Positions 1 through 64,000 of a stretch of 64,000 bases of DNA are shown one piece after another. The position numbers were made by a program, and so were the translations under genes. A model generated the notes under the pieces. That model saw only the letters and a program-made list of their open reading frames with translations, searched no databases and had not been told where the DNA came from. The stretch is from positions 290,751 to 354,750 of the forward strand of contig NZ_MVJM01000003.1 in the NCBI RefSeq assembly GCF_002156385.1, in the 5' to 3' direction. The stretch is from Halalkalibacter urbisdiaboli. GTDB lineage: Bacteria > Bacillota > Bacilli > Bacillales > Bacillaceae_D. The first letter of the stretch is position 1. Every line of letters starts with the position of its first letter.

Positions 1-2289
1 AAACATAAACCAGAGGCATTTGATGTCATGATTTTCGGAAGCGAGCCACACGTTAATTACAATCGAATATTACTTTCTTCCGTATTACAGGGAAGTACGA
101 CGCTAGATGATATTATCATTAATAGTCAAGAATGGTATGAAAAAAATAAGATTACTCTCTGCTCTGGAGAGACGGTTACCATTATTGATCGTGAGAATAA
201 CACAATCATTACCGATAAAGGGAATAAGGTTCAATACGACAAATTGATTATTGCAACAGGTTCTAATCCGTTCATCATTCCTTTACCAGGACACGATAAA
301 GAAGGTGTAATTGCCTTCCGAACAATAGAAGACTGTGAAAAATTGATTCAAACATCAAAAAAGTATAAAAAAGCAGCAGTCATAGGTGGCGGGTTATTAG
401 GATTAGAGGCTGCTCGTGGCCTTCTTCATTTAGGAATGGAGGTCAATGTTGTTCATATCTGTGACACATTAATGGAAAGGCAGCTCGATTTTACTGCATC
501 AAAAATGTTGCAAAAAGAATTAGAGCAACAAGGGATGAATTTCTTGCTTGAAAAAGCAACAGAAGAAATTGTTGGTGGTACCCGTGTAGAAGGGTTGCGT
601 TTTAAAGACGGAAGTGAAGTAGAGGCTGATTTAGTCATTATGGCAGTGGGGGTTCGCCCAAATATCAAGCTAGCTAGTGAAGCAGGGCTTGAGACGAATC
701 GTGCCATCATAGTGAATGATTATATGCAAACAAGCGACCCTGATATTTATGCAGTAGGTGAGTGTGTGGAGCATCGCAATGTCGTATATGGCCTTGTGAA
801 GCCTCTTTATGAACAAGGTAAGGAGCTTGCAAAGCATATTTGTCAGATTGACAGCAAAGGATACCAAGGTTCTCTTCTAGCCACTCAGTTAAAAATCTCT
901 GGTGTTGATGTTTTTTCTGTCGGTCAATTTCAGGAGGATGACACAACGCAAAGTCTTACGGTTTATGATGGGTTAGAGGGGATTTATAAAAAATTAGTCT
1001 TCCGTGAAGAGAGAGCGATAGGTGCTGTCTTATTTGGGGATACACGCGCAGGGACAAAGTTAATTGATCTCATTTCAAAACAGGAGAAGGCTGAACTTGT
1101 TAAAGAGCTAGTGATAAATCAAGCTTGCGTTGAAGAAAACCAAGTGGCTTCAATGGGGCTAGGGGAAATCGTTTGTAATTGTAATAGTGTCACTAAGGGG
1201 ACCATTATAGAAGCCGTACAAATGGACGGTCTTTCGACGGTTGAAGAAATAAAACAGTGCACAAAAGCTTCAGGATCCTGTGGCAGCTGTAAACCGCTTG
1301 TAGGCGATTTACTAGCATATATTCAAAGCGATGATTTTAACGAGCATATAAAAGAAGAGCCGTTATGTAGTTGTACGTCAATGCCAGAAAATCAAGTGGT
1401 GGAAGAAATTCAGCTTAAACAGTTACAGTCTATTAAAGAGATTCGAGAAACACTAGACTGGAATCAAAAGGATGGTTGTTCTGTCTGCTCGGCCGCCCTT
1501 ACTTACTATTTAGGGATGATTTATTCGAACTCAGATTTTCAGCAAGAACCGTTAGTTGATTTATATAAAAATGCGACTGCACAGTCTGATGGTTCGTATA
1601 CTGTATTCCCTCAAATGAATGGTGGAGCAACAACAGCACAGCAACTAAGAAAAATAGCAGATGTCATTGAGAATTATGGCATACCACATGTTTCGTTAAC
1701 AAAGCGCCAACGAATGAGTCTTATGGGGGTTAGAAAAGAAATCCTTCGAAATGTTATGCGCGATCTGGAGATCGACTTAACACCTCGCCATGATCATGCT
1801 GTTCATAATGTTCGAACAAATATTGGGCATTCAAGTTCTTTCGAGGAAAATAAACAAGCAATCGAATTGTCTATTGGACTAGATGAAAAAGTTACTTCAC
1901 TAAATACACCACAGGATGTTCGAATTAGTGTGTCTGTAGCAGGTGATGACTTGGCTGATATTAAAACAAAGGACATTGGTTTTATTAAAATCGAACGCGG
2001 TTGGGAAATTTATATCGGCGGTGAGAGTGGACGTACTGGTAAGGATGGAATTTTACTAACAGTGGCGGAGGAAAATGAAGAGGCACTATCAATTGTTAGT
2101 GGTCTAATACAATATTATCGTGAAACCGCCAATTACTTGGAATCTACTAGACGCTGGATTGAACGAATGAATATCGTTCATTTAAGAGAAGTCTTGTTTG
2201 ATATCGATTTAAGAGAAGAACTGTTAGAAAGAATGGAACTAGATAGTATAAAGCAGAAAAGAAAGTTGGAAAATAGTTTCGTAAATTAA
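1..2289 (+). CDS. nasB: NasB, assimilatory nitrate reductase electron-transfer subunit (5' partial)
   Basis: NADH-oxidising flavoprotein expected to pass electrons to the nitrate reductase NasC in the cytoplasm. The frame is open to base 1. Comparison with the paralogue NasD at 6785 suggests about 30 N-terminal residues lie outside the window. Visible in order: FAD/NAD(P)-binding pyridine-nucleotide oxidoreductase part with the Rossmann motif GGGLLGLEAARG (about residue 125); two BFD-type [2Fe-2S] modules (VCNCNS...CGSCKP about 389-435, LCSCTS...GCSVCS about 455-500); and a sulfite/nitrite-reductase-like C-terminus. The four cysteines that hold the siroheme-[4Fe-4S] centre in NasD are all replaced here, so it should not reduce nitrite itself. 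That fits the electron-transfer role known for B. subtilis NasB. It ends 34 bp before nasC, so co-transcription is likely. The family is certain; the subunit name rests on length, the degenerate domain and the adjacent nasC. Confidence 0.88.
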   Translation, partial: KHKPEAFDVMIFGSEPHVNYNRILLSSVLQGSTTLDDIIINSQEWYEKNKITLCSGETVTIIDRENNTIITDKGNKVQYDKLIIATGSNPFIIPLPGHDKEGVIAFRTIEDCEKLIQTSKKYKKAAVIGGGLLGLEAARGLLHLGMEVNVVHICDTLMERQLDFTASKMLQKELEQQGMNFLLEKATEEIVGGTRVEGLRFKDGSEVEADLVIMAVGVRPNIKLASEAGLETNRAIIVNDYMQTSDPDIYAVGECVEHRNVVYGLVKPLYEQGKELAKHICQIDSKGYQGSLLATQLKISGVDVFSVGQFQEDDTTQSLTVYDGLEGIYKKLVFREERAIGAVLFGDTRAGTKLIDLISKQEKAELVKELVINQACVEENQVASMGLGEIVCNCNSVTKGTIIEAVQMDGLSTVEEIKQCTKASGSCGSCKPLVGDLLAYIQSDDFNEHIKEEPLCSCTSMPENQVVEEIQLKQLQSIKEIRETLDWNQKDGCSVCSAALTYYLGMIYSNSDFQQEPLVDLYKNATAQSDGSYTVFPQMNGGATTAQQLRKIADVIENYGIPHVSLTKRQRMSLMGVRKEILRNVMRDLEIDLTPRHDHAVHNVRTNIGHSSSFEENKQAIELSIGLDEKVTSLNTPQDVRISVSVAGDDLADIKTKDIGFIKIERGWEIYIGGESGRTGKDGILLTVAEENEEALSIVSGLIQYYRETANYLESTRRWIERMNIVHLREVLFDIDLREELLERMELDSIKQKRKLENSFVN

Positions 2290-2323
2290 TAAAAATATGA
2301 AATAAGTAAAAGGGTGTGACACC

Positions 2324-4468
2324 GTGACGGATCTGTTACTAAAATACTTTCGTACGAAGCAGCAAGAGGTACAATCTGAAAAGACATATGATACACAGTG
2401 TCCATATTGTAGCATGCAATGTAAAATGCAACTAATTGAACAGTCAGTGGTGACGAGAAAAAAATATAAGACGGTTGGAAAAGCTAATCCAACCTCTGAG
2501 GGACGATTATGTGTGAAAGGATTGAATGCACACCAACATGCGTTTCACCGTGAGCGAATTAAATACCCGATGAAAAAAGTGGATGGACAATTTGTTCGAA
2601 CGACATGGGATGAAGCCTATGCGCTTATAAAGAAAAAGTTTAAGTCAATCCAAAAAAAGCATGGAAATGATGCGCTTGCCTGTTATGGTGGTGCACAATT
2701 AACAAATGAGGAAGCCTATTTATTTGGAAAATTCGCGCGAGTAGCCTTGAAAACAAAATACATTGATTATAATGGACGTTTTTGTATGTCCGCTGCCGCA
2801 ACGGCTGCAAATGTAGCATTTGGTATTGATCGAGGTTTAACAACTAGGTTAACTGAAATTCCAAATGCTAAGGTTATTATTTTGGCTGGTACAAATATTG
2901 CTGAATGTCAACCAACGATCATGCCTTATTTTGAAAAAGCAAAAGAGAATGGTGCGTATATTATTGTGATTGACCCAAGGCAAACCGGGACAACAAAGAT
3001 TGCGGATCTTCATTTACAAGTAAAGCCCGGTACAGATGCAGCATTAGTAAATGGTCTATTAAAGGTCTTATTAGATGAAGGGTACACCGACCATGAGTTT
3101 ATCAATAACCGAACAAATGGATTTGAAGCTTTGGTAGAGCATGCTACAACAATCGATCTAGAAAAAATTGCAGGGAAAACAGGTGTTTCAGTCGAGGATA
3201 TTAAAACAGCAGCAACTGTATTTGGTAAAGAGGCAACTGGGATGATTTTCACAGCAAGAGGCGTTGAACAGCAAGTTGATGGTTACATGGCTGTTCGAAA
3301 CTTTCTTAATATGATTATGGTAACAGGGAAAATTGGTAAGCCAGGATGTGGATATGGTGCGATAACTGGTCAAGGCAACGGGCAAGGTGGTCGTGAGCAT
3401 GGTCAAAAAGCAGATCAGTTACCAGGCTACCGTTCAATTGAAAATCCAGAGCACCGTAAGTATATAGCTGATGTTTGGGGAATTGATGAAAAGGAACTTC
3501 CACGAAAAGGAATATCCGCATATGAAATGATGGAGAAAGTTCACGAAGGAGAAATTCACGGGATGCTATTAATGGCATCAAACCCCATCGTATCAAATCC
3601 TAATGCAAGCTTTGTAAAGGAGGCGTTAGAAAAGTTAGATTTCTTTGTCGCCATTGATATGTTTATTTCGGAAACGGCGCAATTAGCAGATTTAATCTTA
3701 CCAACCTCTTCTTATCTAGAAAATGAAGGAACATTTACAAATTTAGAAGGTCGTGTGACATTACGCGAAGCCTCAAAAGAGCTTCCTGGTGAAGTGAAGC
3801 ATGATTGGAAAATCCTCTCAGAGATTGCGGAGTTACTAGGAAAAGGTAAATACTTCTCGTACAGTTGTGCAGAAGATATCTTTAATGAACTTCGAATTGC
3901 TAGTAAAGGTGGAATTGCAGATTACTATGGAATTACCTATGAACGGATTCGTGAAAAGAATGGGATGTTTTGGCCATGTCCTTCACTTGACCATGATGGA
4001 ACAGAAATCATGTTTAAGGAAAGCTTTGCCCACCCTGACAAAAGAGGAATTATCCTACCGGTTTCTAATGAGTCCGAGGTTCCAAAGAAAAAGCCAACTC
4101 AGCAATTCCCACTTTATTTAACGACTGGAAGAGTTGTGGCACATTATCTAACAGGAGTTTTAACGAGAAAAAGTCCAGCGCTTGCGGCTAGAAACGTTGA
4201 ATCCCATATTCAAATCCATCCGGAAACAGCACAGTCTTACGGCATTCAAGATAATGATTTAGTCAAAATTGAATCGGAACGTGGTACGATTGTTGTTAGA
4301 GGACAATTATCTGATGAGATTCGAAAAGATACCGTATTTGTACCGTTTCACTGGGCAGATTCTCAAAATGTAAATTGTTTAGTACCGAAAGAGTTAGATC
4401 CAACATGTAGAATGCCTGGGTTTAAAGTAACTACAGTAAACATAACGGCCTTAAGAGAATTGGCGTAA
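2324..4468 (+). CDS. nasC: NasC, assimilatory nitrate reductase catalytic subunit
   Basis: Cytoplasmic molybdopterin oxidoreductase reducing nitrate to nitrite with electrons from NasB. The 714 aa length is close to B. subtilis NasC (about 710). The N-terminal [4Fe-4S] ligands are CPYCSMQC (about residues 26-33) with the fourth cysteine in RLCVKG (about 63). The bis-MGD domains follow, with the conserved GRFCMSAA segment around 150 holding the likely Mo-ligand cysteine. The C-terminal molybdopterin-dinucleotide-binding domain includes the TTGRVVAHYLTG stretch. There is no Tat or Sec signal, as expected for an assimilatory enzyme. The start is GTG at 2324, preceded by an AAAAGGGTGTG Shine-Dalgarno region. 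It lies 34 bp after nasB and is closed by a strong terminator, so nasBC is separated from nasFDE. Confidence 0.93.
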   Translation: MTDLLLKYFRTKQQEVQSEKTYDTQCPYCSMQCKMQLIEQSVVTRKKYKTVGKANPTSEGRLCVKGLNAHQHAFHRERIKYPMKKVDGQFVRTTWDEAYALIKKKFKSIQKKHGNDALACYGGAQLTNEEAYLFGKFARVALKTKYIDYNGRFCMSAAATAANVAFGIDRGLTTRLTEIPNAKVIILAGTNIAECQPTIMPYFEKAKENGAYIIVIDPRQTGTTKIADLHLQVKPGTDAALVNGLLKVLLDEGYTDHEFINNRTNGFEALVEHATTIDLEKIAGKTGVSVEDIKTAATVFGKEATGMIFTARGVEQQVDGYMAVRNFLNMIMVTGKIGKPGCGYGAITGQGNGQGGREHGQKADQLPGYRSIENPEHRKYIADVWGIDEKELPRKGISAYEMMEKVHEGEIHGMLLMASNPIVSNPNASFVKEALEKLDFFVAIDMFISETAQLADLILPTSSYLENEGTFTNLEGRVTLREASKELPGEVKHDWKILSEIAELLGKGKYFSYSCAEDIFNELRIASKGGIADYYGITYERIREKNGMFWPCPSLDHDGTEIMFKESFAHPDKRGIILPVSNESEVPKKKPTQQFPLYLTTGRVVAHYLTGVLTRKSPALAARNVESHIQIHPETAQSYGIQDNDLVKIESERGTIVVRGQLSDEIRKDTVFVPFHWADSQNVNCLVPKELDPTCRMPGFKVTTVNITALRELA

Positions 4469-4477
4469 TGAGTAAAA

Positions 4478-4508
4478 GAGAAAGCATCTTATGAGCTTTC
4501 TCTTTTTT
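4478..4508 (+). terminator. Intrinsic terminator after nasC
   Basis: Perfect 8-bp stem GAGAAAGC (4478-4485) / GCTTTCTC (4495-4502), 9-nt loop, then six T residues. It lies 10 bp after the nasC stop. Confidence 0.85.
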
Positions 4509-4589
4509 CGGATCAAGAAGAGTAGAATTCTTACATAAAAACAGCCAGCTTTGAAAAACATAAGCTTAAATATTAAATGAGGTGATCCG

Positions 4590-4925
4590 ATGTTTGAACG
4601 TAGACGTACTTCTTCAAGAGGCTATCTTATTGGAACAGTTATTGGTGGCCTAATTGGGGCCGCTGGTGCATTATTGTTTGCCCCAGAAAAAGGAGCCGTG
4701 ATGCGTAAACAAGTAGCAGAGCGTTTTAACCAAAATAACAATGCTCATAAACCAACGATGTCCCAGACTCTTTTAGAACTAGGGGAGGAATGGTCTGAGG
4801 ATGTTGAAGAAATAATGAAAAGAACAAAACAACAGCAAAATAGCGGGCAGCAAGAGCAAAAAAATACGCAACCGCAATTGGCGAATTTAATTCAAGATGC
4901 GTTAGAGGATGATGAAGAATTCTAA
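4590..4925 (+). CDS. YtxH-like small membrane/stress protein
   Basis: 111-aa protein of the YtxH (general stress/gas-vesicle-like) type. After a short basic N-terminus (MFERRRTS) there is one glycine-rich hydrophobic segment at residues about 11-31 (IGTVIGGLIGAAGALLFAPEKG). It is followed by a charged, low-complexity, Gln/Glu-rich tail likely to be helical. The APEKG motif after the hydrophobic segment is characteristic of the family. GAGGTGA lies about 5 bases before the ATG. It stands alone between the nasC terminator and a second terminator at 5041, between two halves of the nas cluster, with no evident link to nitrate reduction. The biochemical role of the family is not known. Confidence 0.75.
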   Translation: MFERRRTSSRGYLIGTVIGGLIGAAGALLFAPEKGAVMRKQVAERFNQNNNAHKPTMSQTLLELGEEWSEDVEEIMKRTKQQQNSGQQEQKNTQPQLANLIQDALEDDEEF

Positions 4926-5040
4926 ATGGATGATTACTTCCCATTGTATTAATTGATTGATTTAAAAATGAGCATGCTTATCTAACAATTAATTGGATTT
5001 AGTATAGAAATCCTTACATTTTTTAATTAGCAATGTTGAT

Positions 5041-5085
5041 AAAAACGAGGTGAGATGAAGAGATGATCTTCTCAGCTCGTTTTTT
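5041..5085 (+). terminator. Intrinsic terminator after the YtxH-like gene
   Basis: Stem AAAAACGAG (5041-5049) plus TGAGA (5051-5055), pairing with TCTCA (5070-5074) and CTCGTTTTT (5076-5084), with a G-G mismatch between the two helices. Ends in a T run. The rest of the 345-bp gap 4926-5270 holds only this hairpin and the TnrA-like site. Confidence 0.75.
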
Positions 5086-5190
5086 GTATGCAATTTAATT
5101 AAAAATGTAACGAGAAAAAGGGCAGAAAGCTTGATGTAGTAGGGAGTTAGATGAAGGTTTAAAGATGCATTTCAAATATATAAAATTCTG

Positions 5191-5207
5191 TGTAAGGATA
5201 CCTGACA
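5191..5207 (+). promoter_or_regulatory. Candidate TnrA/GlnR box upstream of nasF
   Basis: TGTAAGGATACCTGACA fits the Bacillus TnrA/GlnR half-site pattern TGTNAN7TNACA exactly and differs at two positions from the fuller TnrA consensus. Its centre is about 72 bp before the nasF start codon. TnrA activates nas genes in B. subtilis under nitrogen limitation. A possible -35/-10 pair (TTGTCA 5218, TATGAG 5242, 18-bp spacer) follows it but would leave a very short leader, so promoter placement is uncertain. Confidence 0.55.
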
Positions 5208-5270
5208 TAAATGCACATTGTCAAAAGATGTTCCTTTAAACTATGAGTATGAGGAAGGGGGGACGATGAA

Positions 5271-6752
5271 ATGAAAAACGGAATGGTCTATTTCGTAGGC
5301 GCAGGGCCAGGAGATCCAGAATTACTAACGATAAAAGGTAGAAGGGCTTTACGAACAGCCGATGTGATTATCTTTGATCGTTTGGTTAACCCCATATTGT
5401 TGACGGAAGTTAGAGATGGAGCAAAATTGGTTTATTGCGGAAAACAACCGTGTCAACATTTCCTCAGGCAGGAAGATATCCAAAAAGAGCTGTTGATCCA
5501 TGCACGTAAAGGAAAGAAGGTTGTGAGGCTTAAAGGCGGAGACCCTGCTGTTTTCGGGAGGGTTGGTGAAGAGGCCGAGCTCCTTTCAGAAAATCATATA
5601 AATTATGAAATTATTCCAGGAATCACGTCGGGAATTGCAGCACCTCTATATGCCGGAGCTACGGTGACTCATCGAGAACATTCGCGTTCATTTGCGATTG
5701 TGTCCGGTCATGGAAAAGATGGGAAACCGGAGGCTGATTGGAATTCGTTGGCCAAGGGTGTTGACACGGTTGTCTTTTATATGGGAGTTAAGTATTTGAA
5801 GTTAATTTCTGAGCAATTAACACTTGCAGGGAAAGACAAGAGAACGTCGGTTTTAGTGATTCAGTGGGGAACATATAGCAAGCAACGAATTGTTGAAGGA
5901 ACCCTATCGACGATTGCAAATCAAGTTAAGCAAGAAGGAATTACAAACCCAGCGATTATTGTTGTAGGTGACGTAGTAAAGTTAAGAAAAAAATTACAAT
6001 GGTATGACAACAGAAAGTTATCAGGGAAAGGTATTTTATTTCCAACAAAGGATCAAGCGAATAAGGCGCTTGTTGAAAAACTGAAAAGAGAAGGGGCAGA
6101 CGTATATGTAAACCCCACTCTTACGGAACATTCGCTTATTCATACTGAAGCTTTCGAACGAGCACTGAAACATATTAAAGCTTATAAGCACATTGTTTTT
6201 TTATCAAGTGAAAGTGTTAAAGAGTTTATAAAAGGACTCATTCACTATCATTTAGATCTGAGAGACATTAACGCATCCTTCTACGCAATAAATCAAGCTG
6301 TGAAAGAAGCGCTATTATCATTTGGCTGTCTATCGATTAGTGCGCCTAAAAAGCAAACGCTGGATAATGCATTAATCGTTGGTGGAATGGGGGATGTTGA
6401 AGATCTCTACAATCTGATTTCTTCTTCAAAGAATTTACTAATTACACATGAGCAAAAGATTTCAGACAATAAGGTAGAAGCTTTTCAACGTTTAGTAGCT
6501 GAGAATCACGTGAATACACTGCTCGTTACGAATCAAAAGGAAGCTCTTACATTTATAAAAGTTGCCATGAAGTGTGAAATGGATTCCCGAGCGGTTTCAT
6601 CGAAGTTAAAAGTAATTTGTCGTGGAAAAGAGACAGCATTCATATTAAAGGCACACGGAATAGTCACTCATGCTCAATTAGATGCCAGTGCTACGGATGA
6701 GCAGATAATAAAGGCTTTGCTTGAGGAGTTAAGTCTAGCAGTAGAAAGCTGA
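5271..6752 (+). CDS. nasF: NasF-like uroporphyrinogen-III C-methyltransferase fused to a HemD-like domain
   Basis: Makes precorrin-2 from uroporphyrinogen III with S-adenosylmethionine, the first committed step to the siroheme needed by NasD. Residues about 5-245 are a complete SUMT domain: VGAGPGDPELLTIKG near the N-terminus and RLKGGDPAVFGRVGEEAE about residue 85, both family signatures. Residues about 250-493 resemble uroporphyrinogen-III synthase (HemD) but are poorly conserved, as in the two-domain B. subtilis NasF (about 483 aa). Whether the HemD-like half is active cannot be judged. The start at 5271 follows AGGAAGGGGGG. It is first gene of nasF-nasD-nasE, 32 bp before nasD. B. subtilis has nasF last, so the order is rearranged. 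Confidence 0.88.
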   Translation: MKNGMVYFVGAGPGDPELLTIKGRRALRTADVIIFDRLVNPILLTEVRDGAKLVYCGKQPCQHFLRQEDIQKELLIHARKGKKVVRLKGGDPAVFGRVGEEAELLSENHINYEIIPGITSGIAAPLYAGATVTHREHSRSFAIVSGHGKDGKPEADWNSLAKGVDTVVFYMGVKYLKLISEQLTLAGKDKRTSVLVIQWGTYSKQRIVEGTLSTIANQVKQEGITNPAIIVVGDVVKLRKKLQWYDNRKLSGKGILFPTKDQANKALVEKLKREGADVYVNPTLTEHSLIHTEAFERALKHIKAYKHIVFLSSESVKEFIKGLIHYHLDLRDINASFYAINQAVKEALLSFGCLSISAPKKQTLDNALIVGGMGDVEDLYNLISSSKNLLITHEQKISDNKVEAFQRLVAENHVNTLLVTNQKEALTFIKVAMKCEMDSRAVSSKLKVICRGKETAFILKAHGIVTHAQLDASATDEQIIKALLEELSLAVES

Positions 6753-6784
6753 GCAACGTATATGCTGAATAGGAGAGGATAGGT

Positions 6785-9205
6785 ATGAGAGAGAAATTAG
6801 TTTTAATCGGGAATGGGATGGCAGGTATTCGAACGCTTGAGGAAATATTAAAAAAGGACCCATATCGTTATGATATGACGGTTTTTGGAGAAGAGCCACA
6901 TCCAAATTATAATCGAATTCTATTATCTTCAGTGCTACAAGGTGATGCAGATGTTCGTGATATCGTCCTTAACGATTACGATTGGTATGAGCAAAACCAA
7001 GTACAACTTTACACTGGTGACCCCATTGTAAAAGTTGATACTGAAAAGCAAAAGGTATATAGCAGAAACGGGATTGAGTGCGACTATGATAAGCTGATTT
7101 TTGCAACGGGCTCGAATGCGTTTATGCTTCCTTTACCTGGAGCTGATTTAGATGGAGTCATCGCATTCCGAAACATTAAAGATTGTGAAACGATGATTGA
7201 AACATCAAAACATTACAAAAGAGCAGTTGTTATTGGTGGGGGATTATTAGGTTTGGAAGCAGCTAGAGGTCTATTAAACTTAAATATGGAAGTTGATGTG
7301 ATTCACATCGCAGATTATTTAATGGAACGGCAGCTTGATGAACCAGCTGGTAAACTATTGAAGCAAGAGCTTGAAGCTCAAGGAATGAGGTTCCACCTTA
7401 ATAAGCATACTGAACAAATTGTTGGAAAGAATCGTGTAACTGGAATTCACTTCAAAGATGGAACAAAGCTTAAAGCGGACTTAATTGTAATGGCTGTTGG
7501 GATTAGACCTAATGTCACATTGGCACAGGAAGCTGGACTAAATGTTGAACGAGCTATTGTTGTAGATGATTATATGCAAACAAGTGCACCTAATGTGTAT
7601 GCAGTAGGTGAGTGCGCACAGCATAGAGGAATCGCTTATGGATTAGTTGCTCCTCTTTACGAGCAAGGTAAAGTATTAGCTGAGCATATTACTGAACCTG
7701 ATTCTTTAGAAAAAGGTTATGAAGGTTCCATCTTATATACGCAATTAAAAGTATCTGGTGTTGATGTTTTCTCGGCAGGTAATTTCACGGACTCGGAGGA
7801 AACGAAGGCTATTCGAGTTCATGATGAGTTTGAAGGTATTTATAAGAAAGTTGTAATAAAAGAAAATCAAGTTGTTGGAGCTGTCCTTTTCGGGGATACT
7901 TCTGATTCAACACGGTTATTAAACATGATTAAATCTTGTGAAGACATTTCAGGAATGAGCAAAGTTGCTTTATTGCCATCTGAGGATGCTAATGGGGGAG
8001 CAATCTCTGTTGCAGATCTAGATGATAGTGCAAATATTTGTGGGTGTAATGGTGTTTCAAAGGGAGATATTTGTTCGGCGATAAAGGAACAGGGGTTAAC
8101 AACGTTTGAGGAAGTCAAGCAATGTACAAATGCTTCGCGCTCATGTGGCCGCTGTAAGCCCGAAGTAATTGAACTATTAGCATTAACAACGGGGAATGAT
8201 GCAGCAACGCAAGAAACGCTTTGTGGCTGTACTGATTTAGACCATCAAGAGGTCGTAGCTCAAATTCGTGAGCTAGGCTTAACACATCCACGTGAAGTAA
8301 TGAATGTGCTTGGATGGAAATCAGATGAGGGCTGCTCTAAATGTCGACCTGCAATTAACTATTACTTAGGAATGGTTGACCCGCTAAATAACCAAGACGA
8401 CCATACATCACGTTTTGTTAATGAGCGTTTCCATGCAAACATCAACAATAATGGAACATTCACAGTAGTACCGAGAATGTATGGTGGTGTAACTAACTCG
8501 GAACAATTACGTAAAATTGCCGACGTAGCCGATAAATATAACGTTCCTTTATTAAAAGTAACAGGTGGGCAGCGTATTGATTTACTGGGTGTTGAAAAGG
8601 AAGACTTACCAAAAGTGTGGAGTGAGCTCGGAATGAGATCCGGTTCAGCTTACGCCAAAGCACTTCGTACTGTAAAAACGTGTGTTGGGGCTAATTTCTG
8701 TCGTTTTGGAACTCAAGATTCTATCGGATTTGGTATAGAGTTAGAAAAGAAATTTGAATATATTAATACACCACATAAAGTTAAAATGGCCGTTTCAGCT
8801 TGTCCACGTAACTGTGCTGAATCTGGAATTAAAGACTTTGGTGTAGTCGGTGTTGAAGGTGGATGGGAATTATACGTTGGTGGGAACGGTGGAGTTGACT
8901 TACGTGCTGGTGACTTATTCCACAAGGCAGAAACGAAAGAAGAGATTATGGATACAATAAGCGCATTTATGCAGTATTATCGTGAAAATGCGAAGTACTT
9001 AGAGCGTACCTCTCACTTCGTTGAACGTGTTGGTTTAGATCATATGAGAAAAGTAGTGCTTGAGGATGAAGAAGGTAGAAAAGCACTAGTTGAGCGTATG
9101 GATATTGCTCTTTCCAACCGTAAAGACCCATGGAAAGAGATCGTAGATAGTGAAGAGAAAAAGAAGGAATTATTTGAAGAGAAAAAAGTGGAAGTATTGT
9201 CTTAG
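6785..9205 (+). CDS. nasD: NasD (NirB-type) assimilatory NADH-nitrite reductase, large subunit
   Basis: Reduces nitrite to ammonium with NADH in the cytoplasm. 806 aa, the usual length. FAD part begins VLIGNGMAGIR; NAD-binding GGGLLGLEAARG about residue 155. Two BFD-type [2Fe-2S] modules occupy about 418-460 (CGCNG...CGRCKP) and 479-530 (CGCTD...CSKCRP). The C-terminal siroheme/[4Fe-4S] domain keeps both cysteine pairs, TCVGANFC about 633 and SACPRNC about 673. Unlike NasB at the left edge, with which it shares its whole architecture, this copy looks catalytically complete. Starts with ATG after AGGAGAGGATAGGT; 13 bp separate its stop from nasE. Confidence 0.95.
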   Translation: MREKLVLIGNGMAGIRTLEEILKKDPYRYDMTVFGEEPHPNYNRILLSSVLQGDADVRDIVLNDYDWYEQNQVQLYTGDPIVKVDTEKQKVYSRNGIECDYDKLIFATGSNAFMLPLPGADLDGVIAFRNIKDCETMIETSKHYKRAVVIGGGLLGLEAARGLLNLNMEVDVIHIADYLMERQLDEPAGKLLKQELEAQGMRFHLNKHTEQIVGKNRVTGIHFKDGTKLKADLIVMAVGIRPNVTLAQEAGLNVERAIVVDDYMQTSAPNVYAVGECAQHRGIAYGLVAPLYEQGKVLAEHITEPDSLEKGYEGSILYTQLKVSGVDVFSAGNFTDSEETKAIRVHDEFEGIYKKVVIKENQVVGAVLFGDTSDSTRLLNMIKSCEDISGMSKVALLPSEDANGGAISVADLDDSANICGCNGVSKGDICSAIKEQGLTTFEEVKQCTNASRSCGRCKPEVIELLALTTGNDAATQETLCGCTDLDHQEVVAQIRELGLTHPREVMNVLGWKSDEGCSKCRPAINYYLGMVDPLNNQDDHTSRFVNERFHANINNNGTFTVVPRMYGGVTNSEQLRKIADVADKYNVPLLKVTGGQRIDLLGVEKEDLPKVWSELGMRSGSAYAKALRTVKTCVGANFCRFGTQDSIGFGIELEKKFEYINTPHKVKMAVSACPRNCAESGIKDFGVVGVEGGWELYVGGNGGVDLRAGDLFHKAETKEEIMDTISAFMQYYRENAKYLERTSHFVERVGLDHMRKVVLEDEEGRKALVERMDIALSNRKDPWKEIVDSEEKKKELFEEKKVEVLS

Positions 9206-9218
9206 GAGGGGATGAAAG

Positions 9219-9545
9219 ATGGCTCAGGTAGAAAGCATGAAAAGAATAAAAGCAATCAATGTTTCTGAATTATCGAAAGGGATCGGAAAAGTTGTTATCT
9301 TTAATGGTGAAGAGATTGCGTTATTTAAGCAAGAAGATGGTAGTGTAAATGCTATTCAAAACCGTTGCCCGCATAAAAATGGCCCTCTTGCTGAAGGAAT
9401 TGTTTCTGGGGAGTATGTATTCTGTCCTTTACATGATTGGAAAATTAATACGGAGGACGGAAAGGTCCAGGCACCTGATGTTGGCTGTGTAAAGCGGTAC
9501 GATGTTGAGATTAGTGATGGCGTTGTTTATTTATTTGTAAGTTAA
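9219..9545 (+). CDS. nasE: NasE (NirD-type) nitrite reductase small subunit
   Basis: Rieske-fold partner of NasD, 108 aa. The motifs [11 protein letters not shown] (about residues 49-59) and CPLHDWKI (about 70-77) give the C-x-H...C-x2-H ligand set for a [2Fe-2S] cluster, so this copy should bind a cluster; many NirD proteins lack it. Start at 9219 is preceded by an excellent AGGAGGGG. Last gene of the nasFDE unit. Confidence 0.93.
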
Positions 9546-9553
9546 TAGAAAGG

Positions 9554-9594
9554 AAAGACATACATTCGTACAAGTCGAACGTATGTCTTTTTTT
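9554..9594 (+). terminator. Terminator after nasE
   Basis: 15-bp stem (9554-9568 with 9576-9590, one mismatch), 7-nt loop, T run to 9594. Confidence 0.9.
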
Positions 9595-9730
9595 GTGTGT
9601 AAACTTATTATTTGTTGAATAGAACGAAGGGTATCGTTAAGATTCTTTTTTGAATAATTTTATTCTAGATTTTTTATAGATTCACACTATCTATGTTAAA
9701 ATGAAGAACGAAAAAGGAAGGTGGTGTTTT

Positions 9731-10855
9731 ATGTCGAGAATTGATAAGTTAGGAAGATGGGAACGGTTTAATTTATTTTTAGAAAATCTAGACTGGGTAG
9801 ATGTGGGAATTGCATTTTCGATCTTTTTGTTGTTTTTGTTGTTTCGGAAGATTTTCACAAAATATATCTTTAAATTAATCATTCGATTTTCTAAGAAAAC
9901 ACCAACAGAATTATTTACGAATATTTTGTTGTCATTTGAACGTCCCCTTCGAATGTTTTGGGTCGTGTTAGGTACATATTTAGCACTTGAATATTTACCC
10001 TTCCATATTACGACAATTGAAGTTGTCCAAGGAATATATCGCTCTATTATCATTATCTTAATTGGATGGGGATTATATAATTTTACATCCATCCATTCCT
10101 CAGCGTTTGTAAAAATGGCTAGAACGATTGACCTTGATGAAGATAGCATGGTCGTGCCATTTGTCTCAAAACTGCTTCGCTTCGGAGTGATTGCCTTAAC
10201 GATTGTAATTGTTGGAAGTGAATGGGGGTATAACATAAATGGGTTTGTTGCGGGTCTCGGTTTAGGTGGACTTGCGTTCGCCTTAGCGGCTCAAGATACG
10301 ATAAGCAACTTTTTCGGTGGAGTTATTATTATAACGGAAAAGCCTTTTTCGAAAGGTGAATGGATTCAAACACCAACAGTCGAAGGGGTCGTAGAAGATA
10401 TTACGTTTCGGAGTACACAAATTCGAACCTTTGCCGATTCCGTTATTACAGTACCTAACTCAACCTTGGCAAATGAACCGATTACAAACTGGTCAAAAAT
10501 GAATAAGCGGAGGATTACGTTCAATCTTGGAGTCACCTATTCAACACCAAGACATAAAGTCGAGGCATGTGCACGTGAAATTGAAGAGTATTTAAGAAAT
10601 CACGAAGAAATTGACCCAAATTTAATCATGGTTCGATTTAGCGAGTTCAATCATTCAAGTCTCGATATCTTTCTTTATTTTTTTACGAAAACTACTGCTT
10701 GGGTGGAATGGTTAAGAATTAAAGAAGAGATAAACCTAGAAATAATGAAGATTCTTGAAAAACACAATGTGTCAATCGCCTTTCCATCTAGAACAATCTA
10801 TTTTGATAAAGATTCAACAAATCAACCAAATCAACTAAAGGACTCAAACCAATGA
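9731..10855 (+). CDS. MscS-family mechanosensitive ion channel
   Basis: 374-aa small-conductance mechanosensitive channel that would release solutes on hypo-osmotic shock. Three hydrophobic segments precede the pore helix region, which reads GLGLGGLAFALAAQDTISN; it continues into the FFGG.IIITEKPF.KGEWI signature typical of MscS. A cytoplasmic beta/alpha domain follows. An upstream in-frame ATG at 9701 overlaps a promoter-like AT stretch and lacks a Shine-Dalgarno site. ATG 9731 has AAGGTGGTG at the right distance and is chosen. The TGA stop lies inside the terminator stem. A second, diverged MscS protein (YkuT) is at 19950. Confidence 0.88.
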   Translation: MSRIDKLGRWERFNLFLENLDWVDVGIAFSIFLLFLLFRKIFTKYIFKLIIRFSKKTPTELFTNILLSFERPLRMFWVVLGTYLALEYLPFHITTIEVVQGIYRSIIIILIGWGLYNFTSIHSSAFVKMARTIDLDEDSMVVPFVSKLLRFGVIALTIVIVGSEWGYNINGFVAGLGLGGLAFALAAQDTISNFFGGVIIITEKPFSKGEWIQTPTVEGVVEDITFRSTQIRTFADSVITVPNSTLANEPITNWSKMNKRRITFNLGVTYSTPRHKVEACAREIEEYLRNHEEIDPNLIMVRFSEFNHSSLDIFLYFFTKTTAWVEWLRIKEEINLEIMKILEKHNVSIAFPSRTIYFDKDSTNQPNQLKDSNQ

Positions 10856-10864
10856 GTCCTTTTT
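10837..10864 (+). terminator. Terminator overlapping the mscS stop codon
   Basis: Stem AAAGGACTCA (10837-10846) / TGAGTCCTTT (10853-10862), loop AACCAA, T run. The first three bases of the right arm are the TGA stop. The tandem repeat array begins 3 bp downstream. Confidence 0.85.
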
Positions 10865-10866
10865 GT

Positions 10867-11320
10867 AGAGGCGAAACGGGTTTGTGTTGCGCCGGCAGCC
10901 GACCAGAGGGAGGCTCAAGGGTTTTAAGAGGCGAAACGGGTTTGTGTTGCGCCGGCAGCCGACCAGAGGGAGGCTCACGGGTTTTAAGAGGCGAAACGGG
11001 TGTGTGTTGCGCCGGCAGCCGACCAGAGGGAGGCTCACGGGTTTTAAGAGGCGAAACGGGTGTGTGTTGCGCCGGCAGCCGACCAGAGGGAGGCTCACGG
11101 GTTTTAAGAGGCGAAACGGGTGTGTGTTGCGCCGGCAGCCGACCAGAGGGAGGCTCACGGGTTTTAAGAGGCGAAACGGGTTTGTGTTGCGCCGGCAGCC
11201 GACCAGAGGGAGGCTCAAGGGTTTTAAGAGGCGAAACGGGTTTGTGTTGCGCCGGCAGCCGACCAGAGGGAGGCTAAGGGTTTTAAGAGGCGAAACGGTT
11301 TGTGTTGCGCCGGTAGCCAG
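10867..11320 (+). repeat. GC-rich 60-bp tandem repeat array, about 7.6 units
   Basis: Seven near-identical units plus a partial one. The first unit starts at 10867 lacking the GTTTTA lead; full units begin at 10921, 10981, 11041, 11101, 11161 and 11221, and a degenerate partial unit runs from 11280. Units differ at few positions: T/T/G/G/G/T/T at unit base 22 and A/C/C/C/C/A/A near base 57, with a one-base deletion in unit 7. Each unit contains GGCGAAAC...GTTGCGCC, able to form an 8-bp stem with one mismatch, and the palindrome GCCGGC. The array is much richer in G+C than its surroundings. Because 60 is divisible by three, several frames stay open on both strands, but none has convincing translation signals. 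It fills most of the 560-bp gap between mscS and the HD-GYP gene. Confidence 0.97.
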
Positions 11321-11415
11321 GCCTTAAAGGACTTTACGGATTGGTTATTTATGTTTCATGTTCAAATGACATAAAAACTATTATAATTAAAGAAATCGTT
11401 TTAGAGGAGGCGTCC

Positions 11416-12453
11416 ATGAGATATACGTACATCAACAATGTTGAACAGGGAGAGAGATTAGGGCGTCATATATTTGCTAGTGATGGTCGTGTTCTTTTGC
11501 AGGAGGGAGTTCAATTAACGGTCGGTTTAATTTCAAGATTACGTCATATGGGAGTAGAGGCTTTATATATAAAAGATGACCGCTTGAAAGATGTTAAAAT
11601 TGAAGAAGTTGTTTCTGAGACAGTAAAACGTTCAACGATTGAAACATTAAAGGAATCCTTTCACTTTATTCAAAAAGGAAAAACCCTTGATGTACAAAAA
11701 GTTCAAAAGTCGATAAAGAGCATAATAGATGAGGTACTAGATAGCCAATTTACGTTATTAAGTCTAACGGATATTCGAACAGAGGATAATGATTTATTTG
11801 TCCACTCAGTTAATGTTTGTATTATTTCTACAATCATAGGGGTTAAACTGAAACTGGATCGATTAAAGTTACAAGAACTAGCAACAGGTGCTTTGTTACA
11901 TGATTTAGGAAAAATAGTACCTGATGAAGAAAATCCGGAATTACCTGTATATAATGACCATACTTGGAAGGGCTTTAATGTTCTTCGTAAAAATAAAGAA
12001 ATTAGCACGTTATCTGCTCATATTGCACTAACACACCATGAGCATGTAAATGGGAGTGGAATGCCCCGACAGTTAGAAGACGATAACATTCATTTACTCT
12101 CGAAAATTGTAGCCGTGGCAAATGCATTTGATCGGCTGGTTGCCCCTGTCGATCGGGCAAAGGCCCTCTTTCCGTATGAGGCATGTGAACATATTATGGC
12201 ACTAACGAATACGCATTTTTCGCATGATGTTGTTTGGCACTTCTTACGCTCAATAGCTTTTTATCCTACAGGGAGTCAAGTCAAGCTTTCGACAGGAGCA
12301 ACTGGTATTGTTGTTGGTCAGCATTACGGGTTGCCACAACGTCCAATCATTCGAACTTTTCAGATGACAAGAACAGGATCAACCGATTATGAAGTTAACC
12401 ATGTCGATTTAGCAAATGAAATGACTATATTTATAAAAGATATGGTGATTTAG
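11416..12453 (+). CDS. HD-GYP domain phosphodiesterase (probable cyclic-di-GMP hydrolase)
   Basis: 345 aa. The N-terminal 115 residues resemble the small beta domain often preceding HD-GYP in Bacilli. The HD-GYP domain spans about 120-300: HSVNVC (about 129), the HD pair in LLHDLGK (about 161), and HHEHVNGSGMP (about 207) where the family usually has HHE...GxGYP. Metal ligands are kept, but GYP reads GMP, so activity is likely but not certain. ATG 11416 follows AGAGGAGGCG; an upstream TTG at 11341 lies in the repeat-flanking sequence and lacks a ribosome site. The next gene also encodes a cyclic-di-GMP-degrading type, suggesting a shared role in lowering this messenger. Confidence 0.85.
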   Translation: MRYTYINNVEQGERLGRHIFASDGRVLLQEGVQLTVGLISRLRHMGVEALYIKDDRLKDVKIEEVVSETVKRSTIETLKESFHFIQKGKTLDVQKVQKSIKSIIDEVLDSQFTLLSLTDIRTEDNDLFVHSVNVCIISTIIGVKLKLDRLKLQELATGALLHDLGKIVPDEENPELPVYNDHTWKGFNVLRKNKEISTLSAHIALTHHEHVNGSGMPRQLEDDNIHLLSKIVAVANAFDRLVAPVDRAKALFPYEACEHIMALTNTHFSHDVVWHFLRSIAFYPTGSQVKLSTGATGIVVGQHYGLPQRPIIRTFQMTRTGSTDYEVNHVDLANEMTIFIKDMVI

Positions 12454-12486
12454 GAAAATATCCAAGTGGATATTTTCCTTTTTTTT
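12453..12486 (+). terminator. Terminator after the HD-GYP gene
   Basis: Perfect 11-bp stem GGAAAATATCC (12453-12463) / GGATATTTTCC (12468-12478), 4-nt loop, eight T. The stem begins on the last base of the stop codon. Confidence 0.92.
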
Positions 12487-12599
12487 GAAAGGAGTAGGAA
12501 TTTGTTGTCATAAGAAAGAAATATATAAGGAAGGACCTTGTAGCCCTTTGCTTAATCGTTACCACCCAATTTGATTAAAGAAATGGTAGGGACGTAGAA

Positions 12600-14582
12600 A
12601 TGAAGTATCAAATGGTCACAATACAAATGGTTATTAAAATATCAATTGTACTAGTTATTATTGCAATATTTAATTTCTCCATGTCTCATCTATTACTAAA
12701 GGGGAAGCTGACAGCGTTCATAGATCATGAGTTGTCAGAAAAAGTATTATTAGCTGAAGAGCTTGTTTTAAGTCAAGGACATTTCGTGAATGGGCAGGTT
12801 ATTCTTGATGGATTTGATGAAGTAAGCATCATCCCAACATACCAAGTATCAGAGAAAATAAATAATGTCATGGCTACTGAACATTTGTTAGCTAATAATT
12901 GGACTATTTATGAGGATTCCACTCAACCTATTAGGTATTATTTCAAGCAATTATCAGGGAATAACTCTTTATTTCTAGCCGTAAATATTGGACAACATCA
13001 AGATATAGAAAATCGGATTATCGCTGTTGATATTTTCGTTACGTTATTTACATATGGTTGCTTTTTGTTTATATTATTTTGGATCATCGGACAGCAGTTA
13101 CGGCCATTAGGAGAAATTGAGCGTTATTTAGCGGAGGTTTCAAGCGGAAATTTATCGAAACGACTAAGTTTTAAACGAGATAAACAATTTGATTGGCTTG
13201 CTGAAAGAATAAATGAGATGGTTGAGAAGATAGAGCAGCTCGTTACGAAAGTAAAAGTGAAGGCAAATAAACAAATTGAATACATGGCTTACCATGACCA
13301 CTTAACTGGTTTGCCGAACCGACGGCTATTTCAGGAAACACTAAATAACGAAATTAAAGTTAGTAGAACGAATAACCAGAAGTGTTTTGTTTTTTTAGTG
13401 TCAATTAATTCCTATAAAAGCTGGGTAAATTCATATGGTTCTACGGTGGCAGATGAATGTCTTAAAGTACTAGCGGATCGAATTCAAGATATTACACCAT
13501 TGCGTGGATGTGTATCAAGATATGATAGCCAAGAGTTTTCAATATTACTATCTGATGATAAGAAAAAGGCAATCTCAAGCTTTTCACAAAATTTAATGAA
13601 AGTTTGTGAAAAGTCCTTGTTAATAAACGGTGAGGAAATATCGTGTTCGATTAGCGTAGGTTGTGTGTCATTTCCGGAAGGGGGAGAATATCATGAAACT
13701 CTTATGCGCCATGCGAGTTTAGCGTTACATACGGCTAAAGAAAAAGGAAAGAAAGAAGTGGTTGAATACACGGAACAATTAGGTTTAGAAAAACTTGAAT
13801 ATACCGTGATAGAGAGCCGATTTAAAAAAGCATTACGGGATCAAAAGCTTACACTTTTTTATCAGCCGCAAATAAATATACTTACTGGAAAAGTCATTGG
13901 TGTAGAAGCTTTGTTACGGTGGAAGGATGAAGAGCTAGGGTTTGTTTCGCCTAGTAAGTTTATACCAATTATTGAACGGACGAATCTTATAAATGACTTA
14001 GGGAAATGGGTCATTCAAGAAGCGTGTAAACAACTAAAAGAGTGGGAAGGTGCAGGACTTCCTGAATTAAAAATGTCAATAAATGTATCCACGAAGCAAT
14101 TTCAAGATTCAAATATTGTCGAGGTAGTGGAAGAAAGCTTAAAACAGAGTGGATTAATGGCGAATCAATTGATGATTGAATTAACAGAGGAAACGGCAAT
14201 GGAGGATGTAAATGAAAGTTTAACCAAAATGAGACAACTTCGAGAAATGGGAGTTGAATTAGCAATTGATGATTTTGGAACAGGATACTCTTCATTACGT
14301 TACTTAACAGCCTTTCGTGTACACTCAATTAAAATTGACCGTGGTTTTATGAAAGAGTTAGATCAATCTGAGGAAGGAAAGGAAGTTGTATCTGCAATCA
14401 TTGGCTTAGCCAAAAATTTAAAACTCAAAGTTGTAGCAGAGGGTGTTGAATCATTACAGCAATTACAGTTTTTGAAAAGTAAAAAATGTAGCCTTATTCA
14501 AGGATATTACTTTAGTAAGCCATTATCAGCAAATGAGCTAGAGAATTGGGTTCGAAATCACCAACAGCTACAATATAGTTGA
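12600..14582 (+). CDS. Membrane HAMP-GGDEF(degenerate)-EAL protein, probable cyclic-di-GMP phosphodiesterase
   Basis: 660 aa. Two membrane helices (about 10-32 and 140-165) enclose an extracytoplasmic sensor region of about 105 residues. A HAMP linker (about 165-215), a GGDEF-like domain (about 225-390) and an EAL domain (about 400-655) follow. The GGDEF site reads YDSQEF, lacking both glycines, so cyclase activity is improbable. The EAL domain keeps GVEALLRW, the DDFGTGYSSL motif, KIDRGF and AEGVES, so c-di-GMP hydrolysis to pGpG is likely. The GGDEF remnant may act as a regulatory domain. ATG at 12600 follows GGTAGGGACG. The signal sensed is unknown. Confidence 0.9.
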   Translation: MKYQMVTIQMVIKISIVLVIIAIFNFSMSHLLLKGKLTAFIDHELSEKVLLAEELVLSQGHFVNGQVILDGFDEVSIIPTYQVSEKINNVMATEHLLANNWTIYEDSTQPIRYYFKQLSGNNSLFLAVNIGQHQDIENRIIAVDIFVTLFTYGCFLFILFWIIGQQLRPLGEIERYLAEVSSGNLSKRLSFKRDKQFDWLAERINEMVEKIEQLVTKVKVKANKQIEYMAYHDHLTGLPNRRLFQETLNNEIKVSRTNNQKCFVFLVSINSYKSWVNSYGSTVADECLKVLADRIQDITPLRGCVSRYDSQEFSILLSDDKKKAISSFSQNLMKVCEKSLLINGEEISCSISVGCVSFPEGGEYHETLMRHASLALHTAKEKGKKEVVEYTEQLGLEKLEYTVIESRFKKALRDQKLTLFYQPQINILTGKVIGVEALLRWKDEELGFVSPSKFIPIIERTNLINDLGKWVIQEACKQLKEWEGAGLPELKMSINVSTKQFQDSNIVEVVEESLKQSGLMANQLMIELTEETAMEDVNESLTKMRQLREMGVELAIDDFGTGYSSLRYLTAFRVHSIKIDRGFMKELDQSEEGKEVVSAIIGLAKNLKLKVVAEGVESLQQLQFLKSKKCSLIQGYYFSKPLSANELENWVRNHQQLQYS

Positions 14583-14645
14583 ATAAACTAGAGCTAAATC
14601 GACCATCCTTGTGATAAAGACTGCCAAAAGAAAGAAGGTGTTCTT

Positions 14646-15191
14646 GTGTCTTATGTGCGCTTTGCAATAATGATATTCATTATTATGTTATCGGCTTGTG
14701 GACAAGGTGACAATCCGTCAAGTCAAGAGGTAGAAGAACATGAAGTGTCTGCGATGTCACAAAAATCATCCTCCTTCCTATCATTTTCCTGGATAGAGCA
14801 TGGGTTTAATGGTGTCTTTGAACCGTTAGATTTACATTTAGGGGTCTCCTCAGATGTAATTAGAACTCAATTTGGTGAACCGAAGCAAATGGGCCATTAT
14901 GAAGGTGGAAAGTATTGGAATTATGGAAACGCCTCCATTTTTTTGAACGCTGAGGAAGATACGTCTGTGGCTGTTGCTTACAATATTGCGGAATACCAGT
15001 TAAGGGAGGATGACTTAAAAAAAGCGTTAGGAACTCCTGATCAGACGGAAGTAGATGAACGAGATGGTTTTACGGTTTATCACTATTATTTGGATGAATA
15101 TGAGCTATTTTTCGAAGCGGATCCAGATACGGGGAAAATTGTATATGTGTGGTTTCACGAATTAAAACAAGACAGGTTAGCAACTTTATAG
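14646..15191 (+). CDS. Lipoprotein of unknown function (possible DUF4309-like)
   Basis: 181 aa with a type-II signal peptide: hydrophobic FAIMIFIIML, then the lipobox LSAC at about residues 15-18, so it is expected to be anchored outside the membrane. The mature part carries a segment resembling YjgB/DUF4309-like or SmpA-like small domains (LDLHLGVSSDVIRTQFGEPK), then an acidic beta-rich tail. GTG start after AAGAAGGTG. The terminator right after includes the stop codon in its loop. I do not recognise a specific function. Confidence 0.7.
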   Translation: MSYVRFAIMIFIIMLSACGQGDNPSSQEVEEHEVSAMSQKSSSFLSFSWIEHGFNGVFEPLDLHLGVSSDVIRTQFGEPKQMGHYEGGKYWNYGNASIFLNAEEDTSVAVAYNIAEYQLREDDLKKALGTPDQTEVDERDGFTVYHYYLDEYELFFEADPDTGKIVYVWFHELKQDRLATL

Positions 15192-15208
15192 CTAAGCTGT
15201 CTTGTTTT
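15164..15208 (+). terminator. Terminator overlapping the lipoprotein 3' end
   Basis: AAAACAAGACAG (15165-15176) pairs with CTGTCTTGTTTT (15197-15208), with an inner GTTAGC/GCTAA helix. The coding sequence ends inside the hairpin. Confidence 0.8.
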
Positions 15209-15220
15209 AATTTAAGAATA

Positions 15221-15259
15221 ATCGAAACGTTTTCTTGTTTACTGGGCAGATAGTATAAT
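15221..15259 (+). promoter_or_regulatory. Possible cre-like site and -10 element before the AEC transporter
   Basis: ATCGAAACGTTTTCT (15221-15235) matches the 15-base cre consensus WTGNAANCGNWNNCW except at one base. A perfect TATAAT is at 15254-15259 but the -35 match is weak, so the cre-like sequence would overlap the -35 region. Confidence 0.35.
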
Positions 15260-15317
15260 CTTTGTTATTATTTGTAAAGCAATACTAATCTATTACAGAA
15301 AAAGAAGGCGTTAAATT

Positions 15318-16214
15318 ATGACTATTTTTATTCAAGTTGTATTACCTGTTATTCTTGTATTTACTTTAGGGTTTCTCGTTCAAAAGTGGAAGAAAGTTGA
15401 CATAAAACCTATCTCTACCGTTGCAATTTATGTCATGACTCCATGTCTTGTCTTTCGAACATTCTATACATCGGAATTAAATTTGCAATATATGTATATG
15501 GCGTTATTTTCTTTTATTCTATTATTCTCGCTAATCTTTATAAATATAATTTCAGCAAAAATTGCAAAACTAACACCTTCAACAGAGAGTGGGTTAATTT
15601 TATCCACTGCTTTTATGAACTCGGGAAATTACGGAGCTCCGATCATTTTATTTGCTTATGGAGAAGCAGGTTTTGCTTTCTCTGTTTCTTTTATGGTTCT
15701 CCAAGCCATTATTATGAATATATTTGGGGTTTATTATGCTGCTAGAGAGCATGCGGGTATGGGTACGGCGATAAGATCTGTCTTTCTTATGCCAGCTACC
15801 TACGCAGTGATCATTGCTCTTCCCTTAAATATTGCTAATATTTCTGTACCTGAAAATTTATTAATGACTGTAGATATCATTGCTGAAGCAGCGGTACCAA
15901 CAGTAATGATCATATTAGGCATGCAATTAGCACTTATTCGAGTCGAGAATTTTCAGTGGGGTAAAGTTTCATATGGAGTTTTTTTAAGACTTATTGTTTC
16001 ACCGATCATCGCTTTTTTAATTACGCTAATATTCCCGTTTGACCCGTTGTTAGCTAAGGTTCTGATTGTATCTGCTGCGATGCCATCTGCGGCAACGATC
16101 GTCATGTATGCTGTTCAATTTGAGTCAGAACCGAGATTAGTCTCAAGTATTACACTGATTACAACATTAATTAGTATTTTTACAATTACATTGTTGTTAA
16201 TTATGTTAGGGTAA
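15318..16214 (+). CDS. AEC-family (auxin efflux carrier type) transporter
   Basis: 298-aa polytopic membrane protein, about ten hydrophobic helices. It starts with the family-typical VVLPVILVFTLGFLVQKW and contains the central NSGNYGAPI motif (about residues 99-107) of the AEC superfamily, and MPSAATIVMYA near the C-terminus. Bacterial members export or import organic acids such as malate or malonate; the substrate cannot be read from the sequence. ATG start with a GAAGGCG site 9 bases upstream. Confidence 0.82.
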   Translation: MTIFIQVVLPVILVFTLGFLVQKWKKVDIKPISTVAIYVMTPCLVFRTFYTSELNLQYMYMALFSFILLFSLIFINIISAKIAKLTPSTESGLILSTAFMNSGNYGAPIILFAYGEAGFAFSVSFMVLQAIIMNIFGVYYAAREHAGMGTAIRSVFLMPATYAVIIALPLNIANISVPENLLMTVDIIAEAAVPTVMIILGMQLALIRVENFQWGKVSYGVFLRLIVSPIIAFLITLIFPFDPLLAKVLIVSAAMPSAATIVMYAVQFESEPRLVSSITLITTLISIFTITLLLIMLG

Positions 16215-16244
16215 TTTCTGTTTATAACTTTTCAGTTCTTTTGA

Positions 16245-16273
16245 TTGCATTTTGGATCGGTTATCTTTATCAT
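16245..16273 (+). promoter_or_regulatory. Candidate sigma-A promoter for dapH
   Basis: TTGCAT (16245-16250), 17-bp spacer, TATCAT (16268-16273), 36 bp before the dapH start codon. Confidence 0.45.
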
Positions 16274-16308
16274 AATAAAGAGATTGTTACATAGGAGGAA
16301 ATATAAAC

Positions 16309-17031
16309 ATGAAAATGATGGATGCAAATGAAATTATTAAATTTATTTCAAACAGTGTAAAGAAAACACCTGTAAAAGTACATATTAAAGGGGACTTAAA
16401 TGGTATTGATTTTGGTGCTGAGACAAAATCATTTATTACTGGAAACACAGGAGTCCTTTTTGGAGATTGGTCAGATATCGAAAACGCGTTAAATGCAAAT
16501 GAAGCGAAGATTGAGGATTATGTAGTAGAAAACGATCGTAGAAATTCTGCTGTTCCATTGCTTGATATGAAAAATATCCAAGCTCGTATTGAACCAGGTG
16601 CGATTATCCGCGACCAAGTTGAAATTGGCAAAAACGCTGTTATCATGATGGGTGCTAGTATTAACATCGGTGCTGTTATTGGTGAAGGTACTATGATTGA
16701 TATGAACGTTGTTATGGGTGGTCGAGCTACTGTAGGTAAGAATTGCCACATCGGTGCTGGTTCCGTGTTAGCTGGGGTAATTGAGCCACCTTCTGCAAAG
16801 CCTGTCATTGTTGAAGATGATGTTGTAATGGGAGCAAATTGCGTCGTTCTTGAAGGTGTGACAGTTGGTAAAGGTGCAGTTGTAGCTGCTGGAGCTGTCG
16901 TTATTGAGGATGTACCGCCAAATACGGTTGTTGCGGGAACACCAGCACGTGTGATTAAGGAAATCGATGAAAAAACAAAAGGGAAAACAGAGATTAAACA
17001 TGAGCTTCGTCGTTTGAATGAAGATAACTAA
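16309..17031 (+). CDS. dapH: DapH, tetrahydrodipicolinate N-acetyltransferase
   Basis: Acetylates 2,3,4,5-tetrahydrodipicolinate with acetyl-CoA, opening the acetylase branch to meso-diaminopimelate and lysine. 240 aa (B. subtilis YkuQ about 236). A short alpha/beta N-terminal domain (about 1-85) is followed by a left-handed beta-helix of isoleucine-rich hexapeptide repeats ([20 protein letters not shown]..., about 98-215), the fold of this acyltransferase family. AGGAGG lies 11 bases before the ATG. The two following genes supply later steps of the same branch. Confidence 0.95.
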
Positions 17032-17056
17032 TTGATGAAATTAAATATGGACAAGC

Positions 17057-17092
17057 AGCTTTGCCAATTGGGTTAATAACTCTGGCAAAGCT
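17057..17092 (+). terminator. Hairpin between dapH and the aminotransferase gene
   Basis: Perfect 10-bp stem AGCTTTGCCA / TGGCAAAGCT with a 16-nt loop, followed by only a broken T run (CTTTCT). It may be a weak terminator or a processing site that lowers downstream expression. Confidence 0.5.
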
Positions 17093-17125
17093 CTTTCTAT
17101 ACATAGATGGAAAGGGGATAAAAGG

Positions 17126-18346
17126 GTGTCTAATTGGGTTCAAAGAGATAAGGATGTCATTATGTCAACATATGGTCGTTTACCAATTGTTGTAGAGCGG
17201 GGCGAAGGTAACTATTTATACGATGAAGATGGAAAAAAATATTTAGATTTATTTACGGGCCTAGCTGTAAATATTCTTGGCCATTCTCATCCCGAATTAA
17301 TCAAAACATTAATAGAACAGGGAGAAAAGTTCTTACATATTTCGAATGTATTTATTAATAAACCAGCGGTAACGTTAGCAGAAAAACTAATTGAACATTC
17401 AATTAAAGGGAAGGTGTTTTTTGTTAATTCAGGAGCTGAAGCGACAGAAGCCGCATTAAAGCTTGTTCATAAATGGACAAAGGAGCAAGCAGAGGAGCGA
17501 AGTGGTGTTGTTGTATTAAAGAACAGCTTTCATGGTCGAACGTTAGGCGCATTAAAGTTAACTAGACAGCCAGGCGTTTATCAGGACTTCCCAGTAACGA
17601 GCACACCTGTATATGAGGTTGAGCCTCATGATGAAGCGACACTTGAAAACGTATTACGTGATAAGAAACCAGCTGCTGTAATTATGGAGCCTGTTTTAGG
17701 ATCTGGTGGGATCGTTCCATTGTCAGTACCATACTTACAAAAGGTGTCATCGTTATGTAAGACCTACGGAGTGTTATGCTGTATGGATGAAATACAAACA
17801 GGCGTCGGTCGAACAGGTGAATTTTTTGCTTACCAGCATGCAGGAATTGAGCCAGATCTTATTTTGTTTGCAAAAGGAATTGGTGGTGGACTACCATTAG
17901 GAGGAATTATCGTGTCTGAAACTTATGCTCATTTGTTTAAACCAGGTGACCATGGAACGACATTTGCTCCTTCCCCATTAAGTGCAGCTTTAGGAAATAC
18001 GGTAATTGATGTTTTGTTTGAGAATGGTCAATTAGAAAAGGCAAAAATAGCTGTTAGCCAACTTTGGAATTCTCTAAATGATTTAAAGACAGAGCTTCAT
18101 ACGTTGATTCAAGAAGTAAGAGGAAAAGGGATGATGCTAGGGATTGTCCTTACTTTGGAGCCAACAGAAGTGAAACAAATTCAAAGTGAGCTATTACAGG
18201 AAGGCATTCTAGTTGATGTCACACAACAGACGATTATACGTTTGCTTCCGCCATTAACACTTTCAGAAGGAGAGATTCAAATCTTTATTGAAATTTTAAA
18301 AAGTAAGCTTCAATCGATTGGCTTACCAAAAGAGGGCGTAAAATGA
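17126..18346 (+). CDS. Class-III PLP aminotransferase (ArgD-like), probable N-acetyl-LL-diaminopimelate aminotransferase
   Basis: 406-aa PLP enzyme of the acetylornithine/GABA aminotransferase group: [13 protein letters not shown] (about residue 106), SFHGRT, the aspartate motif [14 protein letters not shown] (about 220), and lysine in LFAKGIGGG (about 250) for the Schiff base. ArgD homologues act on acetylated amino donors. Its place between dapH and dapL, overlapping dapL by 4 bp (ATGA), makes the missing transamination of the acetylase lysine branch its most likely role; that is inferred from context. B. subtilis is thought to use PatA, a class-I enzyme, for this step. A role in arginine synthesis is the alternative, but no arg gene is nearby. 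GTG start with AAAGGGGA 8 bases upstream. Confidence 0.85.
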
Positions 18347-19467
18347 GTATGGAACCGTTTATAAACATTCGACGTGATTTACATCAAATCCCAGAATTAG
18401 GCTTTAAGGAATTTAAAACTCAGCAATATTTATTAGACTATATTGCTACATTACCTCAATCGAACATCAGTATAAAGACGTGGCGGACTGGAGTTATAGT
18501 ACGAATTGCGGGCTCTTCAGCAAGTAAAATGATTGGATACCGTGCTGACATAGACGGTTTGCCGATTGAGGAGAATACATCGTATTCATTTCGCTCTGTC
18601 CATGAAGGTACAATGCATGCTTGTGGACATGATGTACACATGGCAATCGCTTTAGGTGTATTAAGTCATTTTGCAAAGGAGCAACCGAAAGACGATTTAC
18701 TGTTTATTTTTCAACCGGCGGAGGAAGGTCCTGGTGGAGCAAAGCCTATGCTCGAGTCGGAGGTATTAAAGGATTGGTGGCCTGATGAAATGATTGCTCT
18801 TCATATTGCACCAGAATATCCGGTTGGCACAATTGCGACAAAGGAAGGCCTATTATTTGCGAATACTTCCGAGCTTTTTATTGATTTTAAAGGAAAAGGA
18901 GGGCATGCAGCCTATCCCCATACAGCAAATGATATGGTTGTTGCTGCAAGCCACCTTGTTACACAGCTTCAATCGATTGTAGCGAGAAATGTGAATCCAC
19001 TAGATTCGGGAGTTGTTACTATTGGTGTTATTCAAGGTGGAACAAAGCAAAATATAATTGCCGAAACCGCGCGATTAGAAGGAACAATGCGAAGTCTTTC
19101 AATTGAGTCGATGGTTAGGATGAAACAACGAGTCGAAGCTCTTGCAAAAGGAATTGAAACTGGATTTGATTGCCAGATTACGATTGATTATGGTTCAAAT
19201 TATTGTCAGGTTTATAATCATAAAGAATCTACAGCAGAATTTATAAACTTTACGTCTGAGCAACCTTCTGCTAATTTGGTGATTTGTAAGGAAGCAATGA
19301 CAGGAGAAGACTTTGGTTATTTTCTAGAAAAAATACCTGGTTTTATGTTCTGGCTTGGTGTAGGATCTGAATACGGTTTGCATGATTCTAGATTAGAGCC
19401 AAAAGAGGAAGCCATTGTGTTTGCAATTCAGCACCTTACTCAGTTTTTACAATTTAAAATGTCTTAG
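18343..19467 (+). CDS. dapL: DapL, N-acetyldiaminopimelate deacetylase
   Basis: M20-family metallo-amidohydrolase removing acetyl from N-acetyl-LL-diaminopimelate. 374 aa, the same length as B. subtilis YkuR. Metal-site and family motifs: RADIDGLPI (about 66), HACGHDVHM (about 91), [10 protein letters not shown] (about 126) and the dimerisation-domain GGHAAYPH (about 188). Start codon overlaps the aminotransferase stop (ATGA), a sign of translational coupling. Gene order matches ykuQ-ykuR-ykuS apart from the inserted aminotransferase. Confidence 0.93.
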
Positions 19468-19471
19468 TTTG

Positions 19472-19497
19472 AAGGGGGTCTTGTGACGCCCCTTTTT
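19472..19497 (+). terminator. Terminator after dapL
   Basis: AAGGGG-GTC pairs with GAC-G-CCCCTT around a TTGT loop (one bulged base), then a T run. Confidence 0.8.
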
Positions 19498-19640
19498 CTA
19501 TTGAATACAAAGAGAATGTTTTAAATGTCCTTTTGAACATAGTAAGAGGCAGCTATTAAAAAATAGATGTATAAAATGTAAATGAAAGGGTATGCTAACC
19601 ACTGCAAACCTTTTTAAATATTTTGGTGGAGGTACGTACA

Positions 19641-19886
19641 ATGGCGAAAATTGGTGTAGAACAATCATTAACGGATGTACAACAAGAACTTCAATCTAGA
19701 GGATATGAAGTTATTCAGTTGAAACAAGAAAATGACGCACAAGGTTGCGATTGCTGTGTTATTACAGGGCAGGATCAAAATGTAATGGGAATTCAAAATA
19801 CAGTAACACAAGGATCAGTTATTAGTGCAAATGGAATGAATGCTCAAGAAGTATGTGATATGGTACAAGAGAAGATAGGGCGCTAA
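19641..19886 (+). CDS. ykuS: YkuS, UPF0180 family protein
   Basis: 81-aa protein of unknown function, opening [17 protein letters not shown] and carrying a GCDCCVITG segment with three cysteines in the middle. Length and sequence match the B. subtilis YkuS family, and it lies in the conserved dapL-ykuS-ykuT-ykuU order. ATG 19641 is chosen over an upstream TTG because GGTGGAGGT precedes it by 7 bases. Probably transcribed alone, between the dapL terminator and a bidirectional hairpin. Confidence 0.85.
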
Positions 19887-19891
19887 TTTAG

Positions 19892-19939
19892 AAAAGGATG
19901 AGTTAAAGGGTAAATGTGCGACCTTGACTCATCCTTTTT
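19892..19939. terminator. Bidirectional terminator between ykuS and ykuT
   Basis: AAAAGGATGAGT (19892-19903) pairs with ACTCATCCTTTT (19927-19938). A-rich left and T-rich right flanks serve both converging genes. Confidence 0.85.
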
Positions 19940-19949
19940 AATTGCTATA

Positions 19950-20789
19950 TTATTGACTATTTTTTTGAATAAGGATTTGATGAGGATAGGGAATTTCAAT
20001 GTTATTGGCAACAAGTGCTTCCTTTAATACTTTACGAAGCTTTCGTTCGACAGCCCATTGCTGCATATTTTCAGTTTTTGCAATGACTCGAATGACTACA
20101 TCCGAATTCCCTAAACCTTGAACTCCTAATACGTTTGGCCCTTCTTTTATTGTATTATCCTCAGCTGCTATTTTATCACAAACCGTTTGCAATACAGTGA
20201 TGGCTTCATCGATGTTATCTTCATATGAGATGCTTATATCAACTAGTGCTCGCATATTACCACGAGAATGATTACTCACATTACTAATTCCACGATTGGG
20301 AATATAATGGAGTGTACCATCAAATCCTCTAATTTTCGTCGTTCTTAGGCCTACCTCTTCAACCACCCCATCGACTCCACCAGTGGTTACGTAATCATCG
20401 ACATCGATTTGTTTCTCAAGTAATAGAAAAAAACCGGTAACCACATCGCTTACTAAGCCTTGGGCTCCAAAACCGATAGCTAGTCCAACTACACCAGCAC
20501 CAGCAATCAAGCCAGTTGGATCTAATCCAAAAATACTAATCATAATTGTGATGAAAACAAAAATTAATACATAAGAAAAAGCGTTTATTGATAATTTTTC
20601 TAATGTTTTAACTCGTCCTGGAGACATATTTTTTTGATTTTCGACTTTTTTGAAACTACCTGAAATAACTTTTTTGCCTATGGATCGAGCGATTATAAAG
20701 GCAATAATAGCTAATAGTACTTGTCCAACAATCATAAATAAACTTGTTAAAAAAGCACCTTCTGTAAATTGTTCTACCCACTTTTCCAA
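19950..20789 (-). CDS. ykuT: YkuT, MscS-family mechanosensitive channel
   Basis: Small mechanosensitive channel of the YkuT type. The N-terminal helix (TSLFMIVGQVLLAIIAFIIA) and a second helix lead into the pore helix GAGVVGLAIGFGAQGLVSDVV, then GFFLLLEKQIDVDDYV and the cytoplasmic beta domain. Start choice: TTG at 20789 has AGGAG 8 bases upstream and gives 279 aa, near the B. subtilis length of about 267. An ATG at 20813 has its GGAG only one base away, and a farther TTG at 20885 has no ribosome site. Position between ykuS and ykuU matches B. subtilis. Confidence 0.87.
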   Translation of the reverse strand: MEKWVEQFTEGAFLTSLFMIVGQVLLAIIAFIIARSIGKKVISGSFKKVENQKNMSPGRVKTLEKLSINAFSYVLIFVFITIMISIFGLDPTGLIAGAGVVGLAIGFGAQGLVSDVVTGFFLLLEKQIDVDDYVTTGGVDGVVEEVGLRTTKIRGFDGTLHYIPNRGISNVSNHSRGNMRALVDISISYEDNIDEAITVLQTVCDKIAAEDNTIKEGPNVLGVQGLGNSDVVIRVIAKTENMQQWAVERKLRKVLKEALVANNIEIPYPHQILIQKNSQ

Positions 20790-21028
20790 ATGATCAACTC
20801 CTAAAATTTGCATTCTCCATTCATATATATCCGTTTTAGGGAAAATAAAACCTTTTTCTGCATTTTCCGAACAAAAACGATTCAAATCAACTATTCTGGT
20901 TATAATAATAGACGAATCAACAAAAGGTGAGCAAGATATTCGCTTTATGGTCAGGAATGAAATACAATGATAAGAGTCATAAAGTTAATGATGATATATT
21001 TGTAGTTTACATTTATTCTTATTTAACA
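20790..21028. other. ykuT-ykuU divergent intergenic region
   Basis: Part of a 313-bp gap between divergent genes. Apart from the strong ykuU promoter listed separately I see no open frame with a ribosome site and no strong hairpin. Confidence 0.4.
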
Positions 21029-21057
21029 TTGACTAAAAATAAAGGTTCTTTTATAAT
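21029..21057 (+). promoter_or_regulatory. Strong sigma-A promoter for ykuU
   Basis: TTGACT (21029-21034), 17-bp spacer, perfect TATAAT (21052-21057), 45 bp before the ykuU start codon. Confidence 0.8.
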
Positions 21058-21102
21058 AGAGATCGGTAAAATTTTTTAGAATATTTTAGGAGGTATGTAC
21101 AT

Positions 21103-21654
21103 ATGTCAGACAAGCGTATGGTTGCAAAGCAGGCTCCACGATTTGAAATGGATGCTGTTTTACCTAATAAGGAATTTGGTAAAGTAAGTTTAGAGGAAAA
21201 CATGAAAAATGATAAGTGGACTGTATTGTTCTTCTATCCAATGGATTTCACTTTCGTTTGCCCAACTGAAATTACATCTTTAAGCGATCGCTATGATGAA
21301 TTTGAAGATTTAGATGCTGAAATTATCGGTGTTTCAACTGATACAATCCATACTCATAAGGCTTGGATTAATACAGCGCGTGATGAAAATGGTCTTGGTG
21401 AGTTGAAATATCCACTTGCGGCAGATACAAACCACTCAGTCTCTCGTGAATATGGTGTGTTAATTGAAGATGAGGGTATTGCTCTTCGTGGGCTTTTCAT
21501 TATTAGTCCTGAAGGCGAGCTTATGTACTCAGTTGTTAACCACAATAATATTGGCCGAGATGTAGATGAGACACTTCGAGTTCTTCAAGCTCTTCAAACT
21601 GGTGGACTTTGCCCTGCAAACTGGAAGCCTGGTCAAGAAACGTTAAACGTATAA
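21103..21654 (+). CDS. ykuU: YkuU, typical 2-Cys peroxiredoxin
   Basis: 183-aa AhpC/Prx-type thiol peroxidase reducing hydrogen peroxide and organic hydroperoxides. Peroxidatic cysteine in FTFVCPTEI (about residue 51) and resolving cysteine in GGLCPANW near the C-terminus, as in typical 2-Cys enzymes. AGGAGGT lies 9 bases before the ATG. It has its own near-consensus promoter and terminator. The next gene, ykuV, encodes a thioredoxin-fold oxidoreductase that could act with it, as suggested by the conserved ykuU-ykuV pairing. Confidence 0.93.
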   Translation: MSDKRMVAKQAPRFEMDAVLPNKEFGKVSLEENMKNDKWTVLFFYPMDFTFVCPTEITSLSDRYDEFEDLDAEIIGVSTDTIHTHKAWINTARDENGLGELKYPLAADTNHSVSREYGVLIEDEGIALRGLFIISPEGELMYSVVNHNNIGRDVDETLRVLQALQTGGLCPANWKPGQETLNV

Positions 21655-21669
21655 TATATTGATAAGTAG

Positions 21670-21698
21670 AAGGTCTAGCAGGAATGTTAGACCTTTTT
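21670..21698 (+). terminator. Terminator after ykuU
   Basis: AAGGTCTA (21670-21677) / TAGACCTT (21688-21695) with a T run to 21698. Confidence 0.88.
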
Positions 21699-21807
21699 CA
21701 TCATATTAGGAATTCGTTCCTACCTTGTTTAGCAAGGTAGTATACTTCTTGTAAATTGTGAAATATAATATGAAGAATTCATGTTTGTTATTTAAGGAGG
21801 AAACACA

Positions 21808-22260
21808 ATGGCTTTAAAATTACGTTCACAAATGCCTGAGTTAGAAGGGGCTACTTCATGGTTAAATGGGGAAGTTACTAAAAGTGAGCTAGTTGGAAGC
21901 AAACCAACGTTGATCCACTTCTGGTCAATAAGTTGTGGTTTGTGTAAAGAGGCTATGCCGAATGTAAACGAATTTCGGGATCAATACAAGGATCAATTAA
22001 ATGTTGTTGCAGTACATATGCCTCGTTCGGAAAAAGACCTTGATCTTGAAGAAATTAAGAAAGTTGCTGAAGAACATGGAATATTGCAACCTATTTTTGT
22101 TGATAGCCAGCATAAATTAACAGATGCTTTTGAGAATGAATATGTACCAGCATACTATGTGTTTGATGAAGAAGGTCAACTTCGTCATTTCCAAGCTGGC
22201 GGTGGTGGTATGAAGATGCTAACAAAACGTGTAAATCGAGTACTTGGTATTAAAGAATAA
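21808..22260 (+). CDS. ykuV: YkuV, thioredoxin-like thiol-disulfide oxidoreductase
   Basis: 150-aa TlpA/thioredoxin-fold protein without a signal peptide, so cytoplasmic. Active-site CGLC within FWSISCGLCKEAMP (about residues 44-47) and the cis-proline loop VPAYYVF (about 113). B. subtilis YkuV is about 148 aa and reduces disulfides. GGAGG precedes the ATG. A TATAAT at 21764 and a 7-bp inverted repeat TACCTTG/CAAGGTA at 21721-21739 lie upstream. Confidence 0.9.
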   Translation: MALKLRSQMPELEGATSWLNGEVTKSELVGSKPTLIHFWSISCGLCKEAMPNVNEFRDQYKDQLNVVAVHMPRSEKDLDLEEIKKVAEEHGILQPIFVDSQHKLTDAFENEYVPAYYVFDEEGQLRHFQAGGGGMKMLTKRVNRVLGIKE

Positions 22261-22328
22261 GTTCTTTTTGGGGTTGTCCCACAAGGTCAAATTGAGGACT
22301 AGAGGCCACTGAAAAAGGTAGATATTCG

Positions 22329-22369
22329 AGAGCACTGAAAAAGGGAAAAACACCCTTTTTCAGTGCTCT
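22329..22369 (+). terminator. Strong hairpin after ykuV, part of an intergenic repeat
   Basis: Perfect 17-bp stem (22329-22345 with 22353-22369), 7-nt loop. Nearly the same stem, built on CACTGAAAAAGGG, recurs at 43254-43291. The preceding 22268-22320 contains GGCCACTGAAAAAGG, also shared with that region. No T run follows immediately. Confidence 0.75.
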
Positions 22370-22487
22370 TCCTTATGGAACAGCCTTTTTATAGTTGGAT
22401 GAAATATGGTCCTTTTTCATCATTTTCTGTGAATAGATCACCTTTTTGAAATGCTTGCGATATATATATATAAGTGAGGTGATCTAG

Positions 22488-23720
22488 ATGAATATTATTG
22501 ATAAACGTGGCACACTCGCTAAGCACAGTTCCAGAACGTATCGAAGACGTTCGAGAAGTGCTATCCGAAATATTGCGATACACCATAGTGCGACGACAAC
22601 AGGCAGCGCGGAAGCTTTTGCTCGTTATCATGTGAATGAATTAGGGTGGCCTGGAATTGGCTATCACTATGTTGTTGATAAAGATGGGAATATTAGTCGT
22701 TGTCATGATTTAGAAGTAGTGAGCTATCATGTTGGCAATAGTAATGGATATGCTGTTGGTATCTGCATGGTTGGAAATTTCCAAACAGAGTCATTAGGAG
22801 AGACTCAAAGAAATGCTACTCTCGAACTTACAAAACACCTAATGAGCGAATTAGGGATTACGGTCGATAACGTCTGGGGTCATACTGAATTTCCAGGGTA
22901 TGCATGGAAGCCTTGTCCATCCATTAATATGAACACTTTTAGAAATCAATTGGCGGAACACGGTGGTTCTCTCCCTGATGGAAACATTCAAGCTCCGACC
23001 TATGTTGCAGGAGCAAGACAAAGGACGTATCTTTCGAGAGGCGACCAAGGAGATGACGTTCAGGCTCTTCAGGAGCGTTTAGATAGACTCGGATTTATGC
23101 CTGGTCCTATTGATGGGATTTTTGGACCGAAAACATATGATGCTGTGATGCGTTTTCAACGAGCAGCTGGTATCAGTGTTGATGGTATCGTTGGTCCCGA
23201 AACTAGGGCAGCGTTACGAGATTACGAGGGAGAAGTAGAGATCATTGAACATGGTTCTCCGACCGACGAACCTGATGATAATGAGGAAATGTTTAGAAGT
23301 GAGTCTAGAAGAATGCTGCGATATATTCAGCCGATGATGCGTGGCGAGGACGTCAGTGAAGTTCAACAAAAAGTTGGTGCCATGGTTGACGGAATGTATG
23401 GCACAGAAACAGCTCAAAAAGTTCGTGATTTTCAAAGTAGAGAAGGTATTCTTGTTGACGGAATTGTTGGTCCACAAACATGGCGTGCTCTTGATAGAAC
23501 TAGCTCATCACGTAGACCTCGCTATCAGCGTTTACTGTCATTACAGACCCCTTATTTACGTGGGGATGACGTTAAACAGGTGCAAAGAGCTTTAAATGTT
23601 GAAGTAGATGGATTATATGGTCCAATTACAGAGAGAGCTGTTCGGAATTTTCAAAGAAGAGAAGGAATTACTGCTGATGGAATTGTCGGACGCCAAACGT
23701 GGGCAAGACTATTTAATTAA
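22488..23720 (+). CDS. N-acetylmuramoyl-L-alanine amidase with three peptidoglycan-binding domains
   Basis: 410 aa. Amidase_2 (T7-lysozyme-like) catalytic domain about residues 28-165 with likely zinc ligands in AIHHSA, WGHTEFPGY and KPCPS; it would cut the lactyl-L-alanine bond of peptidoglycan. Three PG_binding_1 domains follow (about 185-245, 283-337, 350-408), each ending in a GI.VDGIVG.(E/Q)T motif. There is no signal peptide; the N-terminus is basic (SSRTYRRRSRS). That fits an endolysin, a mother-cell or a spore-associated enzyme better than a secreted autolysin. No holin or phage gene is adjacent. GAGGTGA lies before the ATG. Absent from this position in B. subtilis. Confidence 0.9.
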   Translation: MNIIDKRGTLAKHSSRTYRRRSRSAIRNIAIHHSATTTGSAEAFARYHVNELGWPGIGYHYVVDKDGNISRCHDLEVVSYHVGNSNGYAVGICMVGNFQTESLGETQRNATLELTKHLMSELGITVDNVWGHTEFPGYAWKPCPSINMNTFRNQLAEHGGSLPDGNIQAPTYVAGARQRTYLSRGDQGDDVQALQERLDRLGFMPGPIDGIFGPKTYDAVMRFQRAAGISVDGIVGPETRAALRDYEGEVEIIEHGSPTDEPDDNEEMFRSESRRMLRYIQPMMRGEDVSEVQQKVGAMVDGMYGTETAQKVRDFQSREGILVDGIVGPQTWRALDRTSSSRRPRYQRLLSLQTPYLRGDDVKQVQRALNVEVDGLYGPITERAVRNFQRREGITADGIVGRQTWARLFN

Positions 23721-23722
23721 GG

Positions 23723-23775
23723 AAAAGGGTTGCCCTAGAAAGGTTCACATAACCTTTTAAAGAGCAACCCCTTTT
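23723..23775. terminator. Bidirectional terminator between amidase gene and rnjA
   Basis: Outer arms AAAAGGG-TTGC and GCAACCCCTTTT enclose an inner AAAGGTT-CACAT-AACCTTT hairpin. Both strands end in T-rich sequence. Confidence 0.8.
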
Positions 23776-23779
23776 ATAG

Positions 23780-25447
23780 TTAAACTTCCATAATAATTGG
23801 TAAAATCATTGGTTTTCGCTTCGTTCTCTCATACAAAAATGGTCCAAGTAAATCAGTCATTTCGTTTTTAATCTCGGACCATTGTGTTGTCTTTCTTTCC
23901 ATAACATCTTCAAGGTGCTTTGCCAAAAGCTTTTGAGCCTCATGAATTAAATCACTTGACTCTCTCATGTAGACAAAACCTCTAGAGATAATATCAGGAC
24001 CAGCTGTTACTTTAAATTCTTTCATGTTTAAACTAACAACGATGACAACTAATCCTTCTTCAGATAAGATACGACGATCCCGTAAAACAATATTACCAAT
24101 GTCACCAATTCCATTTCCGTCCACATAAACCGAATTTGAAGGAACTTTACCTACAACTCCTGCTTCATCGGGATGAAGAGCGAGTATGTCGCCATTATCC
24201 ATGATGAAACAATTTTTCTCTTCAACTCCACAATCTTGGGCAAGCTTGGAATGCATCTTTAACATTCGATATTCACCGTGAATTGGCATGAAGTATTGTG
24301 GCTTCATTAATCGTAGCATTAATTTTTGTTCTTCTTGTCCACCATGACCTGATGTGTGAATGTCATTTAATGAACCGTGAATGACATTAGCCCCAGCACG
24401 ATAAAGCTGATTGATTGTTTTGCTCACGCTTAATGTATTTCCTGGTATAGGTGAAGAAGAAAACACAACCGTATCGCCAGGAATAATTTGAATTTGACGG
24501 TGAGTGCCAAATGAAATTCTTGATAAAGCCGCCATCGGCTCACCTTGGCTTCCTGTACAAAGAATGGTTACCTGGTTATCAGGGAGTTTATTTAGCTGTG
24601 TATGGTCAATAAATGTGCTTTTTGGAGCACGGATGTAGCCAAGATCTTGTCCAATTGATAGCGCCGATTCCATACTTCTTCCGAAAACAGCAATTTTTCG
24701 ACCATGCTGTACCGCTGCTTCAACAACCTGTTGAAGGCGGTGTATGTTTGAGGCAAAGGTGGCAAAAATAATCCGACCTTCTACCTTTCTGAAAATGTTA
24801 TCAATGCTTTCACCGACTTTTCTTTCGGACATAGTGAATTCTGGAACTTCACTATTGGTACTATCAGATAAAAGACAAAGTACACCCTCTTCTCCAATTT
24901 TCGCCATTTTCGTAAGGTTTGCTGGCTCTCCAACTGGAGTAAAGTCGAATTTGAAGTCGCCGGTATGAACGATGTTTCCAGGTGGTGTTTTCACAACAAT
25001 ACCATATGCATCTGGTATGCTATGAGTCGTACGGAAAAACGAAACAGATGTTTTCGTAAACTTCACGATTTGATCTTCGTGTATTTCATGAAGTTTTGCT
25101 TTTCGAAGTAAACCATGTTCTTCTAATTTTCCTTTAAGTAAACCTAATGCAAGTTTACCACCATAAATCGGGATATTGACCGCTCGTAGTAAGTAAGGAA
25201 TTCCACCGATATGATCTTCGTGACCATGTGTTATGAATAATCCCTTAATCTTGTCTTCATTTTTAACTAAATACGTATAGTCTGGGATGACATAATCAAT
25301 GCCGAGAAGTTCGTCCTCTGGAAACTTAATCCCGGCATCGATAAGAATAATCTCATCTTGAAACTGTACTGCGTAGGTGTTTTTACCAATTTCTCCGAGT
25401 CCACCTAATGCAAATACAGCTGTTTGATTATTTTTTACTTGTTTCAT
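23780..25447 (-). CDS. rnjA: Ribonuclease J1
   Basis: Metallo-beta-lactamase/beta-CASP ribonuclease with 5'-3' exonuclease and endonuclease activity, central to mRNA turnover and rRNA maturation in Bacilli. 555 aa, identical to the B. subtilis length. Zinc motif HGHEDHIGG at about residue 74; further motifs HTGDFKFD (about 163), SDSTNS and the late HTSGHGG (about 366). The stop codon of rpoY directly abuts the ATG (TAA then ATG), so the two are translated as a pair. Confidence 0.97.
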
Positions 25448-25657
25448 TTAGATTGACTCCACCTTAAAATCTTCACGACTTTGTTCATATTCCAGGTGAG
25501 CTCCAGAGATTGGTGTAATAAACTCGATATTGTATTTACGTGGAGCAAGTTTTTTTCGTACATCTGACTCGCTTTCACCTTCAACATAGATAGATTCTGT
25601 CGTTTCACGAACCGGAACTTGATCAAAATTAATTTGGTAATACACTTTAAAAATCAT
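25448..25657 (-). CDS. rpoY: RNA polymerase epsilon subunit RpoY
   Basis: 69-aa small accessory subunit of Gram-positive RNA polymerase (YkzG family). Begins [18 protein letters not shown] and contains the family-typical YVEGESE segment. ATG 25657 has AGGAGAGG 9 bases upstream; an upstream in-frame start at 25678 would overlap that site. Immediately upstream of rnjA as in B. subtilis. A TATAAT on this strand (25697-25692) may be its -10 element. Confidence 0.92.
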
Positions 25658-26044
25658 GAATAGACCTCTCCTTAACATTGGTTATATTTTCATTATAAAG
25701 CAATAGTCGGGTTATTTCATGTTTTTATTTTATAACCAAACTAAAGTCAGCTTTTTTTTCCATATAACTGTTCATTTTAATCAGGAGAAACAGGCCCTAT
25801 ACTTCTAATAAACGATTTTTCGGAAGAAGATTACGACAGCCTTTAACGAGCTTTCTTCTGAGTCGACGTAACATAGAACCATTCCTTTCTTTTTTTATGT
25901 TTTTCTTCAAAATAAATTTTTTGCGATGACCAACAAGAGTGGATTTGATATGCTTAGTATGTGTTGGATAAAAAAACGTCCTACAAGGTAATTAATGGAA
26001 TGAATGTCGTTTATGAAAAAAGAGATAAATAGGAGTGGAAAAAA
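25658..26044. other. Intergenic region between rpoY and the HAD hydrolase gene
   Basis: 387-bp gap between divergent genes. It holds a candidate rpoY -10 element and one 25-codon frame with a ribosome site on the minus strand (listed separately). Otherwise AT-rich, with no strong hairpin. Confidence 0.4.
25797..25874 (-). CDS. Possible 25-aa basic peptide upstream of rpoY
   Basis: Minus-strand frame starting at ATG 25874 with AAAGGAA 7 bases upstream, reading MLRRLRRKLVKGCRNLLPKN and five more residues, then TAG. Strongly basic and amphipathic. I do not recognise it. It could equally be a chance frame. It lies about 120 bp upstream of rpoY on the same strand. Confidence 0.25.
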   Translation of the reverse strand: MLRRLRRKLVKGCRNLLPKNRLLEV

Positions 26045-26821
26045 GTGAATAAAAAGGTTGTGTTTTTTGATATTGATGGGACTTTGTTAAATGAAGAAAA
26101 AAAATTACCTATCTCGACGAAGAAGGCAATTTCCGACCTGCAAAATCAAGGAGTGTATGTGGCTATTGCAACTGGACGTGCTCCATTTATGTTTAAAGAG
26201 CTACGTGAAGAGCTTGGCATTAACACTTTTGTAAGTTTTAATGGGTCTTACGTTGTGTTTGAAGGAGAAATGGTCGATCATACGCCACTTACGACGAAAG
26301 AATTAATCAAGCTGGAGCAGTCTGCAGAAAAGATGGCTCATTCTATGGTTTTTCTTGACCATCTCGGGGCAACCTCTAACCGTAAAGAGGATCCTTATGT
26401 GGCTGAAGGAATGGGGAGTTTAAAACTACCTTACCCGACATATGAACCTAACGGCTATCAATCGAAACATATTTATCAAGCATTATTATTTTGTGAAGAA
26501 CATGACGAATTACAGTATCGCAACAAACATTCGCACTTTGATTATATTCGTTGGCATCAATTTTCGATTGATGTTATTCCAAGTGGGGGATCCAAGGCTC
26601 GAGGCATTCAATCGCTGTTAAAGCATTTATCGTTAGCGCCTGAACATGCTTACGCGTTTGGGGATGCACTTAATGACTTAGAAATGTTAGAATTTGTTGG
26701 CACAGGAATTGCAATGGGGAATGCGATGGATGAAGCGAAGGCGGCTGCTAATTATGTAACAAAAGCTGTTGATGAAGATGGAATTATGCATGGTTTAAAG
26801 CAAGTGGGCTTACTTAAATAA
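26045..26821 (+). CDS. YkrA-like HAD-superfamily (Cof-type) phosphatase
   Basis: 258-aa cytoplasmic HAD hydrolase of the Cof/IIB group. Motif I FFDIDGTLL at residues about 6-14, motif II ATGRAP, lysine in SGGSKARG (about 184) and the acidic motif AFGDALNDLEM (about 208). The IIB cap lies between motifs II and III. It probably dephosphorylates a sugar phosphate or similar small molecule; substrate unknown. GTG start with TAGGAGTGG upstream. Position next to rpoY/rnjA and def matches B. subtilis ykrA. Confidence 0.88.
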   Translation: MNKKVVFFDIDGTLLNEEKKLPISTKKAISDLQNQGVYVAIATGRAPFMFKELREELGINTFVSFNGSYVVFEGEMVDHTPLTTKELIKLEQSAEKMAHSMVFLDHLGATSNRKEDPYVAEGMGSLKLPYPTYEPNGYQSKHIYQALLFCEEHDELQYRNKHSHFDYIRWHQFSIDVIPSGGSKARGIQSLLKHLSLAPEHAYAFGDALNDLEMLEFVGTGIAMGNAMDEAKAAANYVTKAVDEDGIMHGLKQVGLLK

Positions 26822-26954
26822 AGGGGGTGTCTCAAAAGCATAAAGTGTGCACAGCAATGGCTCCGTTCGCTTTCGTAAGGCTTTTAAAAGATGTAGTGAC
26901 TCACTTATTGAAGGCTGTGCCAAAAGGTTAAAAAACCACCTTTTGGCACAGCCT
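26822..26954. repeat. Intergenic repeat ending in a bidirectional hairpin
   Basis: Begins GGGGGTGTCTCAAAAG, contains the core GCAATGGCTCCGTTCGC (26854-26870), and ends in a perfect 16-bp stem (26912-26927 with 26939-26954) lying between the converging HAD and def genes. Start and core recur at 39189-39323, and related cores at 43071, 43161 and 43230. The hairpin probably terminates both genes. Confidence 0.7.
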
Positions 26955-26957
26955 CTT

Positions 26958-27500
26958 CTATATATTTATTTCTCGTTTTAATTCATCTTTAAAGTCTGCA
27001 ATCCGGTCATAAAACATAATTCCGTTTAAATGATCCAATTCATGCTGGAATACGATAGCTGGAAAACCACGGAGACGAAGCGTTACTTCTTCTCCTTCGA
27101 GTGTTGTTCCCTTGATAGTTATTCGTGCATAACGAGGGACAATCCCCGGTATTTCACGATCGACAGAAAGGCAGCCCTCTCCGTTTTCTAAATGTGTTTC
27201 CTCAACTGAATGACTTACAATTTTCGGATTGAATATCCCCATACTAATCAGTTTGTCATGGTCATCTGTTGTATGTACTGCAAACATTCGTTTCGGAACA
27301 CCTATTTGTGGTGCAGCTAAACCAACTCCAGGTCGAAGGTCATATTTTTCTGCAATCTCGGGATCTTGGCTATTAATAACAAATTCAAGCATACTTTGTA
27401 ATGTTTCCTTATCTTCTTGTGAAGGTGGCAGGGAAACTTCATTAGCAATTTGTCTCAAGACGGGATGACCCTCGCGTACGATATCTTTCATAGTAATCAT
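26958..27500 (-). CDS. def: Peptide deformylase
   Basis: 180-aa metalloenzyme removing formyl from nascent N-formylmethionine. Its three active-site motifs are present: [10 protein letters not shown] (about residue 63), EGCLSV with the metal-ligand cysteine (about 108) and HELDHLNG (about 152), the HExxH zinc/iron site. Sequence and length fit the type-2 (Gram-positive) class, matching YkrB/DefB of B. subtilis. GGAGTGG lies before the ATG. It sits between the HAD gene and ykyA as in B. subtilis. Confidence 0.95.
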
Positions 27501-27571
27501 ATGTTACCACTCCTTTACTTCTATACATTACTTTAAGAAGAAAAAAGTAAAATAGCAAGTGGTTTAAATGT

Positions 27572-27600
27572 GAGAAAGTGTGCTTTTTGCACACTTTCTC
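27572..27600. terminator. Perfect hairpin between yjcZ-like gene and def
   Basis: 12-bp stem GAGAAAGTGTGC / GCACACTTTCTC around TTTTT. It probably ends the leftward YjcZ-family transcript, although neither flank has a long T run. Confidence 0.65.
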
Positions 27601-27620
27601 GAAAATTTATTACTCTTTCA

Positions 27621-27800
27621 TTAGCAGTGACCGAAACGAGAAGCGCCAACGATAATTAGAAGAATGAATAGAACTACGATTAACGCAAAACCTCTGCCGG
27701 CACCGGCGACTGGAGCTGTTTGTGCTACACCAGCTACTGGAGCACCATAACCATACCCACAAGGGTCGTAACAACCTGCACCGTATCCATATCCGAACAT
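27621..27800 (-). CDS. YjcZ-family sporulation protein
   Basis: 59-aa peptide: an N-terminus rich in Gly and Tyr ([19 protein letters not shown]), an Ala/Pro/Val spacer, then a single hydrophobic helix [18 protein letters not shown] with a short tail ending RFGHC. This layout, especially [16 protein letters not shown], is the hallmark of the YjcZ/YczN family of small spore-associated membrane peptides. GGAGGAAT lies before the ATG. A good sigma-K-like promoter is upstream. Its function in the spore is unknown. Confidence 0.87.
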
Positions 27801-27852
27801 TTTGCATTCCTCCTTTTCTCTTTACATCGCAATCTCATGCGATTCACTAATT

Positions 27853-27879
27853 ACTTTATGCGATGGAAAGACAATTGGT
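27853..27879 (-). promoter_or_regulatory. Candidate sigma-K promoter of the yjcZ-like gene
   Basis: On the minus strand: AC (27879-27878), 17 bases, then CATAAAGT (27860-27853). This matches the sigma-K pattern AC-N16/17-CATANNNT, about 53 bp before the start codon. Confidence 0.5.
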
Positions 27880-28051
27880 TGGATGTTTGCCCATTATGTA
27901 GAAAAGTTTTTTTGAAAAAGTGGGTAAACTTGCTCATATTTAAAAAAGCGGTCTCATATACTAGCGACAGAAAAGTAAAATGTGGTAAAAAAATTATATC
28001 GCCGAAAAAACGTTGGACAAGGACTTAGGTATTATTGAAGGGGGAAAAAAA

Positions 28052-28705
28052 GTGTCGCTAAAAAGAGCATGGCTATTTGCGTTAATTGCATGTATCCTCA
28101 TTCTCACTGCCTGTGGGGAGCAGGTAACAGAGAAAATATATGTGCATCTAGAGCAAGCAGTTGAATTGGAGGAGCAATTTGAACAGCAGCAAGAGCCGTT
28201 GCAAGAAGCAGAGGAAAAGGAGCATCAGTATTACGAAGAAATTATTCAACTTGGAATGGATGAATATGAAAAGATCGTCTCACTTGCTGAGGACGCATTA
28301 GCTTCGATAGAAGAGCGACAGAACATGGTTCAGCTAGAAATGGAAAGTCTTGAAAGTAGTGTAGATGAAATTACTCAGATTGAGCCAATGATTGAAAAAG
28401 TTGAGGAAGAGGAAGCTAATCGTATTTTAAAGGAATTATATTCAACGATGCTTGAACGATTTAAAAAGTATAAACAATTAAATGAAGTATATAACGAAAC
28501 AATTGAAGCAGAACGTCAATTATTTACATTGTTAATGGATGAGGAATTAGAAATTGAAAATCTTCAAAACCAAATAAACAAAGTGAATGAAAAATATGAA
28601 GAAGTTATCACAGCAAAAGATGAATTTAATGAAAAGACGGATGCCTATAATCAATTAAAGAGAGATTTTTATGATTCAGTCAAGCTTGATGTGCATTATG
28701 AATAA
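28052..28705 (+). CDS. ykyA: YkyA-family lipoprotein
   Basis: 217-aa putative cell-wall-binding lipoprotein. Signal peptide with hydrophobic LFALIACILI and lipobox LTAC; the mature part is almost entirely Glu/Gln-rich and predicted coiled-coil helical (long EEQFEQQQEPLQEAEEKE-type stretches). Length and position between def and pdhA match B. subtilis YkyA. GTG 28052 has AAGGGGG 7 bases upstream and directly gives the signal peptide; the upstream ATG at 28013 would add 13 unlike residues. Role unknown. Confidence 0.85.
   Translation: MSLKRAWLFALIACILILTACGEQVTEKIYVHLEQAVELEEQFEQQQEPLQEAEEKEHQYYEEIIQLGMDEYEKIVSLAEDALASIEERQNMVQLEMESLESSVDEITQIEPMIEKVEEEEANRILKELYSTMLERFKKYKQLNEVYNETIEAERQLFTLLMDEELEIENLQNQINKVNEKYEEVITAKDEFNEKTDAYNQLKRDFYDSVKLDVHYE

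Positions 28706-28725
<20 letters not shown>
28682..28725 (+). terminator. Terminator overlapping the ykyA 3' end
   Basis: AAGCTTGATG (28682-28691) pairs with CATCAAGCTT (28710-28719), then a T run. The stop codon lies in the loop. Confidence 0.87.
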
Positions 28726-30282
<1,557 letters not shown>

Positions 30283-30285
30283 CCA

Positions 30286-31263
30286 ATGGCGCAAATGACA
30301 ATGATTCAAGCGATTACCGATGCGATGCGGAATGAGCTTAAAAATAATGAAGATGTATTGGTATTTGGGGAAGATGTCGGCCAAAATGGTGGTGTATTCC
30401 GTGCCACGGAAGGCTTGCAAAAAGAATTCGGTGAGGAACGTGTGTTTGATACGCCTCTTGCGGAATCTGGTATTGGTGGACTTGCGATTGGACTTGCATT
30501 AACTGATTTTCGTCCTGTTATGGAGATTCAATTTTTCGGGTTCCTATTTGAAGTTATGGATTCAGTAGCTGGGCAAATGAATCGTTGGCGTTACCGTTCT
30601 GGTGGAAAACAAACAATGCCTATTACTATTCGTTCACCATTTGGTGGTGGCGTTAAGACACCAGAAATGCATGCTGATAGCTTAGAAGGTCTAGTAGCTC
30701 AAACTCCTGGTATTAAAGTTGTAATTCCATCAACACCTTATGATGCGAAAGGTCTTCTAATTTCTGCTATTCGAGATAATGACCCAGTTGTATTCCTTGA
30801 GCACATGAAACTTTATCGCTCTTTCCGTGCCGAGGTACCAGAAGAAGGTTATACGATTCCATTAGGAAAAGCAGACGTGAAAAGAGAAGGTAAAGACATT
30901 ACGATCGTTACATATGGCGCTATGGTTCATTCTTCTTTAAAAGCAGCGGAAGAATTAGAAAAAGAGGGCATTGATGCTGAAGTTATTGACCTAAGAACAA
31001 TTAGCCCATTAGATCTTGATACGATTCTTGCTTCTGTAGAGAAAACCAATCGTGCAATCGTTGTTCAAGAGGCTCAAAAGCAAGCAGGAATTGGTGCAAA
31101 TGTAGTTGCAGAAATTACTGAACGTGCCATTTTACAACTTGAAGCACCTGTTCTTCGTGTTGCTGCACCTGATACGGTCTATCCATTTGCAGCGGCAGAG
31201 GATGCTTGGCTTCCTGACTATGCTGATATTGTTGAAACAGCGAAAAAGGTTGTAAACTTCTAA
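30286..31263 (+). CDS. pdhB: Pyruvate dehydrogenase E1 beta subunit
   Basis: 325 aa; forms the E1 heterotetramer with PdhA. Transketolase-like pyrimidine-binding domain with [16 protein letters not shown] (about 24-39), then [11 protein letters not shown] and the C-terminal transketolase domain with [18 protein letters not shown] lies about 14 bases before the ATG; translational coupling to pdhA is likely. Confidence 0.97.
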
Positions 31264-31282
31264 TTTTATTAAAAGTGGTGGA

Positions 31283-31306
31283 GGAAAGATGATAATCTTT
31301 CCTTTT
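31283..31306 (+). other. Hairpin in the pdhB-pdhC gap
   Basis: GGAAAGAT (31283-31290), GATA loop, ATCTTTCC (31295-31302), then TTTT. It could attenuate read-through into pdhC or stabilise a processed transcript. An AT-rich TATATAA at 31327 may belong to an internal promoter; B. subtilis is reported to have one before pdhC. Confidence 0.5.
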
Positions 31307-31347
31307 CCGTTGAATTTAAATGATAGTATATAAAGGAGGCTTTTCAA

Positions 31348-32622
31348 TTGGCGTACGAATTTAAAATGCCTGATATTGGTGAAGGAATTCACGAGGGTGA
31401 AATTGTTAAATGGTTCGTAAAACCTGGTGATGAAATAAAAGAGGACGACATACTAATGGAAGTCCAAAATGATAAAGCAGTAGTTGAAATTCCTTCCCCA
31501 GTTGATGGGAAAATTCTAGAAATTAAAGTTGAAGAAGGAACAGTTAGTGTTGTTGGTGACGTTCTTTTAACAATTGATGCTGGAGATGCAAATCCAGCAG
31601 AAGAAAGTGCTGCGGCACCTGTGGAAGAAAAAGAAGAGAAAGTAGAAGAGGCTCCTACTGCTACAGCGGAACCTACTGAGGATGAGGCTGACGATACAAG
31701 AGTTATTGCCATGCCATCTGTACGTAAATATGCTCGCGAAAAAGGAATTAATATTAAAAAAGTAAAGGGAACTGGCAAAAATGGTCGAATTCTTAAAGAA
31801 GATGTGGATCAATTCTTAACTGGTGGTTCCTCTGAAGACACTGCTCCAAAAGCAGCTCAAGAAGAAAAGCAAGAACAAGCAGTTGCTGCAAAAGCTGAAC
31901 CAGTTTCGATTCCTGTTGGTGAACTAGAAGAACGTGTTCCATTAAAAGGAATCAGAAAAGCGATTGCGAAAGCGATGGTTAACTCAAAGCATACAGCCCC
32001 ACATGTTACTCACATGGATGAAGTTGATGTAACTGCACTTGTTGCTCATCGTAAGCAATATAAAGAGATTGCCGCAGAACAAGGTACAAAACTAACATAC
32101 TTACCTTATGTTGTTAAGGCGTTAACATCTGCTATCCGTAAATACCCAGCTTTGAATGCTTCTATTGATGATGTAAATGAAGAAATTGTTTATAAAAAGT
32201 ACTTCAATATCGGTATTGCTGCAGATACAGATAAGGGCTTAGTAGTCCCAGTCATTAAGGATGCTGATCGTAAGTCAATTTTTGCGATTGCTGATGATAT
32301 CATGGATTTAGCTGTGAAAGCTCGTGATGGGAAATTAAGTAGTGACGAAATGAAAGGCGGCTCATGCACCATTTCAAACCTTGGATCTGCACAAGGTCAA
32401 TGGTTTACGCCAATTATTAATCACCCAGAAGTCATGATTCTTGGTATCGGTCGTATTGAGGAAAAACCAGTTGTAAAGAATGGTGAAATAGTAGCTGCTC
32501 CTGTTCTTGCATTATCTATTAGTTACGATCACCGCCTCATTGATGGCGTTACCGCACAAAACGCGTTAAACCACGTGAAGCGACTATTAAAAGATCCACA
32601 ATTACTATTAATGGAGGGGTAA
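31348..32622 (+). CDS. pdhC: Dihydrolipoamide acetyltransferase (E2) of pyruvate dehydrogenase
   Basis: 424-aa core of the complex. One lipoyl domain (about 3-77, lysine in [10 protein letters not shown]), an Ala/Pro/Glu-rich linker, the peripheral-subunit-binding domain ([13 protein letters not shown]..., about 122-158), a second linker, and the catalytic acetyltransferase domain with YDHRLIDG near the C-terminus. TTG start with AAAGGAGG 9 bases upstream; the ELL protein begins [13 protein letters not shown] as expected. Confidence 0.97.
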
Positions 32623-32625
32623 CAC

Positions 32626-34035
32626 ATGGTTGTTGGAGATTTCGCACATGAAGTAGACACGCTTGTTATTGGATCAGGCCCAGGGGGATATGTTGCAGCG
32701 ATTCGTGCAGCACAACTTGGACAAAAAGTTACCATTGTTGAAAAAGGATCACTAGGCGGAGTTTGTTTAAACGTAGGTTGTATTCCTTCTAAGGCATTAA
32801 TTTCTGCTGGACATCGTTATCATAATGCTAAGCATTCTGATGATATGGGTATTGTTGCAGAAAATGTTTCTATTAATTTCGATAAAGTTCAAGAGTGGAA
32901 AGCATCTGTTGTAAATAAGTTAACAGGTGGTGTAGAAGGACTTCTAAAAGGTAATAAAGTTGAAATTGTTAAAGGTGAAGCTTACTTTGCTTCTGAAAAT
33001 TCAGTGCGTATCATGGATGAAACGAGTGCACAAACGTACAATTTTAAAAATTGTATTATTGCAACTGGTTCTAGACCAATTGAGTTACCAGCATTCAAGT
33101 ATTCAGAACGTGTCCTAAATTCGACTGGTGCCCTTAATCTAAAAGAAGTTCCTAAGAAGTTAGTTGTTATTGGTGGTGGATACATCGGTATTGAATTAAC
33201 GGGAGCGTATTCTAACATGGGAACAGAAGTTGTTGTTCTTGAAGGTGGAAAACAAATTCTTCCTGGCTTTGAAAAGCAAATGGCTAAATTAGTTGAACGT
33301 CGTTTAAAGAAAAACGGTGTAGCATTTAACTATGAAGCAATGGCTAAAAGTGTTGAAGAAACTGCTGACGGTGTAAAAGTAACAGCTGAAGTAAAAGGAA
33401 AAGAAGAAGTGTTTGAAGCAGATTATTGCCTTGTTACAGTAGGTCGTAAACCAAACACAGAAGAAATTGGTCTTGAGCAAATTGGTGTTGAGCTTGATGA
33501 GCGTGGTCTAATTAAAGTTGACAAGCAATGTCGTTCAAACATAAAGAACATTTTCGCAATTGGTGACATTATTGCAGGTCCTCCTTTAGCACATAAAGCG
33601 TCTTATGAAGGGAAAATTGCTGCCGAAGCCATTGCTGGTGAAAAGTCTGAAATTGATTATTTAGCGATTCCTGCAGTAGTATTCTCTGACCCAGAATTAG
33701 CTAGTGTTGGGTATGACGAAAAATCAGCAAAAGAAGCTGGCTTTGATGTGGTTGCTTCAAAATTCCCATTTGCTGCTAATGGTCGTGCACTTTCACTTAA
33801 TGATACAGATGGATTTATGAAGCTAATTACACGCAAAGAAGATGGATTAGTTGTTGGTGCCCAAATAGCAGGTCCAAATGCATCTGATATGATCGCTGAA
33901 TTAGGATTAGCGATTGAAACAGGTATGACAGCTGAGGATATTGCATTAACGATTCATGCTCATCCATCGTTAGGTGAAATTACGATGGAAGCAGCTGAGG
34001 TTGCGTTAGGAAGTCCAATTCATATCGTAAAGTAA
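32626..34035 (+). CDS. pdhD: Dihydrolipoamide dehydrogenase (E3)
   Basis: 469-aa FAD enzyme reoxidising dihydrolipoamide with NAD. N-terminal FAD motif [19 protein letters not shown] (about 14-32), the redox-active disulfide [13 protein letters not shown] (about 44-56), a second Rossmann motif VIGGGYIG, and the C-terminal interface HAHPSLGE with the catalytic histidine. AGGGG precedes the ATG, 3 bp after pdhC. Last gene of pdhABCD. Confidence 0.97.
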
Positions 34036-34045
34036 CTATAATCAA

Positions 34046-34070
34046 GAAAAGCACTCATGATTGAGTGCTT
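34046..34070 (+). terminator. First copy of the pdhD terminator hairpin
   Basis: AAGCACTCA (34049-34057), TGAT loop, TGAGTGCTT (34062-34070). The T run expected after it has been separated by the inserted element and is found after an identical second copy at 34966-34987. Confidence 0.85.
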
Positions 34071-34105
34071 CAGACCGTAGACAAAACGCCTTTGAGAAAT
34101 GACTC

Positions 34106-34648
34106 TCAAAGGCGTTTTCGCATATTTCCGTCTAACGCTCGTGCTTCCGAACGGACGACTTTCTTTCCAAACTTCCGCTTATTTGCATTGGCCTTGACGT
34201 GCGTTGAATCAATGAAGGCAATCTCAGGATTAACGAATCCCTTGTCCATTGCATTCCGAAGAATGCGGTAAAAGATCTGTTCAAACACATCACTTTCCCG
34301 GAATCTGCGAGCATAATTCTTTCCGAACGTAGAAAAGTGAGGGATTTTATCCTCGAATCCAAATCCTAAAAACCATCGATAAGCCACATTAGTTTCAATC
34401 TCTTTGATGGTCTGACGCATCGACCGAATGCCAAAGATATATTGAATAAAGACCATTTTCACTAAAACAACTGGATCGATACTAGGACGTCCTTTGTCGG
34501 AAGAATAAAGATCTTTCACCAAATCATAGATGAAATCAAATTCCATAGAGTGATCCAATTTACGAACAAGATGGTCTTCTGGAACTAGCTTTTCAATCCA
34601 AACCATCTCCATTTGCATCCGCTTATCTTCCAACTTTTTTGACATCAT
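34106..34648 (-). pseudogene. Truncated IS1182-family transposase
   Basis: 180 residues equal to the N-terminal part of IS1182-type transposases: MVWIEKLVPEDHLVRKLDHS, then the DUF772-like region (GRPSIDPVVLVKMVFIQYIFGIRSMRQ) and AFIDSTHVKANANKRK, the start of the DDE catalytic domain with its first aspartate. The remaining roughly 270 residues with the other catalytic acids are missing. The frame ends after RALDGNMRKRL at a TGA inside a hairpin (AAACGCCTTTGAGA...TCTCAAAGGCGTTT), suggesting an internal deletion that fused the frame to the element end. It cannot be catalytically active. Confidence 0.85.
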
Positions 34649-34751
34649 TCCCCATTCACCCCAGTCTTGTTTTCATTCATATTATAGAAAAAAATCTGTA
34701 AACTGTCTCCTATTTGCTTCGTATGAAGGATGGTTGAAGAGTAAGGGGATT

Positions 34752-34905
34752 CTCATGTCTCCTCTAAAAAAGCGGACGGGATGGGAGGGCCGACTCCTGC
34801 AGGAGGAAGGGCAGGTGGAAATCCACCGGCGGAGCCGGTTAGTTCCACGCCCGCCTGCGGAAAGCGTGCCCCCCATCCCGGGAGCGGATTCGAAGCGACT
34901 AATCA
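34752..34905. repeat. GC-rich segment inside the IS remnant
   Basis: About 150 bp of strongly GC-rich, self-complementary sequence (for example CTCCTGCAGGAG; CCACCGGCGGAGCCGG; CGGGATGGG with CCCATCCCG) ending GGAGCGGATTCGAAGCGAC. No coding evidence despite open frames on both strands. It resembles the structured GC-rich extragenic repeats found in many Bacillaceae; that assignment is from memory of the sequence type only. Confidence 0.45.
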
Positions 34906-34965
34906 TGGCAACCCCCTCTCTAATCACAAAAAAGCCTGTCGACGCGAGACTTTGTCGACAGGCTG

Positions 34966-34991
34966 AAGCACTCATGATTGAGTGCTTTTTC
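34966..34991. terminator. Second copy of the pdhD terminator, also ending slp
   Basis: Same hairpin as 34049-34070, followed by the T run (34986-34990). It lies directly at the 3' end of slp on the other strand, so it is the original bidirectional pdhD/slp terminator. Confidence 0.85.
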
Positions 34992-35366
34992 TTATTTAAT
35001 AAATACGTCTTTTAGATGAGAGAGAATTTCTTCTTTTGTGTGTGGCCCTTCCATACGTAACGCAATATCGTTGTCTGTGACTACTAGCATTGTAGGGTAA
35101 TGAGAGATGTTATAATATTTTACTTTTTCACGTTCAGTCTTTTCTATAATGATAAATGGTGGAACGTGGTTTGACTGCTGTTGTAGTTCAAGTAAAGCAT
35201 CATAATAGCTATTCTCATCTTGCATTGAACTGGAATCTGAAAATAGAATGGTCATTGTTTCGGCACTACTTTGCTTTAGTGGTGGTTGAATGGTTGAAGT
35301 AGGTGTTAGACAGCTTGATAACATGAGAATAAAGCAAAAGGTTCCGATTAACAAAATCCTGTTCAT
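34992..35366 (-). CDS. slp: Slp, small peptidoglycan-associated lipoprotein
   Basis: 124 aa, the size of B. subtilis Slp, and at the same position downstream of pdhD. Signal peptide MNRILLIGTFCFILML with lipobox LSSC. The mature domain looks thioredoxin-like: FSDSSSMQDENSYYDALLEL..., a YPTMLVV cis-proline-type turn, and a C-terminal helix. The CxxC position holds no cysteines, so redox activity is unlikely. ATG 35366 has AGGAAGGG upstream; a longer frame begins at 35399 without a ribosome site. Confidence 0.82.
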   Translation of the reverse strand: MNRILLIGTFCFILMLSSCLTPTSTIQPPLKQSSAETMTILFSDSSSMQDENSYYDALLELQQQSNHVPPFIIIEKTEREKVKYYNISHYPTMLVVTDNDIALRMEGPHTKEEILSHLKDVFIK

Positions 35367-35492
35367 AGCATGTCCCTTCCTTGCACAGTAATGTGCCATC
35401 TTTCTTACATTTTAGCATGCAGAAATAGTGAAAAGACTTCTAGTAACATAATTGTAATCAAATAGAAATATCGACAAAAATCCAACCTTTTT

Positions 35493-35536
35493 ATAAAGCG
35501 CCTAGCCCTCCTATTTAGGAGGGCTAGGCGCTTTAT
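35493..35536. terminator. Long perfect hairpin after the BCCT gene
   Basis: Self-complementary over about 21 bp around ATTT (arms 35492-35512 and 35517-35537), A-rich before and T-rich after. Ends the leftward BCCT transcript and may also shield slp. Confidence 0.85.
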
Positions 35537-35544
35537 AATGGTTT

Positions 35545-37143
35545 TTAGCGTGAGCCTTTTCTCAGGGATTCACGTTCTTTTTTTAACTTTTCACGTTCTA
35601 ATTTTATCTTTTCTCTTTCAAGAAGTAGCTTTTCATGTTCAATTGATAGGGAAGGTTTTTCTTCTTTTAGTGATTTCATGATTGAAATCATCATAAAAAT
35701 CATGACAATTGTAAAAGGAAAAGCTGCGATAATCGCCGTTGTTTGCAACGCGCCTAATCCTTGTTCTGATGTTAATAAGACTGCTGCCGAAGCAGAAATG
35801 ATGATACCCCATACGGCCTTAACTGAATTGGGTGGATTTAGGTTTCCATTTGTCGTTTGTATCCCTAAAACAACCGTTGCAGAATCAGCTGAGGTTACGA
35901 AGAAGGAAGAGATTAGAAAAACAGCAAGAATTGATAGGAGCGTTCCTAATGGAAATTGTTCAAGAACGGCAAATAATGCTACTTCCATCCCTGCGTTTGT
36001 CATAATAGACATAATATCTGCTGTTCCTTCACGTTGCATGAAAATACCTGTTCCACCAAAAACGCTAAACCAAAACGCGCCAAATATCGCTGGCACAGCA
36101 AGAACACCAATAATAAATTCTCTAATGGTTCTACCTTTTGAAACGCGAGCAATAAAAGTACCTACAAATGGCGCCCATGAAATCCACCACGCCCAATAGA
36201 AAATGGTCCAGCCTTGTACCCACGAAGTTTCAGGGTTGTAAACATCTAGACGAAAGCTCATCCCAGGAAGGTTTTGTATATAGCTCCCGAGTCCTTGTGT
36301 GAAAACCCCCATGATATAGCTTGTTGGACCGAATAATAATACAAATATCATTAGCGTAATTGCCAAATAAATATTTGTTTTACTAAGAATTCTAATCCCT
36401 TTATTTAAGCCAGTTTGAGCTGAAATCATAAATAAAATGGTAACAACGATAATAACAAACAACTGAAGAAGAGCTTTGTTCATCGTTGCTAAACCAGGTA
36501 TTAAGTAGGCTAAGCCAGCAGAGATTTGTGCTGCACCGAAACCTAGTGATGTTGCTACACCAAAGGTTGTGGCAAAAACGACAATTACATTTACTACTAC
36601 TCCGATCCAGCCTTCAGCATGTTTACCAAGTAGGGGTTTGAGTGCTGCACTCATCACTCCTGGTGAATCTTTTCTGAATTTATAATAGGCTAATACGAGA
36701 GCCACAACAGAGTAAATAGCCCAAGGATGTAGTCCCCAATGGAAAAATGCATACCGCATAGCTTCACCAGCGGCTAGATTAGATTCAGGTTCAGCCGTTG
36801 GTGGAGTGAAGAAATGATACATTGGCTCGGCAACACCCCAAAAAACGAGTCCGATCCCCATACCAGCCGTAAATAGAAAGGCAAACCACGTTATATAGTT
36901 ATATTCAGGCTTGTCATCTTGTTTTCCGAGCTTTATTTTTCCATAAGGACTAATAATTAAATAAAGAGAAAATAGTAAAAACGCTGTTGCAGATAATAAA
37001 TAAAACCAACCAAATTCATTAGTAATAACGCCTTGTATGGTTGTTGTTAGTCTTTCTAAATTCTCGGCAGCAAAAACCCCCCATAAAATAAAAGCGAAGG
37101 CAATAGCAACAGAAATGATAAAAACAGGTGTAAGCTTTTGCAA
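35545..37143 (-). CDS. BCCT-family betaine/choline/carnitine-type transporter
   Basis: 532 aa, about twelve membrane helices. The family signature GMGIGLVFWGVAEPMYHF lies near residue 95, and the tryptophan-rich helix with IFYWAWWISWAPFVGTF and RVSKGRTIREF near 320. These take up compatible solutes such as glycine betaine coupled to sodium or proton. The C-terminal cytoplasmic tail is a highly charged heptad-like helix (EREKIKLEREKLKKERESL), a plausible osmosensor coiled coil as in BetP-type proteins. Exact substrate not determinable. AGAAAGGTGG precedes the ATG. Confidence 0.92.
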   Translation of the reverse strand: MQKLTPVFIISVAIAFAFILWGVFAAENLERLTTTIQGVITNEFGWFYLLSATAFLLFSLYLIISPYGKIKLGKQDDKPEYNYITWFAFLFTAGMGIGLVFWGVAEPMYHFFTPPTAEPESNLAAGEAMRYAFFHWGLHPWAIYSVVALVLAYYKFRKDSPGVMSAALKPLLGKHAEGWIGVVVNVIVVFATTFGVATSLGFGAAQISAGLAYLIPGLATMNKALLQLFVIIVVTILFMISAQTGLNKGIRILSKTNIYLAITLMIFVLLFGPTSYIMGVFTQGLGSYIQNLPGMSFRLDVYNPETSWVQGWTIFYWAWWISWAPFVGTFIARVSKGRTIREFIIGVLAVPAIFGAFWFSVFGGTGIFMQREGTADIMSIMTNAGMEVALFAVLEQFPLGTLLSILAVFLISSFFVTSADSATVVLGIQTTNGNLNPPNSVKAVWGIIISASAAVLLTSEQGLGALQTTAIIAAFPFTIVMIFMMISIMKSLKEEKPSLSIEHEKLLLEREKIKLEREKLKKERESLRKGSR

Positions 37144-37226
37144 AAAATAACCACCTTTCTTTATAGGTATATACGATGATTTGTATAACCTGCTTTCAGT
37201 AAATTTAAACTAGAGATTTCTATGAA

Positions 37227-38273
37227 TTAATCATATTGTAGTTTTTTTGCAAATATATAATCAGGATAAGCTTGTTCTTGCATTGAAAATCGCCGTTCAT
37301 CAGTTGTAATAAGAGCTAGCTCAGAGGCCACTGAATGTAGAGAAATAAGCTCTGAGCATAATTGATATAATACAGGTTGATGTTTTAAATAATTCTGTCT
37401 TATATTTTTCAGCTTCTCAATCTTTACATAATGAGAACTATCGATTTGATGAAAGGGATCGTTCATAATTAGTTTAAATGAGTGAACTGTATCATGAATG
37501 ACACGAGACTCTTCTTGTGTAATCGTTTGATTCATTCTTAGGTGACATACTTTTCCGATATGAAATAAAACAAGATGCAAATAATCGAGTTTTTTTTGTA
37601 AAAAACCGAATGAGCGTCGTTCAAACTCTGTAGATTTTCGATATCTCCATTCATCATATTGAAAATGAGTAAGTTGATACGTTTTTGTTAACTCTTCATG
37701 TAACTTTCGATAAACGTGAGTACGTTCCCCTTCATGTTCATGTAGTAAATGTTCTGTTGCAAGCTGTAAACTGGTTGCAGCTTGGTTAAACAGGTTATCT
37801 ACCTTATGAACAAGAATTGGTCCGAATTTCGGTGGCAGGACGACAAAATTTACGAGTGTAGAAAAAATAATACCTACTGATGTACCGGATATTCGAGTAA
37901 CAAAATCTGCAAGTAAATGGTCTGTAGTTCCGGGTATCATCGCAACAGCTGTGAGAGTTGCAACAAGTGTACCTGTATCTAAATTTAGCTTTGAACATGC
38001 TACAATTGTAAGCATAGCAACAAGGGCATAGGTTAGTGCATGCTGTCCAATTAAAAGATCCAGTATAATGGCAAATGCAGCTCCAAGTGCAGCGGCTGGT
38101 AATCGAATAATTCCTTTTTTAATCGAATCCGCAGCGGTCGGTTCCGTTGTCACAATCGCGGTAATAACCGCAAACATCACAGGTAGGTCAAGTAAATGAC
38201 AAACAAAGGCTGTAATGAAGACTGCTAATCCTGTTTTTAATACTCGTCGTCCAATCCATGGCTTTGTACGCAT
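37227..38273 (-). CDS. Aromatic acid exporter (ArAE/FUSC-type) family membrane protein
   Basis: 348 aa. Residues 1-165 contain about five short hydrophobic helices (VLKTGLAVFITAFVCHLLDL; MFAVITAIVTTEP with the conserved E-P). The remainder is a soluble helical domain of about 180 residues. This layout, and the opening RxxLKTGLAVFI..., is that of the PF06081 aromatic acid exporter group found in Bacilli. Substrate unknown; a role in efflux is inferred from the family only. GAGGGAG lies 5 bases before the ATG. Confidence 0.82.
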   Translation of the reverse strand: MRTKPWIGRRVLKTGLAVFITAFVCHLLDLPVMFAVITAIVTTEPTAADSIKKGIIRLPAAALGAAFAIILDLLIGQHALTYALVAMLTIVACSKLNLDTGTLVATLTAVAMIPGTTDHLLADFVTRISGTSVGIIFSTLVNFVVLPPKFGPILVHKVDNLFNQAATSLQLATEHLLHEHEGERTHVYRKLHEELTKTYQLTHFQYDEWRYRKSTEFERRSFGFLQKKLDYLHLVLFHIGKVCHLRMNQTITQEESRVIHDTVHSFKLIMNDPFHQIDSSHYVKIEKLKNIRQNYLKHQPVLYQLCSELISLHSVASELALITTDERRFSMQEQAYPDYIFAKKLQYD

Positions 38274-38375
38274 GATGCTCCCTCTTTTATCGTAAATGGT
38301 AGGATTATACGTAATAGGTTGTACATAGTATTAAACGAAGTAAAGCATGTTATACCAAGAAATGGGGGAAAGAAT

Positions 38376-39188
38376 ATGACTAAATATTTTACGAGTGTAC
38401 TTTTGTTATTAACCCTTTTAACTGGATGTGGAAATAATCAAGCGGAGGAACCTGTCATAAAGGAACAACCCGTTATAGAAACCGAAGAAAATAACGAGAA
38501 AGTCAAAAATGATCCGATTGAAAAAATCGAAAGTAATGAACAAGATGAACAAGATAATAAAGGTCAACCGATGTATCGAATTAACACATCTAATTGGAAA
38601 ATTGAGTCATTAGTTGATAAAGATGAAAAAATAGTATTATTGACCATTGATGATGCTCCAGATACGTATTCAGTAGAAATGGCAGAAACCTTAAAACAGC
38701 TTGATGTAGAAGCGATCTTTTTTGTAAATGGACATTTTTTAAATGCCGAAGGAAAGGAGAAGTTAATTGCTATTCATGAAATGGGGTTTGAGATTGGTAA
38801 TCACACAATGAATCATTCGAATTTAAAAGAGTTGTCAAAGGAACAACAAACGCGTGAAATTGTTGAGTTAAATGATTTAATTGAAACAGTAATAGGTGAG
38901 CGCCCGCGTTTTTTTCGAGCTCCTTTTGGAGTTAACACGGATCATTCTAAACAAATAGTTAAAAATGAAGGAATGACCTTAATGAATTGGACTTACGGAT
39001 ATGACTGGGAAAAGGATTATAGAGATTCTGCGGCGCTTGCAGATATTATGGTTAGTACACCATATTTAACGGATGGTGCAAATTTGCTTATGCATGATAG
39101 GGAATGGACGAATCGAGCATTGGAATCAATTGTTAAGGGGTTAAATGAAAAGGGCTTTACAATAGCTCGTCCGTCATTAATTGAATAG
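38376..39188 (+). CDS. Lipoprotein polysaccharide deacetylase (NodB homology domain)
   Basis: 270 aa. Signal peptide with lipobox LTGC, a Glu/Asn-rich linker of about 50 residues, then a NodB domain with the catalytic motifs: TIDDAPDT (motif 1), HTMNH (motif 2 metal ligands), RAPFG (motif 3), YDW (motif 4) and LLMHD (motif 5). It would deacetylate N-acetylated sugars of peptidoglycan or another wall polymer, held at the outer membrane face. ATG 38376 follows GGGGGAAAG; an upstream ATG at 38319 lacks a ribosome site and would mask the signal peptide. The neighbouring M23 lipoprotein suggests a wall-modifying pair. Confidence 0.88.
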   Translation: MTKYFTSVLLLLTLLTGCGNNQAEEPVIKEQPVIETEENNEKVKNDPIEKIESNEQDEQDNKGQPMYRINTSNWKIESLVDKDEKIVLLTIDDAPDTYSVEMAETLKQLDVEAIFFVNGHFLNAEGKEKLIAIHEMGFEIGNHTMNHSNLKELSKEQQTREIVELNDLIETVIGERPRFFRAPFGVNTDHSKQIVKNEGMTLMNWTYGYDWEKDYRDSAALADIMVSTPYLTDGANLLMHDREWTNRALESIVKGLNEKGFTIARPSLIE

Positions 39189-39323
39189 GGATGTCTCAAA
39201 AGAAAAAAAGTGTTAGACAATGACTCCGTTTGCTACACGACCTCATCGTAGTAGCGACTTTGCTTATCGCTTCGAGGGTTTCCTAAATGGTCAAATAGAC
39301 CTTTTAGGAAACCCTCTTTTTTT
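39188..39323 (+). repeat. Intergenic repeat ending in a terminator hairpin
   Basis: Related to 26822-26954: GGGATGTCTCAAAAG at the start, core ACAATGACTCCGTTTGC (39217-39233), then a 14-bp stem GAGGGTTTCCTAAA (39274-39287) / TTTAGGAAACCCTC (39303-39316) followed by seven T. The hairpin is a good terminator for the deacetylase gene. Confidence 0.75.
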
Positions 39324-39464
39324 AGGTTTAATGAGTAGTTAGATCGGGCAAAACTTTAAAAAGATCGTTGAATCTAGATAAACAAATAAGTTAAGGCTTG
39401 TCTATATGTGTTGAAAAAAGTAGAATATAACTTTGATGACTAGTAATAGAAAGGATCGTGACCT

Positions 39465-40553
39465 ATGAAACATATATGGATTTTGATGTTTATCTTAGTA
39501 TTGCTAGGAACAGCCTGTCAACAACAAGAAGCAGCTCCTTCAGAAAATGAGAAAGTCGTACCGCAAGAAGAGAATAAAAGTGAGAATGAGAATGATAGTC
39601 TTTCGACGATTCCCGTGGACATTCACTTTGACGATGTTATGTTTCAATTAAATGATTTAATGGAAATAGTGGGTGGATCTTATGAGTTTGATGAAGTGCA
39701 TCGGACGTTAAAAATTAAGATTCATGATGATGAGTATACTCTTATAGATGGTGTAAATGTTCTTGAGAGAAATGGTGAGTTTGTACCAAGAGATGATATA
39801 TATTTTACCGCTTCACAAGAACATGAGATTGCGATGCCAGTAAGCTTCATTGAGCATGGTTTACAACTTCCGCTCTCTTATAAAGAGGACGTTGCTGAAT
39901 TTCAATGGTTTGGTCCAACAGAGAAAGTGGGGGGGCCCCCAGCTTCTTTTGGGTTCGAGGAATGGGATGTAGAACGTATGGTAGACTATTTATCCTTCCT
40001 TGAAAAGCCAATCAAAGATGCAACAGTGAGTACCATTCCGAGCCATTTACCAGGAGCTCCTCGTGAGTATAGAAATGGGTATCATGAGGGGATTGATTGG
40101 TACGACTTCGCTTCAGGTGGAAACATTAATACAGATACACCGATATACGCAATGGCTGATGGGGTTGTAGTCCGTGTAGATCATGACTATGTAGAATATG
40201 AGTCACCTGAAGAGCGTGACAAAGATCTTATGCTTACTTCCGAGATAGGAGAAACGCCTGAATATATATTTGACCGCCTACGTGGAAGGCAGGTTTGGGT
40301 TCAGTATCCGCATGGGGTGATGAATCGCTTTGCTCATTTAGATTCTATACCAGAAGATATTAAAGTTGGTGATCGTGTAAATTCAGAAACCATTATCGGT
40401 TATGTAGGTAACTCAGGTACAAGTGATGCCGTGAATAATAAGGAAACGGCAGGGCTGCATCTGCATCAGGATTTACTCATTTATGGTGAGCTATTTTGGA
40501 AACCACTTAGCCAGGAGGAAGTAAGAGAAGTTCTAGTGCAAATTTGGGAATAA
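39465..40553 (+). CDS. Lipoprotein M23-family metallopeptidase
   Basis: 362 aa. Signal peptide ending GTAC at the putative lipid-attachment cysteine (residue about 18; the -3 residue is Gly, so the lipobox is slightly atypical). The first domain (about 45-150) resembles the copper-amine-oxidase-N-like beta module common in Bacillus exoproteins. The C-terminal domain (about 190-355) is M23/LytM: HEGIDW supplies the first zinc ligands and LHLHQD the last. There is an unusually long insertion between them (SPEERDKDL... to RGRQVWVQY). A peptidoglycan endopeptidase or a regulator of one is likely. AAAGGATCG lies before the ATG. Confidence 0.87.
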   Translation: MKHIWILMFILVLLGTACQQQEAAPSENEKVVPQEENKSENENDSLSTIPVDIHFDDVMFQLNDLMEIVGGSYEFDEVHRTLKIKIHDDEYTLIDGVNVLERNGEFVPRDDIYFTASQEHEIAMPVSFIEHGLQLPLSYKEDVAEFQWFGPTEKVGGPPASFGFEEWDVERMVDYLSFLEKPIKDATVSTIPSHLPGAPREYRNGYHEGIDWYDFASGGNINTDTPIYAMADGVVVRVDHDYVEYESPEERDKDLMLTSEIGETPEYIFDRLRGRQVWVQYPHGVMNRFAHLDSIPEDIKVGDRVNSETIIGYVGNSGTSDAVNNKETAGLHLHQDLLIYGELFWKPLSQEEVREVLVQIWE

Positions 40554-40691
40554 AGTAAAATTAAAAAAAGTTTCGACAATAGCCGCGAGAATGTTACAAC
40601 CTTTTACAAGTGGATTTATGATAAGCTAAATTTGTTCATCCATTATGAAGTATGAAGTGTTATGAAGTTTTTCAGGTGGAGGGTTAAAGAA

Positions 40692-41138
40692 ATGGATAAA
40701 TCAGAACTACTTGATGAGTTGCGTCTTGAAGTTGGGACAGTTCCTGATTATGCACAAACATTGCATGATTTTTACGTAGGAATTGTTGAAAAACTGATTA
40801 ATCGAATGAGCGATCGTTTCACAGTCTGTCTATACGAAACCACAGACAAAGCTTTTGTGTTAAAAGTTTGCGCTGGAACGGGTAAAATTAAAAAATATGT
40901 AGCATTTGGGCAGGATTCGTTAAGCATTGCAGCTATTCGAGGAGGCTTGTACTTCAGACAAAACAAATACTTCCAATTTCTTTACATGCCTTTCTACTAT
41001 CAGCATCACCTTAAAGGACAATTGGTGTTTCAAGTCCCGAAAGATTTGTATAGAATAACAGAGGATGATCTTGTCTTCGTAAAAGAGGTTTGTCATTTTA
41101 TTGAAGCCCAGTATAAACGTTATATGCTGAACTACTAA
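40692..41138 (+). CDS. GAF-like domain protein of unknown function
   Basis: 148 aa, single domain. The pattern FTVCLYETTDKAFVLKVCAG...LSIAAIRGG... and a closing helix (TEDDLVFVKEVCHFIEAQY) fit a small GAF-type sensory domain; this is a resemblance, not a firm assignment. No output domain and no membrane segment. ATG 40692 follows AGGTGGAGGG. It lies just before the sr1 locus. Confidence 0.65.
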   Translation: MDKSELLDELRLEVGTVPDYAQTLHDFYVGIVEKLINRMSDRFTVCLYETTDKAFVLKVCAGTGKIKKYVAFGQDSLSIAAIRGGLYFRQNKYFQFLYMPFYYQHHLKGQLVFQVPKDLYRITEDDLVFVKEVCHFIEAQYKRYMLNY

Positions 41139-41140
41139 TA

Positions 41141-41168
41141 ACAGTCTAAGACATTAGGCTGTTTTTTT
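41141..41168 (+). terminator. Terminator after the GAF-like gene
   Basis: ACAGTCTAA / TTAGGCTGT (one G-T pair), 4-nt loop, seven T. Confidence 0.85.
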
Positions 41169-41185
41169 GTTTTTGAATAATTTAA

Positions 41186-41233
41186 TAAGACATACTATTT
41201 AGTGTTGACAATGATAATGTGACATATTATTAT
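41186..41233 (+). promoter_or_regulatory. sr1 promoter with two CcpN-like operators
   Basis: TTGACA (41205-41210), 17-bp spacer, TATTAT (41228-41233): near-ideal sigma-A promoter. TGTGACATATT (41218-41228), lying between -35 and -10, matches the CcpN operator TRTGHYATAYW at every position. TAAGACATACT (41186-41196) matches with one mismatch, 32 bp upstream. In B. subtilis CcpN represses sr1, gapB and pckA on glucose. The match to CcpN is by consensus recall. Confidence 0.68.
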
Positions 41234-41283
41234 TAGATTAAAGATGAAACGTTTACATTATATTAGCAAAGGGGTTGTCATAA

Positions 41284-41403
41284 ATGGGAACGATAGTTTG
41301 TCAAACATGTAATAAGCCGATTGTGTTTTTTGAAGGAGATAAAGTGACGAAGCTTTATGCAGAAGCTAATACATGTAAACGTTGTCAAGAAAAAACGAAA
41401 TAA
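41284..41403 (+). CDS. sr1P: SR1P, GapA-binding small peptide
   Basis: 39-aa peptide beginning MGTIVCQTCNKP, with a CxxC pair near the N-terminus and a second CxxC (TCKRCQ) near the C-terminus, consistent with a small zinc-ribbon-like fold. SR1P of B. subtilis opens the same way and has the same length; it binds glyceraldehyde-3-phosphate dehydrogenase GapA and promotes its association with RNase J1. AAAGGGG lies 9 bases before the ATG. Encoded within the SR1 RNA; rnjA, the partner nuclease, is also in this window. Confidence 0.87.
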   Translation: MGTIVCQTCNKPIVFFEGDKVTKLYAEANTCKRCQEKTK

Positions 41404-41410
41404 AAGAAAA

Positions 41411-41450
41411 AAAGATGAGTGACTTTACATAGTCACTCATCTTTTTTTTT
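41411..41450. terminator. Bidirectional terminator between sr1 and speA
   Basis: Perfect 14-bp stem AAAGATGAGTGACT / AGTCACTCATCTTT around TTACAT, with a long T run on the plus strand and A-rich left flank. Ends sr1 and the leftward speA. Confidence 0.93.
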
Positions 41451-42922
41451 TATCGGATGGCCTGTCGTTCTTTAATGACTCTAAGAGTTTTAAATGTAGG
41501 GTCTTCTGGACCTTGTACGGGCAAACCGACATTTAAGTTTTCTTTAATGTAAGCAAGATTTTCTTCAGAAATGACTTCACCTGGTATTAAAATCGGTATA
41601 CCTGGTGGGTAAACCATAACAAATTCAGCGATGATTCGACCAGCTGATTCGGAAAATGGAATTGTCTCCGTCTCAGCATAAAATGCATCGCGAGGTGATA
41701 AGGCGAGTGTCGGAATATTTGGAACGTAAATAGAAGTTGGCTTCTGCTCATCTGAAGCAGGATGTTCAAGTGCTAATTGAGACAATGCATCTACAAGTAA
41801 GGACATTTTTTCCGTAGAATCACCTATTGAAACAATACAAAGTATGTTATATAAATCTGATAATTCAACTTCAATGTTGTATCTTTCTCTTAACCAGACT
41901 TCCGCATCATATCCCGTTATTCCAAGTCCTTTTATCGAGATAATCAGCTTCGTAGGATCAAGATCATAAGTTGCTTTAGTACCTAGTATTTCTTTACCAA
42001 CACAAGACAGTCCATTTATATCATTGATACGCTCTCTCGTTTCATTAGCAATCGTAATAGTTTTAGAAATTAGTGCTTTACCTTTTGTAGCAAGTTGTTT
42101 CCGTGCGACATCCAGTGAAGATAAAAGGATATAGGAGGTTGAGGTCGTTGTAAGCATACTAATGATCGATTGGACACGTTTTGCTGATACAAGTCCTTCT
42201 TTGACATTTAATACTGAACTCTGAGTCAATGAACCACCTAGTTTGTGTACACTTGTCGCAGCCATATCAGCACCAGCTTGCATAGCTGATAGAGGTAGCT
42301 CATCATGGAAGTGAATATGAACTCCATGTGCTTCATCTACGAGTACAGGAATATGGTAGGAATGAGCTAGTTCAACGATTTTTTCTAAATTGCCTGCAAT
42401 ACCAAAATAGGTAGGGTTTATAACGACGAGCCCTTTTGCATCTGGATGAGTTGCTAATGCCTTCTCAACAGAATCGGTTGTAATTCCGTGGGAGATTCCT
42501 AAATTAGGGTCAATCTCCGGATGAATAAATATCGGTGTTGCCCCAGAAAAGATAATGGCAGACATAATTGATTTATGAACGTTTCGTGGGACGATGATTT
42601 TATCACCAGGACTACATACAGACATAATCATAGTTATAATTGCACCACTTGTTCCTTGTACAGAAAAAAAGGTATGATCTGCACCGAAGGCTTCTGCCGC
42701 TAATTCTTGGGCTTCTCTAATAATTCCGTGGGGATGATGTAAATCATCTAAAGGTGCAATGTTAATTAAGTCAATCGAAAGCGCATTGTCTCCAATAAAT
42801 GATCTGAATTCAGGGTCCATACCATTGCCTCTTTTATGACCTGGAATATGGAATTGAATCGGTTGTTTTTCAGCATGCTCTCGCACACCTGTAAACAAAG
42901 GTGTTAGATTTTGTCGCGACAA
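41450..42922 (-). CDS. speA: Arginine decarboxylase (Orn/Lys/Arg decarboxylase family)
   Basis: PLP enzyme converting arginine to agmatine, first step of polyamine synthesis in Bacilli. TTG 42922 has GAGGTGA 5 bases upstream and gives 490 aa, exactly the B. subtilis SpeA length, opening MSRQNLTPLFTGV. Upstream ATGs have no ribosome site. Motifs: FHIPGHKRGNGMDPEF, then FSVQGTSGAI (PLP phosphate), VDEAHGVH, and the Schiff-base lysine in SVHKLGGSLTQSS (about 232). The C-terminal OKR domain holds YPPGIPILIPGE. Promoter TTTGCA-17-TATACT precedes it. Confidence 0.93.
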   Translation of the reverse strand: MSRQNLTPLFTGVREHAEKQPIQFHIPGHKRGNGMDPEFRSFIGDNALSIDLINIAPLDDLHHPHGIIREAQELAAEAFGADHTFFSVQGTSGAIITMIMSVCSPGDKIIVPRNVHKSIMSAIIFSGATPIFIHPEIDPNLGISHGITTDSVEKALATHPDAKGLVVINPTYFGIAGNLEKIVELAHSYHIPVLVDEAHGVHIHFHDELPLSAMQAGADMAATSVHKLGGSLTQSSVLNVKEGLVSAKRVQSIISMLTTTSTSYILLSSLDVARKQLATKGKALISKTITIANETRERINDINGLSCVGKEILGTKATYDLDPTKLIISIKGLGITGYDAEVWLRERYNIEVELSDLYNILCIVSIGDSTEKMSLLVDALSQLALEHPASDEQKPTSIYVPNIPTLALSPRDAFYAETETIPFSESAGRIIAEFVMVYPPGIPILIPGEVISEENLAYIKENLNVGLPVQGPEDPTFKTLRVIKERQAIR

Positions 42923-42977
42923 CAGGGTCACCTCATTTATCATAAAATACTTGTCTCTTTTTATTAAAACAAAATTG

Positions 42978-43006
42978 AGTATAACAAATTTGTTCCTCAC
43001 TGCAAA
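42978..43006 (-). promoter_or_regulatory. Candidate promoter of speA
   Basis: On the minus strand: TTTGCA (43006-43001), 17 bp, TATACT (42983-42978) with an extended TG motif. About 56 bp before the TTG start. Confidence 0.6.
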
Positions 43007-43032
43007 GATAGAAATTGAAATAATCAACCGAA

Positions 43033-43291
43033 GCCACTGAAAAAGATCTTGAAAGTTACACTAGGAAGCAGCAATAGCTCCACACGTTGCTCGCCCTGCT
43101 ATGAGAAACCCACTCATAGCGAGGCCACTGAAAAACTACTTCTTGTAACTCAAAGAAGAAGTAATGGCTTTGCACGTTGCGCGCATTGCTATGAGAAAAC
43201 CACTCATATAAAGGCTTTCAAAACCTAGGCAACGGCTCCGCACATTACTTAAAGGGCACTGAAAAAGGGAAACCCACCCTTTTTCAGTGCC
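43033..43291. repeat. Tandem intergenic repeat, two units of about 91 bp plus a partial unit and hairpin
   Basis: Units begin GCCACTGAAAAA at 43033 and 43124. Each then carries a core (GCAATAGCTCCACACGTTGC at 43071; GTAATGGCTTTGCACGTTGC at 43161) and TGCTATGAGAAA..CCACTCATA. A partial third unit holds GCAACGGCTCCGCACATTAC (43230). The array ends in a perfect hairpin, GGCACTGAAAAAGGG pairing with CCCTTTTTCAGTGCC (43254-43291), almost the same as at 22329. It fills much of the 462-bp gap between speA and the nitronate monooxygenase gene. Confidence 0.8.
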
Positions 43292-43384
43292 CACAATCAA
43301 CCTTGTTTTTTAGTGAATATTGAATGAGAGTAGACTGGCTGAACGGTTAGATATGAGCTAGTATAGACTAAGGAGGACAAAAAC

Positions 43385-44347
43385 ATGTGGGAAACAAAAA
43401 TAACGTCATTGTTAGGAATAACCTTTCCGATCGTACAAGGGGGGCTTGCTTATTTGGCCTACTCTAATCTTGCTGCTGCAGTATCTAATTCAGGAGGGTT
43501 AGGACAAATAACAGCGATGTCTTTAGAATCACCAGAGGAACTGAGAAAAGAAATTAAACTCGTTCGCCAAAAAACAGCTAAGCCGTTTGGTGTTAACTTT
43601 GCAATAGGTCAGCATGGTCGCCCTTTTGAACATATGCTTGATGTGGCAATAGAGGAGAACGTTCCTGTTATAACGGTAACAGGGGGAAATCCAACCCCAT
43701 TGTTTAAAAGGTTAAAAGGAACTAATATTAAAACGCTTGTTTTAGTTGCGGAAAAAAGACAGGCTCAAAAGGCAGAGGAGTTAGGGGCAGATGCAGTTAT
43801 TGTCGTCGGTCACGAAGGTGGTGGACATTTAGGGCGTTCTGATACCGGTTCGATTGTGCTAATCCCTCAAATAGTAGATGCTATATCAATTCCTGTGATT
43901 GCTTCAGGAGGCATTGCAGATGGTCGAGGGGTAATGGCAGCTTTTGCATTAGGGGCGGATGGCGTTGAAATGGGGACTCGCTTTATAGCAACAACGGAAT
44001 GTGTTCATGCTCACCAGCATTATAGAGATCACATTCTAGCAGCAAGTGAGGAAGACACTGTAGTCATTAAAAAGTCTCTTGGTACACCTGCTCGTGCTCT
44101 TCGAACAAATTGGACAGAGAAGATCATCAACCTTGAAAGAGAGTTAAAGAATCCAACCTTTGAAGATTTAAAGCCCTATATAACAGCAGCTGTTAATAAA
44201 GCATTTATCCATGAAGGTGATCGTTCTAGAGAGCTTGGTTGGGCCGGACAGGTCGTAGGAAGAATTCATGATATTCCAAGTGTTGAAGAATTATTTAAAA
44301 GGATTGAAACCGAATGTAAGGTGATTCAACAAAGATGGGGCAAATAA
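43385..44347 (+). CDS. Nitronate monooxygenase / FabK-like FMN enzyme
   Basis: 320-aa TIM-barrel flavoprotein of the 2-nitropropane dioxygenase family. FMN-binding features: PIVQGGLAYLA near the N-terminus, VVGHEGGGHLGR (about 139) with the histidines typical of the NMO/FabK group, and ASGGIADGRGV...GADGVEMGTRF (about 175-200). Likely oxidises nitronates; a FabK-type enoyl-ACP reductase is less likely as no fatty-acid gene is adjacent. AAGGAGG lies 10 bases before the ATG. Confidence 0.82.
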   Translation: MWETKITSLLGITFPIVQGGLAYLAYSNLAAAVSNSGGLGQITAMSLESPEELRKEIKLVRQKTAKPFGVNFAIGQHGRPFEHMLDVAIEENVPVITVTGGNPTPLFKRLKGTNIKTLVLVAEKRQAQKAEELGADAVIVVGHEGGGHLGRSDTGSIVLIPQIVDAISIPVIASGGIADGRGVMAAFALGADGVEMGTRFIATTECVHAHQHYRDHILAASEEDTVVIKKSLGTPARALRTNWTEKIINLERELKNPTFEDLKPYITAAVNKAFIHEGDRSRELGWAGQVVGRIHDIPSVEELFKRIETECKVIQQRWGK

Positions 44348-44364
44348 AATAAAGGAGCTAAATG

Positions 44365-44649
44365 ATGGACATCTATTTACCTATATCATATGAGTGGTCA
44401 AAGGAAGAAGTGATTGATGTTGTTCATTTTTTTGATGGAATTGAACTAGCAAATACGAAAGGGATTGAGCGTGAAAAACTTCTTTCTCTATACAGAAGAT
44501 TTAAAGAAATCGTTCCGAGTAAAAGTGAGGAAAAGCAAATATTTAAGCAAATTGATAGTGATTTTGGTTTTTCTTGTTATCATACAATAAAAAAAGCGAA
44601 AGAAGAGGAGGGAAAGAAAATCATCAAAATAGAAAAAAATAAGGGCTAA
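44365..44649 (+). CDS. yktA: YktA, UPF0223 family protein
   Basis: 94-aa protein of unknown function. Characteristic stretches [16 protein letters not shown] and [18 protein letters not shown] match the UPF0223/YktA family (about 89 aa in B. subtilis). Start: ATG 44365 is 7 bases after AGGAG, ATG 44362 only 4; the former is preferred, but they differ by one residue. 17 bp after the NMO gene, so possibly co-transcribed. Next to yktB as in B. subtilis. Confidence 0.88.
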
Positions 44650-44657
44650 GCGCTGGA

Positions 44658-44686
44658 GAGGCTCGACAATTAGTTTGCCGAGCCTC
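44658..44686. terminator. Hairpin between converging yktA and yktB
   Basis: GAGGCTCG / CGAGCCTC 8-bp stem with a 13-nt loop containing further weak pairing. No long T run on either side. Confidence 0.55.
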
Positions 44687-44693
44687 ATAACGA

Positions 44694-45347
44694 TTAAAAG
44701 TTTTGAGTAGAAGGTACAGCTGATTGCTGTGCTTCTTGATATAATGGTAAAACTGTTTCATAAACTTCTTCAATTTTGGCAAGGAGCTTGTCTCCATTTG
44801 AAAGAAGTGGGTCATGTCGATCGAGATGGATTCCGCATAGTAACTCTGCTTTTTTCACATCACGTAAACGTTCGAACATAGAAGCTAATTGTTGAACAGT
44901 TAACTCATCATGCTTAAGAGCATCCGGCTTCATATGATCAATTGACCAAACAAATTCGCTAGGAATAAGCTTGGACCATTTCTCTACATCAGAAAGTAGC
45001 CTCTCACCAAATACACCTTTTGCCTGCGCTTCGTAAATAACAGCAAACCATATAAATAAGTGTGACCCAAAAAGCCCAACTTGAAAGTGAGGGAGCATTT
45101 TATACCCTCGTTTATTGTTTGCAAAAGCTACCCACGTATCATTTGGGGGGTTCACTTTACGTCTCGCGTGTTTAGCAATATGAGGAAAAATTTCATCCCC
45201 GGTTAAAACAGCTAAGCTTGGAACAATATGTTTAGATATCGCTTCAAATTTGGGTTGAATCCGTTCTTGAATTGCCTTCATTCTCGGTTCTAAACCTTCG
45301 ATAGCAAACACATCAAAATCCTGTTGTGTAAAACCTTCAAATGTCAT
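44694..45347 (-). CDS. yktB: YktB, UPF0637 family protein
   Basis: 217-aa soluble protein of unknown function; B. subtilis YktB is about 212 aa. It opens [20 protein letters not shown] and contains [18 protein letters not shown], both strongly family-like. GGAGCTG lies upstream of the ATG. Gene order yktA-yktB (converging) is conserved. Confidence 0.9.
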
Positions 45348-45470
45348 TTGTAACAGCTCCTATCAAAACTCGGTAGTTCTATCCTATCATAATTTACCCG
45401 ATCGATCCCTTGAAATGCTCTACACTAAAAAGTTGTAAAAAAATCATCGAATAAGGAAGAAATTGTTTTA

Positions 45471-45499
45471 TTCCAATTACGACATACATATGCTATAAT
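45471..45499 (+). promoter_or_regulatory. Extended -10 promoter for the YkzI-like gene
   Basis: TTCCAA, 17-bp spacer, TGC-TATAAT (45491-45499). The TGN extension can offset the weak -35. Confidence 0.5.
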
Positions 45500-45579
45500 A
45501 ATATCACATCATAATTCTGAAAATTTCGTCAATGTTACCGGTAGTAAAGAGACCTATATAGATAAAGGAGTGTATGGGT

Positions 45580-45771
45580 ATGGAACAAGTAATTCAAACT
45601 TTTAAAAGAAGTGAACGCGAAAGAAGACTTCCGGTTTTACGACTTGAAATGAACTATGAGCTAGCTACTCTTCATGATGCGATGTTAGCCGAGGATTTAG
45701 ATATGATGAAACAATGTAAAGAGAAACTTGAAAGGCTTCGTGTAGAATTAATTCAACTTGAAGGTCTATAA
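45580..45771 (+). CDS. Small YkzI-like helical protein
   Basis: 63 aa, highly charged and apparently all helix: RSERERRLPVLRLEMNYELA, then a C-terminal leucine-rich heptad stretch (KLERLRVELIQLEGL) suggesting a coiled coil. ATG 45580 is 9 bases after AGGAG; an ATG at 45574 is only 3 away. Position between yktB and the inositol-phosphatase gene corresponds to B. subtilis ykzI; the family name is from position and size. Function unknown. Confidence 0.68.
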   Translation: MEQVIQTFKRSERERRLPVLRLEMNYELATLHDAMLAEDLDMMKQCKEKLERLRVELIQLEGL

Positions 45772-45785
45772 AGAAAAATATTATG

Positions 45786-45819
45786 AAAGCGCAGTCATAA
45801 TGGTGTACTGTGCTTTTTT
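45786..45819 (+). terminator. Terminator after the YkzI-like gene
   Basis: AAAGCGCAGT (45786-45795) pairs with ACTGTGCTTT (45807-45816; one G-T pair), T run. Confidence 0.8.
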
Positions 45820-45970
45820 ATTTGCGTTTACATGAAATTCTAGTGCCTTTCTAGCAAGAGATGCAATATGAAGTTTTCTCATGAAATCACAAAAGTTTTC
45901 ATTACTAATAGATTATGTCATAATAGGAAAAAGGGAAAATTTGCTTAAAATCACCTTAGGGGGCAAAAAC

Positions 45971-46771
45971 ATGTCAATGAATTTCTTAGAACTAGAACAG
46001 GTTGCACGGGATTGGACTTATGAGGCTGGTGAAAAAGTTAAACAATCACTAGAGAATCCTATACATATTGAATCAAAGTCTAACCCAAATGATCTTGTAA
46101 CCGAGGTTGATAAAGCAATTGAACAGTTTTTTTATGAGAAAATAACGCAGCATTATCCTGACCACTTGTTTTTAGGAGAAGAAGGGATTGCTGAAGAACT
46201 AACTTCTTTAGAGGGGACAGTATGGATTATTGATCCAATTGATGGAACGATGAATTTTGTTCATCAGAAATATAACTTTGCTATTTCTGTAGCAGTTTAT
46301 CATGAAGGTGTTGGGATGATAGGCATCGTCTACGATGTGATGAGTGATGAAATGTTTCGAGCTGTCCGCGATTCCGGTGCTTATCTAAATGATGTAGAAT
46401 TGTTACCTGTTTTAGAACGTCCGTTGGAAGAATCAATCGTAGGAATTAATGCCAGATGGCTAGTGGAAGGTCGTAACCCTTATCAAAATCCACTTAGGGC
46501 CCTTGTACGTGATTTGAGAGGAACACGTTCGTACGGCTCTGCTGCCATAGAATTGGCTTATGTTGCAGCTGATCGATTAGATGGGTACATTTGTGTAAAG
46601 CTATCACCTTGGGATTACGCAGCCGGTGCAGTTTTATTAGAGGAGGTCGGGTGTAAGATTTCAACGTTTCAAGGTAAGAGGTTATCAATGCTTACACCGA
46701 ATACTGTTATTGCGGGGAAACCTCAATTACATAAGGAAATGATTTCTGGCTATGTCGGAGAGGAGTTGTAA
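45971..46771 (+). CDS. yktC: Inositol monophosphatase family protein (SuhB/YktC-like)
   Basis: 266-aa Mg-dependent phosphatase. Metal-site motifs: LGEEG (about 74), DPIDGTMNFVH (about 91-101) and SPWDYAAGAVLLEE (about 213). Substrate could be inositol phosphate or another sugar phosphate. ATG 45971 follows TTAGGGGGC; an upstream ATG at 45881 lacks a ribosome site and adds 30 unrelated residues. The next gene starts 1 bp after its stop. Confidence 0.88.
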   Translation: MSMNFLELEQVARDWTYEAGEKVKQSLENPIHIESKSNPNDLVTEVDKAIEQFFYEKITQHYPDHLFLGEEGIAEELTSLEGTVWIIDPIDGTMNFVHQKYNFAISVAVYHEGVGMIGIVYDVMSDEMFRAVRDSGAYLNDVELLPVLERPLEESIVGINARWLVEGRNPYQNPLRALVRDLRGTRSYGSAAIELAYVAADRLDGYICVKLSPWDYAAGAVLLEEVGCKISTFQGKRLSMLTPNTVIAGKPQLHKEMISGYVGEEL

Positions 46772-46772
46772 A

Positions 46773-47660
46773 ATGAAACGGGTTGGCTTTATTGGTCTTG
46801 GGACGATGGGATTACCAATGGCTAAGCATTTACTTGATGCAGGTTTTGAAACGTTTGTTGTAAGTCGTAGCAGAGGTCCTGTTGAAGAAGCTATATCATA
46901 CGGAGCTGTTGAAGCCAAGTCTCCGAAAGATTTAATGGAACAAGTGGATGTTGTCATGACTTGTTTACCTCTTCCTGAAACGGTTTTATCTGTCTATGAA
47001 GGCGACAATGGGATTATTGCCGGTGCAAGTGAAGGAAAAATTGTAATAGACCATTCAACAGTTGATCGACAAACGAATGAAAGAGTAGCAACCCAATTAG
47101 AAAAAAAAGGTGCGTATTTTCTTGATGCCCCCGTTAGTGGCGGACCGATGGGAGCAAAAGCTGGTACGTTAACCATCATGTGTGGAGGAGAGGAGAAAGC
47201 GTTTAGCAAAGTAAAACCAGTAATGAAGGCATTTGGAGAATATATTGTCCACGTTGGAGAGATTGGAAGGGGTACCGTTATAAAGCTACTTAATAATATG
47301 CTTGTCGGTGTTCACCAAACTGCTCTAGCGGAATGCTATGTTATGGCGGAAAAGGCCGGAGTAGATCCTGCAATTGCCTATGATTTAATTAAGAAAAGTT
47401 CAGGCTTTTCAAAGGCGATGGATTGGTCCGTTGAAGCAATCTTGGATCGTTCGTTTACTCCGCGTTTTGCTATTAACCTTCTGCATAAAGACATGAAATT
47501 AGCGCTTGATTTAGCCGATGATATCGATATGCCATTGGACATTGTCAAGTTCGCTGAACGCAAAGTAGAAGATGCCAAAAAGGAATTTGGTGAGCAGGAT
47601 GTATGTGCGTTAATTCGTCCTTTAGAAGAAAAAACTGGAGTCATTGTTAAAAGAAAATAA
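46773..47660 (+). CDS. NAD(P)-dependent beta-hydroxyacid dehydrogenase (HIBADH family)
   Basis: 295 aa. N-terminal Rossmann motif FIGLGTMGLPMAKHLLDAG (about 5-23), substrate-binding DAPVSGGPMGAKAGTL (about 117) and catalytic lysine in VIKLLNN (about 170), the order of 3-hydroxyisobutyrate, tartronate-semialdehyde and 6-phosphogluconate-like dehydrogenases. The substrate is not determinable. GGAGAGGAG precedes the ATG; 1 bp after the phosphatase stop, so a two-gene unit. Confidence 0.88.
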   Translation: MKRVGFIGLGTMGLPMAKHLLDAGFETFVVSRSRGPVEEAISYGAVEAKSPKDLMEQVDVVMTCLPLPETVLSVYEGDNGIIAGASEGKIVIDHSTVDRQTNERVATQLEKKGAYFLDAPVSGGPMGAKAGTLTIMCGGEEKAFSKVKPVMKAFGEYIVHVGEIGRGTVIKLLNNMLVGVHQTALAECYVMAEKAGVDPAIAYDLIKKSSGFSKAMDWSVEAILDRSFTPRFAINLLHKDMKLALDLADDIDMPLDIVKFAERKVEDAKKEFGEQDVCALIRPLEEKTGVIVKRK

Positions 47661-47692
47661 AAGCGAGCCGCAATCCTGCAGCACGCTTTTTT
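47659..47692 (+). terminator. Terminator after the dehydrogenase gene
   Basis: AAAAGCG (47659-47665) / CGCTTTT (47684-47690) with partial inner pairing, T run. Confidence 0.6.
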
Positions 47693-47726
47693 ATATGTGT
47701 TTTTTAAAACTTTTGCAAACAAAAAA

Positions 47727-47912
47727 TTAATAATCCTGAGACTCTCGTACTTTTTTACGTAAACTAAAACCAAGTCCTGTTGAGATAATCATACCTGCAG
47801 TCGCCAGTAAAGCAATGATTATGCTTCTTTCAGCAATTGCAACACCGATACTCATAATACAAAGAACTGTTAATATTGCGAGTAGCATAAACCAAATATT
47901 TTCTTTCTTCAC
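47727..47912 (-). CDS. ylaF: YlaF-type small membrane protein (DUF5325)
   Basis: 61 aa, two hydrophobic helices (WFMLLAILTVLCIMSIGVAI and IIIALLATAGMIISTGLGF) with a basic C-terminus KKVRESQDY. Matches B. subtilis YlaF in size, layout and position upstream of typA. GGGGGGAC lies upstream of the ATG. Function unknown. Confidence 0.82.
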   Translation of the reverse strand: MKKENIWFMLLAILTVLCIMSIGVAIAERSIIIALLATAGMIISTGLGFSLRKKVRESQDY

Positions 47913-48030
47913 TTTTTGTCCCCCCGTATGAAACGTTCCATGTAGTAAGTGTACCTTGAAATGGCGAAAAGGAAAACCCTTGTATGTGACAAAAACGTTA
48001 AAGATGGTTATTACCTACAAAAAAAACGTA

Positions 48031-48061
48031 TTGTCCTTTCTGAATTAATATGTGATATACT
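48031..48061 (+). promoter_or_regulatory. Candidate promoter of typA
   Basis: TTGTCC (48031-48036), 19 bp, TGA-TATACT (48053-48061) with an extended -10. 35 bp before the start codon. Confidence 0.5.
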
Positions 48062-48096
48062 TAGACAGTTAAGAACATGATTAAGGAGAGAATTAA

Positions 48097-49935
48097 ATGA
48101 CACAACGTAATGATATACGGAATATCGCGATTATTGCTCACGTTGACCACGGAAAAACAACATTGGTTGACCAGTTATTGAAGCAATCAGGAACATTCCG
48201 TGAAAACGAACAAGTTGAAGAGCGCGCAATGGACTCGAATGCACTTGAAAAAGAACGTGGAATTACCATTCTAGCAAAAAACACCGCAATTAATTACGGT
48301 GATAAACGAATAAATATTATGGATACACCAGGGCATGCTGACTTCGGTGGAGAAGTAGAACGAATCATGAAAATGGTTGATGGAGTACTTCTTGTTGTAG
48401 ATGCTTATGAGGGATGTATGCCACAAACAAGATTTGTGTTAAAGAAGGCATTGGAGCAAAAATTAACACCGATTGTTGTAGTAAATAAAATTGACCGTGA
48501 TTTCGCAAGACCTACTGAGGTTGTAGATGAAGTTATTGATTTATTTATTGATTTAGGTGCTGAAGAAGAACAGTTGGATTTCCCAGTTGTCTATGCTTCA
48601 GCTATTAATGGTACAGCAAGTCGAAATCCTGAGCAACAAGATGAAGATATGACATCACTATTTGAGACGGTTATTGAAACGATTCCTGCCCCAATCGACA
48701 ATAGTGATGAACCATTACAATTCCAAGTAACGATGCTGGATTATAATGATTATTTAGGACGTATTGGAATCGGACGTGTATTTCGTGGAACGATTAACGT
48801 AGGTCAGCAAGTAGCGTTAATGAAGCTTGATGGAAGCGTAAAGCAGTTCCGTGTGACGAAAATGTTCGGTTTCCTTGGACTAAAACGAATTGAAATCGAA
48901 GAAGCAAAAGCTGGGGATTTAATTGCTGTTTCGGGGATGGAAGAAATCAACGTAGGTGAGACGGTTTGTCCTGTTGAGCATCAAGAAGCATTACCTGTTT
49001 TAAGAATCGATGAACCAACATTACAAATGACATTCCTTGTTAATAATAGTCCATTTGCAGGACGTGAAGGGAAGCATGTCACAAGCAGAAAGCTTGAAGA
49101 ACGTTTACGTGCTGAGCTTGAAACTGATGTTAGCTTACGTGTTGATAATACGGATTCTCCAGATGTTTGGATTGTATCTGGAAGAGGAGAGCTACATTTA
49201 TCAATTTTAATTGAAAATATGCGTCGTGAAGGCTATGAGCTTCAAGTTTCAAAACCAGAAGTTATCATTCGTGATATTGATGGAGTCCGTTCAGAGCCAG
49301 TTGAACGTGTTCAAATCGATGTTCCTGAAGAATATACAGGAGCTGTTATGGAATCACTAGGTGAACGAAAAGGTGAAATGGTTAACATGACGAACACTGG
49401 AAATGGACAAGTTCGTTTAGAATTTATGGTGCCTGCTCGTGGATTGATCGGTTATACTACGGAATTTCTTACTCAAACGCGAGGATACGGGATTATTAAC
49501 CACTCATTTGATGGTTACCAACCGATGGCAGCTGGCCATGTAGGCGGACGTCGTCAAGGAGTACTTGTTTCAATGGATACTGGGAAAGCTAGTCAATATG
49601 GTATAATGCAAGTTGAAGACCGTGGAACGATCTTTGTTGAACCTGGTACAGAAATCTATGAGGGAATGATCGTAGGTGAGCATACTCGAGAGAATGATCT
49701 TACAGTAAATATCACAAAAATGAAACAACAAACCAACATTCGTTCAGCTAATAAAGACAATACTGTTACAATGAAAAAACCACGCATTATGACTCTTGAA
49801 GAAGCACTGGAGTATTTAAATGAAGACGAGTATTGCGAATTAACACCCGAATCCATCCGACTACGTAAAAAAATCCTAATTAAGTCAGAGCGTGAACGTG
49901 AAGAAAAGCGTAGAAAGCTTGCGGCTAAGTCTTAG
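48097..49935 (+). CDS. typA: Translational GTPase TypA/BipA
   Basis: 612-aa ribosome-associated GTPase involved in 50S biogenesis and stress or cold adaptation. G1 [15 protein letters not shown] (about 14-28), G2 ERGITI, G3 DTPGHADFG (about 76-84), G4 NKID (about 130); then EF-Tu-like domain 2, EF-G-like domains and the BipA-specific C-terminus. AAGGAGAG precedes the ATG. Followed 22 bp later by ylaH. Confidence 0.97.
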
Positions 49936-49957
49936 GTAAAAGGGATTGGTGGTATTT

Positions 49958-50290
49958 GTGGATAACCAGCAATATTCTGAAGCTGATTTAGAGAATTTAA
50001 CATGGTTGATGAGATGGACTTATGAAAATCCATGGAATGGACTTTATGCCTTTTTAATCATCGTCGTATTAGCAATAATTGTTTTTAATTTAGGGTTTGC
50101 TCAAAAATTACCTATTTTAAAAAAGATCGTTGTTTATATCGGCTTGATTATTGGTTGTTTTGTTTTATGGTTTCTTGAATTTGCATTTGGTGCACCGATG
50201 ATTGTTGTGTTGATTATTTCTGGTGTTGTTCTTGGAATTTATCGATTCCGACTACATTTGCATCGGAAAGAAAAACAAAAGGAATTGTAA
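49958..50290 (+). CDS. ylaH: YlaH-like membrane protein
   Basis: 110 aa with three hydrophobic helices (LYAFLIIVVLAIIVFNLG; IVVYIGLIIGCFVLWFLE; MIVVLIISGVVLGIY) and a charged tail. YlaH family, unknown function. GTG 49958 has GGTGG upstream; a TTG at 49946 would be too close to AAAGGGA. Gene order typA-ylaH-ylaI is conserved in Bacillus. Confidence 0.82.
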   Translation: MDNQQYSEADLENLTWLMRWTYENPWNGLYAFLIIVVLAIIVFNLGFAQKLPILKKIVVYIGLIIGCFVLWFLEFAFGAPMIVVLIISGVVLGIYRFRLHLHRKEKQKEL

Positions 50291-50293
50291 TAT

Positions 50294-50330
50294 AGTAAAG
50301 GCCGGTATGATTTTCATACCGGCCTTTACT
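50294..50330. terminator. Bidirectional terminator between ylaH and ylaI
   Basis: Perfect 17-bp stem (50294-50310 with 50314-50330), TTT loop, in the 51-bp gap between the converging genes. Confidence 0.92.
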
Positions 50331-50341
50331 ACTATTTGTTA

Positions 50342-50545
50342 CTACACCCATTCATCCTGTTCCTTCTGTTGGTGCTTCAATTGAAAGGATCCAGTTGCTT
50401 TTCGTTCCTCAGTGCGATACGTAATTCGTTCGTGACAATCATCACACATATAAGTGTGAATCGGTCTGTTGCGTAGACGTTTCGCTAGAGGTAGAAAATC
50501 ATCAAGTTTGTCAATTTTATCACATAAAACACATTTTACTCGCAT
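50342..50545 (-). CDS. ylaI: YlaI-family zinc-binding protein (DUF2197)
   Basis: 67 aa. Two CxxC knuckles, CVLC (about residues 5-8) and CDDC (about 34-37), would bind zinc; the rest is charged. It opens MRVKCVLCDKI and has LAKRLRNRPIHTYMC, matching YlaI. ATG 50545 is 8 bases after GGAG; an upstream in-frame GTG at 50554 is less well placed. Function unknown. Confidence 0.88.
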   Translation of the reverse strand: MRVKCVLCDKIDKLDDFLPLAKRLRNRPIHTYMCDDCHERITYRTEERKATGSFQLKHQQKEQDEWV

Positions 50546-50727
50546 GTATAACACTCCGTTTCCAAAAAAACATTAACTAAACCTTATTCTCAAGGAGCAT
50601 GTAAGCCTTCTCCTTTCCATTGTAAGCCGAAAAGGAATAAAAATAAACAGGTTTTATTTTTGCACTTAGTTCGATATAGTAGTAGTGTAAGGGAGAATAA
50701 GTAAAAATTTGGACTGGAGGTTACAAA

Positions 50728-51183
50728 ATGGCAAATCAAGTCGAGCATGCATTAACGGATGAACTACTACCGCTTTTACAAAAAGAGCGTTATGTAACAC
50801 TTTCTACAGTTGACTATGAAATGCAGACACCAAATGTTAATGCCATTTCATGGATTTTTGCGCCAACTAACAATTTTGTTCGATTTGCAATTGATAATCG
50901 TTCACGAATTGTAGAAAACATTAAAGCTAATTCAGGTGTAGTCATCACACTTATTGGTAATGGTTCTACTTTTTCTATTTCTGGTACTGCTCGCATTGCA
51001 ATTGAAAAGCTTGAAGATGTTCCTCTTAAGCTTGCAATGATTGAAGTTAATGTTGAAGAAGTTCGTGACGTAATGTTTTATGGTGCCAAGATCGTGACAG
51101 AACCCAAATATGATAAAACGTATGATGCGCAAGCAGCGGCGAAGTTAGATCGTCAAGTGATGGACGCGTTAAAAAAAGCTTAG
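50728..51183 (+). CDS. Pyridoxamine 5'-phosphate oxidase-fold protein
   Basis: 151 aa. The beta-barrel pattern YVTLSTVDYEMQTPNVNAISW...FAIDNRSRIVENIKANSGVVITLIGNG belongs to the FMN-binding split-barrel/PNPOx-like family. Typical substrates are unknown for such stand-alone members. GGAGG lies 8 bases before the ATG. It occupies the place where B. subtilis has the unrelated sporulation lipoprotein gene ylaJ. A terminator follows. Confidence 0.8.
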   Translation: MANQVEHALTDELLPLLQKERYVTLSTVDYEMQTPNVNAISWIFAPTNNFVRFAIDNRSRIVENIKANSGVVITLIGNGSTFSISGTARIAIEKLEDVPLKLAMIEVNVEEVRDVMFYGAKIVTEPKYDKTYDAQAAAKLDRQVMDALKKA

Positions 51184-51205
51184 TCAAAAGAATGACTAGG
51201 CTTTT
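51174..51205 (+). terminator. Terminator after the PNPOx-fold gene
   Basis: AAAAGC-T-TAGTCA pairs with TGACTA-G-GCTTTT around a 6-nt loop, overlapping the stop codon. Confidence 0.75.
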
Positions 51206-51376
51206 ATTGTATCGTTTTCTTGCTGTTTTCCATTGTTTTAAAGATAAGTTCGTCTAAGTTGGAAACCAAGATCATACATTCAGTAATAAGAAGTCATTAT
51301 GAAGAAACCATATTTATTCATAATGCATAAATTAAATAGTAAGACTTAGACAACGATACTTTAGTCAGGAGGCGGA

Positions 51377-52708
51377 ATGTTGAAAAAAATCTACGTTTTG
51401 GACACGAACGTACTCTTACAAGATCCTCACTCCATTTTTTCATTTCAAGATAATGAAGTGGTTATTCCAGCAATTGTGCTAGAGGAAGTGGACTCCAAAA
51501 AACGATACATGGATGAAGTAGGCAGAAATGCACGTCACTTCTCGAAATTGATAGATAATTTAAGGGGGATGGGGAAGCTGCATGAAGGTGTTCCACTAGA
51601 TACTGGTGGAAAGTTACGTGTAGAATTAAATCATCGTTCCTTTCAACGATTAAAAGATTCCTTTGCCGAAATGACAAATGATAATCGCATTATTGCCGTT
51701 GCGCTAAATCTCATGCTGGAAGAGCAAGAAAAACCTATTGGGAGACAAGTTATCCTAGTAAGTAAAGATGCACTTGTTCGAGTAAAAGCAGACGCTTTAG
51801 GTTTACCAGCGGAAGATTTTTTGAGTGACAGGGTTGTAGAATTTGACGATGTATATCCTGGTTTTGTGGAGATATATGTTGATACAGATGTAATGAGGCG
51901 ATTTTTTTCGAATGGGGAGATTGCAATCTCGGAATTAACGAAGCATCCATTTTTTCCTCATCAGTTTATAATTATGAAGGATGCTTTAGGAAGTTCAAGT
52001 TCTGCTATCGGTAAAGTGGAACCTGATGGTAAAAAAGTAAAGCCGTTTTTAAATGAGCCTGATCAAGTATGGGGAATTCGATCACGTAATGTACAACAAC
52101 GTATGGCATTTGAGCTATTATTAAGAGATGATATAAGTTTGGTCACGATGATTGGAAAAGCTGGAACTGGTAAGACACTATTATCATTAGCGGCAGGATT
52201 AATGCAGACAGAAGATTTAGGACAGTATAATAAACTCGTTGTAGCTAGACCTGTTGTTCCTTTAGGAAAAGATATTGGCTACTTGCCTGGTGAAAAAGAA
52301 GAAAAATTAAGGCCATGGATGCAACCAATTTATGATAATTTAGAGTTTCTGTTTAATACAAAGAAGCCAGGAGAATTAGACCAAATTCTTGCTGGAATGG
52401 GTTCAATTCAAGTAGAGGCGTTAACGTATATTAGAGGTCGTAGTATTCCAGATCAGTTTATCATTATTGATGAAGCTCAGAACTTAACAAAGCATGAAGT
52501 GAAGACCATTTTAACAAGGGTTGGAGAACGAAGTAAGATTGTATTAATGGGAGATCCTCAACAAATTGATCATCCTTATTTAGATGAATACAATAACGGA
52601 CTAACCTATGTCGTTGAAAAGTTTAAAGATCAAACTGTAAGTGGACATGTTAAACTTATCAAAGGAGAACGTTCTGGTCTTGCGCAGCTTGCTGCAGACC
52701 TCCTTTAA
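51377..52708 (+). CDS. ylaK: YlaK, PIN-PhoH2-type protein
   Basis: 443 aa. N-terminal PIN nuclease domain (about 1-150) with VLDTNVLLQDPHSIFSF and further acidic residues; C-terminal PhoH ATPase domain with Walker A GKAGTGKTLLSL (about 260) and Walker B IIDEAQN (about 370). PhoH2 proteins couple ATP-driven RNA unwinding to sequence-specific RNA cleavage. Start ATG 51377, or TTG 51380 three bases later, both near AGGAGGCGG. A terminator follows. Confidence 0.93.
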   Translation: MLKKIYVLDTNVLLQDPHSIFSFQDNEVVIPAIVLEEVDSKKRYMDEVGRNARHFSKLIDNLRGMGKLHEGVPLDTGGKLRVELNHRSFQRLKDSFAEMTNDNRIIAVALNLMLEEQEKPIGRQVILVSKDALVRVKADALGLPAEDFLSDRVVEFDDVYPGFVEIYVDTDVMRRFFSNGEIAISELTKHPFFPHQFIIMKDALGSSSSAIGKVEPDGKKVKPFLNEPDQVWGIRSRNVQQRMAFELLLRDDISLVTMIGKAGTGKTLLSLAAGLMQTEDLGQYNKLVVARPVVPLGKDIGYLPGEKEEKLRPWMQPIYDNLEFLFNTKKPGELDQILAGMGSIQVEALTYIRGRSIPDQFIIIDEAQNLTKHEVKTILTRVGERSKIVLMGDPQQIDHPYLDEYNNGLTYVVEKFKDQTVSGHVKLIKGERSGLAQLAADLL

Positions 52709-52743
52709 GAGACAACAGATGCTCAAAGGATTGATTACTAATT

Positions 52744-52787
52744 GAGGTATCCTTGGAGGAACGCTCCTTTCCGGATACCTCTTTTTT
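52744..52787 (+). terminator. Terminator after ylaK
   Basis: GAGGTATCC / GGATACCTC outer stem with an inner GGAG/CTCC helix, six T. Confidence 0.92.
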
Positions 52788-52790
52788 GAG

Positions 52791-53303
52791 TTAACGTTTT
52801 ACTAAAAGCCGTTTTACGTTTTTTATTGGAGCAGTTTGATTTGAACCATCTCCAAAATAAAGATGGACAGGCCCATCTTCTCTGAGGGGCTTTCCATTTT
52901 TGGAAAAACCAATAATAAAGCTAAGGGTATCCTCAAAAGGAAAGGAAAGTTTTGTGCCGTTATGTTGTTCAACAATTAATGTCGTTACATGTTCATTAGG
53001 CTTAGCATTCATTAAAAAAGGCTTCAAGGGCATTCCAAATGTGCCATTAATTAATTTTTGTTTTTCATATTTTATTTCGTTGCCGTTTGTATCAGGTCTT
53101 GGTGGAGCTGATCCTTCTATGATCTCTTTGTCCCATTGAGCTGAAATCGCCTTTTTGTAAGCCGTTTCCTCATCATCCATCGTTAAACGTTCTTCAAAGT
53201 AGGTAAGAAGGTCTACTTTACGTTCATCAAATATCCATACTGTCGGGTCAATCGTTAGTGGGTGGGATATGTCACCTTCAATAAAAAAAACAAACTCCTG
53301 CAT
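52791..53303 (-). CDS. YlaL-like protein of unknown function
   Basis: 170 aa, no membrane segment or signal. It reads as a soluble, mixed alpha/beta protein with IEGDISHPLTIDPTVWIFDERK near the N-terminus and a C-terminal DGPVHLYFGDG. Its position after ylaK and before glsA corresponds to ylaL in B. subtilis; I infer the relation from gene order and do not recognise a domain. AGGGGGAG lies 5 bases before the ATG. Confidence 0.72.
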   Translation of the reverse strand: MQEFVFFIEGDISHPLTIDPTVWIFDERKVDLLTYFEERLTMDDEETAYKKAISAQWDKEIIEGSAPPRPDTNGNEIKYEKQKLINGTFGMPLKPFLMNAKPNEHVTTLIVEQHNGTKLSFPFEDTLSFIIGFSKNGKPLREDGPVHLYFGDGSNQTAPIKNVKRLLVKR

Positions 53304-53441
53304 TAGTTAGCTCCCCCTTAAATTTATCTATTCGCGTAAATCTATCCATAAAAGAACAGTGTCTACAAGAAGTATAAAGTTTTATAGGGGATTTGTCATT
53401 TGGAAAGGCTATTAATACTAGTAGGAAAAGGTGGGAGAAGG

Positions 53442-54371
53442 ATGTTATGTCAGTATAAAAATGAATTAAAGGAAATGATTGAGGAAGTAAAAGGCTTTAC
53501 GAATCAAGGAAAAGTTGCTGATTATATACCGGCACTTGCGGATGCTAATTCAAGTACGTTAGCGGTTGCTATTTTTAATGGAAATGATACATGCTTTTCA
53601 GCTGGCCAAAGTAATGAACGATTTACATTACAAAGCATTTCAAAGGTGTTGACATTAGCTTTAGCATTAATGGATCATGGAGGGGAACTCGTGTTTTCAA
53701 AAGTGGGAATGGAACCAACTGGCGACCCATTTAATTCTATAATAAAGCTTGAATCTCATGCGCCTTCAAAACCACTTAATCCAATGATCAATGCTGGTGC
53801 ATTAGCTGTAAGTCATTTAATTAAAGGAGCATCTACAGAGGAAAAGCTTGAACGTTTATTAAACTTTGTCAGAAGGCTGAGTGGAAATGACAGTATTACG
53901 TATAATTCCGAGGTAGCAAAGTCGGAGTTTGAAACAGCTGATTTAAACCGATCTCTCGTGTATTTTATGAAACAGCATGGGGTTATAACAGGCAATGTTG
54001 AGGATTTGTTAGATTTTTACACAAAGCAATGTGCAATTGAAGTTGACTGCCATGATTTAGCTAAAATTGGCTATGCTCTTGCAACTGACGGTGCTGCTAT
54101 GAACCAGGAGGAAGAAATAATGAATCCTTATATTGCCCGAATTGTAAAAACGTTTATGGTCACTTGTGGAATGTATAATGCTTCAGGTGAATTTGCTATA
54201 AAGGTGGGGATTCCAGCAAAAAGTGGTGTCTCAGGAGGGATCGTAGGTGCGGTACCAAATGGGATGGGGATTGGGATATATGGACCTGCATTAGATGAAA
54301 AGGGAAACAGTGTGGCTGGCATGAAGTTGTTAGAAGCCATATCCGCTCGTTATCGTTTAAGTATTTTTTAA
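53442..54371 (+). CDS. glsA: Glutaminase (YlaM/GlsA2-type)
   Basis: 309 aa, the B. subtilis YlaM length. Beta-lactamase-fold enzyme deaminating glutamine to glutamate and ammonium. Catalytic serine-lysine in LQSISKVL (about residue 60), then [18 protein letters not shown], and the tyrosine in [11 protein letters not shown] (about 240). ATG 53442 has AGGTGG 8 bases upstream; an upstream TTG at 53400 has no ribosome site and adds 14 residues. Supplies nitrogen in line with the nas genes, though far from them. Confidence 0.93.
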
Positions 54372-54483
54372 TTTTGATTGTTTTGAAAAAACAGGTAGTA
54401 AAGTTCTAATGAAACATATTGCATTTTTCTAGCTAAGAAGATACTATTAATATAAGGATATTTAGAAGTTAGGAGGGGACAAC

Positions 54484-54765
54484 ATGTCAACAGAGATGGT
54501 GACAGGACATAATGAAAAAGCATATGCCCTTCTGAAATCCGATGCGGAGAAAATCCGTCAATTGATTGAAGTGCAGATGGATAATTTAACCATGCCACAG
54601 TGCCCCCTCTACGAAGAGGTATTGGATACACAAATGTTTGGTTTGTCGCGAGAAATAGACTTTGCCATCCGCCTTAATTTAGTAGAGGAAGAAAAAGGGA
54701 AGCAGCTTTTAAGTGAACTTGAACGAAAGCTTGCTGATTTACATGATGCGTCAATGCGCAAATAA
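54484..54765 (+). CDS. ylaN: YlaN (UPF0358), iron-homeostasis protein
   Basis: 93 aa, identical length to B. subtilis YlaN. All-helical, with [21 protein letters not shown] and [14 protein letters not shown](LSRE) typical of the family. Recent work links YlaN to Fe(II) binding and to relieving repression by Fur; no new evidence here. AGGAGGGG precedes the ATG. In B. subtilis ftsW follows; here a terminator and then pycA. Confidence 0.92.
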
Positions 54766-54800
54766 AAAACCAAGCTATGTAAACATAGCTTGGTTTTTTT
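54766..54800 (+). terminator. Terminator after ylaN
   Basis: AAAACCAAGCTATGT / ACATAGCTTGGTTTT (15 bp) and a seven-T run. Confidence 0.93.
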
Positions 54801-54850
54801 ATGAAAGTTTTAGGATTATCTTAAATTTTCTTATCTTATAAAAAAATTCA

Positions 54851-54880
54851 TTGCAATCTGTGGCGATTATTCACTATACT
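54851..54880 (+). promoter_or_regulatory. Candidate promoter of pycA
   Basis: TTGCAA (54851-54856), 18 bp, TATACT (54875-54880). About 95 bp before the start codon. Confidence 0.5.
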
Positions 54881-54974
54881 AATAACAAGTTTTTAATTAG
54901 TATGTCACATTTAAAAAATATTAGTAAATGATGACATGCCAAAGGGACATAATACATAATATAGGAGGTCTTGT

Positions 54975-57900
54975 ATGAACGACTTACATAAGATTCAAAA
55001 GGTATTAGTCGCTAACCGTGGTGAAATTGCCATTCGTATTTTCCGTGCTTGTACGGAATTGCATATTCGGACAGTTGCCATCTATTCGAAAGAAGATTCA
55101 GGAGCTTATCATCGGTATAAGGCGGATGAAGCCTACCTTGTCGGTGAAGGAAAAAAACCAATCGAAGCGTATTTGGATATTGAAGGTATTATTGAAGTAG
55201 CAAAGTTACACGAAGTTGATGCCATTCATCCTGGATACGGTTTTTTATCTGAAAATATTGAATTTGCAAGAAGATGCCAAGAGGAAGGAATTATTTTTAT
55301 CGGACCTGAGCTTGAACATTTAAATATGTTTGGTGATAAGGTACAAGCTCGCGAACAAGCAATTAAAGCAGGGCTCCCAGTTATTCCAGGGAGTGATGGG
55401 CCTGTCGAGAGTCTCCAAGAGGTTGAGGATTTTGCTGCAAAGCATGGCTATCCGTTTATAATTAAAGCCTCTTTAGGAGGTGGTGGACGTGGGATGCGAA
55501 TCGTAAAGTCTGCTAGTGAGCTACAAGAGTCTTATAATCGTGCAAAATCTGAAGCGAAATCAGCTTTTGGTAATGATGAAGTTTATGTTGAGAAATTTAT
55601 TGAAAATCCGAAGCATATCGAAGTTCAAATATTAGCAGATAAGCATGGAAACATCGTACATTTATATGAGCGTGATTGCTCTGTACAACGTCGCCATCAA
55701 AAAGTTGTTGAGGTAGCACCAAGTGTTTCTTTGACAGAAGAAGTCCGAGCTGAAATAAATGAAGCCGCTGTTAAACTAGCTAAAAACGTTAACTATGTGA
55801 ACGCAGGGACTGTTGAATTTTTAGCTACTGAAGATGGGGCATTTTATTTTATTGAAGTAAATCCACGTGTTCAAGTAGAGCATACGATTACTGAAATGGT
55901 TACAGGTATTGATATTGTCCAATCGCAAATTTTCATAGCGGATGGAGAAGAATTGCATGGAAAAAAACTTGGAATTCCGAAGCAAGAAGACATCATGTGT
56001 AATGGCTATGCTATTCAATCACGGGTAACGACAGAGGACCCTAGTAATGGGTTCCTGCCAGACACAGGTAGAATTAATGCTTATCGATCAGGCGGCGGTT
56101 TTGGTGTTCGGCTAGATGCGGGGAATGGTTTTCAAGGTTCCGTGATTACACCATATTATGACTCGTTACTTGTGAAGGTTTCGACATGGGCGTTAACATT
56201 TGATAGTGCTGCAGCAAAAATGCTTCGCAATTTACGAGAATTTCGTATCCGTGGAATAAAAACAAATATCGCTTTTTTAGAAAATGTTGTTCAGCATCCG
56301 AAATTTTTATCGGGTGAATATAATACATCATTTATCGACCAATCACCTGAGCTCTTTGTTTTTCCGAAACGTAAAGACAGAGGAACGAAACTTCTTTCAT
56401 TTATTGGTGAAACCATTGTAAATGGTTACCCAGGACTGGAACAAGCAAAAAAACCAATCTTTGAACAGCCGCCTGTTCCAAGAGTTAAATATACAGACCC
56501 GATTCCTAACGGGACAAAGCAAATTCTTGATGAACGTGGACCTGAAGGATTGGCAAAATGGGTTAAAGAGCAAAAGGAAGTACTATTAACGGATACGACT
56601 TTCCGTGATGCCCATCAATCATTATTGGCAACAAGAATTCGTACTCATGATTTAAAGAAAATTGCCGAGCCAACAGCAAGACTCCTCCCGAATCTGTTTT
56701 CAATGGAAATGTGGGGGGGCGCTACTTTTGATGTAACGATGCGATTTTTACATGAAGACCCATGGGAGCGGTTATTAACTTTAAGAAAGAAAGCACCTAA
56801 TGTGTTATTTCAAATGTTATTACGTGCCTCTAATGCAGTAGGTTATAAAAATTATCCGGATAATGTAATTGAGGAGTTCGTTGAGAAGTCAGCGGATGCG
56901 GGTATTGATGTTTTTAGAATCTTTGATAGTTTAAACTGGGTAGAAGGCATGACTCTAGCCATTGACTCTGTAAGAAAAAGTGGAAAAATAGCTGAAGCAT
57001 CGATGTGTTATACGGGGGATATTTTAGATGCTTCTAGATCGAAATATGATTTAACTTACTATAAAAATCTAGCGAAAGAGTTAGAACAATCAGGGGCACA
57101 TATACTCGGCATTAAAGACATGGCTGGCTTATTAAAACCAGAAGCAGCGTATCGATTGATTTCTGAATTGAAGGAGAGTATAGATATTCCTATCCACCTT
57201 CATACTCATGACACGAGTGGGAACGGTATCTTTACTTATGCACGAGCGATCGAGGCAGGAGTAGATATTGTTGATGTGGCAGTGAGTTCAATGGCTGGAT
57301 TAACATCACAACCTAGTGCAAATAGTTTATATTATGCTTTAACAGGTTTAAACCGACAACCCAATTTAAATATTGAAGCTTTAGAACAGCTAGCAAACTT
57401 TTGGGAAGTAACAAGAACCTATTATGCAGGCTTTGAAAGTGGCATGAATGCACCTCATTCTGAAGTATATGAGCATGAAATGCCCGGTGGACAATATAGT
57501 AATCTTCAGCAACAAGCGAAAGCAGTTGGACTTACAGATCGTTGGAATGAAGTCAAGAAAATGTATAGGACCGTTAATGATATGTTTGGTGATGTTGTTA
57601 AAGTGACCCCATCTTCAAAAGTAGTTGGGGACATGGCTTTGTATATGGTTCAAAATAACTTGAGTGAAGAAGACATTTATGAAAAAGGTGAGAGCCTTGA
57701 TTTTCCAGATTCGGTAGTTGAGTTTTTCCAGGGGCATCTAGGTAAGCCGTATCAAGGATTCCCTCAAAAGCTTCAACAAATAGTATTAAAAGGTAAACAA
57801 CCACTAGAAGGAAGACCTGGTGAATCGATGGAGCCAGTCGACTTCCATGAAATAAAAGAACAACTGTTTGAAAAGCTTGAAAGACAAGTGACAAGTCATG

Positions 57901-58421
57901 ATATGCTATCCTATGCTCTATATCCAAAGGTTTATATGGAATTTGAACAATTCCGTAAACAATTTGGAGATGTATCAGTCCTTGATACACCAACCTTTTT
58001 CTATGGTCTTCGTCTTGGAGAGGAAATTGAAGTTGAAATTGAAAAAGGTAAAACGTTAATCGTTAAGCTCATTTCTTTGTCAAAACCTCAGGAAGATGGA
58101 ACGAGAATCGTTTATTTTGAACTTAATGGTCAGCCACGTGAAGTGATAATAAAAGATATGAATGTAGAAACAACGTCTATTCAAAGACCAAAGGTTGATA
58201 AAGATAATCCGAAACAAATTGGGGCATCGATGCCAGGAACCGTTATCAAAACGCTTGTCGCTAAAGGTGATATAGTAAAAAAGGGTGATCATTTAATGAT
58301 TACAGAAGCAATGAAAATGGAAACGACAGTTCAGGCATCATTCGATGGCGAAGTAAAAAATGTATTTGTAAAGGATGGGGACGCGATTCAAACAGGTGAC
58401 CTCCTAATTGAAATGTCTTAA
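54975..58421 (+). CDS. pycA: Pyruvate carboxylase
   Basis: 1148-aa biotin enzyme forming oxaloacetate from pyruvate, bicarbonate and ATP: anaplerosis and gluconeogenesis. Biotin carboxylase domain about 1-455 (ANRGEIAIRIFRACTEL, IKASLGGGGRGMRI ATP-grasp loop, VNPRVQVEHT). Carboxyltransferase TIM barrel about 530-800 (TDTTFRDAHQSLLATR with the metal aspartate). Tether region, then the biotin carrier about 1078-1147 with AMKM carrying the biotinyl lysine. AGGAGG lies before the ATG. Confidence 0.97.
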   Translation: MNDLHKIQKVLVANRGEIAIRIFRACTELHIRTVAIYSKEDSGAYHRYKADEAYLVGEGKKPIEAYLDIEGIIEVAKLHEVDAIHPGYGFLSENIEFARRCQEEGIIFIGPELEHLNMFGDKVQAREQAIKAGLPVIPGSDGPVESLQEVEDFAAKHGYPFIIKASLGGGGRGMRIVKSASELQESYNRAKSEAKSAFGNDEVYVEKFIENPKHIEVQILADKHGNIVHLYERDCSVQRRHQKVVEVAPSVSLTEEVRAEINEAAVKLAKNVNYVNAGTVEFLATEDGAFYFIEVNPRVQVEHTITEMVTGIDIVQSQIFIADGEELHGKKLGIPKQEDIMCNGYAIQSRVTTEDPSNGFLPDTGRINAYRSGGGFGVRLDAGNGFQGSVITPYYDSLLVKVSTWALTFDSAAAKMLRNLREFRIRGIKTNIAFLENVVQHPKFLSGEYNTSFIDQSPELFVFPKRKDRGTKLLSFIGETIVNGYPGLEQAKKPIFEQPPVPRVKYTDPIPNGTKQILDERGPEGLAKWVKEQKEVLLTDTTFRDAHQSLLATRIRTHDLKKIAEPTARLLPNLFSMEMWGGATFDVTMRFLHEDPWERLLTLRKKAPNVLFQMLLRASNAVGYKNYPDNVIEEFVEKSADAGIDVFRIFDSLNWVEGMTLAIDSVRKSGKIAEASMCYTGDILDASRSKYDLTYYKNLAKELEQSGAHILGIKDMAGLLKPEAAYRLISELKESIDIPIHLHTHDTSGNGIFTYARAIEAGVDIVDVAVSSMAGLTSQPSANSLYYALTGLNRQPNLNIEALEQLANFWEVTRTYYAGFESGMNAPHSEVYEHEMPGGQYSNLQQQAKAVGLTDRWNEVKKMYRTVNDMFGDVVKVTPSSKVVGDMALYMVQNNLSEEDIYEKGESLDFPDSVVEFFQGHLGKPYQGFPQKLQQIVLKGKQPLEGRPGESMEPVDFHEIKEQLFEKLERQVTSHDMLSYALYPKVYMEFEQFRKQFGDVSVLDTPTFFYGLRLGEEIEVEIEKGKTLIVKLISLSKPQEDGTRIVYFELNGQPREVIIKDMNVETTSIQRPKVDKDNPKQIGASMPGTVIKTLVAKGDIVKKGDHLMITEAMKMETTVQASFDGEVKNVFVKDGDAIQTGDLLIEMS

Positions 58422-58479
58422 TTTGAAGGATGTTCAATAAAGAGGTTTAAAATAATAAAAATAGGAAAGAACTGTAATA

Positions 58480-58512
58480 AAAAAATGACAGCGTTTCGGC
58501 TGTCATTTTTTT
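58480..58512. terminator. Bidirectional terminator between pycA and ctaA
   Basis: AAAAAATGACAGC / GCTGTCATTTTTT (58480-58492, 58499-58511), 6-nt loop, for the converging genes. Confidence 0.92.
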
Positions 58513-59403
58513 CTAACGACTTCTTGTCAAAATCATTCCGATGTAACAAAGTGTTGAGAATAACAATGAAATAATAAGAGCATGCAAAAGGCCAACTTGT
58601 AGCGAATTTTCTGTAAAGACAACGAGGATTCCGCTTGTAAATTGAATGAGAACAAAAATTAAAGATAGAACACTTGCCCAAACTAGAACTTTTTCATGCT
58701 TATACTTACGTAATACCCAAATAACAAGAACTAATAGTAGCAGCAAAAGGAGCGTCGCAACAATTCTGTGAAAGTAGTGAACGCCGATTGGACCGGCCAT
58801 TTCAGGAAATAGTTGGCCATTGCATGTTGGAAAACCAGAACATGCAAGAGTCGCTTGAGTATGTTTAACATAGGCACCAGAATAAATAACGGCGTAACAA
58901 TAGGTAATCACAAACAGGAAATAATATTTAAATCTTGTTGAGACGATTGGTGTAACCTTGAGTTGACGTCCATCTTCAAAAGCAAGGATCATTAGTAAGA
59001 GAACTGAAGCAAGTGACATAGCGGAAATTCCAAAGTGTAAAGCTAAAATAGCTTTTGATTGACCGAATACAACGGCACCTGCACCTAGTAAACCTTGAAA
59101 AATAATAAGGAATACAGCTAAAATCGACATGAGACGAGCTTCTCTAACATGAGAAAGTTGTCGCCATGCCCAAATGGCTAGGATTATTACTAAAACGCCA
59201 ACTAGTCCAGAAACAATTCGATGGCTATATTCAATTATCGTCTCAATTGCGGGGTTCGCAGGAATTACTTCACCAAAGCAAAGTGGCCATGTTGCACCAC
59301 AGCCTTCTCCTGACCCGGTTTTTGTTACTAAAGCACCTTGTAATAGGACGATTGTTAAACCAATCGATGTTAAAATACTAAATAGTTTTAATCGTTTATG
59401 CAT
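58513..59403 (-). CDS. ctaA: Heme A synthase CtaA
   Basis: Membrane enzyme oxidising heme O to heme A for caa3 oxidase. 296 aa, about eight helices. Haem-ligand histidines in EYSHRIVSG, LHFGISA, VHYFHRIVA and LLHALI; two extracytoplasmic cysteine pairs CGATWPLC (about 34-41) and CSGFPTC (about 187-193), as in B. subtilis CtaA. ATG 59403 is chosen because AAGGA lies 11 bases upstream; an ATG at 59415 directly abuts it. Divergent from ctaB. Confidence 0.93.
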   Translation of the reverse strand: MHKRLKLFSILTSIGLTIVLLQGALVTKTGSGEGCGATWPLCFGEVIPANPAIETIIEYSHRIVSGLVGVLVIILAIWAWRQLSHVREARLMSILAVFLIIFQGLLGAGAVVFGQSKAILALHFGISAMSLASVLLLMILAFEDGRQLKVTPIVSTRFKYYFLFVITYCYAVIYSGAYVKHTQATLACSGFPTCNGQLFPEMAGPIGVHYFHRIVATLLLLLLLVLVIWVLRKYKHEKVLVWASVLSLIFVLIQFTSGILVVFTENSLQVGLLHALIISLLFSTLCYIGMILTRSR

Positions 59404-59831
59404 GGTTGTCACCATTCCTTCTATAAAAATGACTAAAATTAATTACGGTTTTCCTTATATATAATAGTAGAATAACGTAATTTCTAATTTACACCATAGA
59501 AAAGCGACATTCCTACTCGCAGAAAAATCGACTTTTTTTATAATCTCATATTAATTTATTTTGATATGTGCTAGAGTTAGCAGAGGATTTAACGAATCAA
59601 TCTTACATCTGATCATAAAAACAAATGTTCGAAAAGTCAATTTGTTAAACGTGAATTATTTATGGATAGTTATAAATGTGAAGATAATGTGAAACTCAGG
59701 ATTTTGATGAAACAAAGTAGATTTTGAGATATAATGTGATCGTGACTGATCTTAGGTGAGCTAGATCACACCTAATTGATTTTTGTAGAAATGTTTGGTC
59801 TTGGTTAATTCTACAAGGGGGGTGAAGATTG
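59404..59831. other. ctaA-ctaB divergent regulatory region
   Basis: 428-bp AT-rich gap. Rightward, TATAAT at 59730-59735 has TTGATG 20 bp upstream (too far for a good promoter); leftward, the AT-rich TATATATAAT at 59456-59466 may contain the ctaA -10. No cre or small gene was recognised. Confidence 0.4.
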
Positions 59832-60770
59832 ATGAATAAGACCAATACAGCGCTAAATGCGTCAGAGGTAATAAAAACTGGTCCAGATTCATCAGTTTCG
59901 GTTGTTCAGGAAAAATCGTGGAAAGACTACCTTGTTTTAGCAAAACAAGGAATTGTCACATCGAATTTAATTACGACCTTTGCTGGTATTTATTTGGCGG
60001 CAGTATATACAGGTTCAAGTATTGGGTCACATCTTTATACGATGTTTTTTGCTTTAATCGGGGCAGCGCTTGTGATGGCTGGTGGATGTACCCTTAACAA
60101 TTTTATTGATAGAGATATTGATCCTATCATGGAACGTACGAAGGACCGACCATCTGTAACAGGACGATTTTCCGGTAAGCATATTTTAACAGTTGGACTT
60201 CTACAGTCAGCACTAGGTATGGTATTTCTTGCTTTGACAACTGCTACAGCTGCTGTAATCGGACTCATTGGTCTCTTTATATACGTAGTTCTTTATACAA
60301 TGTGGACAAAGCGAACAACTTCTCTAAACACGATTGTTGGAAGTTTTTCTGGTGCTGTTCCTCCACTTATCGGTTGGGCAGCAATTGATGGGGGACTTCA
60401 TTCGTTTGCTTGGTTGTTGTTTTTTATTATGTTTTTTTGGCAGCCGCCGCATTTCTTAGCACTTGCTATGAAGCGTGTTGAAGAATACCGTGCAGCTGGT
60501 ATCCCAATGTTACCGGTTGTTGCTGGGTTTGAGATGACGAAACGACAAATTGTTGTCTATGTTGCAGCATTACTACCCGTTTCGTTAATGCTTTATCCGT
60601 TTGGAATCGTCTATACTGTTGTAGCAGCTATTCTTGGAGTAGGTTGGCTCGTTCTAGGACTTGCAGGCTTTAAAATGAAAGACGATATTAAATGGGCTCG
60701 CTTGATGTTTGTTTATTCGTTAAATTATTTAACGATTCTCTTTGTTCTTATGGTCATTGTTCATATTTAA
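59832..60770 (+). CDS. ctaB: Protoheme IX farnesyltransferase (heme O synthase) CtaB
   Basis: Membrane UbiA-family prenyltransferase adding farnesyl to heme B. 312 aa, about nine helices. First aspartate-rich motif [19 protein letters not shown] (about 94-112), second region with the AIDGGLHSF segment. A long soluble N-terminal extension of about 30 residues precedes the first helix. ATG 59832 follows GGGGGGTGA. First gene of ctaBCDE. Confidence 0.95.
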
Positions 60771-60855
60771 TTCGAATAGGGTTAGAGGTTCAATGATTAT
60801 AAATATATTTAATTGAAGTTGAAACTTATGGATGAAAGTGAGGTTGGATTGTCAG

Positions 60856-61884
60856 ATGAAACTTTGGAAAACTGCATGGCGTTTTCTACCATTTTCCTTA
60901 CTCCTATTATTTCTGACGGGATGTTTGGGAGAAGAAAACTTAACTACTCTTGATCCAAAAGGGCCACAATCAGCATGGTTATTGGATAATATGCTTTTAT
61001 CCCTTTATGTAATGGCTCTTGTATCAATTGTCGTATTTGCTATCTTTTTCATCATTCTTGCAAAATATCGCCGTAAGCCTGGTGATGATGAAATTCCTAA
61101 GCAAGTACACGGAAGTACGGTTCTTGAAATCACTTGGACTGTAATTCCTATTATTTTACTTGCAATCTTAGCTGTCCCAACAATTACAGGTCAATTTATG
61201 TTGGCAGATAAGGAGCCAGATCCTGAGGTAGGAGAAGACACAGTCTATATTAAGGTGACTGGTCATCAGTTCTGGTGGCAGTTTGATTACGAAAACGAAG
61301 GATTTACTGCTGGTCAAGAAGTATACATACCAGTAGGTGAGAAAGTTATTTTTGAACTTCATGCACAAGATGTATTGCACTCATTCTGGGTACCAGCTCT
61401 TGGTGGTAAAGTTGACACTGTACCTGGTATCACTAATCATCTATGGTTAGAAGCTGATGAACCTGGTACTTACAAAGGTAAGTGTGCTGAATTATGTGGT
61501 GCGTCACATGCTCTAATGGACTTTAAACTAATTGCTTTAGAACGTCCTGAATATGATGCATGGGTTGCAAGCATGCAAGAGGAAGTAGAAGCTCCAACAG
61601 ACCCAGTATTAGCACAAGGTTATCAAGTATTTGAAGAAAACGGCTGTATTGGCTGTCATGCTGTTGGCGGAACTGGCTCTGCTGCTGGTCCAGTTTTCAC
61701 TAATTTTGGTGATCGTTCTGTTATTGCTGGGTATTTAGAAAATGATGCAGAACATATTGAGGCTTGGATTCGAAATCCTCAAGAATTAAAGCAAGGAAAT
61801 AAAATGCCAGCATTCCCTCAAATTAGTGAAGAAGATATGGATGCACTTATTGCCTATTTACAATCACTAAAAGTTAGAGAATAG
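60856..61884 (+). CDS. ctaC: Cytochrome c oxidase subunit II with fused cytochrome c domain (caa3)
   Basis: 342 aa. Lipoprotein signal with lipobox LTGC, two membrane helices, then the CuA cupredoxin domain with CAELCGASHALM (about 207-218) and H upstream in HDVLHSFW. A C-terminal cytochrome c domain has CIGCH (about 259-263) and Met ligand in NKMPAFP. This is the caa3-type subunit of Bacillus. ATG 60856 gives a proper signal peptide; an ATG at 60832 is possible but less well placed. Confidence 0.95.
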   Translation: MKLWKTAWRFLPFSLLLLFLTGCLGEENLTTLDPKGPQSAWLLDNMLLSLYVMALVSIVVFAIFFIILAKYRRKPGDDEIPKQVHGSTVLEITWTVIPIILLAILAVPTITGQFMLADKEPDPEVGEDTVYIKVTGHQFWWQFDYENEGFTAGQEVYIPVGEKVIFELHAQDVLHSFWVPALGGKVDTVPGITNHLWLEADEPGTYKGKCAELCGASHALMDFKLIALERPEYDAWVASMQEEVEAPTDPVLAQGYQVFEENGCIGCHAVGGTGSAAGPVFTNFGDRSVIAGYLENDAEHIEAWIRNPQELKQGNKMPAFPQISEEDMDALIAYLQSLKVRE

Positions 61885-61915
61885 GGGAGAAATTGATTAG
61901 AAGGAGGTAAACCCA

Positions 61916-63784
61916 TTGGCTACACACAAAAAAGAAAAAAGTGTCATCTGGGATTGGTTAACAACCGTTGACCATAAAAAGCTCGGAATTATGTATTTAA
62001 TTGCGGGGGCGCTTTTCTTCGTAAAAGCTGGGATTATGGCATTATTTATGCGTATCCAGCTTATGTATCCTGAAATGAATTTCTTAAGTGGTCAAACATT
62101 TAATGAATTCATTACAATGCATGGTACGATTATGTTATTTTTAGCAGCCACCCCATTACTATTTGCGTTTATGAACTTTGTTATTCCACTACAAATTGGT
62201 GCTCGTGACGTAGCGTTTCCTTTTGTAAACGCATTAGGGTTCTGGATTTTCTTATCTGGTGGATTTTTACTTAGTTTAAGTTGGTTCTTCGGTGGTGGAC
62301 CTGATGCAGGTTGGACTGCGTACGTTCCATTATCTAGCCGTGACTATGCAGGGCTTGGCCTTGATTTTTACGTTTTAGGTTTACAGGTTGCTGGTATCGG
62401 TACGCTTATTTCAGCGATTAACTTCTTAGTTACGATCGTAAACATGCGTGCACCAGGAATGACAATGATGCGTCTACCACTATTTGTTTGGACATCATTT
62501 ATTACATCAACACTTATTTTATTTGCGTTTACCCCACTTGCAGCTGGTCTTGCATTACTAATGCTAGATCGCATGTTTGATGGTCAGTTTTTCATTCCAA
62601 ACATGGGTGGTAACGTAGTATTATGGCAACATATTTTCTGGATTTTTGGTCACCCAGAAGTTTATATTCTAGTATTACCTGCTTTTGGTATCATTTCTGA
62701 AGTTATACCAGCGTTTTCTAGAAAGCGTCTCTTTGGATATACTGCGATGGTATTTGCTACGATGATTATTGCTTTCTTAGGATTCATGGTATGGGCTCAC
62801 CATATGTTTACAGTTGGTATGGGTCCAGTCGCTAACTCAATTTTTGCAATTGCGACAATGACAATTGCAGTTCCGACAGGTATTAAAATCTTTAACTGGC
62901 TCTTCACTATGTGGGGAGGGAAAATTACATTTAACACTGCAATGCTTTTTGCATCTTCATTCGTACCAACATTCGTATTAGGTGGGGTAACAGGGGTTAT
63001 GTTAGCAATGGCTCCAGTTGATTATTTGTACCATGATACTTATTTTGTCGTGGCTCACTTCCACTATATTATTGTTGGTGGTATCGTACTTGCATTATTT
63101 GCTGGATTATTTTATTGGTATCCGAAGATGTTTGGTCACAAACTAAATGAAACGTTAGGAAAGATATTTTTCTGGACTTTCTATATCGGTTTCCACTTAA
63201 CATTCTTCATTCAGCATTTACTTGGTTTAATGGGAATGCCACGTCGTGTGTTCACATACTTAGCGAATCAAGGCTTAGATACATTTAACTTTATTAGTAC
63301 AATTGGTACATTCTTCATGTCTGCTGGGGTTATTATATTAGTAATCAATATTATTTACTCAGCAGTTAAAGGTGAGCGAGTAACGGTTGCTGACCCATGG
63401 GATGCTCGTACACTTGAGTGGGCAGTTCCTACACCAGTACCTGAATACAACTTTGCTCAAACACCGCAAGTTCGTTCATTAGACCCATTATTCTATGAGA
63501 AAGTTCATGGTGATGGTACAATGAAGCCGGCTGAACCACTAGCGGATATTCATATGCCAAACGGTTCAATTTTACCTTTAATTATGTCAGTTGGTTTGTT
63601 TTTCGCTGCCTTCGGACTTATTATGACGGAAATGGATAATCCAATTATGAATGGCTGGGTAGTAATGGTGATTGGTTTTATCATTACATTTGGATCGATG
63701 TTTGTTCGATCTGTGAAGGAAGACCATGGTTATCATATTCCAGTTGAGCAAGTGAAGAAAGACCTTAAGAAAGGAGGAAACTAG
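61916..63784 (+). CDS. ctaD: Cytochrome c oxidase subunit I
   Basis: 622 aa, the B. subtilis CtaD length; haem-copper catalytic subunit pumping protons. CuB ligand region GHPEVYILVLPAFG (about 242-255; the His-Glu-Val-Tyr motif with cross-linked histidine-tyrosine), WAHHMFTVGMG (about 290) and HDTYFVVAHFHYI (about 372-384) with haem a3 and haem a histidines. About 14 helices. TTG start 7 bases after AAGGAGGT. 3 bp before ctaE. Confidence 0.97.
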   Translation: MATHKKEKSVIWDWLTTVDHKKLGIMYLIAGALFFVKAGIMALFMRIQLMYPEMNFLSGQTFNEFITMHGTIMLFLAATPLLFAFMNFVIPLQIGARDVAFPFVNALGFWIFLSGGFLLSLSWFFGGGPDAGWTAYVPLSSRDYAGLGLDFYVLGLQVAGIGTLISAINFLVTIVNMRAPGMTMMRLPLFVWTSFITSTLILFAFTPLAAGLALLMLDRMFDGQFFIPNMGGNVVLWQHIFWIFGHPEVYILVLPAFGIISEVIPAFSRKRLFGYTAMVFATMIIAFLGFMVWAHHMFTVGMGPVANSIFAIATMTIAVPTGIKIFNWLFTMWGGKITFNTAMLFASSFVPTFVLGGVTGVMLAMAPVDYLYHDTYFVVAHFHYIIVGGIVLALFAGLFYWYPKMFGHKLNETLGKIFFWTFYIGFHLTFFIQHLLGLMGMPRRVFTYLANQGLDTFNFISTIGTFFMSAGVIILVINIIYSAVKGERVTVADPWDARTLEWAVPTPVPEYNFAQTPQVRSLDPLFYEKVHGDGTMKPAEPLADIHMPNGSILPLIMSVGLFFAAFGLIMTEMDNPIMNGWVVMVIGFIITFGSMFVRSVKEDHGYHIPVEQVKKDLKKGGN

Positions 63785-63787
63785 ATT

Positions 63788-64000
63788 ATGGCCGGAACAA
63801 TTGATACTTCAAAAGGTTTGCCGTCTCATCCTGAGAGAGCGACTCTGGAAGCTAAAAATAAATTTCTCGGTTTCTGGTTCTTCCTTGGTGGTGAAACAAT
63901 ATTATTTGCGACGTTTTTCGGAACATTCCTAAGCTTACGTAATGGTACAGCTGATGGTCCAGCGTCACAAGATCTATTTCATTTGGATTTAGTTTTTATT
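63788..64000 (+). CDS. ctaE: Cytochrome c oxidase subunit III (3' partial)
   Basis: The first 71 codons reach the window edge. It opens MAGTIDTSKGLPSHPERATL, then KFLGFWFFLGGETILFATFFG, the start of a CtaE-type first helix. AAAGGAGGAAAC lies 8 bases before the ATG. Completes the ctaBCDE order seen in Bacillus. Confidence 0.93.
   Translation, partial: MAGTIDTSKGLPSHPERATLEAKNKFLGFWFFLGGETILFATFFGTFLSLRNGTADGPASQDLFHLDLVFI

Follow-up and report, generated by a model that had tools for sequence, protein, structure and literature searches.

The small RNA SR1 of Bacillus subtilis and the peptide that it encodes, SR1P, are the closest described counterparts of the locus reported here. SR1P attaches to helices 1 and 14 of GapA and through GapA raises the activity of RNase J1, and SR1 itself pairs with the ahrC mRNA about 97 nt past its ribosome site. 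The RNA is repressed by CcpN and, to a lesser degree, by CcpA. According to the accessible text of PMC8464778, CcpN binds B. subtilis sr1 in the spacer as well as directly 5′ of the -35 element, and the cre to which CcpA binds lies some 260 bp upstream. Seven complementary regions between SR1 and ahrC are described, and both functions are claimed to be conserved, in the available portions of PMC8501984 and PMC8464778, the former of which confines the inhibition of kinA translation by SR1 to nine Bacillus species.

The 64,000-nucleotide stretch of Halalkalibacter urbisdiaboli DNA analysed here (the window) contains an sr1 locus that is an ordinary further member of the known SR1 family. Its features are listed below, where TRTGHYATAYW is what we take to be the CcpN box pattern.

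41186-41196, plus strand: upstream CcpN-like box TAAGACATACT, matching TRTGHYATAYW at all positions but one
41205-41233, plus strand: sigma-A type promoter, TTGACA-17-TATTAT, 11 of 12 positions
41218-41228, plus strand: second CcpN-like box TGTGACATATT in the spacer and -10, exact match
41240-41448, plus strand: predicted SR1 transcript of about 209 nt (Rfam RF02376), its start placed by inference 7 nt past the -10
41247-41257, plus strand: CcpA-type leader box AAACGTTTACA, like a cre in its core and right half, with the left half off consensus
41268-41274, plus strand: ribosome binding site AAAGGGG, read in the sequence, 9 bases 5′ of the ATG
41284-41403, plus strand: SR1P frame of 39 codons plus stop, resting on its Pfam match (PF13790) and on constraint
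41407-41448, no strand assigned: terminator hairpin from a terminator scan, T/A-flanked at both ends, 13 of 13 model pairs standard
41450-43027, minus strand: convergent speA (Orn/Lys/Arg decarboxylase), Pfam PF01276, 380.9 bits; the start at 42946 was taken for SpeA searches

Family membership is apparent from both the RNA and the peptide. The Rfam SR1 model (RF02376) matches 41234-41448 on the plus strand over positions 1-210 of 210, with 71 bits against a cut-off of 45 (E = 3.1e-11 over the 64 kb), and this is the sole Rfam match in the window at gathering thresholds. Translation from the ATG at 41284 yields MGTIVCQTCNKPIVFFEGDKVTKLYAEANTCKRCQEKTK, with CxxC pairs at residues 6-9 and 30-33, and residues 1-36 of this product match the Pfam SR1P family (PF13790) with 61 bits against a cut-off of 26 (E = 1.2e-16). 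Since the RNA model spans the coding frame, the two matches are not independent. The genome (4,555,038 bases in 12 contigs) holds one copy of SR1 and one of SR1P.

The initial annotation had proposed an SR1-type sRNA with an SR1P peptide beside speA, citing a 39-codon frame with two CxxC pairs and a good ribosome site, a near-consensus promoter and a transcript of about 210 nt; all of this agrees with the features above, the predicted transcript length included, and the peptide homology search that it recommended leads to the SR1P family. Other parts of its description need adjusting. The terminator hairpin that it named is present, but the scan gives 18 pairs rather than 14 bp. Likewise, speA is indeed adjacent, but "downstream of pdhD/slp" is a loose description: pdhD ends at 34035, about 7.2 kb from sr1 with several other genes between, and no slp was identified. 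The hairpin probably terminates both sr1 and the convergent speA, and some three bases separate its stem from the SR1P stop codon. Immediately 5′ of sr1 lies an open reading frame of 148-158 residues (40662-41138, plus strand) with a terminator-like site of its own at 41140-41163. Pfam and NCBIfam gave no match to this frame at E <= 0.001; relatives of it stand on the same strand 5′ of SR1P in 13 of 67 named loci, and one is present in 4 of 12 stretches from outside the order.

Replacement changes in SR1P are far rarer than synonymous ones. Over codons 2-26, the window sequence differs from its nearest relative with a pS of 0.65 and a pN of 0.11 and from 67 relatives with values of 0.73 and 0.22; pooling the 68 sequences gives 0.76 and 0.16, from 2,278 non-independent pairs with silent sites near saturation. 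Residues M1, G2, C6, C9, I13, K20, V21, L24 and Y25 are invariant in all 68, and the CxxC of the second half is kept in 60. Within this set the window peptide lies on the divergent side, at 38-67% identity to 23 relatives: P12, F15 and D19 occur in none of the other members and V14 is rare. A comparison of SR1P with solved structures returned no relative at E <= 1, and a structure prediction from 24 sequences (mean pLDDT 62.7, pTM 0.29) was too poor for a fold search. On sequence grounds, the peptide half of SR1 is well supported here.

The arrangement of the locus is common among its relatives. Among 80 named loci compared by their SpeA, the nearest belongs to Bacillus solitudinis FJAT-45086 (87%, best segment), followed by B. 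suaedae and Halalkalibacter species. In 67 of the 80, SR1P and speA are arranged tail to tail; the remaining 13 include contig ends and at least one locus (L074) in which SR1P lies beyond the stretch, and are not to be read as absences. SR1 RNA is found in 30 of 41 genomes of the family at E <= 0.001 (26 above the cut-off), and SR1P in 325 of 397 genomes (118 of 135 genera) sampled from the order and in 114 of 299 sampled from the class, 90 of those 114 being labelled outside the order. The accessible text of PMC8501984 reports SR1 in 139 species, from Bacillus and Geobacillus only. In GTDB terms the spread seen here is wider. Many of these named genera, however, were split off from Bacillus, and NCBI may place every one of them in Bacillales; we therefore claim no contradiction. 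No phage copy of SR1P was found at E <= 0.01, and among plasmids a single record, a B. velezensis replicon of 806,695 bp, has one. That record carries the name "GapA-binding peptide SR1P", which qualifies the initial annotation's remark that the frame is short enough for routine gene calling to miss; in NCBIfam, though, nothing matched the frame at E <= 0.001.

SR1P also occurs in other settings. Among 12 stretches around SR1P matches from outside the order (L222-L233), a SpeA-like protein adjoins in five (L224, L227, L230, L231 and L233, with 47% identity in L233). Paralogues away from the speA site lie in sugar-phosphate operons (L183, L194 and L181; genomes G334 and G351). In L183 (about 978-2757) a phosphofructokinase, SR1P and an RpiB-type isomerase follow in a row on one strand, and in L194 (about 669-2535) two SR1P copies stand 5′ of an RpiB-type gene, with a GntR/FCD regulator oriented divergently; L181 has a GntR/FCD gene too. 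The L181 copy and one L194 copy are preceded by GTATAC repeats, not by CcpN-like boxes. Two to seven SR1P matches each were found in G351, G334, G410, G384, G137, G091 and G061, some of them in tandem about 200-250 nt apart (L176/L188, L182/L189, L184/L191 and L194/L196). A second SR1P type, MQILICKECEETIEYAEYKKVVKIYSTCE, shares a common non-CcpN upstream block in L185-L187, L192 and L193.

The promoter region of the window's sr1 carries its CcpN-like boxes at the places published for B. subtilis. Two such boxes (at most one mismatch), 30-34 bp apart, precede SR1P in 55 of 67 loci, with L134 left out of the count for its short upstream sequence, compared with 1.8% of 160-nt segments picked at random from these loci. 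A genome-wide search for two exact CcpN boxes found none; the sr1 pair itself carries one mismatch. In this genome a ccpN-like gene (HTH_11 and CBS domains) adjoins a Kinase-PPPase gene, and a box of CcpN-like pattern, found by eye, precedes a gapB-like gene. The names gapA, gapB and ccpN are presumptive, assigned from recognised domains and neighbours without a curated equivalog.

A further box lies in the leader. Within the 75 nt that precede the start codon, 46 of 68 loci, the window among them, carry the motif AARCGYTTNCA, where the rate in the 64-kb window would predict 0.002 per 75-nt stretch; over 160 nt it is present in 47 of 67 loci against 1.7% of random windows. Of 40 loci that have both, 28 begin this box 32-33 bp past the second CcpN-like box; in the window the distance is 29 bp. 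Because what we take to be the full cre consensus fits just 2 of 68 leaders, and not that of the window, we refer to the box as CcpA-type rather than as a cre. That consensus does fit within the SR1P frame of the window at 41373, probably by chance. The segments 41247-41260 and 41370-41385, which are complementary over at least 11 bases, both resemble CcpA sites. If it is a true CcpA site, the leader box would shift the presumed site of CcpA action on sr1. It is not named in the searched portions of PMC8152036, PMC8501984, PMC7430163, PMC8464778 and PMC10448178, a literature that stops short of the primary papers on sr1 control, and we make no claim of novelty.

The partners through which SR1P acts in B. 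subtilis are encoded as well. RNase J1, which the initial annotation had placed in the window, lies at 23780-25447 on the minus strand (NF047419, 979.6 bits, cut-off 820), and the genome contains two GAPDH genes. GapA ends in YIAKQGL here, in YIASKGL in 1gd1, and in YIAKKGL or YIAKQGL in B. subtilis-type genomes. Its position 332 is Gln by the numbering of 1gd1 and Lys when the initiator Met is counted; section 4.2 of PMC8152036 calls Lys332 of GapA decisive for SR1P.

We consider it very probable that the locus is an SR1 gene that makes SR1P, is repressed by CcpN, and yields a peptide acting via GapA and RNase J1. The gene, its peptide family, the constraint on it, the promoter, the boxes and the partner genes are observed elements of this account, and from them we infer expression, regulation, GapA binding and the effect on RNase J1. 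The locus would be the SR1 gene in a Bacillaceae genome of alkaliphile type that stands near B. solitudinis, and this gene is probably transcribed from its own sigma-A promoter. To judge by the boxes, CcpN most likely shuts sr1 off on sugar, and CcpA at the leader box probably helps this repression. The RNA of about 209 nt would be translated into the 39-residue SR1P. As in B. subtilis, this peptide may bind GapA, the GAPDH of glycolysis, and increase the amount of it that reaches RNase J1 under conditions in which sugar is synthesised instead of consumed.

Within this account, it is an evenly balanced question whether the window's SR1 RNA is merely the mRNA of SR1P. The constraint described above sits on amino acids, and the gap from stop codon to terminator stem is only about three bases. 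Stability of the leader and frame points the same way. In 75 homologues (77 minus L087 and L131, which have no recognisable promoter), this part of the RNA, taken without the terminator, folds like its shuffles, with a mean z of -0.09, and the consensus fold of 24 homologues is empty (-0.34 kcal/mol). On these values leader and frame show no conserved RNA fold, although 20 of 27 pairs of the first Rfam domain are standard in the window. Against the peptide-mRNA reading stands the RNA of the window itself, which reaches a z of -2.3 without the terminator (-6.59 with it) and in whose predicted fold the leader pairs with the frame end in a long helix; this helix is not a common feature among relatives. 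The lack of detected ahrC pairing, described below, also favours a role as mRNA alone, but failing to detect pairing does not establish its absence, and the search for pairing was confined to ahrC.

A full dual-function RNA as in B. subtilis, in which SR1P is joined by an ahrC mRNA pairing that blocks translation, seems doubtful for this genome. The claimed conservation of both functions and the seven complementary regions favour it, as does the Rfam structure, whose pairs are standard in the window at 20 of 27 positions in the first domain, 4 of 5 in the second stem and 13 of 13 in the terminator; 8 of 45 pairs are non-standard, none of them in the terminator. The failure to detect a conserved fold in leader and frame weighs against it, and so does the pairing analysis. 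Pairing was scored by accessibility-corrected duplex energies for SR1 nt 110-180 against ahrC +70 to +140, which span the published G/G′ contact, in 28 of 31 genomes (our own plus 30; G031 had no ahrC match, G035 has ahrC at a contig end, and in G032 SR1P was missed by the pattern). This comparison of SR1 with the ahrC of the same genome, which the initial annotation had suggested, gave no pairing above chance at G/G′ in the window: 33 of 60 shuffles did equally well or better. Set among non-cognate pairs, the cognate one came 17th of 28 and 23rd of 28, and ahrC was outdone by 21 of 40 other genes at the G/G′ region and by 16 of 40 over the full range. Across genomes, cognate pairs have only a slight edge (mean -4.99 against -4.58 kcal/mol for non-cognate ones).

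Good G/G′ pairing, matched by no more than 3 of 60 shuffles, was nevertheless seen in 5 of the 28 genomes, namely four family members (G027, G012 and G013 with 0 of 60; G020 with 2 of 60) and the B. subtilis-type G250 (2 of 60). Of the other B. subtilis-type genomes, G391 (4 of 60) shows the pairing as well, and G176 (19 of 60), G149 (35 of 60) and G313 (44 of 60) do not. The same 40-gene set beats ahrC at G/G′ once in G250, three times in G391, once in G012 and never in G027. As a test that separates only 2 of 5 B. subtilis-type genomes, takes contacts one by one and leaves CsrA out of account, this analysis has limited power, and the null result in the window is a failure to detect, not a proof of loss. 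Given its chance-level standing against shuffles, other genes and non-cognate pairs, ahrC pairing is unsupported in the window genome and appears patchy elsewhere. Of the initial annotation's term "dual-function", the peptide half therefore stands and the base-pairing half is left without support.

Finally, a chance frame or decayed relic, which the divergent residues at positions 12, 14, 15 and 19 might suggest, is exceedingly improbable in view of the family matches, intact frame, promoter, ribosome site, terminator and constraint.

Returning to an SR1 gene whose peptide acts via GapA and RNase J1, we tentatively suggest one extension of this account, which is possible though on balance improbable. 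SR1 in this lineage may have become, or may always have been, essentially a peptide mRNA, with the ahrC arm gained and lost in separate branches and SR1P kept, and CcpA may repress the gene directly at a conserved leader box, three turns of the helix away from the second CcpN site, and not only from far upstream. The present analysis establishes what this short gene is and indicates, in a new genus, the half of a textbook dual-function RNA for which there is evidence. Should the peptide half be the one that is widely kept, the link that SR1P makes between glycolysis and RNA decay would be ancient, and pairing with ahrC would have been added in particular branches. The leader box and the SR1P paralogues outside the speA site are two side leads that go beyond ordinary membership in the family.

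A comparison with the known systems brings out what is shared and what differs. The window peptide resembles the SR1P family (PF13790) in its 39 residues, its MGTIVCQxC start, its EKV/DKV-TxLY core and its second CxxC, and is set apart by P12, F15 and D19, which no other of the 68 sequences has. With SR1 of B. subtilis (RF02376), the locus has in common a transcript of similar predicted size (about 209 against 205 nt), the SR1P frame, the terminator, the convergent speA and a sigma-A promoter with two CcpN-like boxes, whereas pairing with ahrC at G/G′ is undetectable here and pdhD lies 7.2 kb off. The two also differ in the apparent position of CcpA, for which the accessible literature on B. 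subtilis names a cre about 260 bp upstream and the window has a CcpA-type box in the leader; the same AARCGYTTNCA box is nonetheless shared by at least four B. subtilis-type loci (L047, L052, L054 and L059).
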